Shown: in pieces, positions 1-39,341 of the stretch
How positions within the stretch are numbered: the stretch's first letter is position 1
How the letters are laid out: each line of letters opens with the position of its first letter
Assembly (NCBI RefSeq): GCF_041320595.1
Contig: NZ_CP166625.1
Coordinates: 680,660 to 720,000, forward strand
Source: Pleomorphomonas sp. PLEO
GTDB lineage: Bacteria > Pseudomonadota > Alphaproteobacteria > Rhizobiales > Pleomorphomonadaceae
Length of the DNA: 39,341 nucleotides
Reading direction: 5' to 3'
The notes under the pieces: generated by a model
Told to the model about the DNA's origin: nothing
Database searches by the model: none
What the model saw: the letters and a program-made list of their open reading frames with translations, nothing else
Position numbers and translations under genes: made by a program

Positions 1-260
1 GCCTGGGCGGCGAGGTGGACGATCACCTCGGGCTCGGCCAGCTCAGCCGCCTGCTTGAGCGCTTCAGCGTCTTCCAGTTGACCGATCACCGCCCGAAAGC
101 CGTTCGACCGTTCGAGGAGGGCGTGCCGCGCCTCCTTGAGCCGGACGTCATAATAGGGCGTCATGCCGTCGAAGCCGACCACGAAGTGGCCGGCGTCGAG
201 AAGACGCCGGGCGAGATGGAAGCCGATGAAGCCGGCGGTGCCGGTGATCAGGAAGCGCAT
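1..260 (-). CDS. NAD-dependent sugar-nucleotide epimerase, partial (C-terminus outside window)
   Basis: Reading the minus strand from the ATG at 260, the frame stays open to the window edge and gives about 86 residues beginning [20 protein letters not shown]. The TGxxGFIG Rossmann glycine motif at residues 6-13 and the later HLAAQA segment are typical of the short-chain epimerase/dehydratase family that interconverts UDP-sugars. The start overlaps the ugd stop by one base (TGATG), so the two are probably translationally coupled. Because ugd makes UDP-glucuronate, a UDP-glucuronate 4-epimerase is the likeliest activity; UDP-glucose 4-epimerase cannot be excluded. The catalytic YxxxK lies beyond the window. 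The family is secure; the substrate is inferred from the neighbour. Confidence 0.85.
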
Positions 261-1600
261 CACTCGGCCGCCTGGGCTACGGAACCGGCGATCGGTGAGC
301 CGCGCCCGACGCTGGTATAGCTGAAGCCGTGCTTCTCGATCTCTTCAGGACGATAGATGTTCCTGAGGTCAACCAGCACCGGCGCCTTCATCACGGCCTT
401 GAGGCGGGGGAAGTCCAGCGCCCGGAACTCGTTCCACTCGGTGACGATGCAGACCGCGTCGGCATCCTTGGCCGCCTCATAGGCGCTGCCGACATAGGCG
501 ATGTTGTCGATCAGCTTCTTGGCGTTGTCCATGCCCTCGGGATCGAAGCCGCGCACCGTGGCGCCGGCGTCCTGCAGCGCTTGGATGATGGAGATCGCCG
601 GACTGTCGCGCATGTCGTCGGTCATCGGCTTGAAGGTGAGGCCGAGCACGGCCACCGTCTTGCCACGGGCGTCGCCGCCCACCGCCTGAATGACTTTCCT
701 CGCCATCGCCCGCTTGCGGATGTCGTTGACGGCGACGGTGGTCTCGATCAGGCGCACGGGGCTGTCATAGTCTTGAGCGGTCTTGACCAGCGCCAGCGTA
801 TCCTTGGGGAAGCAGGAGCCACCGTAGCCAGGGCCGGCATGCAGGAACTTCGCCCCGATGCGGCCGTCGAGGCCGATGCCGCGCGCCACCTGCTGCACGT
901 CAGCGCCCACCTTCTCGCAGAGATCGGCGATCTCGTTGATGAAGGTGATCTTCATGGCCAGGAAGGCGTTACCGGCATACTTGATCAGCTCGGAGGTGCG
1001 GCGCTTGGTGAACAGCAGCGGCGCCTGGTTGAGATAGAGCGGCCGGTAGACCTCGGTCATCACCTCGCGGGCCCGTTCGTCCTCATAGCCGATGACGATG
1101 CGGTCGGGCCGCTTGAAGTCATCGATCGCCGCGCCTTCGCGCAGGAACTCGGGATTGGAGACGACGGCGACGTCGGCGGCCGGGTTGGTCTCGCGGATGA
1201 TGCGCTCGACCTCGTCACCGGTGCCGACCGGCACCGTCGACTTGGTGACCACCACGGTGAAGCCCTTCACCGCCGCGGCGATCTCGCGGGCAGCGGCATA
1301 GACGTAGGACAGATCGGCGTGGCCATCGCCGCGCCGCGACGGCGTGCCGACGGCGATGAACACCACGTCGGCCTCGGCCACCGGACCGGCGAGGTCGGTC
1401 GTGAAGGTGATACGGCCCGCCTTAACGTTGGCGGCTACCAGCGCCTCGAGACCGGGCTCATAGATGGGGATCTCACCGCGCTCCAGCGCCTCGATCTTCT
1501 CCACCGCCTTGTCCATGCACACAACGTCATGGCCGAAATCGGCAAAGCATGTCCCCGAAACAAGACCAACGTAGCCAGATCCTATCATCACGATCTTCAT
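260..1600 (-). CDS. ugd: UDP-glucose 6-dehydrogenase
   Basis: 446-residue cytoplasmic enzyme that oxidises UDP-glucose to UDP-glucuronate with two NAD+, supplying uronic-acid precursors for polysaccharides. The N-terminus has the NAD-binding glycine motif [10 protein letters not shown] (residues 7-16). The central domain carries the family substrate signature, and the active-site cysteine lies in GGSCFPKD, Cys263. The C-terminal UDP-binding domain contains [16 protein letters not shown]. Length is normal for the bacterial family. The ATG at 1600 is preceded by a good GGGGAG ribosome-binding site. The stop overlaps the start of the downstream epimerase by one base, indicating a UDP-sugar operon that continues outside the window. 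Confidence 0.96.
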
Positions 1601-1800
1601 GGCAAGCTCCCCTCAATCGGCGTTGCTGAAGCCTTTAGCTCGGTTTTGACGCTGGCTCAAATTCCAATCCAGCAAGGGGCTTGAGATTTGCCGGCGGATT
1701 TCGTCGCCAGCGGCGTCACGGACACGCCCATCCGGCGGAAAAGCTGACTCCAGCTAAACGCCAATGGCTGAGGTGAACGGTTCGCGGTAGAAAACCGGTC
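1601..1800. promoter_or_regulatory. Divergent intergenic region, ugd / tetR promoters
   Basis: This 200-base gap separates divergent ugd and the TetR gene. On the minus strand a possible sigma-70-like promoter for ugd is TTGAGC (1660-1655), 17 bases, then TAAAGG (1637-1632), about 30 bases before the ugd start. Just before the TetR start there is a short interrupted dyad CGGTT (1778-1782) / AACCG (1793-1797), which could be an autoregulatory operator. Both are weak matches judged by eye. Confidence 0.3.
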
Positions 1801-2409
1801 ATGGCAAGAAGATCCTGGCACAAGAGCGCCGATACGCGCGCGGAAATTATCGATGAGGCGGAGCTGCAGCTGCAGGCATTGGGCTATGCGAATATGACCA
1901 TCGGGTCGATTGCTAAAGCACTCGGTATGTCGCCTGCCAATATCTTCAAGAATTTTGGCAATAAGGCCGGCCTGATCGATGCTGTGGCGTTACGTTGGGT
2001 GATGGAGATCGACGCGGCTATCGAAACGACAGCGGACATCCCTTCGGCGTCCCTTCGTTTGCGGGCTATGGCGCATCTTATTCTGGAAATACACCTCGCT
2101 CGCGACAAGATGCCGGTGCGCATGGCAATCCTGATTGGTCTCGATTCCACCCCCCCACCGAGCGCTCTTGCTTTCTTCCATCGGCTGCTGCGACGGCTCG
2201 AGAAGCTGATCGATGATGGAGTCGCCGATGGGGAATTTGCACCCTGCGACGTTGAAGTTACCGCTGCTGCCGTTTGCGACTGCCTGGTTACCATCCTTGA
2301 TCCAGCTGCCGTGTTTCGCGGCCTCAGTCTGTTCACAGTGGAGGAGATGACAAAGAAGTGTGATCACCTCGTCGATTTCGTGATCCGGGGCCTCAGCCTG
2401 CGCGCTTGA
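1801..2409 (+). CDS. TetR/AcrR family transcriptional regulator
   Basis: 202-residue regulator. The N-terminal TetR DNA-binding domain covers about residues 12-60, with the pattern TRAEIIDEAE, then MTIGSIAKALGMSPANIF (the helix-turn-helix), then NKAGLIDAV. The rest is an all-helical ligand/dimerisation domain with no family-level clue to its ligand. It lies 300 bases upstream of, and in the same direction as, a tripartite RND efflux operon, an arrangement usual for a local repressor of the pump. Upstream Shine-Dalgarno signal is weak, but the ATG at 1801 fits the usual N-terminal length of the family. Codons are visibly richer in A/T at third positions than in ugd or the urt genes, which hints that the regulator and pump were acquired together. 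Confidence 0.9.
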   Translation: MARRSWHKSADTRAEIIDEAELQLQALGYANMTIGSIAKALGMSPANIFKNFGNKAGLIDAVALRWVMEIDAAIETTADIPSASLRLRAMAHLILEIHLARDKMPVRMAILIGLDSTPPPSALAFFHRLLRRLEKLIDDGVADGEFAPCDVEVTAAAVCDCLVTILDPAAVFRGLSLFTVEEMTKKCDHLVDFVIRGLSLRA

Positions 2410-2442
2410 AAAGTGATCATTTGCAAAATATGGTACTTTTTT
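2409..2442 (+). terminator. Possible weak terminator after tetR
   Basis: AAAAGT (2409-2414) and ACTTTT (2435-2440) can pair around a 20-base loop, and the right arm runs into six T residues (2437-2442). The stem is entirely A/T-rich except one pair, so stability would be low. It starts at the last base of the tetR stop codon. Confidence 0.3.
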
Positions 2443-2709
2443 GTCGGTTTCCTCGAATCGGCACACAAGTTTGGGCCGTTTGTTTGTTCACTTTGTCGCC
2501 CGGCTCTCGTTCGCAGATTGACTTTGAGATAGGCCAAACGTCTTCTTTGACTTTGCGTACGATCAAGAATTTTGGTTGCCAGCTTCAATGGGGTGGCCTT
2601 TTCGACACGATGAGCCGGGTAGCCGGTCATGTGGTCGTCTTTTGATTGTGCTTTGACCGTACAGGGGAGTATCCCGTCGGGTGTTTGGTTCTTTGGGGTG
2701 GGGGCATTT
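2410..2709 (+). promoter_or_regulatory. Intergenic region before the RND operon, with three TTSACTTTG repeats
   Basis: The 300 bases between the TetR gene and the outer-membrane lipoprotein hold no convincing gene; they are AT-richer than the surroundings. Three near-identical nonamers lie about 30 bases apart on the plus strand: TTCACTTTG at 2487-2495, TTGACTTTG at 2518-2526 and TTGACTTTG at 2547-2555. Such spacing (31 and 29 bases, close to three helical turns) would place repeats on the same DNA face, so a multi-site operator is conceivable. No clear -35/-10 pair stands out. A CGTACG palindrome lies just after the third repeat. Confidence 0.35.
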
Positions 2710-4197
2710 ATGACGCCGGCTCGGCTTGTTTCTCTTCTCCTGTCGGTGACGATGCTCGCCGGTTGCGCGGTCGGTCCGGACTTTGAAAAGCCAGCTCTGG
2801 ATCCTGGAGCGGGCTATCTCGGCTCCGGTGATGCTACCGCCGGTCGGGCGACAGGCACGAACATCGCGTATGGCGCCGATGTTCCGGCTCGTTGGTGGGA
2901 GCTGTTCCGCAACAAGGATCTCGACGCGCTGATGAAGCAGGCGATCGAGAAAAATCCGGATCTCGATGCAGCACGGGCGACATTGAAGCAGGCCAACGAG
3001 ACGGCTCTTGCGACGGGTGGCAGCCTTTTTCCGAGCCTGTCGCTCTCGAGCAGTGCGACGCGCGCCGATTCGACCGGCAGCACCAACGTCGGCCTTTACA
3101 CGCTCTATAGCGTTACGCCGTCGCTATCCTATCCGCTTGATATTTTCGGCGGTACTCGCAGGTCCGTGGAGGCCTCAAAGGCCTCGGCCGAGGCACAGGC
3201 TTTCACGGCGGAGGCAACCTATCTGACAGTTACCTCCAGTCTGGCCCAGGCCGTCATTCAGGAAGCGTCCTATCGCGAACAGATTGCCGCCTCGCAGGAG
3301 GTGATTGCCTCTTATCAGGAGTTGCTTGGCGTTCTCAACAACCAGGTCAGCGTTGGTACGGCGGCACGCGCCAACGTTCTGCAGCAGCAGGCGGCGCTCG
3401 CCCAGGCGCAGGCGTCTCTGCCGGCATTGCAAAAAGCTTTGTCGCAGCAACAGAACACTATTGCCGCGCTGGTTGGCGATTTTCCAAATCAATACGCTTC
3501 CCGTAAATTCCGCATTTCCGGCCTCGTTTTGCCGCATGCACTCCCCCTCAGCGTCCCGTCGGCGCTCGTCGAACAGCGTCCCGACATCCGCTCGGCGGAA
3601 GCGCAGCTTCATCGAGCCTCGGCGGAGATCGGTGTCGCAATCTCCGATATGCTGCCGCAGGTGACCCTCTCTGCCTCTCTGCCGACATCGGCGGCCGATC
3701 TTGGCGATTTGTTCGCTTCCAGTGCCACCGGGTGGAGCATCGCCGCCGGTCTTACCCAACCGATCTTTAAGGGTGGTGCGCTGCTCCATAGCAAGCGCGC
3801 TGCCGACGCGGCCTATGAGGCGTCGTTAGCCAACTATCGTTCAACCGTCCTCGCCGCCTTTAAGGATGTCGCCAACGCGTTGCGTGCGCTGCAGCACGAC
3901 CGTCAGGCGCTTGCCGGGTATCTTGCTGCGGAAAAGGCAGCGAAGGAAAGCCTCGATCTGTCCCAAACACTGTTCAAGGCAGGTACGGTTTCTTATACCG
4001 ACGTGCTAACGGCACAATCCACCTACCAGTCAGCAAGGCTCTCCCGCGCTTCCGCCGAAGCTTCGCGTTATCTGGACGCGGTGGCGCTGTTCCAAGCTCT
4101 CGGTGGTGGCTGGTGGAACCGGCCGGATAACCTAGCCGCTCTTGCCAATACCGATCCCCAAAAAACCATGCCGTCCGTATCCGGAGAGAAGAAGTGA
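2710..4197 (+). CDS. Outer-membrane efflux lipoprotein (NodT/OprM family)
   Basis: TolC-type outer-membrane channel of a tripartite RND pump. The ATG at 2710 is preferred over an in-frame upstream start at 2629, because only it puts a lipoprotein signal peptide at the N-terminus: hydrophobic VSLLLSVTM, then lipobox LAGC with Cys19. It is followed by VGPDFEKP, the usual start of mature NodT-family proteins. The product is 495 residues, normal for the family, with two related OEP halves (about residues 80-270 and 290-470) rich in heptad-like helices such as QAEQ/AQAQA segments. Its stop overlaps the start of the adaptor gene by four bases (GTGA). It forms the exit duct across the outer membrane for compounds collected by the pump encoded at 5600-8734. 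Confidence 0.93.
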   Translation: MTPARLVSLLLSVTMLAGCAVGPDFEKPALDPGAGYLGSGDATAGRATGTNIAYGADVPARWWELFRNKDLDALMKQAIEKNPDLDAARATLKQANETALATGGSLFPSLSLSSSATRADSTGSTNVGLYTLYSVTPSLSYPLDIFGGTRRSVEASKASAEAQAFTAEATYLTVTSSLAQAVIQEASYREQIAASQEVIASYQELLGVLNNQVSVGTAARANVLQQQAALAQAQASLPALQKALSQQQNTIAALVGDFPNQYASRKFRISGLVLPHALPLSVPSALVEQRPDIRSAEAQLHRASAEIGVAISDMLPQVTLSASLPTSAADLGDLFASSATGWSIAAGLTQPIFKGGALLHSKRAADAAYEASLANYRSTVLAAFKDVANALRALQHDRQALAGYLAAEKAAKESLDLSQTLFKAGTVSYTDVLTAQSTYQSARLSRASAEASRYLDAVALFQALGGGWWNRPDNLAALANTDPQKTMPSVSGEKK

Positions 4198-5471
4198 CGA
4201 ATCTCAAGAAGCTGGCTGGCGGCGCATTGTTGCTCGCCGTTGCGTTGCCGCTGGTCTCCGGCTGTGAACAGGTGGGTGCGGTGTTGCACAAGGCCGGCGA
4301 CATGCTGGGTGCCAAGAGTGGCGGGGCGCCGGCTGGCGCGCCCGGCGGTGGGGCGCCCGGCGGCATGCAGATGCCGGCGCCGGAAGTCGGCTTTATCGTC
4401 GTTCATCCCGCTTCGGCCCCGATCGTTGAGGAAGTCGCGGGACGCACGGCGGCTTCGGCAGTGGCCGAGATTCGGCCGCAGGTCGGCGGCATCATCGAAA
4501 AGCGAGTGTTCGAGGAAGGTTCGCGGGTCAATGCCGGCGACGTCCTTTATCGGATCGATGCTCGGTCCTATCAGGCGACGCTCGACGCAACCAAAGCCGA
4601 TCTCGAGCGGGCTGAGGCGAGCGTACCGAGTGCGCAGGCGAAGTTCGATCGCTACCAAGAGCTCGCCAACGTCAATGGTGTTTCCAAGCAGGACATCGAT
4701 GAGGCACGCTCGGCACTCCTGCAGGCCAAGGCTGCTGTCGCTTCCGCGGCCTCATCCGTCCGCACGGCGGAAATCAACCTTGGCTACACTGAGGTGAAGG
4801 CGCCGATTTCTGGTTTGATCGGTCGTTCCTCGGTGACCGAGGGCGCGCTGGTCACGGCAGGGCAGGCAACGGCTCTCGCCACCATTCGTCAGATCGACCC
4901 GATTTATGTCGACCTCAGCGCGTCGAGCACCAGCATGAATCGCATGCGACAGGCGATCGAGGGCGACGGTGTCAGCGCGGGCAAGGAAGGTCCGAAAGTA
5001 ACTATCAAGCTCGACGACAACTCGACCTACGAGGAAGTCGGCCGCATCATCTCGACCGAAGCCAATGTCGACGAAACCACCGACACAGTTACCCTTCGGT
5101 CAAGCTTCGCCAATCCGAAGCTTCGTCTTTTACCCGGCATGTATATGCGTGCCGCCGTTGAGATTGGCACCGAGGAGAATATTTTCCTGCTGCCGCAGCG
5201 TGCTGTGAGCCGTAGCGTGACCGGCCAAGCGACGGCCTATTTTCTCACACCCGATAACAAGGTTGAGGCGCGTATGCTGGCCGCTGATCGCGCCCACGGC
5301 TTCAGCTGGGTGGTCGAAAAGGGCGTGTCCGACGGCGATCGGCTGATCATCGAGGGTGTGCAGAAGATCCGCCCTGGCATGGAAGTGAAGTCTGCCGAGG
5401 TGGAGCTTGGCGCCGACGGTCTCGTCAAGCAGCAGGCAGCTCCCGCTGCCGCGCCGGCTAAGGCGCCCTGA
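4194..5471 (+). CDS. RND efflux periplasmic adaptor lipoprotein (AcrA/MexA family)
   Basis: 425-residue membrane-fusion protein that links the inner-membrane pump to the outer-membrane channel. It starts with GTG at 4194 inside the preceding stop (GTGA) behind a strong GGAGAGAAGAA ribosome-binding site. The signal peptide ends in lipobox VSGC (Cys24), so the mature protein should be lipid-anchored, and it is followed by a Gly/Ala/Pro-rich linker. Next come the lipoyl/barrel-sandwich half (AEIRPQVGGIIEKRVFEEGS), an alpha-helical hairpin with paired-helix repeats (about residues 125-195), the second lipoyl half (EVKAPISGLIG) and beta-barrel/membrane-proximal domains. All standard AcrA-family parts are present. 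It is coupled to the OMF upstream and lies 128 bases before the pump. Confidence 0.94.
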   Translation: MTNLKKLAGGALLLAVALPLVSGCEQVGAVLHKAGDMLGAKSGGAPAGAPGGGAPGGMQMPAPEVGFIVVHPASAPIVEEVAGRTAASAVAEIRPQVGGIIEKRVFEEGSRVNAGDVLYRIDARSYQATLDATKADLERAEASVPSAQAKFDRYQELANVNGVSKQDIDEARSALLQAKAAVASAASSVRTAEINLGYTEVKAPISGLIGRSSVTEGALVTAGQATALATIRQIDPIYVDLSASSTSMNRMRQAIEGDGVSAGKEGPKVTIKLDDNSTYEEVGRIISTEANVDETTDTVTLRSSFANPKLRLLPGMYMRAAVEIGTEENIFLLPQRAVSRSVTGQATAYFLTPDNKVEARMLAADRAHGFSWVVEKGVSDGDRLIIEGVQKIRPGMEVKSAEVELGADGLVKQQAAPAAAPAKAP

Positions 5472-5599
5472 ACCAATCAACAGGCCGGCCGGCGGCTCAC
5501 GCCGCCTTCGGCCCGACCGCGTGGCGCACATCGGTGCGCTGACCGATTTTCGCTTCCGGATTCGCCCCAACCGGCGGACCGACCTCGTCGAGGCAAGGC

Positions 5600-8500
5600 A
5601 TGGCTCAATTTTTCATCAATCGTCCCGTTTTCGCTTGGGTGATCGCGATCACCATTATGCTGGCGGGACTTCTTGCCATCTCGACACTATCGATCTCGCA
5701 ATACCCCGAGATCGCGCCGCCCACCGTGCGCATCTCAGCTACCTATCCCGGGGCCAGTGCCGAAACCGTCGAAAATGCCGTGACCAAGGTCATTGAGCAG
5801 AACATGAACGGGCTCGACAATCTCGACTACATGGAGTCGTCGTCGACCTCCGATGGTTCGTCGTCGATCACACTGACCTTCTCCAACAAGGGCAACGGCG
5901 ACATCGCTCAGATGCAGGCGCAGAACAAACTGCAACTCATCGAATCAACTTTGCCCCAAGCGGTGATCGATCAAGGCATCACTGTTAGCAAGTCGACGAA
6001 CTCTTTCCTCATGGCAGTGGCACTGGTGTCGAGCGATGGGACGCTCAACGGCACGGATCTCGCCGATATCGTTTCGACACGTCTCAAAGACCAACTGCTC
6101 CGCGTCCAAGGCGTCGGCAACCTGCAACTGTTCGGTTCGAGCTATGCTATGCGCATTTGGCTCGATCCGGATCAACTCAACAAGTTCACGCTCACTCCCA
6201 GTGACGTGGCAAATGCGGTTAAGGCGCAGAACGCGCAGGTTTCTGCCGGCCAGATCGGTGGACGGCCGGCGGTCGAGGGTGTGCAGCTCAACGCGACCAT
6301 AACCGCCCAGAGCCAGTTGCAGACACCCGAACAATTCCGCAATATTATCCTGAAAACGCAGCGGGACGGTTCGATCGTCCGGCTCGGTGATGTGGCGAGA
6401 GTTGAAATCGGCTCCGAAAGCTACTCCACGCAAGCCTATTACAACGGTAAACCGGCCGCGGGTTTTGGCGTCAATCTCTCCTCGGGCGCCAACGCACTTC
6501 AAACCGCTCAGAATGTTCGCAACACGCTCGACCGACTGAAGCCGTCGCTGCCGCAAAACGTAGAATATGTATACGCTTACGATACGACGCCCTTCGTAAC
6601 GCTCTCGATCGAAAAGGTGGTCGAGACGCTGATCGAAGCTGTCGTCCTTGTTTTTCTGGTGATGTATCTGTTCCTTCAGAATTTCAGGGCGACGCTGATC
6701 CCGGTTATTGCCGTACCGGTCGTGCTGCTCGGGACCTTCGGCGTTCTCGCGGTGATGGGATATTCCATCAATACACTCACCATGTTTGCTATGGTGCTGG
6801 CCATCGGTCTGCTGGTCGATGACGCCATCGTCGTTGTAGAAAACGTCGAACGCATCATGACCGAGGAGAAGCTGCATCCGAAGGCGGCGACCCAGAAGTC
6901 GATGCGCGAGATCACCAGCGCGCTGATCGGCATCGCACTGGTTCTGTCGGCGGTGTTTGTACCCATGGCGTTCATGGGCGGTGCCACAGGTATTATCTAT
7001 CGACAGTTCTCGGTCACGATCGTGTCGGCCATGCTGCTGTCGGTTATCGTGGCCCTCGTCCTGACACCTGCGCTCTGCGCGACTATGTTGAAGCCGAGTC
7101 ATGGCGGGCATCGGGGCTTCTTTGGCTGGTTCAATCGCCGCTTCGACGATTCCTCGTCGGTTTTTCAGCGGACGGTGCGCGGCATTATCGGTCGTCCCGT
7201 GCGCATGTTGGTGGTGTTCCTGGCGCTGGTTGGCGGCGCTGTTTTCATGTTCGACAAGCTGCCGAGCTCGTTCATCCCGACTGAGGACCAAGGCGTGTTG
7301 CTCGCCATGATCCAGCTGCCCTCTGGGGCGACGACGGAACGCACCAAGCAGGTGGTCGACGAGTATGCCGACTATTTTCTGAAGAATGAGACGGAGGCGG
7401 TGGAGAGCGTCATGGCGGTGACCGGCTTCTCTTTTGCCGGTTCCGGCCAGAATGCTGGTTTTGCCTTTGTGCGCCTTAAGGATTTCAAGGGGCGAACCGA
7501 CCCAAGGCTATCGGCGCAGGCCGTCGTTGGCCGTGCGATGATGGCGACCTCGAAGATCAAGGATGCCATGATCTTCACGCTGTTGCCGCCGGCTATTCCC
7601 GGCATGGGCATCACCGGCGGATTCGACATGTATCTGCAGGACACCGCCGGTAATGGTCGCGCCGCTCTGGAAGCGGCCCGTGATCAGGTCCTGATGCAGG
7701 CGAACCAGAATCCCCTGCTGATGGCGGTGCGCGAAAACGCTCAGCCCAATCAGATGCAACTGCACGTCAACATCAATCAGGAGAAGGCGACGGCTCTCGG
7801 GATCGAATTGGCCGACATCAACTCGATCATAACAACTGCCTGGGCCGGCTCCTACGTCAACGACTTCATCGATCGCGGTGAGATCAAGCCCGTCTACCTG
7901 CAATCTGATGCGCCGTTCCGTATGACGCCCGACGACTTCAATCGTTGGTATGCCCGCAACGGATCGGGCGAGATGGTGCCGTTTTCTTCCTTCGTGGAGA
8001 CCAATTGGTCTTTCGGCCCGCCCAAACTGTCGCGCTTCAATGGCGTGTCGGCAATCAATATCCAGGGCAACGCAGGTTTCGGTGCGTCGTCCGGCCAAGC
8101 GATGAACGAAATGGAGGCCTTGGCCTCTAAACAGAGCGGTGGATATACCACAGGCTGGATTGGTCTTTCTTATCAGGAGAGGCTGTCTGGCGCGCAGGCC
8201 AACATGCTGTATGCGGTGGCTTTCCTGGTGGTGTTCCTGTGCCTTGCCGCCCTTTACGAGAGCTGGACCATCCCGTTCGCGGTTATGCTGTCGGTGCCGA
8301 TCTCGGTGCTCGGTACGCTGCTCGCCGCCAAGCTGTTTGGGCAATCCAACGACGTCTATCTCAAGGTCGGCCTGCTCACGACCATTGGTCTCGCCGCCAA
8401 GAATGCGATCCTGATCGTCGAGTTCGCTCGCGACCTGCAGCGGCAAGGCGAGGGGTTGATCGAAGCAGCGTTGCACGCCGCTCGCATTCGTCTCCGCCCG

Positions 8501-8734
8501 ATCATCATGACGTCTCTCGCTTTCATTCTCGGCGTCACTCCGCTTGCCATAGCGACGGGTGCCGGCTCGGCGGCGCAGAACGCCATTGGTATCGGCGTGA
8601 TGGGCGGCATGATCGCTTCCACCACCGTTGGCCTGTTCTTCGTGCCGCTCCTGTTCTACGTCGTCATGCGGGCGAGCGAGCGGCTCGGTTGGAGCAGCCG
8701 GCCGCCGGAAGACGAAGCCGCGGCCGAGATCTGA
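5600..8734 (+). CDS. RND multidrug efflux pump, AcrB/HAE1 family
   Basis: 1044-residue inner-membrane proton/drug antiporter of the hydrophobe/amphiphile RND family. It opens with [14 protein letters not shown], the classic AcrB N-terminus leading into TM1. The proton-relay acidic pair is present in TM4 as [12 protein letters not shown] (Asp407-Asp408, the same numbers as in E. coli AcrB), and the TM10 lysine is Lys934 in [12 protein letters not shown]. Two large periplasmic loops (about residues 35-335 and 560-870) carry the porter and docking domains. Length is standard. It is the last gene of the OMF-adaptor-pump series and is followed by an intrinsic terminator at 8755-8778. The substrate range cannot be read from sequence; the linked TetR regulator suggests inducible drug or toxic-compound export. 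Confidence 0.96.
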
Positions 8735-8754
8735 GACAGACCAAGACGAACGAG

Positions 8755-8778
8755 AAGCCCCGGTTTTCCGGGGCTTTT
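8755..8778 (+). terminator. Intrinsic terminator of the RND operon
   Basis: GCCCCGG (8757-8763), a TTTT loop and CCGGGGC (8768-8774) form a perfect seven-pair stem, extendable by two A-T pairs, running into TTTT. It begins about 20 bases after the pump stop codon. Confidence 0.9.
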
Positions 8779-8977
8779 CCATATGAGGGGCACGGAAGGA
8801 CTCCCAGCCTTGGGGCGCCCAAAAGCGCTCTTTTTCAGAGGGTCCGATCAGATCGATGCACATCAGCGAGAAGGACATGCTCCGGCCACGCGAATTTGTG
8901 TGATAAATAGCGGTGGCCGGATCGCTTTCCCATGAAAGCCCAGCCGTCCGGCTAGCCAAACAAGGCGGAGGAACCCC

Positions 8978-10009
8978 ATGCAATATCGCAAGCTCGGACC
9001 GAGCGGCACCATCGTCTCGGTCCATTGCCTCGGCACCATGACTTTCGGCGCGGAGTCCGATGAAGCAACGTCGTTTCGTCTGCTGGATGTTTTTTTCGCC
9101 GCGGGCGGCAATTTCGTCGATACAGCCGATGTCTACTCGGCTGGGGCGTCGGAGGAGATCGTTGGCCGCTGGCTTAAGGCGAGGCCGACCGAGGCGAGAC
9201 AGGCGGTCGTCGCCACCAAGGGACGATTCCCGATGGGATCTGGGCCAAATGATCTTGGTCTTTCTCGCCGCCATCTCGGCGACGCTCTCGACGCCTCGCT
9301 ACGGCGGCTCGGTGTTGAACGCGTCGATCTTTACCAGATGCACGCCTGGGACGCCCTGACGCCGATCGAAGAGACGCTGCGCTTTCTGGACGACGCGGTC
9401 AGTGCCGGTAAGATCGCCTATTACGGGTTTTCGAATTACGTCGGCTGGCATATTGCGAAGGCTTCGGAGATTGCCAAGGCGAGGAATTACAGTCGGCCAG
9501 TGACATTGCAGCCGCAGTATAGCCTGTTGGTGCGCGATATTGAGCTGGAGATCGTCGACGCTTGTCTCGATGCAGGAATGGGACTGTTGCCATGGTCGCC
9601 GCTCGGTGGCGGCTGGCTTTCAGGCAAGTACAAGCGCGATGAGCTGCCGGCGGGCACCACGCGGCTCGGCGAAAACCCCAATCGCGGCATGGAAGCCTAT
9701 GGTCCTCGCAACGCCGAGGCACGCACATGGGCAATCATCGAGGCTGTCGAGGAGATAGCCAAAACGCGCGGTGTAACGATGGCACAGGTGGCTCTCGCCT
9801 GGTTGGCCGCCCGGCCAGCCGTTACCTCGGTTATCCTCGGTGCCCGCACCCCGGGGCAACTTGCCGACAACCTTGGTGCCGCGGATTTCAGGCTCGCTGA
9901 CGACGAAATGGACCGACTTTCGGCCGTTAGTTCGCCGATGCCGCCTGATTATCCCTATGGCGTACAGGGAATCGCTCAACGCCATCGCAAGCTTGCTGGC
10001 GGCCGATAG
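8978..10009 (+). CDS. Aldo/keto reductase
   Basis: 343-residue NADPH-dependent oxidoreductase of the aldo/keto reductase superfamily, cytoplasmic with a (beta/alpha)8 barrel. The catalytic tetrad is readable: Asp48 and Tyr53 in VDTADVYS, Lys81 in ATKGRF and His122 in YQMHAWD. The opening MQYRKLGPSG and the TMTFG segment match the subgroup of YajO/Gfo-independent, AKR11/12-like proteins, but the substrate is unknown. C-terminal elements that contact the cofactor phosphate (SVILGARTPGQLADNLGA) are intact. The ATG at 8978 has a GGCGGAGG ribosome-binding site nine or so bases upstream. It stands alone as a transcription unit: a terminator precedes it at 8755-8778, and a convergent-gene terminator follows at 10017-10050. 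The 199 bases upstream (8779-8977) show nothing else. Confidence 0.92.
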   Translation: MQYRKLGPSGTIVSVHCLGTMTFGAESDEATSFRLLDVFFAAGGNFVDTADVYSAGASEEIVGRWLKARPTEARQAVVATKGRFPMGSGPNDLGLSRRHLGDALDASLRRLGVERVDLYQMHAWDALTPIEETLRFLDDAVSAGKIAYYGFSNYVGWHIAKASEIAKARNYSRPVTLQPQYSLLVRDIELEIVDACLDAGMGLLPWSPLGGGWLSGKYKRDELPAGTTRLGENPNRGMEAYGPRNAEARTWAIIEAVEEIAKTRGVTMAQVALAWLAARPAVTSVILGARTPGQLADNLGAADFRLADDEMDRLSAVSSPMPPDYPYGVQGIAQRHRKLAGGR

Positions 10010-10016
10010 GACTAGA

Positions 10017-10050
10017 AAAGATGGCCGGACGTCGAGCCCGGCCAATCTTT
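10017..10050. terminator. Bidirectional terminator between convergent genes
   Basis: AAAGATGGCCGG (10017-10028) pairs with CCGGCC-A-ATCTTT (10038-10050), interrupted by one bulged A, around a nine-base loop. The A-rich left edge and T-rich right edge give a U tract on both strands. This fits the convergent aldo/keto reductase (ends 10009) and O-antigen ligase-like gene (ends 10058). Confidence 0.8.
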
Positions 10051-10057
10051 CAAGCGA

Positions 10058-11440
10058 TCACTCTCCCGAAAGCTGGATCGGTCGGCTCTGGGCGAAGCCG
10101 AGGGCAAGGATCAGCAGCATCATCAGCACGATGGCTGGAATTTGCAGGCTGAAGTCGACCAGCGAATGGACGCCTCCGGCAAGCACGGCAGCAGCCGAAG
10201 CGGCTGGAATCATCCAGTTTTCGCGGCGTATGGCGGCAACGGCCGTGGTTCCAGCCAATAGCAACACCGACAGCACGACGGCGATTGCTGCGGGGATGCC
10301 GAGTTCGGTGGCAAGCTCCAGATAGAGATCATGGGCGGCGTCGAAGGTCACATCGGGGCTGATGGGATCGGCCTTGACCGCTCGGAAGGCATCTTCATAG
10401 GTGCCACCGCCATAACCGATCAATGGTCGGGACGCGATGAGGTCAAGGGTCTGTTCGTAGACGGCGAGCCGGATATCGGCATCGCGGTCGACCGTCGCCA
10501 TGCGCTCGAACAGGACGCCACCGGTGTTGGCGAGTACAGCACCCGCGACAAGGCCAACGACAATGAGCACGCCGGCAAGGATACGGCGCGCGCCGGTGGA
10601 TCGGAATACGGCAATCAGTGCCACAACGCCGGTGCCCAGCGCGGCCACGAACATGCCCATGCGCGAGTGCGAAAAGGCGAGCGCGAGGCCAATCAGAGCG
10701 AGCGGCGCCACATTGAAGCCTAGCCGGACCAGCAGGCGGCTCAGTCGCGAGCGGGCGACGTCGTCTTCGTCATCTCCGAAGACAAGAGCTACACCCATGA
10801 TGGCGCCGAAAGCGGCAAAGGTAGCGAAGCTGTTGCGGTTGACGAACACGCCGGTGGCGTCGCCGAAATAGGCGTCCTTAGGCAGGAACAGCAGGACGTC
10901 ACCGAAATAAGTCAACGAGGCGAGAGCAAGCAGCGCGTGAGCCGCGATACCCCAGTAAATCAGACGAAACAGTGTCTTCGCCCGCTGTTTCTCGACGGAC
11001 ACCTGCACTGCCAGCACGAAGAACAATGCGTAGGTCAGGTAACGCACCAGCATGTCGAAGGTCGCGCCCGGACCTATGGAAACTCGTCCCGTGACATCCG
11101 CCAACGGCGACAGCGCCGCCCACTCGGGTGCTGCGCCGATGCCGATTGGCAGAAGCGTTATAAGCAACCAGACGATCACAAGACCGAACAGGACGACCGG
11201 TATGGCGAACGCAGACAACGGCAGGCGTGGTCGGACATGGCCGCGATAGAGGCCGACTGCGTAAAACACGCCCATCACGGCGACGACGACCGCATAGAGC
11301 ATGAAAAAGAAGGCCCGAATGCCGCCCAGGGGCAGCGGCGCCAGAACCGCGGTTGCTACCAATGCCCATCCGAGATAGTCGTGGCCCTTCGACCGGCGGG
11401 ACATGCTGCTCCGGTGCGCCCTATGCTGACGATTGGCCAC
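10058..11440 (-). CDS. O-antigen ligase / polysaccharide polymerase-like membrane protein (Wzy_C family)
   Basis: 460-residue polytopic inner-membrane protein with roughly ten or more hydrophobic segments. It has the Wzy_C/O-antigen ligase arrangement: a transmembrane block with FVNRNSFATF and FSHSRMGMFVA (arginines facing the periplasm in characterised ligases and polymerases), then a large periplasmic loop with RPLIGYGGGTYEDAF and the histidine in FDAAHDLYLELATELG, then final helices. This family joins O-antigen to lipid A core or polymerises exopolysaccharide repeat units; sequence alone cannot separate these. The start is GTG at 11440 with a strong GAGGAGGAA ribosome-binding site. It may use UDP-sugar products of the ugd locus, but the two are 9 kb apart and not one operon. 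The 170-base gap upstream (11441-11610) shows no clear signal. Confidence 0.85.
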   Translation of the reverse strand: MANRQHRAHRSSMSRRSKGHDYLGWALVATAVLAPLPLGGIRAFFFMLYAVVVAVMGVFYAVGLYRGHVRPRLPLSAFAIPVVLFGLVIVWLLITLLPIGIGAAPEWAALSPLADVTGRVSIGPGATFDMLVRYLTYALFFVLAVQVSVEKQRAKTLFRLIYWGIAAHALLALASLTYFGDVLLFLPKDAYFGDATGVFVNRNSFATFAAFGAIMGVALVFGDDEDDVARSRLSRLLVRLGFNVAPLALIGLALAFSHSRMGMFVAALGTGVVALIAVFRSTGARRILAGVLIVVGLVAGAVLANTGGVLFERMATVDRDADIRLAVYEQTLDLIASRPLIGYGGGTYEDAFRAVKADPISPDVTFDAAHDLYLELATELGIPAAIAVVLSVLLLAGTTAVAAIRRENWMIPAASAAAVLAGGVHSLVDFSLQIPAIVLMMLLILALGFAQSRPIQLSGE

Positions 11441-11610
11441 GCTTGGCGTTCCTCCTCAATGACGGCTGCACTTTAGCGATTTCGTTGGCGGCGAGCTAGT
11501 GGATGTATCTCGAAAGTTGCTGGCTTTTCGACGGGAAGCATTTCCGCCAAAACAATAGGTTAGACAAGCCGTTGGTTCCCGCTGCCGGTTCCGCTTGCCG
11601 CTGGTGCGCT

Positions 11611-12477
11611 TCATCCACCGTTCAGAGCATCGGCTGCCCTCAGCGCCGCTGAGGCACGGTTTTCGACGCCGAGCTTGGCGTAGATCTGCTCGAGGTGTTT
11701 GTTGACGGTGCGCGGCGACAAGCCAAGGATCTCACCGATGTCCTTGTTGGTCTTGCCGCGGCCGATCCACAGAAGAACCTCCGCTTCGCGCGTGGTGATT
11801 CCGAAGCGGGATTTCAGAAGATCGCTTTCGCCCGCCTCGCTGCGCCCGAGTCGGTAAAGGCGCTCGCCCGGACCAGCGGTGCCCACCGGGGCAAGGAGGA
11901 ATGGCGAAGCGTTCGCTACCGCCACCTCCAACGGTCCATCGCCACTCGCGGCAGCCGCCTCGATTGCGCCGGCGATGCCTAGATCGTCGATGAGACGGCT
12001 CGCCTGGGGTGTCGCCCAGACGATACGGCCGTCGGGGTCGAGCGCTACCAAGTGCCGTCCCGCCGCGTCGAGCGCGGTTTGTGCCGAGAGATTGGCGCGG
12101 GCATTGGCGAGGTGAACGCGGATGCGCGCCTTGAGTTCATCAAGGTCGATCGGCTTGGTAAGATAGTCCACGCCGCCGGAGGCAAGGCCACGGACGATAT
12201 GTTCGGTTTCGCTCAATCCGGTCATGAAAATAACTGGCACGTGGGCGAGCGCCGGCATGGCCTTCAGCGACCGACAGGCATCGAAGCCGTCCATTTCCGG
12301 CATCACGGCATCCATCAGGACAACATCCGGGGTCACGCGAAGGGCGATGGCGAGTGCCTGGCGGCCGGATGTGGCGACCAGCACCGTGACCCCCTCGGCC
12401 TCCATGGCCTCGGTGAGGAAGCCAAGCGTCTCGGGACTGTCGTCGACGACGAGGACGGTGTCGCGGCTCTGGGTCAT
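11611..12477 (-). CDS. LuxR-type response regulator (REC-PAS-like-HTH)
   Basis: 288-residue response regulator. The N-terminal receiver has the acidic pair VVDDS (residues 11-13), the phosphoacceptor Asp56 in VVLMDAVMPEMDG and Lys108 in YLTKPIDL. A middle stretch of about residues 130-200 (HLVALDPDGRIVWATPQASRL) resembles a small PAS-like sensor fold, which is unusual for NarL-type regulators. The C-terminal LuxR helix-turn-helix (about residues 222-285) contains TTREAEVLLWIGRGKTNKDI and SPRTVNKHLEQIYAKLGVENR. Its ATG overlaps the stop of the upstream hybrid kinase by four bases (ATGA), so they are translationally coupled and very likely a cognate pair. The probable targets are the divergent urt genes, inferred from position only. 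Confidence 0.92.
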   Translation of the reverse strand: MTQSRDTVLVVDDSPETLGFLTEAMEAEGVTVLVATSGRQALAIALRVTPDVVLMDAVMPEMDGFDACRSLKAMPALAHVPVIFMTGLSETEHIVRGLASGGVDYLTKPIDLDELKARIRVHLANARANLSAQTALDAAGRHLVALDPDGRIVWATPQASRLIDDLGIAGAIEAAAASGDGPLEVAVANASPFLLAPVGTAGPGERLYRLGRSEAGESDLLKSRFGITTREAEVLLWIGRGKTNKDIGEILGLSPRTVNKHLEQIYAKLGVENRASAALRAADALNGG

Positions 12478-15400
12478 GGCGAGGTCATATCCTCGAGGGT
12501 GGCGGTGAAACGAGTGAGATCGAAGGTGGCAAGATGGGTGCTGAGCACCGCGATGGCGGCCGGATCGGCATCCGATTCGGTGAGCGCGGCGAGCTTGCCT
12601 TCAAGTCCGCGTACGTAGCCGATGGCCGCGAGCGACTTCAGCTCTGCGATATCGGCCGCGGAAAACGCGGTTGGTCGTCCCACTGGTCGAGGGCTGGTCG
12701 TTATCGGCTCATCGGTTCCCGTTTCCAGGAAGGTCACACCGAGATGGCGGCCGAGCCGATCGAGCAGGTCGGCGAGCGAAAAGGGTTTGGCCAGCAGGTC
12801 ATCGTGACCGAGGTCGCTCGCCGGCATGGCGCCATCGCCGATGTTGGCCGACAGCATGACGATCGGTGTCCTGACACCGCTCGCTCTTAACCGGCTGACG
12901 AGTTGCCAGCCAGTCATGCCGGGCATGCGGATGTCGACGAAGAGGATATCCGGCTGGGCCGTTTCCATGAGCGCAAGGCAGTCCTCGCCACCGGCTGCCG
13001 TCAACACCGTGAAGCCCAGAGGAGCGAGCATCTCCGTCATCATGTCGCGATGCTCGGCGTTGTCATCGACCACTAGAATGATGCGGCGGGGGCCTATGTA
13101 GCCGGTCACTGGCCGGGCCCCGTCAATGACGGCGGCGCCGACTACGGCTCCAAGCATCAGGCGGACGCAGAAACTTGTGCCAGTGCCCGGCGTCGAGTTG
13201 ATGGCGATATCGCCGCCCATGGTCTCGACCAGCAGGCGGGTGATGGTGAGGCCGAGCCCAAGGCCAGGCACGTTTGTGGAGGCCGCGTGCCGACCACGCT
13301 CGAAGGGCTCGAACACGCGGCCCTGATCGTCCTCGGGAATGCCGATGCCGGTGTCTGCGACGGTGAAGCGCGCCACCTGATTTCGGTAGTCGACGGTGAG
13401 CGTCACGGTGCCTTCCGGCGTGAATTTGATGGCGTTGGAGAGGAGATTGACGAGAACCTGGCGCAGGCGCTTCTCGTCAGTGCGGACCACGGCGGGAAGG
13501 TCGGTGGCGCGGCTGGCGTGGAAGGCAAGTCCGCTTGCCTCCGCTTGCAGGGCGAACATGCCCTCGACCTGATCGAGGAGGTCGTGGATGCGGACATCGG
13601 CCAGCCGGATGCGGAAACGGCCGGCCTCGATGCGGGAAATATCCAGAAGGCCGTCGATCAGGCCGGACAGATGCTCCGCCGAGCGGCGAATTACGCCGAC
13701 GGCGTTGCGCCGCTTATCGGCAATGGCCGGGTCGCGCTCTAGAATCTGAGCATAGCCGAGCACCGCATTGAGCGGGGTGCGCAGTTCGTGACTGAGGCCG
13801 ATGACGTAGCGGCTCTTGGCGTCGCTCGCCGCTTCGGCCTTTTCCTTGGCTTTTTGCAATTCGGCATCGGTTCGTTTGTGAGCGGCGATTTCCTGGAACA
13901 GCGCCTGGGTCTGGCGGGCGCTTTCCTCCTCGGCGACGGCGCGCGAATCACGAGCCAACACGAAGAACCAGACGACGATGCCGATCACCACCGAGAACAC
14001 GAAGAACACCACGGCGAGCGTTCTTCCAATCAGCGCGGCTTCACCCGGATGATCGACGGCAACCTGGCGGTAGACGAACCACATGATGAGGCCCGACAGG
14101 CTAGCCCAGAAGCCAAGCTCCATAAGGTAGCGGCCAAGCCGCGTGTCACCGACGGCGATGAGCGGCGGCGGCAACAGGCGCCCGAATAGGGCCTGGACCT
14201 GAGCCCCAAGCCGCGCCTTTGGCTTGCATCGGTCGTGGCAGCGGGCATCGAGCGAGCAGCAAAGCGAACAGATCGGCGCTTGGTACGCCGGGCAATAGGA
14301 CATGTCCTCCGCTTCGAAATCATGCTCGCAGATAGAGCAAGTCAGCGTCGGCGCCAGTGCGTAGCTTCGGCGGGGCTTGCGAGCCAAATAGAAGCGGCCT
14401 CCAGTGCGCCAGGCAATCAGCGGCGCGGTGAGGAAAGCGACGATGAGTGCCACGAAGGGCGCAAAGGCTTCAGCGACCGGGCCGGCGAGACCAACATGGG
14501 CAAGAAGACCGATCAGAGCCGCCGCGGCCATTGCACCGACGCCGACCGGATTGATGTCCCAAAGGTGCGCCCGTTTAAACTCGATGCCCGGTGGGCTGAG
14601 ACCGAGGGGCTTGTTGATCAGGAGGTCGGCCGAAATGGTGGAGAGCCAGGCGACTGCGACGATGGCGAACACCGCCAGCGTTTGTTCCAACGCTTGGTAG
14701 ATGCCGATCTCCATCAGGAGCAGGGCGATGCAAACGTTGAACACCAGCCAGACGACGCGGCCGGGATGGCTGTGAGTGAGGCGCGAGAAAAAGTTCGACC
14801 AAGCGAGCGAGCCGGCATAGGCGTTCATCACGTTGATCTTGAGCTGGGACACCACGACGAAGATGGCCGTCAGCAGGTAGAGCCAAATTCCTTCCGGCAA
14901 CACGTAGCCAAAGGCGACGGCGTACATCCGCGCCGGTTCGGCGGCGTGCTCGATGGGTACGCCGCTCGACAGCGCGAGCACGGCGAGGAAGGAACCGGCG
15001 ATCATCTTGGGCACGCCGAGCACCACCCATCCTGCACCGGCGAGGAATACAGCCACACGCCGCCGCCGACCCGAGCCCGGTAGCCGTGCCGGGAGGAAAC
15101 GGAGGAAGTCGACCTGTTCGCCAATCTGGGCGGTGAGTGCCAGGATCACCGCGCTGGCCGCGCCAAAGGCGACGAGCTGGAAGCCGCTGCCCGTCACTCC
15201 ATCCCGCCCCGCAAACGCCGCCCAGTCGGAAAAACTGGCGCCATCGGAGAAGGCAATGAAGATGAAGGGAAGGATATTGAGCACGATCCAGATCGGTTGC
15301 GTCAGGATCTGGAAGCGGCTGATCCAAGCAATGCCATGGGTGACCAGCGGGATGACCAGAAGCGTCGAGACGATGTAGCCGACCCAAAGCGGCAAGCCGA

Positions 15401-15833
15401 GGGCCATCTCCAGGGCGGTCGACATGATCGACGCCTCGATGGCGAACAGGATGAAGGTGAAGCTTGCGTAGATGAGGGAGGTCACCGTCGAGCCGATGTA
15501 CCCAAAGCCGGCGCCACGGGTCAGCAGATCGATGTCGACGCCATGGCGGGCAGCGGTGCGGGCAATCGGCCAGCCCACAACGAGCATGGTGAGACTGGCT
15601 GCAAGGATGGCGGCGACGGCGTTTATCGTACCGTAGGACAGCGTGATGGCGCCGCCGATCGCTTCCAGCGCCAGGAAGGAAATTGCGCCGATGGCCGTTT
15701 GAGCGACACGCTCCTGCGACCAGCGCCGCGCCGACTTGGCTGTGAAGCGCAGCGCGTAGTCTTCCAGCGTTTCGTCGGCGACCCAGCGGTTGTACTGGCG
15801 CCGGATAGGAATGATGCGCTGCCGCGCCGCCAT
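12474..15833 (-). CDS. NCS1 permease-like / Cys-cluster / hybrid histidine kinase fusion
   Basis: 1119-residue membrane sensor. Residues about 1-480 resemble an NCS1 (cytosine/purine/hydantoin) transporter: about 12 hydrophobic segments, with SFLALEAIGGAITLSYG and later TAQIGEQVDFLRFLP and KINVMNAYAGSLAWSNFFS. Residues 499-536 hold eight cysteines (499, 502, 514, 522, 525, 526, 532, 536). Two more membrane segments follow (about 572-588 and 603-626), then a coiled coil (about 630-670). The kinase has H-box SHELRTPLNA (His682), N-box LLSNAIKF (Asn800), DTGIGIP (827-833) and GLGLGL (857-862). A receiver has VVDDN and Asp967 in FVDIRMPGMTG with Lys1016. The last 80 residues have no clear domain. 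It is divergent from urtA and coupled to a LuxR regulator, suggesting it senses urea or a related solute. Whether the permease part still transports is unknown. Confidence 0.92.
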   Translation of the reverse strand: MAARQRIIPIRRQYNRWVADETLEDYALRFTAKSARRWSQERVAQTAIGAISFLALEAIGGAITLSYGTINAVAAILAASLTMLVVGWPIARTAARHGVDIDLLTRGAGFGYIGSTVTSLIYASFTFILFAIEASIMSTALEMALGLPLWVGYIVSTLLVIPLVTHGIAWISRFQILTQPIWIVLNILPFIFIAFSDGASFSDWAAFAGRDGVTGSGFQLVAFGAASAVILALTAQIGEQVDFLRFLPARLPGSGRRRRVAVFLAGAGWVVLGVPKMIAGSFLAVLALSSGVPIEHAAEPARMYAVAFGYVLPEGIWLYLLTAIFVVVSQLKINVMNAYAGSLAWSNFFSRLTHSHPGRVVWLVFNVCIALLLMEIGIYQALEQTLAVFAIVAVAWLSTISADLLINKPLGLSPPGIEFKRAHLWDINPVGVGAMAAAALIGLLAHVGLAGPVAEAFAPFVALIVAFLTAPLIAWRTGGRFYLARKPRRSYALAPTLTCSICEHDFEAEDMSYCPAYQAPICSLCCSLDARCHDRCKPKARLGAQVQALFGRLLPPPLIAVGDTRLGRYLMELGFWASLSGLIMWFVYRQVAVDHPGEAALIGRTLAVVFFVFSVVIGIVVWFFVLARDSRAVAEEESARQTQALFQEIAAHKRTDAELQKAKEKAEAASDAKSRYVIGLSHELRTPLNAVLGYAQILERDPAIADKRRNAVGVIRRSAEHLSGLIDGLLDISRIEAGRFRIRLADVRIHDLLDQVEGMFALQAEASGLAFHASRATDLPAVVRTDEKRLRQVLVNLLSNAIKFTPEGTVTLTVDYRNQVARFTVADTGIGIPEDDQGRVFEPFERGRHAASTNVPGLGLGLTITRLLVETMGGDIAINSTPGTGTSFCVRLMLGAVVGAAVIDGARPVTGYIGPRRIILVVDDNAEHRDMMTEMLAPLGFTVLTAAGGEDCLALMETAQPDILFVDIRMPGMTGWQLVSRLRASGVRTPIVMLSANIGDGAMPASDLGHDDLLAKPFSLADLLDRLGRHLGVTFLETGTDEPITTSPRPVGRPTAFSAADIAELKSLAAIGYVRGLEGKLAALTESDADPAAIAVLSTHLATFDLTRFTATLEDMTSP

Positions 15834-16103
15834 GCGCCGTGTTCCTCTTTTGACGCCCCCGTATGCGGCAGGCTGCCTTTTTTTTCGTCAGTGCGATCGG
15901 CGGAACCGTGGTCATACAGCCCGTCTGCCGGGCTCGACGGATTGGCCGCCTCCACCACTGGCAATGTGCAGGGTTCATGCCGGTTTGGAGGGAAGCTTAC
16001 GTTAATCGACGTATAGGGCGTCCGGCCGGCTTGGTCGAAAGTCGGAGTGAGGACCAGACGGGGCAAGGGGCCTCGGCCTCCAGATAAAAACGGGGAACCA
16101 AAG
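15834..16103. promoter_or_regulatory. Divergent control region, permease-kinase / urtA
   Basis: These 270 bases must hold the promoters of both the sensor operon (minus) and urtA (plus). I see no sigma-54 -24/-12 element (GG-N10-GC) and no clear NtrC dyad. A short ACGT-taatcg-ACGT inverted repeat sits near 16000-16015, followed by a TATAGG that could be a -10 but lacks a good -35. A small hairpin (GGCA 15867-15870 / TGCC 15874-15877) followed by eight Ts (15878-15885) is present on the plus strand close to the kinase start. Confidence 0.4.
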
Positions 16104-17396
16104 ATGTCGCAGATCTTCGATCGGCGTCGCACGACGCTTGCTGCCGTTCTCGGCGCGCTTCTCGCCTCTACGATGGCCGGTTATGCCGCCGACGACACCA
16201 TTAAGGTCGGCGTGCTGCACTCGCTGTCGGGTACCATGGCCATTTCCGAGACGACCCTCAAAGACACTGTTCTCTATCTGATCGACGAGCAAAACAAGAA
16301 AGGCGGCGTGCTCGGCAAGAAACTCGAACCGGTGGTGGTCGACCCTGCTTCGAATTGGCCCCTCTTTGCCGAAAAGGCGCGGGAGCTGATCTCGCAGGAC
16401 AAGGTATCGGTAGTGTTCGGCTGCTGGACGTCGGTCAGCCGCAAATCGGTGTTGCCGGTGTTCAAGGAGCTCAACTCGATCCTGTTCTATCCCGTCCAGT
16501 ATGAGGGCGAGGAATCGGAGCGCAACGTCTTCTACACCGGCGCTGCCCCCAACCAGCAGGCCATTCCCGCCGTCGACTACCTGATGAAGCAAGAAGGCGT
16601 GCAACGCTGGGTGCTTGCCGGTACCGACTATGTCTACCCGCGGACCACCAACAAGATCCTTGAGGCCTACCTTAAGGCTAAGGGTGTGTCCGCCGACGAC
16701 ATCATGATCAACTACACGCCGTTCGGTCATTCCGACTGGCAGTCGATCGTCGCTGACATCAAGAAGTTCGGTTCGGCGGGCAAGAAGACTGCCGTCGTCT
16801 CGACCATCAATGGCGATGCCAACGTTCCCTTCTACAAGGAGCTCGCCAACCAGGGCATCAAGGCCGAGGATATTCCGGTTGTCGCCTTCTCGGTGGGCGA
16901 AGAGGAACTGGCCGGCATCGATACCAAGCCGCTGGTCGGCCATCTTGCTGCATGGAACTACTTCGAGTCGGTCGACAGCGAAGCCAATACCGCCTTCATC
17001 GACGGTTGGCACAAGTTCATCAAGAACGACAAGCGCACCACCAACGATCCGATGGAAGCCACCTATATCGGCTTCAATGCTTGGGTGAAGGCGGTTGAGG
17101 CGGCTGGCACGACAAACACCGATACGGTGATCGATACACTGGTCGGCACCACCGTGCCGAATCTCTCGGGCGGCTATGCCACCATCATGCCGAACCATCA
17201 CATCACCAAGCCGGTGCTGATCGGCGAGATCCAGGACAATGGCCAGTTCGATATCGTCTCGACGACGGCACCGGTGGTTGGCGACGAATGGTCGGACTAC
17301 CTCGAAGGATCCAAGGACCTGATCTCCGATTGGCGCAAGCCAATGTCCTGCGGCAACTTCAACGTCGTCACGGGCAAGTGCGGCGGCGGTTCCTGA
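16104..17396 (+). CDS. urtA: Urea ABC transporter substrate-binding protein
   Basis: 430-residue periplasmic binding protein for the high-affinity urea ABC importer. The ATG at 16104 is chosen over an in-frame upstream start at 16047, because it gives a normal twin-arginine-free Sec signal peptide (charged FDRRR, hydrophobic core LAAVLGALLAS, cleavage near AGYA-AD) and has a GGGGA ribosome-binding site. The mature protein begins TIKVGVLHSLSGTMAISE, characteristic of the UrtA/FmdD branch of the leucine-binding-like family. SNWPLFAEKARELI, VFGCWTSVSRKSVLPV and NPVQYEGEE-like (YPVQYEGEESERN) segments match UrtA. The protein ends with two cysteines (SCGNF...GKCGGG), likely a disulfide. It heads urtABCDE and is divergent from the permease-kinase gene. 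A strong hairpin follows at 17414-17443. Confidence 0.95.
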   Translation: MSQIFDRRRTTLAAVLGALLASTMAGYAADDTIKVGVLHSLSGTMAISETTLKDTVLYLIDEQNKKGGVLGKKLEPVVVDPASNWPLFAEKARELISQDKVSVVFGCWTSVSRKSVLPVFKELNSILFYPVQYEGEESERNVFYTGAAPNQQAIPAVDYLMKQEGVQRWVLAGTDYVYPRTTNKILEAYLKAKGVSADDIMINYTPFGHSDWQSIVADIKKFGSAGKKTAVVSTINGDANVPFYKELANQGIKAEDIPVVAFSVGEEELAGIDTKPLVGHLAAWNYFESVDSEANTAFIDGWHKFIKNDKRTTNDPMEATYIGFNAWVKAVEAAGTTNTDTVIDTLVGTTVPNLSGGYATIMPNHHITKPVLIGEIQDNGQFDIVSTTAPVVGDEWSDYLEGSKDLISDWRKPMSCGNFNVVTGKCGGGS

Positions 17397-17413
17397 CCCG
17401 CGCCGCGCACCCT

Positions 17414-17443
17414 CCGTCCGGGACTACCCCTGGCCCCGGACGG
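17414..17443 (+). terminator. Stable hairpin after urtA (attenuator or mRNA stabiliser)
   Basis: CCGTCCGGG (17414-17422) and CCCGGACGG (17435-17443) form a perfect nine-pair stem with a 12-base loop, 18 bases after the urtA stop. No U tract follows, so it is not a canonical intrinsic terminator. Such structures after binding-protein genes often protect the upstream mRNA and lower expression of the downstream membrane components. Confidence 0.55.
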
Positions 17444-17698
17444 GCATTGATAGGCCTAGCCGAGTAAATCGGCATTTGAATCACGTATATATGGGCTTTG
17501 CATTAAATATAAGCTTAGAAAATCAATTGAAAACAATAGATTACTGGTGGTTCTCTAGGCTCCGACATGTGCTCCGGGCGTAGTATTTGGGCGGACGCAA
17601 ATGTCGGAGTCGAACCACTGGAACACCCGCTGATCAGATCGCACTCACCTGATCGTCAAGCGAATGCTCCAGCGGTCCCTGACCGGAACGGACATGCC
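17444..17698 (+). promoter_or_regulatory. AT-rich spacer and possible structured leader of urtB
   Basis: The 302-base urtA-urtB gap holds no gene I can support. Positions about 17461-17550 are strikingly AT-rich for this genome, a possible promoter or protein-binding segment. Hairpin I follows: CTCCGACAT (17560-17568) pairs with ATGTCGGAG (17601-17609), continues inward after a G/A mismatch through TGC/GCA and, past one bulged C, TCCG/CGGA, leaving a 15-base loop. Hairpin II: GATCAG (17632-17637) pairs with CTGATC (17649-17654), enclosed by CCGCT (17627-17631) and AGCGG (17671-17675). The urtB start is 17699. Together these could be a regulatory RNA leader; no known riboswitch consensus was recognised. 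Confidence 0.4.
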
Positions 17699-19315
17699 AT
17701 GAGCTTCTTGCGCCTCTTCACCATTCTATTCGCGCTGATCGTCAGTTTTCAGCCGGCACTTGCCAGCCGCATCGCCGACGCCGACCTTTCGTCCCGCGTT
17801 ACGGCTCTCGGTGCCGGTAGCTTCGACGATCTGGAGAAGGCCATCGCCAATCTTGCCGCCACCGGCGACGATCGTGTGCCGGCTATTCTCGATCGGCTCG
17901 GCAACGGCGAATTGACGGTGCGCAAGGCCGATGGCCGGGTGTTCTTTGCCGACAAAGCCGGTACCGACTTTCGCCTCACAGATCCGGCGACCGGCGCCGA
18001 TGCCGGGCTGGCGCCCAAGGCGACCGTCGAGAAGGTGAAGGTCAACAATCGCATCCGTCGCGCCATCGCTTCGGCGGTGGGCGCATTGACACTGATGAAC
18101 CCCGACCCGGCTGTACGTCGCGCCGCCGCCGAGGCGGTGATGAAATCGGCCGACGTTGCCGCCCTTCCCGTGTTGGAGCAGGCAATCGCCGCCGAGACCG
18201 TCGCCGATGTCCGCGCCGCGATGGTGGCGGCGCGCGCCACGGCGCTGCTCGCATCCGACGCGCCGGAGGCCGACAAGGTAACTGCCATCGCCGCCATTGC
18301 CGATCTCGGCAGCCGCGATGCTCTCGGCTTCCTGTCCGGCTACACGGCCACCGAAGGCGCCGTTGGCGATGCCGCGCGCAAGGCGGCGGCGGTCATCCAA
18401 AGCCGGCTTATGCTTTGGGATGTCGGCCAGAACCTCTGGTACGGCCTGTCGCTCGGCTCGGTGCTGCTGCTCGCCGCCATCGGACTTGCCATCACCTTCG
18501 GGGTGATGGGCGTCATCAACATGGCGCATGGCGAGATGGTGATGCTGGGGGCCTACGCCACCTTCACGGTGCAGGAGGTGATTCGGACTTCTTGGCCTGA
18601 TCTGTTCGATTATTCGCTGTTCATCGCCCTGCCGGTTGCCTTTTTAACGGCCGCTCTCGCCGGCATTCTGATCGAACGGCTGGTCATTCGCTGGCTTTAT
18701 GGCCGGCCGCTCGAAACGCTGCTTGCCACTTGGGGCGTATCCCTCATCCTGCAGCAGGCGGTGCGCTCGCTTTATGGGGCCAATAATCGCGAGGTCGGCA
18801 ATCCCTCGTGGATGTCCGGCTCGTTCTCCATGGGCGACATCCAGATCACTTGGACACGCCTCTGGATCATCCTGTTTGCGATCGCCGTATTTCTGGCGCT
18901 GATCGCCGTTCTCAAACGCACCCGGCTTGGTCTTGAGATGCGCGCGGTGACGCAGAACCGGCAGATGGCCGCCGCTGTCGGCATTCGAACCCCACTGGTC
19001 GATGCGCTGACCTTTGGCCTCGGCTCGGGTATCGCCGGTCTTGCCGGCGTGGCGCTCAGCCAGATCGACAATGTGTCGCCCAACCTCGGGCGCGGCTACA
19101 TCATCGACAGCTTCATGGTGGTGGTGTTCGGCGGTGTCGGTAATCTCTGGGGTACGCTGGTCGGCGCGTTGACGCTCGGTGTCGCCAACAAGATGCTGGA
19201 GCCTTATGCCGGGGCCGTTCTCGGCAAGATCATCCTGTTGGTCGCGATCATCCTGTTCATCCAGAAACGGCCGCGCGGCCTGTTCGCTCTGAAGGGTCGG
19301 GCGGTGGAAGCATGA
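17699..19315 (+). CDS. urtB: Urea ABC transporter permease UrtB
   Basis: 538-residue inner-membrane permease of the LivH type. The ATG at 17699 opens on a signal peptide (FLRLFTILFALIVSFQPALA), matching UrtB proteins, so the longer in-frame reading from 17567 is rejected. Residues about 24-235 form the extra N-terminal periplasmic domain that distinguishes UrtB from ordinary LivH: an alpha-helical, HEAT-like alanine-rich region. The membrane part starts near residue 240 with YGLSLGSVLLLAAIGLAITF and contains the LivH signature NMAHGEMVMLGAY, and later GLGSGIAGLAGVALSQ. Its ribosome-binding site is weak (GGAACGGAC). The stop overlaps the urtC start by four bases (ATGA). It pairs with UrtC to form the urea translocation pathway. 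Confidence 0.95.
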   Translation: MSFLRLFTILFALIVSFQPALASRIADADLSSRVTALGAGSFDDLEKAIANLAATGDDRVPAILDRLGNGELTVRKADGRVFFADKAGTDFRLTDPATGADAGLAPKATVEKVKVNNRIRRAIASAVGALTLMNPDPAVRRAAAEAVMKSADVAALPVLEQAIAAETVADVRAAMVAARATALLASDAPEADKVTAIAAIADLGSRDALGFLSGYTATEGAVGDAARKAAAVIQSRLMLWDVGQNLWYGLSLGSVLLLAAIGLAITFGVMGVINMAHGEMVMLGAYATFTVQEVIRTSWPDLFDYSLFIALPVAFLTAALAGILIERLVIRWLYGRPLETLLATWGVSLILQQAVRSLYGANNREVGNPSWMSGSFSMGDIQITWTRLWIILFAIAVFLALIAVLKRTRLGLEMRAVTQNRQMAAAVGIRTPLVDALTFGLGSGIAGLAGVALSQIDNVSPNLGRGYIIDSFMVVVFGGVGNLWGTLVGALTLGVANKMLEPYAGAVLGKIILLVAIILFIQKRPRGLFALKGRAVEA

Positions 19316-20457
19316 TCACCACATTTCTCATCGACAGCCTCGATCGGCGCGGACGCATCGTGGTCGGCCTGCTCGTGGCGCTCGCTTTGCTGGTGCCGGC
19401 GGGCAACCTTCTGGTGCCGGAGGCAAATGTCTTCCACGTGTCGACCTACCAGCTCACCCTTTGCGGCAAGTATCTTACCTACGCCTTGCTGGCGCTGTCC
19501 GTCGATCTCGTCTGGGGCTATTGCGGCATCCTATCGCTTGGTCACGGGGCCTTCTTCGCGCTCGGCGGCTATGCCATGGGCATGTATCTGATGCGGCAGA
19601 TCGGCACACGCGGCGTCTATGCCGATCCGGTGCTGCCCGATTTCATGGTGTTCCTCAACTGGAAGGAGCTGCCCTGGTTCTGGCAGGGCTTCGACATGGC
19701 CTGGTACGCCTGTCTGATGGTGATCCTGGTGCCGGGCATCATCGCCTTGCTGTTCGGCTGGCTGTCGTTCCGGAGCCGGGTCACCGGTGTCTATCTGTCC
19801 ATCATCACCCAGGCGCTCACCTATGCGCTGCTGCTCGCCTTCTTCCGCAACGACATGGGCTTCGGTGGCAATAATGGCCTTACCGATTTCAAGGACATCC
19901 TGGGCTTCCCGATCCAGGCGCCCGGCACCCGCGCGGTACTGTTCGCCGCTTCGGCACTGATGTTGGCGCTCGGCTTCATCGTCGCATCGGCGGTTGTCCG
20001 TTCCAAGCTCGGCAAGGTGCTGGTCGCCATTCGCGATGCCGAGAGCCGTACTCGATTCATCGGTTACCGTGTCGAGCACTACAAGCTGTTCGTCTGGACG
20101 CTGTCCGCCGTGATGGCGGGCATCGCCGGCGCGCTCTACGTGCCGCAGGTCGGCATCATCAATCCGTCCGAATTCGATCCCGCCGCATCCATCGAAGCGG
20201 TGATCTGGGTGGCGGTCGGCGGCCGGGGTACGCTGGTCGGTCCGCTGATCGGCGCCGTGGCCGTCAATTTCGGCAAGACTTGGTTCACCGGTGTTCTGCC
20301 CGAGGTTTGGCTCTACGCGCTCGGCGCTCTGTTCGTGGTGGTGACGCTGTTCCTGCCGCGCGGCATCGTCGGCCTGTGGGACAAGCTGGTTACTCGACGG
20401 GAGAAGCCGGCCAAGGAAGTGGATGGTTCCGGACGGCAGGCGGGAGAAGCAGCATGA
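19312..20457 (+). CDS. urtC: Urea ABC transporter permease UrtC
   Basis: 381-residue inner-membrane permease of the LivM type, partner of UrtB. It has about ten hydrophobic segments and the LivM motif ILSLGHGAFFALGGYAMGM near residue 75. GFGGNNGLTDF and the ABC-contact loop region AIRDAESRTRFIGY are also typical; the latter engages the UrtD/UrtE ATPases. VGIINPSEFDPAASIEAVIW and the VAVGGRGTLVGPLIGA stretch match UrtC. The ATG at 19312 lies within the urtB stop (ATGA), and the urtC stop in turn overlaps urtD (ATGA), so the three are translationally coupled. The charged C-terminus after GLWDKLVTRRE is cytoplasmic. Confidence 0.95.
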   Translation: MITTFLIDSLDRRGRIVVGLLVALALLVPAGNLLVPEANVFHVSTYQLTLCGKYLTYALLALSVDLVWGYCGILSLGHGAFFALGGYAMGMYLMRQIGTRGVYADPVLPDFMVFLNWKELPWFWQGFDMAWYACLMVILVPGIIALLFGWLSFRSRVTGVYLSIITQALTYALLLAFFRNDMGFGGNNGLTDFKDILGFPIQAPGTRAVLFAASALMLALGFIVASAVVRSKLGKVLVAIRDAESRTRFIGYRVEHYKLFVWTLSAVMAGIAGALYVPQVGIINPSEFDPAASIEAVIWVAVGGRGTLVGPLIGAVAVNFGKTWFTGVLPEVWLYALGALFVVVTLFLPRGIVGLWDKLVTRREKPAKEVDGSGRQAGEAA

Positions 20458-21206
20458 CCGATAAGGCGGAGGGCTCGCTGCTCTATCTCGACGACGTCTC
20501 GGTATCCTTCGATGGTTTCAGAGCGATCAATCGGTTGTCTCTGGTGCTGGAGCCGGGTGAAATGCGGGCTATCATCGGCCCCAACGGTGCCGGCAAGACC
20601 ACGATGATGGATATCATCACCGGCAAGACGCGGCCCGATGCGGGCGACGTGCTGTTCGATGGTTCCGTGGACCTCACGCGACTTGACGAGGCGGCCATTG
20701 CCAACCTCGGCATCGGTCGTAAATTCCAAAAGCCGACGGTGTTCGAAAGTCACAGCGTCGAGGACAACATCGCATTGGCGTTGAAGGGTCGGCGAGGCGC
20801 CTTTGCAGCGTTGTTCCACCGGCGTTCGGTCGCCGAGCAGGAGCGCATCGACGCGCTGCTCGCCACCATCCGTCTCGCCGACAAGCGCGATCTTCTCGCC
20901 GCTAGGCTGTCGCACGGCCAGAAACAGTGGCTGGAAATCGGCATGCTGCTCGCGCAGGAACCTCGGCTTCTTCTGGTCGACGAGCCGGCTGCCGGCATGA
21001 CCGACGCCGAGACGGCGGAAACGGCGATCCTTCTCAAGGAGATTGCCAAGACGCAGTCGGTGGTGGTGGTCGAACACGACATGACCTTTGTTAGGGCGCT
21101 TGGCGTCAAGGTAACGGTTCTGCACGAGGGCTCGGTGCTGGCCGAGGGCTCGCTCGATGCCGTGTCGGCCAACCCAAAGGTGATCGAGGTCTACCTCGGG
21201 CGGTGA
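20454..21206 (+). CDS. urtD: Urea ABC transporter ATP-binding protein UrtD
   Basis: 250-residue cytoplasmic ABC ATPase of the LivG type. The ATG at 20454 overlaps the urtC stop by four bases and has a CGGGAGAAG ribosome-binding site; earlier in-frame starts lie inside urtC and are rejected. Walker A is GPNGAGKTT (residues 42-50), the signature is LSHGQ (152-156) and Walker B is LLLVDEP (172-178). LSHGQ in place of LSGGQ is normal for UrtD and LivG-like subunits. The switch histidine is in VVVEHDMTFV. IGRKFQKPTVFESHSVEDN is typical of UrtD. It works as a heterodimer with UrtE, powering urea uptake. Confidence 0.95.
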   Translation: MTDKAEGSLLYLDDVSVSFDGFRAINRLSLVLEPGEMRAIIGPNGAGKTTMMDIITGKTRPDAGDVLFDGSVDLTRLDEAAIANLGIGRKFQKPTVFESHSVEDNIALALKGRRGAFAALFHRRSVAEQERIDALLATIRLADKRDLLAARLSHGQKQWLEIGMLLAQEPRLLLVDEPAAGMTDAETAETAILLKEIAKTQSVVVVEHDMTFVRALGVKVTVLHEGSVLAEGSLDAVSANPKVIEVYLGR

Positions 21207-21219
21207 AGGAACGGAGACT

Positions 21220-21915
21220 ATGCTGAACGTTGAAGCCGTCGATCTCCACTACGGTGCTGCCCAGGCGCTGCGAAAAGTGTCGTTGTCCGCCACCGCGGGG
21301 CGCGTCACCGCGGTGCTCGGCCGCAACGGCGTCGGCAAGACCTCCCTGATGCGGGCCATTGCCGGGCTGCAGTCGATCTCACACGGGGCGATCCGCCTCG
21401 ATGGCGATGATCTCGTCGGCCTTTCACCCTACGAGCGGGTACGGCGCGGTGTCGCCATCGTTCCGCAGGGGCGTGAAATCTTTCCCTTGCTGACAGTCGA
21501 AGAGAACCTCCAGACCGGCTTTGCCACGCTGAAGCGTGTCGACCGCTATGTGCCGGATATGGTCTACGACCTCTTTCCGGTCCTGAAGGACATGCTGCGC
21601 CGGCGTGGCGGCGATCTTTCCGGTGGCCAGCAGCAGCAGCTCGCCATTGGCCGAGCGCTGGTAACGCGGCCGCGCCTCCTCGTCCTTGATGAGCCGACCG
21701 AGGGAATCCAGCCGTCAATTATCAAGGACATCGGCCACGCCATCACGTTTCTGCGCCGGCAGGGCGACATGGCCATTGTTCTGGTGGAACAGTATTTCGA
21801 CTTCGCCAAAGACCTCGCCGACGATTTTGTCGTCATGGAGCGCGGCGAGGTGGTGATGGCAGGCAGTCGTGACAGCATGGACGAAGAGGCCGTCCGCGGC
21901 AAAATAGCCGTCTGA
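21220..21915 (+). CDS. urtE: Urea ABC transporter ATP-binding protein UrtE
   Basis: 231-residue cytoplasmic ABC ATPase of the LivF type. Walker A is GRNGVGKTS (residues 34-42), the signature LSGGQ (133-137) and Walker B LLVLDEP (153-159); the segment TEGIQPSIIKDIG following Walker B is characteristic of UrtE. The switch region is VLVEQYFDFA, with glutamine in the place of the usual histidine, as in many LivF-type subunits. The ATG at 21220 follows GGAACGGAG 13 bases after urtD. It closes urtABCDE. In many bacteria ure genes follow, but here the next gene is an Rrf2 regulator. No terminator is evident in 21916-22032. Confidence 0.95.
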   Translation: MLNVEAVDLHYGAAQALRKVSLSATAGRVTAVLGRNGVGKTSLMRAIAGLQSISHGAIRLDGDDLVGLSPYERVRRGVAIVPQGREIFPLLTVEENLQTGFATLKRVDRYVPDMVYDLFPVLKDMLRRRGGDLSGGQQQQLAIGRALVTRPRLLVLDEPTEGIQPSIIKDIGHAITFLRRQGDMAIVLVEQYFDFAKDLADDFVVMERGEVVMAGSRDSMDEEAVRGKIAV

Positions 21916-22032
21916 ACGACCGGCGCGGTGGCAGCAATCCTGTCCGTTCGGGTGGGTGGTCTTGAAAAACTGCCTTAGGCGTGCGATTTCCTCCCAGGAT
22001 ATCCCGACGCAAGCGGAAGCCGGGGAGGCGGT

Positions 22033-22527
22033 ATGCGACTGACCAGCTATTCCAACTATTCGCTGCGTGTGCTCCTGGCCGCCGCCGCCCGTTCGCCGCG
22101 CCTGACCACCATCCGCGAGGTGGCCGAGGCTTTCGATCTGCCACAATCACACCTCGTCAAGTGTGTCCATCAGCTCGGTACCTGGGGCTATCTTGAAACC
22201 GTGCGCGGCAATCGAGGTGGCTTCCGCCTCAAGCGATCGGCTGCATCGGTGTCGATCGGCGAAGTCGTTCGCCGGACCGAGGATGGTCTGTCGATCGTGG
22301 AATGTCTCGATCCGGAAACCAACACATGTCCGCTGACCGATCGCTGCCGGATGAGTCAGGTGTTGCGGCGGGCTACCGACGCGTTCCTCGACGTGCTTGA
22401 CCGGCTGACGCTCGCCGATGTTGCCGGCAACGAGGCGGAGTTCCGAGCGCTGCTCGACGGGGTCGATCAGGCCCGACCTATTTCCGCGGTTGGTTGTGTG
22501 GCCGAGCCGTTCGCTGTCCGCGCCTGA
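22033..22527 (+). CDS. Rrf2 family Fe-S transcriptional regulator (NsrR-like)
   Basis: 164-residue Rrf2 regulator. The winged helix-turn-helix begins at the N-terminus (MRLTSYSNYSLRVLLAAA) with the wing RGNRGGFRL. Three cysteines in the cluster loop (Cys91, Cys99, Cys105; C-x7-C-x5-C, with TCPLTDRC) match the NsrR-like layout that binds an iron-sulfur cluster and responds to nitric oxide, although other Rrf2 ligands are possible. A GGGGAGGCGG ribosome-binding site precedes ATG 22033. It follows urtE by 117 bases in the same direction and faces a second Rrf2 gene tail to tail, 46 bases apart. Since cytochrome bd is a common NO-tolerant oxidase, control of the neighbouring cyd genes is plausible but inferred. 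Confidence 0.92.
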   Translation: MRLTSYSNYSLRVLLAAAARSPRLTTIREVAEAFDLPQSHLVKCVHQLGTWGYLETVRGNRGGFRLKRSAASVSIGEVVRRTEDGLSIVECLDPETNTCPLTDRCRMSQVLRRATDAFLDVLDRLTLADVAGNEAEFRALLDGVDQARPISAVGCVAEPFAVRA

Positions 22528-22573
22528 AGGGTTGTTTCGGAGCGTATACTCGCCAGCAAGCTTGCCTTGGCTG

Positions 22574-22990
22574 CTAGGCGGATTTCAGCGCCTGCGCGTG
22601 GTCATGGTCGATGAGGATGTCGGCAACGGAGATTGCCGCCAGTTCATCCCGCATCGCCCGGTAGGCATCGGCACAAACTCCGGCTAACGGACAGCTATCG
22701 CAGGCTCGCGTATCGGCGCGCCCACAGATGCGCATGTCATCCTCGGGCTCGAACAGGTCGATGACCGATAACACCGAAATTTTGGCGGCGGGCCGGCCGA
22801 GACGATAGCCGCCGCCGCGCCCGCGACGGCCAACCAGCAGGCCGGCGCGAGCGAGCGCGTTGCAGGATCGGATGACGCGTGCCTCGGGCATGCCGAGCCG
22901 GCTGGCCATTTCAGGCAATGTTATCGCCTCGCCATCGACGCATATCATCAAAATACGAAGGGCGCCGTGGGTCACAGCATTGATTTTCAT
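22574..22990 (-). CDS. Rrf2 family Fe-S transcriptional regulator, four-cysteine variant
   Basis: 138-residue Rrf2 regulator on the minus strand, divergent from cydABX. The helix-turn-helix and wing are intact (LPEMASRLGMPEARVIRSC and GRGRGGGYRLGRP). The cluster loop has four cysteines, Cys89, Cys97, Cys100 and Cys106 (C-x7-C-x2-C-x5-C), one more than in the neighbouring Rrf2 gene, and Cys43 lies in the recognition helix. The start at 22990 has a TTTGGAGGAAGG ribosome-binding site. Its position, sharing an upstream region with cydA, makes it the better candidate for direct cyd control. The specific signal (NO, oxygen, iron or redox) cannot be read from sequence. Confidence 0.9.
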   Translation of the reverse strand: MKINAVTHGALRILMICVDGEAITLPEMASRLGMPEARVIRSCNALARAGLLVGRRGRGGGYRLGRPAAKISVLSVIDLFEPEDDMRICGRADTRACDSCPLAGVCADAYRAMRDELAAISVADILIDHDHAQALKSA

Positions 22991-23314
22991 GGCGACCTTC
23001 CTCCAAAGGTATATTGACTGTATAGCTTTATATCGATAGTTCTGTCCATGTCGATTGCCGGGCGGGGAGCTGCCGGCGGTCAGCCGGTGTCAAAGCCGGA
23101 CACGGGGGTTGCAAAGATGATGGTCGTTCATGCCGTCGCTATCGGTGGTTGCCGCCGGAAGCGCACGGTTGACTCTGTCTGCCCGCCCTCCGAATCGATG
23201 AGTTCTGCCTCCCGCCGGCCTGCCGGCGACGCGGCGAGCGCTTGAGGAAGAACGTGGCGGTTCGAACGCGACAGGTGTTCGCGGGCCGCCTTCGCTGAGA
23301 GGATGTCGGCCATC
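22991..23314. promoter_or_regulatory. Divergent control region, Rrf2 / cydA
   Basis: No gene is supported here. Positions 23008-23041 are an AT-rich island in GC-rich DNA, containing TATATTGACTGTATAG and TTTATATCGATAG, close to the Rrf2 start; this is the best candidate for promoter and operator sequences. TTGACT at 23014-23019 could be a plus-strand -35. Further down, CGCCGG (23213-23218) / CCGGCG (23223-23228) forms a small hairpin in what would be the cydA leader. No FNR/FixK box (TTGAT-N4-ATCAA) was seen. Confidence 0.4.
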
Positions 23315-24898
23315 ATGTTCGATCAGACATTCGTGGAGTTGTCGCGCTGGCAATTCGCCGCCACGGCAATGTACCACTTCATTTTCGTGCCGCTGACGCT
23401 GGGGCTCGCCTGGCTGCTTGTCATCATGGAAACCGTCTATGTGATGACCGGCAAGGAAATCTACCGGGACATGACGAAATTCTGGGGCAAGTTGTTTGGT
23501 ATCAACTTCGCCCTCGGCGTCACGACCGGCCTGACCATGGAGTTCCAGTTCGGAACCAACTGGTCTTATTACTCGCATTACGTCGGCGATATTTTCGGAG
23601 CGCCGCTGGCCATTGAAGGTCTGATGGCCTTCTTCCTCGAATCGACGTTCGTCGGTCTGTTCTTCCTCGGTTGGGAAAAGCTCAGCCGGCGCCAGCATCT
23701 GGGCGTCACCTTCCTGACGGCGCTCGGCTCAAACTTGTCAGCTCTTTGGATTCTGGTCGCCAACGGCTGGATGCAGAACCCGGTCGGCTCCATGTTTTCG
23801 CCCGAGACGATGCGCATGGAGATGCAGTCCTTTTCAGAGGTGCTGTTCAATCCAGTCGCCCAAGTGAAGTTCGTCCACACCGTCGCCGCCGGCTACACCA
23901 CTGCGTCGATGTTCGTGCTCGGCATTTCCTCTTGGTACCTCCTCAAGGGCCGTGACGTTGCTTTCGCCAAGCGCTCGTTCGCCGTCGCCGCCGGTTTCGG
24001 CCTCGCTGCTTGCCTTTCTGTGATCGTGCTCGGTGATGAGAGCGGCTATGAACTCGGCGATGTGCAGAGGGTCAAGCTCGCTGCCATTGAGGGCGAGTGG
24101 GAAACCCAGCCCGCTCCGGCTCCTTTCAACCTGATCGGTTTCCCCTCTCAGGAAGAGAAGGTCACCCGCGGGGCGATCGAGATCCCCTATGCTCTCGGCC
24201 TCATCGCCACTCGGTCGCTGGACAAGCCTGTGCATGGCCTTAACGACCTGCGCGAAGAGCACCTTGCGCGTATCCGTTCCGGTCAGGAGGGCTACGCGGC
24301 GATGATGAAGATCCGCGCTGGCGACACCACGCCGGAAACGCGCACCGTCTTCGATGCCCACTCCAAGGACATCGGCTTCGGGCTTCTGCTCAAGCAGTTC
24401 GTCGAAGACCCGGCCACCGCCACCGAACAGCAGATTCAGGCCGCCGCCGACAGCACGATCCCCAAGGTATGGCCGCTGTTCTGGGCCTTCCGCTTCATGG
24501 TCGGCTTCGGCTTCGTCATGCTGATCATCTTCGGCTCGGCGTTCTATGTCAGTGCGCGGCGCAGCCATGAGAAGAATCGCTGGTTGCTCAGGGCGGCGCT
24601 GTTTGCCATCCCGCTGCCATGGCTTGCCTGCGAACTCGGCTGGTTCGTCGCCGAATTCGGTCGTCAGCCTTGGGCGATTGGTGAGGTGCTTCCGACCTTC
24701 CTCGGTACGTCCAGCCTCACCACGACCGACCTGATCTTCTCGCTGACCGGTTTCCTGGTGCTCTACACCGGCCTGCTGATCGTCGAGGCCTATCTGATGT
24801 TCAAGTTCGCCCGCCTCGGCCCGAGTTCGCTCGGTACCGGCCGCTATCATTTCGAGACGCAGACCCCAACATCGATCCGCGTCTCGGCGGCAGAATGA
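23315..24898 (+). CDS. cydA: Cytochrome bd ubiquinol oxidase subunit I
   Basis: Haem-bearing subunit of the high-affinity quinol oxidase cytochrome bd, inner membrane. ATG 23315 (527 residues) is preferred to the in-frame ATG 23303, because the GAGAGG ribosome-binding site abuts 23303 but lies about a dozen bases before 23315, and because [22 protein letters not shown] aligns with the usual CydA start. His21 (AMYHF) corresponds to the haem b595 ligand and His188 ([10 protein letters not shown]) to a haem b558 ligand. [13 protein letters not shown] has the two conserved proton-path glutamates. The quinol-binding Q-loop is of the long, E. coli-like type. [16 protein letters not shown] is the family signature. 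It is followed by cydB after ten bases. Confidence 0.96.
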
Positions 24899-24908
24899 GG
24901 AGACCGCC

Positions 24909-26060
24909 ATGTTCGACTATGAAACGCTGAAGTTTATCTGGTGGATCCTCGTCGGCGCGCTGCTGATAGGCTTCGCCATCACTGACGGTATGGACATGGG
25001 CGTCGGTTCGCTCCTGCCCTTTATCGCCAAGACCGATGCCGAGCGGCGCATTGCCATCAACACCGTCGGCCCGCACTGGGACGGCAATCAGGTGTGGCTG
25101 ATCACCGCTGGCGGCGCCCTGTTCGCCGCTTGGCCGATGGTCTATGCCGCTGCCTTCTCCGGCTTCTACATGGCCATGCTCCTGGTGCTGTTTGCGCTGT
25201 TCTTCCGGCCGGTCGGCTTCGACTACCGCTCGAAGCTCGACAATCCGAAGTGGCGTTCGACCTGGGATTGGGCCTTGTTTGCCGGCGGAGCCATCCCGGC
25301 GCTGATCTTCGGCGTCGCTTTCGGTAACCTTTTGCAGGGCGTACCCTTCCACCTCGACGAGATCCTGCGCGCCCACTACCAGGGCTCGTTCATCTTCGCC
25401 CTCCTGCCGCTGCTCAACCCCTTCGCGCTTCTAGCGGGTGTCATTTCGCTCGGCATGCTGGTCGTGCACGGGGCCGTCTGGCTTCAGCTTCGTGCCTCCG
25501 GTGTCGTGGCGGCGCGGTCGCAAGCATTGGTCGTTCGGCTGGCACCGGTGATCGCCCTGCTGTTTGCCGTGGCCGGTGTTTGGGTCTGGCTCGGCATCGA
25601 CGGCTATCGCATCGTGTCGCAGCCACCGCTCGATGCCCTGCCCAACCCGCTTGGCAAGCAGGTCGTGGTAGCGCCGGGGGCTTGGTTCGACATCTATGCG
25701 AAGATGCCGATCACCATCCTGGCACCGGCGATCGGTCTCATCGGGCCGCTGTTGACTGCTCTTCTCGCGAAGGCCAGCCGTCCCGGGATCGCCTTCGTGA
25801 CGTCGGCGCTCGGCATCGCCGGTATCATCGGTACCGCCGGTTTGTCGATGTTCCCCTTCGTGATGCCATCGAGCCTCGACCCCAACTCCAGCCTGACCAT
25901 GTGGGACGCCACGTCCAGTCACCTGACGCTCAACGTCATGTTCTGGGCAGTCATCATCTTCTTGCCGATCGTGCTCGCCTATACCGTCTGGTGTTACTGG
26001 CGGATGTGGGGTCGCGTTACGGCGGAAGACATCGACGCTCGCTCGCATTCGGCTTACTGA
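24909..26060 (+). CDS. cydB: Cytochrome bd ubiquinol oxidase subunit II
   Basis: 383-residue integral membrane partner of CydA, with eight or nine hydrophobic segments. The N-terminus FDYETLKFIWWILVGALLIGF followed by TDGMDMGVGSLLPF and the segment NTVGPHWDGNQVWLI are diagnostic of CydB. The latter, GPxWDGNEVW-like, is the family signature, with Gln in place of the more common Glu. PFVMPSSLDPNSSLTMWDA and SSHLTLNVMF near the C-terminus are also typical. A GAGGAGA ribosome-binding site lies between cydA and cydB. The gene is followed 16 bases later by the small subunit gene cydX. Confidence 0.96.
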   Translation: MFDYETLKFIWWILVGALLIGFAITDGMDMGVGSLLPFIAKTDAERRIAINTVGPHWDGNQVWLITAGGALFAAWPMVYAAAFSGFYMAMLLVLFALFFRPVGFDYRSKLDNPKWRSTWDWALFAGGAIPALIFGVAFGNLLQGVPFHLDEILRAHYQGSFIFALLPLLNPFALLAGVISLGMLVVHGAVWLQLRASGVVAARSQALVVRLAPVIALLFAVAGVWVWLGIDGYRIVSQPPLDALPNPLGKQVVVAPGAWFDIYAKMPITILAPAIGLIGPLLTALLAKASRPGIAFVTSALGIAGIIGTAGLSMFPFVMPSSLDPNSSLTMWDATSSHLTLNVMFWAVIIFLPIVLAYTVWCYWRMWGRVTAEDIDARSHSAY

Positions 26061-26076
26061 CAGAGGAGAACCGACA

Positions 26077-26187
26077 ATGTGGTATTTTGCCTGGATCCTT
26101 GGCGTCACAGCCGCGGCTGCGATTGGTGTGATCAACGTCATGTGGTTCGAATTCCAGGACGGCCTCGATATCGACGCCTCCAAATGA
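26077..26187 (+). CDS. cydX: Cytochrome bd small subunit CydX
   Basis: A 36-residue ORF, too short for most gene finders, immediately after cydB. It begins MWYFAWILGV, the hallmark of CydX, and is a single transmembrane helix (about residues 4-23) ending NVMWFEFQ, followed by an acidic tail. CydX (with the YbgT-family) packs against CydA and is needed for stable haem insertion and oxidase activity in enterobacteria and Brucella. A strong AGAGGAG ribosome-binding site lies seven bases upstream of the ATG. Spacing shows it is the third gene of cydABX. A strong terminator follows eight bases after the stop. Confidence 0.95.
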   Translation: MWYFAWILGVTAAAAIGVINVMWFEFQDGLDIDASK

Positions 26188-26195
26188 CCAATCCA

Positions 26196-26221
26196 GCGCG
26201 GCGGGTGACCGCCGCGCTTTT
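26196..26221 (+). terminator. Intrinsic terminator of cydABX
   Basis: GCGCGGCGG (26196-26204), loop GTGA, and CCGCCGCGC (26209-26217) form a perfect nine-pair stem followed by TTTT. It lies eight bases after the cydX stop. Confidence 0.92.
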
Positions 26222-26223
26222 CA

Positions 26224-26292
26224 AGGCCGGTCCCCGTCTTCCGCCGGCCTCTCAGAGTGGCTGGCACGGTCGTCCCACCCACCGTGCCGGCC
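26224..26292 (+). other. Two further hairpins between cydX and cydD
   Basis: After the cydABX terminator, AGGCCGG (26224-26230) pairs with CCGGCCT (26244-26250) around 13 bases. Then GGCTGGCACGGT (26259-26270) pairs with ACCGTGCCGGCC (26281-26292), a 12-pair stem with one U-G wobble and a ten-base loop. The second is followed after a few bases by a short TTTTC. They may be backup terminators or a leader controlling cydDC. The remaining bases to 26395 show no clear promoter. Confidence 0.5.
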
Positions 26293-26395
26293 GCCTCATT
26301 TTCTAATCGCGTCCAAGTGAAGGCGACCGCCCTTGCGGTTCCCGTTGGCGCATGGCAATCCGGCTTGCCACCCCTCATCACCGGCCCATTTCCGC

Positions 26396-28117
26396 ATGCA
26401 TAAACCCGAGACCCTTCTCGACGATCTTTCGGCTGATGTGCGAAAGGAGACGGCGCTGCTTCTTGCCGCCGCCGTGGCCGAGGGGCTGCTGGGAGTGGCC
26501 GCCGCCTTTGTCACTGCTCGCATTATCGATGCCGTGGTCTTTCGCGGCGCCGACTTCGCCGTCATCCTGCCTTGGCTCATGCAGCTTCTCGGCATTGCCT
26601 TTCTTAAGGCGATGATCGGTTACGCCGGTTCTCAGTTCGGTTTCGAGGCGGCGGCGCGGGCGCGGCGGAGCTTGTTCGCCCGCCTTCTCGATCAGGTCGC
26701 GACGCTCGGGCCGGTACGGCTTTCCGGCACCGCGACCGGCGATCTTGCTACCACCCTGACCGACGCCGTAGCCGGCATCGAGCCCTACTGGCGGCAATGG
26801 CTGCCGGCCACCGCCACCGTCGCCGTGCTGCCCGTCGCCATCCTGCTTGCCGTGCTGCCGGTCGATTGGCGCTCGGCCATTGTGTTCGCGGTGACGCTGC
26901 CGCTTTTGCCGATGTTCATGGTGCTGGCTGGGCGCTCGGCCGAGCGTGCCAACCAGCGGCAATGGGTCTCGATGGCGCGGCTTGGCGGCCATCTCCTCGA
27001 CGCCGTCGCTGGCCTTGCCGATCTGGTGCTGCTTGGCGCGGCCAAGCGCGAGGTGGCATTGGTGGCCCGGACCGCCGACGACTACCGGCGCGAGACCATG
27101 AAAGTGTTGCGCCTCGCCTTCTTGTCGGCGCTGGTTCTGGAATTCTTCGCCACCGTTTCCATCGCCGTGACGGCGGTTCTGGTGGGGTTCCGCCTGCTCT
27201 GGGGGGAGATCGCTTTCGTCGATGGCCTCACCGTGCTGCTGCTCGCACCATTGTTCTATGCGCCGCTCCGGACGCTCGGTACCGAGCGGCACGCCCGCAT
27301 GGAGGCGGTGGCCGCTGCCGAGCGGCTCGCGGATTTTCTGGCCCGGCCAACTCACCGGCGAACTGGCGGCGAATCCTTTTCTGCCGGAGCGGCGGTATCG
27401 GTCCGCTTCGACAATGTCTCGGCCGACTACGGCGACGGTCGCCTCGCCCTTGATGGCGTCAGCTTTGAGGTCCGCGCCGGAGAGCAGATTGCGATCGTTG
27501 GCGAGAGCGGCGCCGGCAAGTCGACCCTCTTGTCGCTGATCGCCGGATTTCTAGAGCCTTCAACAGGCACCATCCTGATCGACGGTCGGCCGCTCGAATC
27601 CCTTGACCTCGACGATGTTAGGCGACACATCGCCTTTCTGCCCCAGCGCGCCTTCCTGTTCGATGCCACGATCGCCGAGAATGTCGCCATGAACAGGCCG
27701 GGCGACGTCGCGGCGGCACTCAAGGCCGCCCGCGCTGACGATTTCATTGCTCGTCTTCCCGGCGGGGTGGAAAGCCGTCTCGGCGAAGGTGGTGCCGGCC
27801 TTTCAGGTGGCGAGGCGCAGAGGCTGATGCTGGCCCGCGCTCTCCTGGTTCCTGCGCCGCTCGTGCTGATGGACGAGCCCACGGCCCATCTCGATGCCGT
27901 CACCGAGGCGGCTGTCGGGGAAGCGATCGCCGCGCTTTCCATTGGCCGTACACGCCTCACCATCGCCCACCGTCTGCGCACGGTGGAAGCTGCCGACCGT
28001 GTCCTGGTTTTCGCCGGCGGCCGGTTGGTTGAGGAAGGGGCACCGGCCGAGCTGAAGGCGCGCGGCGGTGCGTTTGCCTCGATGTTGGCGACGTTGGAAG
28101 GCGAGGGCGCGGCGTGA
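26396..28117 (+). CDS. cydD: CydD subunit of the thiol (glutathione/cysteine) ABC exporter for cytochrome bd assembly
   Basis: ABC exporter half-transporter: N-terminal six-helix membrane domain (about residues 20-310) and C-terminal ATPase. Walker A is GESGAGKST (about residues 369-377), the signature LSGGEAQR and Walker B LVLMDEPTAHLD. CydDC exports cysteine/glutathione to the periplasm and is required for cytochrome bd maturation; more recent work also implicates it in haem handling. The ATG at 26396 (573 residues) fits the family length, but it has no clear ribosome-binding site, and a TTG 21 codons upstream (26333) is possible. It is separated from cydX by a strong terminator, so it probably has its own promoter or depends on readthrough. 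Its stop overlaps cydC (GTGA). Confidence 0.92.
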   Translation: MHKPETLLDDLSADVRKETALLLAAAVAEGLLGVAAAFVTARIIDAVVFRGADFAVILPWLMQLLGIAFLKAMIGYAGSQFGFEAAARARRSLFARLLDQVATLGPVRLSGTATGDLATTLTDAVAGIEPYWRQWLPATATVAVLPVAILLAVLPVDWRSAIVFAVTLPLLPMFMVLAGRSAERANQRQWVSMARLGGHLLDAVAGLADLVLLGAAKREVALVARTADDYRRETMKVLRLAFLSALVLEFFATVSIAVTAVLVGFRLLWGEIAFVDGLTVLLLAPLFYAPLRTLGTERHARMEAVAAAERLADFLARPTHRRTGGESFSAGAAVSVRFDNVSADYGDGRLALDGVSFEVRAGEQIAIVGESGAGKSTLLSLIAGFLEPSTGTILIDGRPLESLDLDDVRRHIAFLPQRAFLFDATIAENVAMNRPGDVAAALKAARADDFIARLPGGVESRLGEGGAGLSGGEAQRLMLARALLVPAPLVLMDEPTAHLDAVTEAAVGEAIAALSIGRTRLTIAHRLRTVEAADRVLVFAGGRLVEEGAPAELKARGGAFASMLATLEGEGAA

Positions 28118-29808
28118 AAGATTTGCTCCGTCTCCTCGGTCTTTACCGGCGGCATGTCGGCTGGATCGCGCTGTCGATGCTGGTGTCGCTGGTGGCGACG
28201 CTCGCCAACGTGGGGCTGATGGCGGTGTCCGGCTGGTTCATCACTGCCATGGCGGCGGCTGGCCTTGCCGGCGTTACCATGAACTACTTCACGCCGGCGG
28301 CGGTCATCCGGGGACTGGCCATCCTGCGCACCGGCGGTCGCTATGTCGATCGCGTGGTCGGTCACGAGGCAACGTTGCGTCTTCTCGCCGACACGCGCGC
28401 CCATCTGTTCGCCAGGATGGTGCCGCTCGCTCCGGCCGCCCTCGACGACCTCCGCTCAGGTGATTTGCTCGCTCGGCTCAAGGCCGACATCGATCGACTG
28501 GAGCTGACCTTCCTGCGGCTTCTGTCGCCACTGGCCGTTGCCCTGCTGACGCTCGCCGCCGTCGGTTTGGTGCTCTTTCTTCATGATGGGCTGTTGTCGG
28601 CCTGTGTACTCGCGGTTCTGATCGGCTTTGGTCTTCTGGCGCCCGCGCTTGCCGCGGCGGCGGCGGCAGGTCCCAGCCGTGCGCTGACAGCGCGTTCGGC
28701 CGATCTTCGCCGGTTGGTCATCGACGATCTCTCCGGCCTCATGCCGCTCATCCTCACCGGCGCTTTTGCCGGTCATCGCGACCGGCTTGTCGGGGTGATG
28801 TCCTCGCTCGTCCAAACCGAGCGCCAACTCGCCCGTCGGGCAGCGTTCGGGCAAGCGCTTGGGCGGCTCTCCGGCGATTTGGCTTTGATCGTGGCGCTTG
28901 CCGTCGGCGTGCCGCTGGTTGCCGCCGGCCGAATGGCCGGCCCGGACCTTGCCATGGCGGCGCTTCTTTCACTGTCGGCGGCCGAGGTTTTCATGGGGCT
29001 GCCGGCGGCTTTTCTCGGCGTTGCCTCGACGCTCGCTTCGGCGCGGCGGCTGTTTGCCATCCTCGATCGCCAGCCGCCAGTCACCGAGCCGGCGAATCCC
29101 AGACCGCAGCCCGAGGGGCGTGATCTTCGCCTCGATGGCGTGACGCTTCGTTATCCCGGCGGTCTCCGGCCGGCCCTTGGCGACATCAGCCTCGATATTC
29201 CCTTCGGTAGCCGTGTGGCGCTGGTTGGCGAGAGCGGGGCCGGCAAATCGTCGATCGCTGCTCTGCTTGTCAGGCTGCGCGACCCCAATGCCGGAGAAAT
29301 ACGGCTCGGCGGTGTCGCACTCACCGATCTCGCGCTTGCCGATGTCCGCCGGACAGTCGGGATGGTGCCGCAGAAGCCGCATCTCTTCACTTTGACGCTT
29401 GAGGAAAATCTCCGCCTCGGCCGTCCGTCGGCGACCGCCGACGAACTCGCCGCCGCTATCGAGGCGGCCAGTCTCGCTGATTTCGTCGCCCGGTTGCCGC
29501 AAGGGCTTGCAACGCCGGTCGGCGTCGCTGGCACCACGCTGTCAGGTGGGGAGGCACGTCGCGTCGCCATCGCTCGCCTGTTGCTGCTCGACCCGGACAT
29601 CCTCATCCTTGATGAACCGGGCGAAGGGCTCGACCCGGAAACCGAGGCCACCGTGCTCGATCGGGTGCTCGATCGGATGGCCGGCCGGACGGTGATCCTG
29701 ATTACCCATGCCCGTGCCGCGCTTCACCGTATGGATCGCGTGGTAGAGCTCGACAGCGGCCAGATTATAGAGAATCGTCCGCCCTCTGACGCGTCACGAA
29801 GGGTCTAG
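28114..29808 (+). CDS. cydC: CydC subunit of the thiol ABC exporter for cytochrome bd assembly
   Basis: 564-residue half-transporter that pairs with CydD. It starts at GTG 28114, overlapping the cydD stop by four bases. The membrane domain has the typical CydC opening (LLRLLGLYRRHVGWIALSML) and VSGWFITAMAAAGLAG, and the conserved ILRTGGRYVDRVVGHEATLR segment. ATPase motifs are Walker A GESGAGKSS (372-380), signature LSGGEARR, and Walker B ILILDEPGEGLD. The switch histidine is in LITHARAAL. Length and order (cydDC) are standard, although these genes follow cydABX rather than precede it. No convincing terminator follows. Confidence 0.94.
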   Translation: MKDLLRLLGLYRRHVGWIALSMLVSLVATLANVGLMAVSGWFITAMAAAGLAGVTMNYFTPAAVIRGLAILRTGGRYVDRVVGHEATLRLLADTRAHLFARMVPLAPAALDDLRSGDLLARLKADIDRLELTFLRLLSPLAVALLTLAAVGLVLFLHDGLLSACVLAVLIGFGLLAPALAAAAAAGPSRALTARSADLRRLVIDDLSGLMPLILTGAFAGHRDRLVGVMSSLVQTERQLARRAAFGQALGRLSGDLALIVALAVGVPLVAAGRMAGPDLAMAALLSLSAAEVFMGLPAAFLGVASTLASARRLFAILDRQPPVTEPANPRPQPEGRDLRLDGVTLRYPGGLRPALGDISLDIPFGSRVALVGESGAGKSSIAALLVRLRDPNAGEIRLGGVALTDLALADVRRTVGMVPQKPHLFTLTLEENLRLGRPSATADELAAAIEAASLADFVARLPQGLATPVGVAGTTLSGGEARRVAIARLLLLDPDILILDEPGEGLDPETEATVLDRVLDRMAGRTVILITHARAALHRMDRVVELDSGQIIENRPPSDASRRV

Positions 29809-29830
29809 CGCTTGTGCCGCCGCCGTCGTC

Positions 29831-29974
29831 ATGCTAAGGGGCGGCGAACCATTTCGGAGAGTTGGATGCTCCTCGGCCACGATCAGCGACGACGACGCGA
29901 CGCACGCGCTTTTAAGCGCGCTTTCGCGTCTTCCCGCGCCTGATCAGCCGATCCCCTGGGGTCCGCGGATTTGA
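29831..29974 (+). CDS. Possible small ORF overlapping the GNAT start (47 aa)
   Basis: A 47-codon frame between cydC and the acetyltransferase starts ATG 29831 (MLRGGEPFRRVG...) and ends ...PIPWGPRI with a TGA that overlaps the ATG at 29974 (TGATG). The coupling geometry is suggestive, but the upstream ribosome-binding site is poor. The product is soluble with an acidic ISDDDATHALLSAL stretch and matches no family I recognise. It competes with the alternative frame at 29866-29943; at most one is likely real. Confidence 0.25.
   Translation: MLRGGEPFRRVGCSSATISDDDATHALLSALSRLPAPDQPIPWGPRI
29866..29943 (+). CDS. Possible 25-aa arginine-rich leader peptide
   Basis: ATG 29866 follows a well-placed GGAGA ribosome-binding site (five-base spacing) and encodes 25 residues beginning MLLGHDQRRRRDAR. 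Four consecutive arginine codons are CGA CGA CGA CGC, of which CGA is normally rare. Within the reading frame GCGCTT and AAGCGC (around 29907-29920) can form a hairpin, flanked by GACGC/GCGTC. A translated leader affecting the acetyltransferase gene at 29974 is conceivable. No homologue is recognised. Confidence 0.3.
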   Translation: MLLGHDQRRRRDARAFKRAFASSRA

Positions 29975-30558
29975 TGGCGCCGCACCCCGCTTTTCCATGG
30001 TTCGACATGACCGCCATCGATCTCTCACTCGCCCGTTCCATCGACACCTTTGTGCTCGAGGACGTCGTCTTCCGGCCGGAAATGGCTGGTGACGCCGCCG
30101 CCATCGACGTTATTCACGACGTGACCTTCGGCCCTGGCCGCTACAGCCGCACCGCCTTTCGTTTGCGTGAAGGCCACGCGCCCAATGGCCCGACCAGCCT
30201 CGTCGCCGTCTATCGGGGGAATATCATTGGCTCGGTGCGACTCACCGCCATCGCGGCGGGCGAAACGCCGGCACTGCTGCTCGGCCCGCTCGCCGTGTTG
30301 CCGGCGCTCAAGAGCCTTGGTGTCGGCAAGGCATTGATGCGCCTCTCCATGGAAGCGGCGCGTCAGCGGCACCACCGGTTGATCGTACTGGTCGGCGATC
30401 TTCCCTATTATTGGCCGTTTGGTTTCCGCGTCGTGCCGCCTAGCCGGCTGCAAATGCCGGGGCCGGTCGATCCGGCTCGGCTGTTGTGGGCAGAATTGAC
30501 GCCGGGTGCGTCCGAAGCCGTCGCCGGCCCGGTGAGAGCGACCGGTCCGGCCACCTAA
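29974..30558 (+). CDS. GNAT family N-acetyltransferase (YhbS-like)
   Basis: 194-residue cytoplasmic acyltransferase using acetyl-CoA. The acetyl-CoA-binding motif A is LLGPLAVLPALKSLGVGKAL (about residues 102-121), with GVGKA as the pyrophosphate loop. The YYWPFGFR segment (145-152) is the YhbS-like motif B region. The N-terminal VFRPEMAGDAAAIDVIHDVTFGPGRYSRTA is also typical. Start choice is uncertain: ATG 29974 is used, but ATG 30007 or TTG 29971 is possible; none has a strong ribosome-binding site. It is convergent with the vWA/GATase-like gene, seven bases apart, with no terminator between them. The substrate is unknown. Confidence 0.87.
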   Translation: MAPHPAFPWFDMTAIDLSLARSIDTFVLEDVVFRPEMAGDAAAIDVIHDVTFGPGRYSRTAFRLREGHAPNGPTSLVAVYRGNIIGSVRLTAIAAGETPALLLGPLAVLPALKSLGVGKALMRLSMEAARQRHHRLIVLVGDLPYYWPFGFRVVPPSRLQMPGPVDPARLLWAELTPGASEAVAGPVRATGPAT

Positions 30559-30565
30559 ACTCGCA

Positions 30566-32647
30566 TTACCGGCTTTCCCGCCACCAAAGACCGCCGACGG
30601 CCAGCAGCAGCGCCGCGGCGGCGAGAAGTCCGAGGTAGACCGGGACCGTCTCGACCCCTGCCACCTCGTAGGCCTCCGATGCCTTGAAGCCGATCCAGCC
30701 GTCGCCTGAGTAGGCGCCGGCCGCCGATCGGCGCATCGCCACCGTGGGAATGACGAGCGATCCACCCGCTTCCGCCCTGAGACGCATTGCCGTACCGCCG
30801 GTTGCCTCGGCGATCGGCTTGACCGGTTCGGTGGTCGAGACGAGGGCTCGGAATTCGCGCGGATTGGCCGGGCCGATATGGGCGAGGGCGGTGAGCGTGC
30901 CATCGCTCGCCTTGTAGAGGCCAGGCAGCGGCGCGGCGAGCGTCGTACCGAAGCGACCGGGTCCGAGAGGCGCGAGGTTGGCGATTCGGTGCTCGGAGCT
31001 GTCGGGGAAGGTCACGGTTACCGGCGCCGCTGTTTCCTTGAGGGTGCGTCGCTCGACGGTGAGGTGACCGCTTTCGCCGGAAAGACGGAGTGCCTCCTCC
31101 TCGAGTTCCGGCTCTCCCATCAGCCAGTGGGCGACGTTGCGCAACAGTTCGGCATGCGGGCCGCCGCCTTCGAAGCCGCGTGCCCACAGCCACACCTGAT
31201 CGCTGAGCAGCATGGCGACGCGGCCCTTGCCCTCGCGAGACAACACCAGCAGCGGCTTGCCGTCTGGTCCGGACATCAGCGCGTCGCCGCGATTTTCTCG
31301 GGTTTCGACGAGGCGGAACCAGCGCGACCATTGAGGCGGATCGACGTTGCCACCGGGCAGATTGGCCGTCACCGGATGGCGGGCGCCAAGGGCCGTCACG
31401 GTTGGCCGGAACGGTGCTTCGATGACATTGCCATCGGGAATGGCCGGCAGAAGGGGCGCCAGCGGGCTGTCGTAGACACTGTCGGCGTTGAGCGGATCGG
31501 GGCCGGCGGCCATCAACAACGCGCCGCCGTCGGCGACGTAACGAGCAATGTTGTCGAAGTAGAGAAGCGGCAGCACGCCGCGTTTTTCGTAGCGGTCGAA
31601 AATGATCAGGTCGAAGTCGTTGATCTTCTCGTCGAACAGCTCTCGTGTTGGGAAGGCGATCAGCGACAGTTCGTCGATCGGCGTGCCATCCTGCTTTTCG
31701 GGTGGCCGTAAGATGGTGAAATGGACGAGATCGACCGAGGCGTCGGATTTCAGAAGATTGCGCCAGGTACGCTCGCCAGCGTGTGGTTCTCCGGAAACCA
31801 GCAGGACGCGAAGCGCCTGTCGCACGCCGTCGATGACGGCGACCTCGGTGTTGTTGAGTGGCGAGAGCTCGCCTGGAAGCGGTGGCGCCTCGACCTCGAC
31901 AATGTTGTTACCGGCGTGCGGGATAGCGATATCGACGGAGCGCTCCTCGCCCGGCGCCATGGTCACAGTCGCCACGAGCTCGCCGTCGCGGCGGATGACC
32001 ACAGGCACCGCCGCGCCATCCGGCGATCGGCCGTCATCGACGAGGCGGAAGCTGAGGCGCTGCGTCGAGCGGACAAGCGCGAACTTCGGGCTGGAGGTCA
32101 GCTCGATACGGCGGTCATATTCATTCGGGTCGCCGGTGACGAGTACGTGTACCGGCGCCGAAAAGCCGAGGCCTGCGACATCTTTCGGCGCATCGTGGAT
32201 CCGGCCGTCGCTGACGATGACGGCGCCGCCGATTCGGTCGGCCGGTACGTCGGAGAGGGCGCGGGCGACGTCGGCGAAAAGGCGCGTGCCGTCGGCGTTG
32301 TCGGTCGCGGCGGCCGGCACCTCGCGCAGTTCCACACCGGAAAGACGGGAGAGGCGATCCTTGAGCGCCGCATAGGCGGCATCGGTGTCGGCCGGCCTGC
32401 CGGCCAACGATTGCGAGGCGCTGCGGTCGGCGACCAGCGCCACCACTGATGGCAGCGCCTTGCGATCCTCGGCGACGAGTTCCGGCCTCGCCGCGCCGAG
32501 AAGCAGGAGAGCCAGGGCGAGAGCCCTGAGGAGCACACCGCGCCGGCGACGAAAGGCCATCAAGGCGAGAAGGGCGAGCGCCAAGATGCCGCCGCCCAAA
32601 AGGACGGGGACAGGCAGGAGCGGTGCGAAGGCGATCGACCAGATCAT
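30566..32647 (-). CDS. Membrane protein with vWA and glutamine-amidotransferase-like domains
   Basis: 693-residue inner-membrane protein, last gene of the moxR operon. Two N-terminal membrane helices (about residues 8-30 and 38-54) precede a von Willebrand A-like domain with an intact metal-site start, DRSAS (Asp74, Ser76, Ser78), and the later VSDGRIHD. The region of about residues 265-500 resembles the GATase1-like (DUF1355-type) fold, with VLLVSGEPHAGERTWRNLL, FDLIIFDRYE and YVADGGALLMAAGPD. No catalytic Cys-His pair typical of active amidotransferases is evident. A C-terminal helix (about 668-687) re-enters the membrane. The ATG at 32647 lies seven bases after the preceding gene, with GAGG as ribosome-binding site. 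Probable role: envelope chaperone-like complex with the MoxR ATPase; exact function unknown. Confidence 0.85.
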   Translation of the reverse strand: MIWSIAFAPLLPVPVLLGGGILALALLALMAFRRRRGVLLRALALALLLLGAARPELVAEDRKALPSVVALVADRSASQSLAGRPADTDAAYAALKDRLSRLSGVELREVPAAATDNADGTRLFADVARALSDVPADRIGGAVIVSDGRIHDAPKDVAGLGFSAPVHVLVTGDPNEYDRRIELTSSPKFALVRSTQRLSFRLVDDGRSPDGAAVPVVIRRDGELVATVTMAPGEERSVDIAIPHAGNNIVEVEAPPLPGELSPLNNTEVAVIDGVRQALRVLLVSGEPHAGERTWRNLLKSDASVDLVHFTILRPPEKQDGTPIDELSLIAFPTRELFDEKINDFDLIIFDRYEKRGVLPLLYFDNIARYVADGGALLMAAGPDPLNADSVYDSPLAPLLPAIPDGNVIEAPFRPTVTALGARHPVTANLPGGNVDPPQWSRWFRLVETRENRGDALMSGPDGKPLLVLSREGKGRVAMLLSDQVWLWARGFEGGGPHAELLRNVAHWLMGEPELEEEALRLSGESGHLTVERRTLKETAAPVTVTFPDSSEHRIANLAPLGPGRFGTTLAAPLPGLYKASDGTLTALAHIGPANPREFRALVSTTEPVKPIAEATGGTAMRLRAEAGGSLVIPTVAMRRSAAGAYSGDGWIGFKASEAYEVAGVETVPVYLGLLAAAALLLAVGGLWWRESR

Positions 32648-32654
32648 GATGGCC

Positions 32655-35432
32655 TCATTGCCCCAACCGTTCGAGGAGGGCGGGCACGTGCACTTGATCG
32701 GCCTTGTAGCTACCGGTCAGGACGTACATGACGATGTTGAGACCGGCCCGGAAGGCGAATTCGCGCTGGCGCGGCGAGCCGGGCACCAGTGGATGCAGGA
32801 AGGCGCCGCCCTCGTCGGCCGCCCAGGCGCCGGCAAGATCGTTGCCGGTGATCAGAAGCGGAGAAACGCCATCGGCGGCCCGTACTGGCCGCCCCTCTCC
32901 GGTGTCCTCGCTGCCCTCATTGTCGGGCGCCTCAACCCATAATGGCGATCCTTCGGTTCGGCCGACGAAGGCGCCGAGCAGATAGAAGGATTTGGTGAGC
33001 ACGTGGTCAGACGGCACCGGCTCGAGCGGCGGTACATCGATCGTCGCCAGCATGTCGCGCAGGCGTGCCGTGTTGGGCGAGGCGGCGGAGAAGTCGGCGT
33101 CGTCGCGGCTGTCGAACAGGACGGTGCCACCATCCTTCATGAACGCCTCGACGTGGGTCATGGCGGCGGCCGATGGCATCTGTGCTGCCGCGTCGATGGG
33201 CCAGTAGATCAACGGGAACACCGAAAGTTCGTCATGCTCCGGATCGACGGCCATCGGTTCGCCCGGCTCCAGCGACGAGTGATTGGCGATGAAGCGGGAA
33301 AGTGTCGACAGGCCGGCGCGGCTGGTTTCGTCTATGTCGGCGATGCCGGTTTCGACATAGGCGAGTCGTGTGGCGGACAGCGCTTCCAGAAGGCGCGCGT
33401 CGTCGGCGGCGCGGGCGACGGGCGGCATCAACAAGAGGGCGAGGCCAATGCCAATCACCATGGCGGCCGTGGCGGACCGGCGCCGTCTGAACCCGCCAGC
33501 CAGCGCTGTGACGGCAAGGCCATCGGCGATGAGCAGCAGGAAGGCGAGGCCAAAGCCGAAGGGCGACAGGTCGGTCGCCGCCTCGGTGACGAGACCGGTG
33601 CGATGGATGCTGCCCGGCAGATTGGAAAGGTCGGACGGCAGGTAGGCCATGTCCGGCCTCAGCGGATTGAGCGCGCGGAAACCATCATCGCTGCCATAAA
33701 GACCCGGGGGCGTGGAGCGTGAGGGCCTGATTGTCGCGATATCCGCCTCACGGATGCCAGTAACGCCAGCCGATGGTGCCATCGGGCGACCATAGCCGTC
33801 GAGAAGCGAGAGCGGGGGCAACATCGCGTTGCCGCCGACATCGCGCGCGTTCCCGGCGGCGGAGCCGAGAGCGACGGTTCGGCGCAGCATCTCAACGAAG
33901 GCTCCGGAGATGGGAAGGTTGGACCAGCGGGTGTCGGCTGTGACGTGAAACAGCACCAGCCAACCGGCGCCAGTGCGGGCAGCGGTGACCAGTGGCGTGC
34001 CGTCGGACAGGCTGGCCCATGTCCGGTCGGCAAGGTCGACGCCGGGTTCAGCCAACACCTGTCGGTTGACCGTCACATCACCGGGAACAGCAAGACCGGC
34101 GTAGGGGCTGTTTTCCGAGAAACTGCCAAGTGCTTGCGGCTTGCTCCATGAGAGCGAGCCTCCGAGGGCACGGTCGCCACGCCGGAGCGGGGTCGGCACT
34201 TGGGTCTCGTCCGAGGCGGCAAGTCGAGGCCCGGCAAATCGGACGAGCACGCCGCCTTTCTCCATGAAGGCACGGGCGAGCGCCGCTTCGCCGGCGCTGA
34301 AGCGGCCGGCATCGGCAACAAGAATAGCTGCCGGCCGCGCTTCGATCGCCGCCTTGAATGCGTCCGAGAGCGCACCCTGGCCGGTGACCGTCACCTCGGC
34401 AAAGGGAGCGAGCGCTTTTTCCAGGAAATATTCGGGCGCAATCAGCGGCCGCGCCGCGTCACTGCTGGTCGCTGTGACGATGGCGACCGACCGACGGCGC
34501 CAGCGGTCATCGAGCAGGTGAACGCCGAGTGCCGAGTTACCGTTCGTCACTTCGGCGCGGGCGATGTCATTGCGGATCTCGAGCGGCAGCTCGAAACGAA
34601 CGTCGGCTTGGGCGTCGCCGGCCGCCAAGGTGAAGGGACGTTCGTCGAGGAGCCTTCCCTTGCGGTCGAGGAGGCGGAGACTGCCCTCTGCCTGTGTGCC
34701 GGCCACCGGTCGTCGCAGATGGATGGTAACGGCGGCGCCGTCCTGCTCGACACCATCAATCGCCACGGGCGCCGGTCGGCCCGAGACGGCGAGCGTCACA
34801 GGCGCCGTCGGGGAAAGCCGAGCGAGGCCGGAGAGGAAATCATGGGCCGTGCCGTTGTCGCCGGGCTCCGGCAGGGCGATGATCTCGCCCGGTGGTGTCT
34901 CCGCAGCCAGGCGCGCCAGGGCGGGCAGAAGCGGAACCCGATCGGGTAGGGTAGCGCGTGGGCTGAGGGCATTGAGACGCCGGACCGCCTCGGCGGCCGT
35001 CGTTTGCGCGCCAATGCCGTCCGGCCCGTCGGCGGTGGCGACCAGCAGCACCGGCCGTCCAGTGTCGCCGGCCTCCGTCAGAATGGCGGCGGCGGTGGCG
35101 CGGCGCTCCGGCCAGTCGGGGGCGGCGCTGGCGCCGTTATCGACGACGAGCCACAGCGGTCCTTCCCCCTGGACGATCCGCTCGGACGGCTGAAGAATCG
35201 GCCCGGCCACCGCCAGAACGATCAGGCCGGCGATCAGAAGCCGCAAGGCGATCAGCCACCAAGGTGTGCGGATCGGCGTCTCTTCGTCCCGCTTGGGGCG
35301 GACGATCAGGGCGAGCGGCGGAAAAAGGCGCGTCACCGGACGTGGCGGCGTTGCTTTCAGGAGCCACCAGATAGCCGGCAGTGCCAAAAGGCCGATGAGA
35401 GCCAGCGGCGCGACGAAGGAAAGACCGCTCAT
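32655..35432 (-). CDS. BatA N-terminal / DUF4159 membrane protein
   Basis: 925-residue inner-membrane protein. ATG 35432 overlaps the upstream DUF58 stop by four bases (ATGA) and gives the usual BatA opening FVAPLALIGLLALPAIWWLL; earlier in-frame starts inside the DUF58 gene are rejected. Two helices (about 6-26 and 57-80) form the BatA/aerotolerance N-terminal region. A vWA-like segment follows whose metal motif is altered (DNGAS, residues 98-102, instead of DxSxS). An internal helix pair (about 630-675), the second resembling a signal sequence ending PPVARA, leads into a C-terminal DUF4159 domain (about 680-900; FPLIYWPIDAAAQMPS, KDGGTVLFDSRDD). The family is often encoded with MoxR and DUF58. 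Function is unknown beyond this association. Confidence 0.87.
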   Translation of the reverse strand: MSGLSFVAPLALIGLLALPAIWWLLKATPPRPVTRLFPPLALIVRPKRDEETPIRTPWWLIALRLLIAGLIVLAVAGPILQPSERIVQGEGPLWLVVDNGASAAPDWPERRATAAAILTEAGDTGRPVLLVATADGPDGIGAQTTAAEAVRRLNALSPRATLPDRVPLLPALARLAAETPPGEIIALPEPGDNGTAHDFLSGLARLSPTAPVTLAVSGRPAPVAIDGVEQDGAAVTIHLRRPVAGTQAEGSLRLLDRKGRLLDERPFTLAAGDAQADVRFELPLEIRNDIARAEVTNGNSALGVHLLDDRWRRRSVAIVTATSSDAARPLIAPEYFLEKALAPFAEVTVTGQGALSDAFKAAIEARPAAILVADAGRFSAGEAALARAFMEKGGVLVRFAGPRLAASDETQVPTPLRRGDRALGGSLSWSKPQALGSFSENSPYAGLAVPGDVTVNRQVLAEPGVDLADRTWASLSDGTPLVTAARTGAGWLVLFHVTADTRWSNLPISGAFVEMLRRTVALGSAAGNARDVGGNAMLPPLSLLDGYGRPMAPSAGVTGIREADIATIRPSRSTPPGLYGSDDGFRALNPLRPDMAYLPSDLSNLPGSIHRTGLVTEAATDLSPFGFGLAFLLLIADGLAVTALAGGFRRRRSATAAMVIGIGLALLLMPPVARAADDARLLEALSATRLAYVETGIADIDETSRAGLSTLSRFIANHSSLEPGEPMAVDPEHDELSVFPLIYWPIDAAAQMPSAAAMTHVEAFMKDGGTVLFDSRDDADFSAASPNTARLRDMLATIDVPPLEPVPSDHVLTKSFYLLGAFVGRTEGSPLWVEAPDNEGSEDTGEGRPVRAADGVSPLLITGNDLAGAWAADEGGAFLHPLVPGSPRQREFAFRAGLNIVMYVLTGSYKADQVHVPALLERLGQ

Positions 35433-36316
35433 GCTTCCCCCCCTTCCGGCGCCGAGAGCTGGCCGCAGAGGGCAATCAGCGTTTCGGTCGCCGGCCGGTC
35501 GGTACGGGCGAGCGTATGGCTCCAACCTGCTCGACAGGAGGAAACGAGATGCTCTCGGTGGCCGCTCCGGCTGGCGAGATAGGTCTCGCGCCAGGCCTCG
35601 GCCCGACCGGCCGTGAGGCGGGCACCGTTTTCGGGATCGATGAAATCGACGCGGCCCGCGAAGGGGAAGGTCTCCTCGACCGGGTCGGCAATCTCCAGGA
35701 GGTGGACGCGGCTTTCGAGCGTGGCGAGCTCGGCAAAGAGCGAATCGCGGTCCACCTGTGGTCCGAGGAAATCGGAGATGAACACCGCGTCGTCGCGGCG
35801 ACGCATGGCCATCGGCGCCTGGCTCGCATCAACGGCGCCGAGCCGGGCGAGCTTCATGGCGATGACTTCGGCGCCGTCGCGCCGGGCGGTCGGCTCGGCA
35901 TCACCAACGAGACCGACCCGTTCGCCAGCGCGCGACAGCAGTTCGGCCAAGGCCAGGGCGAAGGTGAGGGCCAGATTCTGCTTGCTCGTCAGGGCGAGTT
36001 CGGAGCGGAAATCCATCGATGCCGAGAGATCGACCCATAGCCATACGGTATGCGCGTTCTCGCGCTCCCGCTCGCGTACATACAGTGTCTCGTCGCGCGC
36101 CGACCGCCGCCAGTCGATGCCGCGCATCGATTCGCCGGAGAGAAAAGGACGAAACTGCCAGAAATCCTCGCCGGGACCGGCCCGGCGGCGGCCATGCCAG
36201 CCAGCGGCCACCGTGCCGGCGACCCGCCGCGCCTCGACGAGAAGGTCGGGCAAGGCGGCGGCCAAGCCACGCGCGGCGGCGACGCCTTCCGGCGTCAGGG
36301 CGTCGTGCCCGGTCAT
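35429..36316 (-). CDS. DUF58 domain vWA-like protein
   Basis: 295-residue protein of the DUF58 family. The conserved DUF58 motif GESMRGIDWRRSARDETLYVR-type segment is at about residues 61-81 (RGIDWRRSAR 65-74), followed by WLWVDLSASMDF with an intact DxSxS metal-site start (Asp96, Ser98, Ser100). FISDFLGPQVDRDSL and LLEIADPVEETFPF complete the vWA-like fold. No membrane segment is present. It starts three bases after the moxR stop and overlaps the BatA/DUF4159 gene by four bases. DUF58 proteins are the usual soluble partner of MoxR ATPases, which are thought to remodel or insert cofactors into client proteins. Confidence 0.92.
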   Translation of the reverse strand: MTGHDALTPEGVAAARGLAAALPDLLVEARRVAGTVAAGWHGRRRAGPGEDFWQFRPFLSGESMRGIDWRRSARDETLYVRERERENAHTVWLWVDLSASMDFRSELALTSKQNLALTFALALAELLSRAGERVGLVGDAEPTARRDGAEVIAMKLARLGAVDASQAPMAMRRRDDAVFISDFLGPQVDRDSLFAELATLESRVHLLEIADPVEETFPFAGRVDFIDPENGARLTAGRAEAWRETYLASRSGHREHLVSSCRAGWSHTLARTDRPATETLIALCGQLSAPEGGEA

Positions 36317-36319
36317 GGC

Positions 36320-37318
36320 TCAGATGACCTTTTGCAGGATGAGACCGATCACCTCGGCAACGGCGCGGCGACGGGCACGCGCTTCGAAGGTCAGCGCCAT
36401 GCGGTGTTTCAGCACGGGCACCGCAAGGGTGGCCACATCATCCAGCGACGGTGCGTAGCGGCCGGTCAATAGCGCGCGGGCGCGCACGGCCAGCATCAGC
36501 GACTGGGCGGCACGCGGACCCGGCCCCCAGGCGATATCGCGGGCGGCATCCGGAGCGAGATCGGCGCCAGGACGGGCGCCGCGCACGAGATCGAGGATTG
36601 CCTCGACGATACGATCGCCGACCGGCATCCGGCGGACCAGCGTCTGCAAGTTCTGAAGCTCGCCGTCGGCAAGCAGTCGCTCCGCCGTCGCCTCGTCACG
36701 CCCGGTGGTCTCGATCAGGATACGGCGCTCGGTGTCGCGGTCGGGATAGTCGAGGTCGATCTCGAGCAGAAAACGGTCGAGCTGGGCTTCAGGCAACGGG
36801 TAGGTGCCCTCTTGCTCAAGCGGGTTCTGCGTCGCGAGAACGTGGAAGGGGGCCGGAAGATCGTAGCGGACGCCGGCGACCGTGACATGGTGTTCCTGCA
36901 TGGCCTGCAGGAGTGCCGACTGGGTGCGTGGAGAGGCGCGGTTGATCTCGTCGGCCATGACCAGCTGAGCGAACACCGGGCCGCGGATGAACCGGAAGGA
37001 ACGACTGCCGTCGGCCGCCTGATCGAGCACCTCCGAGCCGAGAATATCGGAGGGCATCAGATCGGGCGTAAACTGAATGCGCCGCTCGCTGAGGCCGAGC
37101 ACGATGGCGAGTGTCTCGACCAGTTTGGTCTTGGCAAGGCCCGGCACGCCGACAATCAAGCCGTGACCGCCGGAGAGCAGGGTCACCAGTGCCGCTTCGA
37201 CGGCCGCCTCCTGCCCAAAGATGACGCGGGCGATGGCGGCGCGCACGGCCGAGAGCCGCGCGAAGGCGGCGTCCGCTTCGGCGACGGCGTCTGTAGCCAT
37301 CTTCATGTCTGCGTCCAT
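36320..37318 (-). CDS. MoxR family AAA+ ATPase
   Basis: 332-residue cytoplasmic AAA+ ATPase, first gene of a four-gene operon. Walker A is GVPGLAKT (residues 57-64) and Walker B LVMADEIN (119-126). FTPDLMPSDILG and the sensor 1 segment VLATQNPLEQEGTYPLPEAQLDRF are diagnostic of MoxR (AAA_3). The C-terminal lid contains SLDDVATLAVPVLKHRM. MoxR ATPases act with vWA-domain partners in assembling or activating protein complexes and in stress and envelope phenotypes. The ATG at 37318 has an AGAGGAG ribosome-binding site; a second in-frame ATG four codons later is possible. It is divergent from the NUDIX gene. Confidence 0.95.
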   Translation of the reverse strand: MDADMKMATDAVAEADAAFARLSAVRAAIARVIFGQEAAVEAALVTLLSGGHGLIVGVPGLAKTKLVETLAIVLGLSERRIQFTPDLMPSDILGSEVLDQAADGSRSFRFIRGPVFAQLVMADEINRASPRTQSALLQAMQEHHVTVAGVRYDLPAPFHVLATQNPLEQEGTYPLPEAQLDRFLLEIDLDYPDRDTERRILIETTGRDEATAERLLADGELQNLQTLVRRMPVGDRIVEAILDLVRGARPGADLAPDAARDIAWGPGPRAAQSLMLAVRARALLTGRYAPSLDDVATLAVPVLKHRMALTFEARARRRAVAEVIGLILQKVI

Positions 37319-37494
37319 CGCGGATTGCTCCTCTTTTCTTCCTCAATCGCCAGCGGGCCTCCGGCCCTTGGCTTTCGCTTCGCGTGGCGCCGCTTGGCGC
37401 CTGAACCCGCTTTCGCGGCTTCTTGTTTCCGCTTCAACCGCCGGTGCGCTTGCGCCCATCGGGCAAGTTTGACATCTCCCGTCGCGCGGCGCAT
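37303..37494 (-). CDS. Possible small basic protein upstream of moxR (63 aa)
   Basis: A 63-codon minus-strand frame starting ATG 37494 (MRRATGDVKLARW...) overlaps the first 16 bases of moxR in another frame. It is strongly basic, with RRLKRKQEAAK and AKRRHAKRKPR, and has a plausible AAAGG ribosome-binding site. It would fill almost the whole moxR-NUDIX gap, leaving little room for promoters. No family recognised; chance ORF remains likely. Confidence 0.25.
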   Translation of the reverse strand: MRRATGDVKLARWAQAHRRLKRKQEAAKAGSGAKRRHAKRKPRAGGPLAIEEEKRSNPRWTQT

Positions 37495-37510
37495 CACCTT
37501 TCGGCGATGG

Positions 37511-38212
37511 ATGCTGGATCTGGTTTCAACCCATGAGGCAAGCAAAATCAAGGCAGGCGCGGTTGGTCGGGAGGCGGGCGTGATCGCTGAGGAAGTGGGA
37601 CCGACCGAAATCATCGCCAGAGCCGGCCGGATGCGGCCACTGTCGACCGCCGGCGCCTTGCGCGATTCCGGAGAGGGGCGAGTGGCAGCCAGCCTCGCGG
37701 CATCCACCGAACCACTGCGTGACGCGGCCGTGCTGATCGGCCTTGTTGGGCGGCAGGATGCCAGCGGCCTCGATCTTATCATGATCCGACGCACCGAGGG
37801 CCTTCGCGTCCATTCCGGCGAGGTGGCGCTTCCCGGCGGCAAGATCGAACCGGAGGATGCTTCGCCGGTCGAGGCGGCCTTGCGCGAGGCGGAAGAGGAG
37901 GTCGGTCTGCATCCCTCGGCGGTTCAACCGGTGGGCCTGCTCGCGCCCTATCCGACGCCGTCCGGCTTTCGGGTCTTCCCGGTGATCGGTCTTGTCGACG
38001 GCGCGCCGGCTCTGGTTGCCAACCCCGGTGAGGTGGCCGAGGTGTTCTCGGTGCCGCTCGATTTCGTGCTCGATCCCGGCAATCATCGCGAGGAATTCTC
38101 CGAGCACGCGAGCGGCCGCCGCCACTATTTCTCACTGCAATATGGCCGGCACCGCATCTGGGGCGTCACTGGCAATATTCTGCGCCGCTTTTATGAGGAA
38201 GTGTTTCGATGA
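37511..38212 (+). CDS. NUDIX hydrolase, CoA pyrophosphatase-type (NudL family)
   Basis: 233-residue NUDIX enzyme. The Nudix box lies at about residues 109-133 (GGKIEPEDASPVEAALREAEEE), with REAEEE supplying the metal-binding glutamates. The pattern GEVALPGGK...DASPVEAALREAEEEVGL is the NudL (UPF0035) variant, whose characterised members cleave the pyrophosphate of coenzyme A. The further motif PVGLLAPYPTPSGFRVFPVIG agrees. The start is uncertain: ATG 37511 is used, but the ribosome-binding site is weak and later GTG codons are possible. The stop overlaps the cca start by four bases (ATGA). In relatives, as I recall, a DUF1285 gene often lies just upstream; it is absent here. Confidence 0.88.
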   Translation: MLDLVSTHEASKIKAGAVGREAGVIAEEVGPTEIIARAGRMRPLSTAGALRDSGEGRVAASLAASTEPLRDAAVLIGLVGRQDASGLDLIMIRRTEGLRVHSGEVALPGGKIEPEDASPVEAALREAEEEVGLHPSAVQPVGLLAPYPTPSGFRVFPVIGLVDGAPALVANPGEVAEVFSVPLDFVLDPGNHREEFSEHASGRRHYFSLQYGRHRIWGVTGNILRRFYEEVFR

Positions 38213-39341
38213 TCCTGCCCGCCTCGATCACAGGCGCGCCTTTTCTCGCCGATCCGGCTTTCCAGCGGGTGATCATGGCGATCGAGCAGGACGGCGATCG
38301 GGCGCGTGTGGTCGGCGGCGCGGTGCGCAACACGCTGATCGGTGTCCCCGTCGATGACGTCGATATCGCGACGACGGCGCCACCCGAAGTGGTTGCCGCC
38401 CGAGTGGCGGCCGCCGGCCTCAAAGCGGTGCCGACCGGGATCGCCCATGGCACGGTGACGGTCGTTTCCTCCGGACGGCCGTTTGAAGTGACGACGCTCC
38501 GGGCCGACGTCGAGACCGACGGCCGGCATGCCGTTGTTGCTTTCACCCGCGACTGGGTCGGGGATGCCCGGCGGCGCGACTTCACCATGAACGCCGTCTA
38601 CGCCGATGCCGATGGCGCATTATTCGATCCGGTCGACGGCATTGCCGACGCGCTTGCCGGCCATGTCCGCTTCATCGGCGACCCCGCCGAACGAATCAAA
38701 GAGGACTATCTCCGCATCCTGCGCTTTTTTCGCTTCCAGGCCCGCTATGGCCGCGACACGCTCGATCCGGCGGGGCTTGCGGCGGCGGTTGCTCTACAAG
38801 AGGGAATCGACCGGCTGTCGCGCGAACGGATCGGCGCGGAGATGCGCAAGCTGGTGACGGCGGATGGGGTGGTGCCCGCACTCGCGTTGATGGACGAGAC
38901 GGGGATCCTGGCTCGTATTCTTCCGGGCGGCGGTGCCGTGGCGCGTTTGTCTGTCCTGATCGATCTGTCGATTCGACATGGTCTGCCAATCGATCTTGAA
39001 ACACGACTTGCCGCGCTTGCCGTTGATCGGCAGGCGCTTGCCGAGGCGTTGCGCCTGTCACGCCGGGAGGACAAGCGGATCGGGGCGATCGTCCTGTGGG
39101 CCGACACGCTCGCCACCCGGATGGACGAGGCGGCCGTCCGCCTTGCCGTGTTTCGGGCCGGCAACGAAGTGGCGTCCGCCGCCTTGCTCCTTGCGGTGGC
39201 GCGGGCAGGGCATGATCTCGACATTGATCTTCTTTTACTTGCGCGCGACCTTCAGCTCCCCAAATCGCCGGTAACCGCGGCCGGTTTGATCGCCGAAGGC
39301 TATGTCCCGGGACCGGCGCTCGGTGCCGAATTACGGCGCCG
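38209..39341 (+). CDS. cca: CCA tRNA nucleotidyltransferase, partial (3' end outside window)
   Basis: The frame is open from ATG 38209 to the window edge (377 codons), so the gene is truncated only by the window. It is a class II nucleotidyltransferase: GGAVR (residues 36-40), the metal-binding DVDI (Asp50, Asp52), RRDFTMN (122-128), and RILRFFRFQARY (169-180), the region that contacts the incoming nucleotide and head domain. This combination identifies the tRNA CCA-adding (or poly(A) polymerase-like) family; in alphaproteobacteria the CCA enzyme is the usual assignment. It overlaps the NUDIX stop by four bases, so the two are co-translated. It adds or repairs the 3' CCA of tRNAs in the cytoplasm. 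Confidence 0.93.
   Translation, partial: MILPASITGAPFLADPAFQRVIMAIEQDGDRARVVGGAVRNTLIGVPVDDVDIATTAPPEVVAARVAAAGLKAVPTGIAHGTVTVVSSGRPFEVTTLRADVETDGRHAVVAFTRDWVGDARRRDFTMNAVYADADGALFDPVDGIADALAGHVRFIGDPAERIKEDYLRILRFFRFQARYGRDTLDPAGLAAAVALQEGIDRLSRERIGAEMRKLVTADGVVPALALMDETGILARILPGGGAVARLSVLIDLSIRHGLPIDLETRLAALAVDRQALAEALRLSRREDKRIGAIVLWADTLATRMDEAAVRLAVFRAGNEVASAALLLAVARAGHDLDIDLLLLARDLQLPKSPVTAAGLIAEGYVPGPALGAELRR

Follow-up and report, generated by a model that had tools for sequence, protein, structure and literature searches.

A gene that joins a transporter-like domain to a histidine kinase, and that is divergent from the operon for a urea ABC transporter, raises the question of what such a protein senses and which genes it controls. 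To our knowledge, little is known of dedicated urea receptors in bacteria. The locus lies in a 39,341-nt stretch of DNA, here called the window, from Pleomorphomonas sp. PLEO (GCF_041320595.1, contig NZ_CP166625.1, positions 680,660-720,000 of the forward strand). In our assessment the kinase is probably a transporter-derived urea/small-amide transceptor that, via a LuxR-type regulator and a TACG-N8-CGTA dyad, switches on urea import through the urtA operon and, at other loci, a short-amide ABC transporter with formamidase. The kinase gene and its parts are as follows.

12474..15833, minus strand: hybrid histidine kinase with N-terminal NCS1-type transporter domain (ATG start, 1119 aa)
14373..15833, minus strand: NCS1-type transporter domain, residues 1-487 (hhalign, mixed profile against PDB, AF2 model with Foldseek)
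14226..14339, minus strand: eight-cysteine cluster, residues 499-536, a probable zinc-binding element
13932..14141, minus strand: additional membrane helices, roughly residues 565-634, that run on into the signalling helix (AF2, hydropathy)
13620..13817, minus strand: HisKA, residues 673-738, with phospho-acceptor His682 (Pfam)
13155..13481, minus strand: HATPase_c, residues 785-893, with Asn800, DTGIGIP at 827 and GLGLGL at 857 (Pfam)
12753..13079, minus strand: receiver domain (Response_reg), residues 919-1027, with Asp967 (Pfam)
12489..12656, minus strand: conserved C-terminal element (IGYvRGIeaKL...FDL; no match in Pfam)

The initial annotation had described one polypeptide with a kinase core and a receiver, which the ORF call and Pfam confirm, and His682, Asn800, DTGIGIP, GLGLGL and Asp967 lie exactly where it had put them. 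HisKA, HATPase_c and receiver domains with intact catalytic residues (Pfam, alignment) identify a hybrid histidine kinase; H682, N800 and D967 are identical in all 141 aligned sequences longer than 1000 aa. The cysteine cluster that it had noticed comprises C499, C502, C514, C522, C525, C526, C532 and C536, all invariant in 141/141 sequences, and presumably binds a metal, with zinc the probable one. Its extra membrane helices fared unevenly: the AF2 model has helices at 565-594 and 596-659, and residues 597-634 form a strong hydropathy peak, but the segment 565-594 is backed by AF2 only, its hydropathy staying below the threshold used. The single histidine of the C-terminal element in the window protein, H1100, is present in just 33/141 sequences, and because it is not conserved the element shows no sign of being an Hpt domain.

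The resemblance of the transporter domain to NCS1 proteins is remote, since the single window sequence has no match to PF02133, either in the Pfam search (E<=0.001) or with residues 1-487 alone (E<=10); a single-sequence search of the PDB likewise returned no match for the domain. The kinase-family profile, in contrast to this, scored 98.4% with NCS1 in hhalign (E 5.8e-15), against 0.1% for the SSS/SLC5 family (SSF members), so that a profile comparison with both families did return NCS1 similarity and SLC5/SSS membership is ruled out; PF00474 has no match anywhere in the window's genome. A mixed profile recovered CodB (2.7e-25) and Mhp1 (8.4e-18 and 8.7e-18) from the PDB. The kinase-family profile alone found neither of these among PDB sequences, its one weak match pairing the cysteine region with a cysteine-rich PDZ-binding protein (E 1.8). 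The AF2 model of the domain (pLDDT 84, pTM 0.83) placed CodB (3.6e-10) and Mhp1 (1.5e-9) at the top of a Foldseek search of the PDB, with SLC5 proteins behind. A stand-alone relative, L258, is 42% identical to the domain and scores 38.1 bits against PF02133 (cut-off 23.5), and six other close stand-alone relatives scanned together with it gave no PF02133 match. By virtue of the profile comparison, the above-cut-off score of L258 and the CodB/Mhp1 fold match we regard the NCS1 domain as established, and the earlier suggestion that residues 1-480 or so are NCS1-like is thereby borne out at the level of profile and structure.

The genes on either side of the kinase point to its likely partner and target.

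11611..12477, minus strand: response regulator with receiver and LuxR-type (GerE) DNA-binding domain, the predicted kinase partner (Pfam)
16104..17396, plus strand: urtA, urea ABC transporter binding protein (TIGR03407, 546 bits against a cut-off of 493)
17567..19315, plus strand: urtB, permease with a long N-terminal extension (TIGR03409)
19312..20457, plus strand: urtC, permease (TIGR03408)
20280..21206, plus strand: urtD, ATP-binding protein (TIGR03411)
21220..21915, plus strand: urtE, ATP-binding protein (TIGR03410)

The regulator gene overlaps the 3' end of the kinase gene by 4 bp, and a LuxR-type regulator was matched in 131 of the 132 kinase/urtA loci. All five urt products score above the urea NCBIfam cut-offs, and the window's genome also encodes urease. 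The urtA ORF opens at GTG 16047, the ATG at 16104 being the better-looking start; urtD probably begins near 20470, as TIGR03411 matches from ORF residue 67. Across the family, a Urt-type operon runs divergently from the kinase gene at 132/137 loci (84 urea-type and 48 amide-type), counts that are not independent because the loci are related by descent. Four of the five others are cut by contig ends; L191, with its full 10-kb flank, has no urtA beside the kinase. Formamidase genes fmdA and fmdB occur in 45/48 amide-type loci and ureC in 15/84 urea-type loci, and the fmdAB-bearing and ureC-bearing sets do not mix. In the loci read, homologues are thus found beside urea/amide transport genes and not mostly away from nitrogen transport. 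The ligand class first proposed, urea or a related nitrogen compound, becomes more precise on this gene linkage: what accompanies the kinase is either urea transport, at some loci together with urease, or the transport of short amides together with formamidase. Such genomic context strongly suggests that the kinase senses urea or short amides. Only four differences in residues 1-489 separate urea-type from amide-type kinases with 90% or more fixation on either side (L129F, M336T, L343I, F389Y); these were rejected as specificity residues, being too confounded by descent.

The divergent promoter region holds a candidate for the site through which the regulator would act.

15998..16013, strand not assigned: predicted operator TACGTTAATCGACGTA, a TACG-N8-CGTA dyad (dyad statistics, locus comparison)

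The dyad lies upstream of both divergent genes, its centre some 98 bp from the likely urtA ATG (16104) and 172 bp from the kinase ATG. Neither this site nor the overlapping LuxR-type regulator figured in the initial annotation. TACG-N8-CGTA ranked first of 3328 dyads, and of 122 non-redundant regions upstream of the kinase 62 contain its perfect core, against a shuffle mean of 0.3 and 4/591 control segments. Among urea-type loci 82/84 have the dyad upstream of urtA, and among amide-type loci 38/48 do, the perfect core near urtA being missing from 2 and 10 loci, respectively. At the 33 loci where the kinase and urtA starts are at least 600 bp apart, the dyad is near urtA in all 33 and near the kinase in one. 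No dyad was found near any of 57 urtA genes sampled from kinase-free genomes (82/84 versus 0/57, Fisher p 1e-37, relatedness ignored), nor near any of 18 unlinked urtA genes, compared with 13/14 linked ones in the same comparison; near the stand-alone permease/urease genes L225, L258 and L264, no perfect core was found. In Sinorhizobium meliloti 1021 the kinase gene is on pSymB and its locus (L222) contains a dyad core; in strain ml28 this site precedes urtA by about 100 bp. To judge from this pattern of conservation, the dyad appears to link the kinase/regulator pair specifically to the urt promoter, and it is probably the regulator's binding site.

A wider regulon was rejected. The window's genome has two perfect TACGTN6ACGTA sites, the second of which is close to an ORF resembling a hydrogenase small subunit, and 27 matches when one mismatch is allowed, fewer than the 35 of the reversed control. 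The stricter TACGTCN4GACGTA, which the window's own site at 15998-16013 does not match, yielded 44 sites in 43 of the 248 genomes of the order; by hand count, 30 lie at kinase/urt loci and 14 elsewhere, against 34 reversed-pattern controls (summed by hand), so that no second target stands out.

The family is widespread. Matches to kinase residues 1-631 occur in all 20 genomes from the taxonomic family of the window strain, 63/249 of its order (4 of the 63 weak) and 60/398 of its phylum (8 of the 60 weak or short), and one scan of species-level genomes returned at least 595 stretches encoding relatives. Kinase matches also appear in 531 plasmid records, 340 of them from Klebsiella, for which one plasmid locus was read. 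Fused forms with a receiver make up one clade (support 96/96), and at all four receiver-less kinase loci examined fmdA, fmdB and amiS/ureI are present. Stand-alone relatives of the transporter domain, 40-47% identical, have a urease (3), formamidase (3) or aliphatic amidase (1) gene nearby at 7 of 9 loci read; the Streptomyces gene L260, also among the nine, has no urea/amide gene nearby. The cysteine tail is not kinase-specific, since stand-alone transporters carry it too: it is complete in that of Methylovirgula, down to two C-x2-C pairs in the aligned gammaproteobacterial proteins and largely lost in the two aligned actinobacterial ones. With rather less assurance than for the kinase itself, yet still leaning in its favour, we propose that the NCS1 proteins include a hitherto unrecognised subfamily with specificity for urea and short amides, which would comprise stand-alone permeases beside urease, formamidase or amidase genes and, after a single fusion, the sensing domain of a widespread kinase; this kinase would act as a direct urea/amide transceptor activating urt or fmd import operons via TACG-N8-CGTA, AmsSR of Acinetobacter would belong to it, and the kinase would also control the urea ABC/formamidase cluster that Klebsiella carries on plasmids.

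In the mechanism envisaged, the NCS1-type domain would bind urea, or some closely similar small amide, within the membrane, and the resulting conformational change would be relayed by the cysteine element and the helices after it to the kinase core. His682 would become phosphorylated, and the phosphate would reach the LuxR-type regulator encoded by the overlapping gene, either in one step or by way of the receiver and an unlinked Hpt protein. The phosphorylated regulator would then bind the TACG-N8-CGTA site, some 100 bp ahead of urtA, and switch on high-affinity urea import; in amide-type loci, the same sensor would drive a short-amide ABC transporter and formamidase. The sequences themselves show how the domains are arranged, that the catalytic residues are intact, which genes are linked, and that the dyad co-occurs with the kinase; what we infer is the identity of the ligand, the role of the dyad as the regulator's site, the direction of regulation, the route of phosphotransfer, metal binding and whether the NCS1 domain still transports.

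Other signals may be envisaged for this architecture. The invariance of all eight cysteines in 141/141 sequences, together with the ion coupling of NCS1 proteins (a trait of the family; PMC13390362, in its accessible part), would suit a sensor of redox state or membrane energy that works through the cysteines, the transporter domain's ion coupling or both, with urea/amide genes as one output. A model of this kind, invoking cysteines and quinones, has been proposed for AmsS, and CCCP induces the amsSR promoter (PMC10112286, accessible portion). Of such a sensor, however, a dyad tied to urea/amide import is not expected, and the cysteine tail is found on stand-alone transporters as well; we consider this reading unlikely, if the least so of the three alternatives.

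The usual NCS1 ligands offer another candidate signal: the kinase could sense a nucleobase, hydantoin or allantoin and control urea uptake because these compounds break down to urea. The fold and its best structural matches, the cytosine and hydantoin transporters, accord with this, as does L043, a more distant stand-alone NCS1 relative with a similar cysteine tail that adjoins a hydantoinase B gene. Yet the annotated loci read for the kinase and its close stand-alone relatives name no gene for the breakdown of purines, hydantoin or allantoin, linkage to formamidase has no purine rationale, and the TM6 motif QI(G/A)EQ carried by the clade, to which E239 and Q240 belong, is absent from all ten other NCS1 proteins compared, a set that includes L043 and leaves out CodB and Mhp1. 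We give this possibility little credence. Equally improbable, in our estimation, is a transporter domain that binds no ligand and reports on the Urt ABC transporter, for instance by contact with UrtBC or UrtA. The near-constant neighbourhood with Urt-type permeases is in keeping with this, but the A. baumannii kinase has no adjoining urtA and sits beside a stand-alone permease, that of Methylovirgula lies between fmdA and a stand-alone permease, and the NCS1 domain keeps 110 residues invariant across 141 sequences.

For this widespread candidate urea receptor a regulator, a likely operator and a target promoter can be named together, which makes it amenable to a simple reporter test. It also extends the transporter-kinase fusions to the NCS1 type, opens AmsSR to a different reading, indicates a regulator beside the urea-transport/formamidase cluster of Klebsiella plasmids, and hints at what is carried by transporters that are at present annotated as 'cytosine' or 'allantoin' permease.

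AmsS/AmsR of Acinetobacter baumannii belongs to the same family: the A. baumannii kinase (NZ_CP104448.1) is 45% identical over residues 3-1041 and forms the same hybrid kinase and regulator gene pair. Of six gene-specific parts of the published amsS, amsR and promoter primers (PMC10112286, as far as accessible), four match NZ_CP104448.1 with 0 mismatches, one with 3, and one was not found. The accessible part of that paper describes AmsS with 14 membrane helices and names no transporter domain in it, presents the AmsSR mutants through respiration and central metabolism with a promoter responsive to CCCP, and has a main text in which 'urea', 'amidase', 'permease' and 'symporter' are absent. The two loci share the downstream regulator gene and the dyad core (at L277:14562 in A. 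baumannii); the AmsSR pair faces a stand-alone NCS1-type permease gene, whereas the window pair faces an ABC operon.

Among the matches listed from the open-access PMC literature, the scope of the search as distinct from subscription papers, no description of an NCS1-histidine kinase fusion was found. The closest parallels, taken from the accessible parts of the cited papers, are CbrA, CrbS and RpuS, in which a transporter domain of LeuT-type fold is likewise fused to a histidine kinase, and CrbR, which, like the regulator and dyad described here, is LuxR-type and uses an inverted repeat (PMC13022988, PMC7096432, PMC5715377, PMC9100948). These SLC5/STAC kinases carry an SLC5 transporter in contrast to the NCS1 domain of the window kinase (hhalign to SSF 0.1%), and CbrA has STAC and PAS domains where the window kinase has its eight-cysteine element and extra helices. 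The Amt-type ammonium sensor kinase of Kuenenia also combines a kinase with a transporter domain for a nitrogen compound (PMC5764959, in part), of the Amt/Rh rather than the NCS1 type. CodB and Mhp1 share the fold and sequence profile of the kinase's transporter domain and are cytosine and hydantoin transporters without a kinase. MetT, an NCS1 metformin transporter, is also a plain transporter without a kinase and provides a precedent for an open-chain, non-heterocyclic nitrogen ligand (PMC13390362, in part).

The window's kinase gene overlaps the gene of its predicted partner regulator and lies divergent from the urt operon, as follows.

12474-15833, minus strand: open reading frame of the hybrid kinase, 1119 aa
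11611-12477: gene for a regulator with a receiver and a LuxR-type DNA-binding domain (Pfam), overlapping the kinase gene by 4 bp
15998-16013: predicted operator, TACGTTAATCGACGTA
16104: ATG, the likely start of urtA
urtA-E, strand opposite to the kinase: each above its own urea NCBIfam cut-off

The initial annotation had read 12474-15833 as an NCS1-type permease fused to a hybrid histidine kinase and divergent from urtABCDE; its coordinates and residue positions were exact, and urtA-E do lie on the opposite strand. Pfam recognizes only HisKA, HATPase_c and Response_reg in the protein. In the kinase core, described there as intact, and in the receiver, H682, N800 and D967 do not vary in any of the 141 aligned sequences longer than 1000 aa, and neither do the eight cysteines of the cluster also noted there. 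Of the additional membrane helices that it had proposed, 597-634 is strongly hydrophobic and 565-594 less so, judged from the AlphaFold2 model and hydropathy. The genome also encodes urease alpha, ~140 kb past the window end. Elsewhere in the operon, UrtB (17567-19315) carries an N-terminal extension of ~280 residues that HEAT_2 matches weakly, its 27.7 bits just reaching the cut-off, and downstream of urtE lie genes (22033-26057) for an Rrf2-family regulator and cytochrome bd oxidase.

The N-terminal domain of the kinase is an NCS1 domain. A single-sequence search with this domain did not reveal NCS1; a profile comparison built on 55 aligned sequences returned NCS1 at 98.4% (E 5.8e-15) against 0.1% for SSS/SLC5, the negative control, and an AlphaFold2 model of residues 1-660 (pLDDT 84, pTM 0.83) found its best matches in CodB and Mhp1, so that the NCS1 similarity, a check set beforehand, was upheld by both profile and fold. 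A kinase-free (stand-alone) relative from Klebsiella, which shares 42% identity with the transporter domain of the kinase, scored 38.1 bits against PF02133 (cut-off 23.5), and none of six other close stand-alone relatives scanned matched that family. CodB (2.7e-25) and Mhp1 (8.4e-18 and 8.7e-18) were retrieved with a mixed profile; the kinase family's own profile missed both. In TM6, Gln236, Glu239 and Gln240 of a QI(G/A)EQ motif are invariant in the kinases and the seven stand-alone relatives compared; the motif occurs in none of 10 other NCS1 proteins compared, seven of which are gapped at Glu239. The motif is a plausible ligand determinant.

When the co-occurrence of homologues with urt was surveyed in 137 loci (L058-L114, L142-L221), the kinase proved divergent from a UrtA gene in 132, counts that are not independent because homologous loci share descent. 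Four of the remaining five lie at contig ends, with 2-771 bases of upstream sequence, and L191, with a full flank, has no urtA. The regulator was matched in 131 of the 132 kinase/urtA loci. Two kinds of locus can be told apart by UrtA. UrtA shares 60% identity or more with that of the window in 84 urea-type loci, 15 of which have ureC within the sequence fetched; in 48 amide-type loci identity is 35-42%, and 45 carry fmdA and fmdB, one example of each having been named by NCBIfam. The two kinds are unmixed (fmdA in 0/84 urea-type, ureC in 0/48 amide-type loci).

All 20 genomes from the family to which the window belongs have a match, and the closest named relatives, among the matches listed, are Pleomorphomonas. 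Matches occur in 63 of 249 genomes sampled from the order (4 of them weak only) and in 60 of 398 from the phylum (8 weak or short pieces only), and a species-level genome scan found at least 595 stretches encoding a relative, 80 of which were retained. In one genome (G004, 86% complete) three ORFs share the kinase sequence between them, matching query residues 1-433, 428-570 and onward (L110); either the gene is broken or the assembly is at fault. At E<=1e-60, 531 plasmid records matched, 340 of them from Klebsiella, and part of those inspected cover the transporter only or the kinase only; two records filed as plasmids, NZ_CP104448.1 and CP125156.1 (4.1 and 5.4 Mb), resemble chromosomes. On the Klebsiella plasmid CP024508.1 (L223) kinase and regulator are divergent from urtABCDE-amiF, and on a Burkholderia vietnamiensis plasmid the ABC operon is accompanied by formamidase, FmdB and a nitrilase. 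Heat-shock genes (clpK/hsp20) and an acetamidase/ABC cluster are found close to the kinase pair on the one Klebsiella plasmid read.

A dyad, TACG-N8-CGTA, is present in 62 of 122 non-redundant kinase upstream regions. Two-base-block shuffles contain 0.3 on average, and among 591 segments drawn at random from the same loci there are 4 that have it; it ranks first of 3328 four-base dyads, the next non-nested one reaching 18. The core lies within 350 bp upstream of the urtA start in 82/84 urea-type and 38/48 amide-type loci (median 95 bp, distances resting on estimated UrtA starts); the two urea-type and ten amide-type loci without it may carry a variant site. In the 33 loci whose kinase and urtA starts are at least 600 bp apart, the dyad accompanies urtA in every case and the kinase in one. 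It is absent from all 57 urtA genes of kinase-free genomes, a sample of high-scoring places, kinase absence being judged from the order survey (one such genome, G137, has a weak stand-alone-type match only), and from 18 unlinked urtA genes of kinase-bearing genomes, three of which (G166, G212, G220) have only a receiver-less kinase; kinase-linked urtA genes in the same comparison have it in 13 of 14. Within one family (f27) it occurs in three of four kinase-linked loci (L307, L308 and L326; not L303) and in none of four from kinase-free genomes (L304, L305, L306, L321). Proximity to urtA, the separated loci and the kinase-free comparison tie the dyad to urtA and to the kinase pair.

Further copies of the core occur between amsS and a stand-alone permease gene in Acinetobacter baumannii, between kinase and urtA on the Klebsiella plasmid, and upstream of both fmdA and an amidase gene in Methylovirgula; none was found at three kinase-free stand-alone permease/urease loci (L225, L258, L264). 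The only other perfect TACGTN6ACGTA in the window's genome (L294, G000:C1:3646708-3646723) lies upstream of an ORF resembling, by eye, a [NiFe]-hydrogenase small subunit, and may be a chance occurrence. The urtA upstream regions of kinase-free genomes carry another dyad, TGCT-N8-AGCA, in 38 of 57 cases (a raw count), perhaps the site of another urt regulator.

The stand-alone relatives keep similar company. Nine loci were read, half of the 18 listed records more than 50% identical to P0002, and one, from Streptomyces (L260), showed no urea or amide link. Urease adjoins the transporter in Acinetobacter lwoffii, A. ursingii and K. pneumoniae, formamidase adjoins it in Moraxella osloensis and lies near it in Tsukamurella, and an aliphatic amidase adjoins it in Arthrobacter. 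In Methylovirgula it stands beside a kinase pair, with formamidase and amidase, and in A. baumannii it faces one. The cysteine tail is largely gone from two aligned actinobacterial permeases (L261, L262) and is thus probably dispensable for the transporter fold, as judged from sequence. A more distant stand-alone NCS1 protein (L043:3923-5566), adjoining hydantoinase B and near a UrtA-like gene, has a similar C-x2-C tail, so this feature is not restricted to the urea/amide clade.

Receiver-less kinases (L053, by Pfam; L054-L056, by length) branch beside the fused forms, and each of these four loci carries fmdA and fmdB together with a channel gene of the AmiS/UreI type (the contig fragment L057 was left out). 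The 32 fused forms with a receiver make a single clade (support 96/96, recovered in 97% of bootstrap trees) in a tree with long branches flagged for AmsS and the Klebsiella plasmid kinase; one fusion therefore suffices. Adjoining two receiver-less kinases are proteins (L055:9273-10502, L053:4346-5596) in which a receiver precedes a kinase ATPase domain, the former protein also with HisKA, perhaps forming a two-kinase relay at formamidase loci.

The simplest reading of these sequences is that the kinase would be a transporter-derived receptor. Ligand bound by the NCS1 domain would set kinase activity, and the LuxR-type partner would bind the dyad and from there switch on the import genes; we infer both this role for the partner and activation, not repression. 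The class of ligand is suggested by the enzymes consistently encoded nearby, which hydrolyse urea, formamide and short amides.

One family member has been described before. Primers for amsS, amsR and their promoter printed in PMC10112286 match the A. baumannii locus, which makes AmsSR a member; AmsS (L277:11015-14488) faces the gene of a stand-alone NCS1-type permease, and Pfam finds only signalling domains in it. In the parts consulted, the authors count 14 helices, put forward a redox model and name no transporter family; the word urea does not occur in the main text of two later papers that mention AmsSR. PMC13060141 reports on the urea transporter/AmiF cluster of Klebsiella, and its main text does not use the terms histidine kinase or response regulator. 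Nearest in design are CbrA, CrbS and RpuS, which combine an SLC5 transporter with a STAC domain, whereas the transporter domain of the kinase described here is NCS1.
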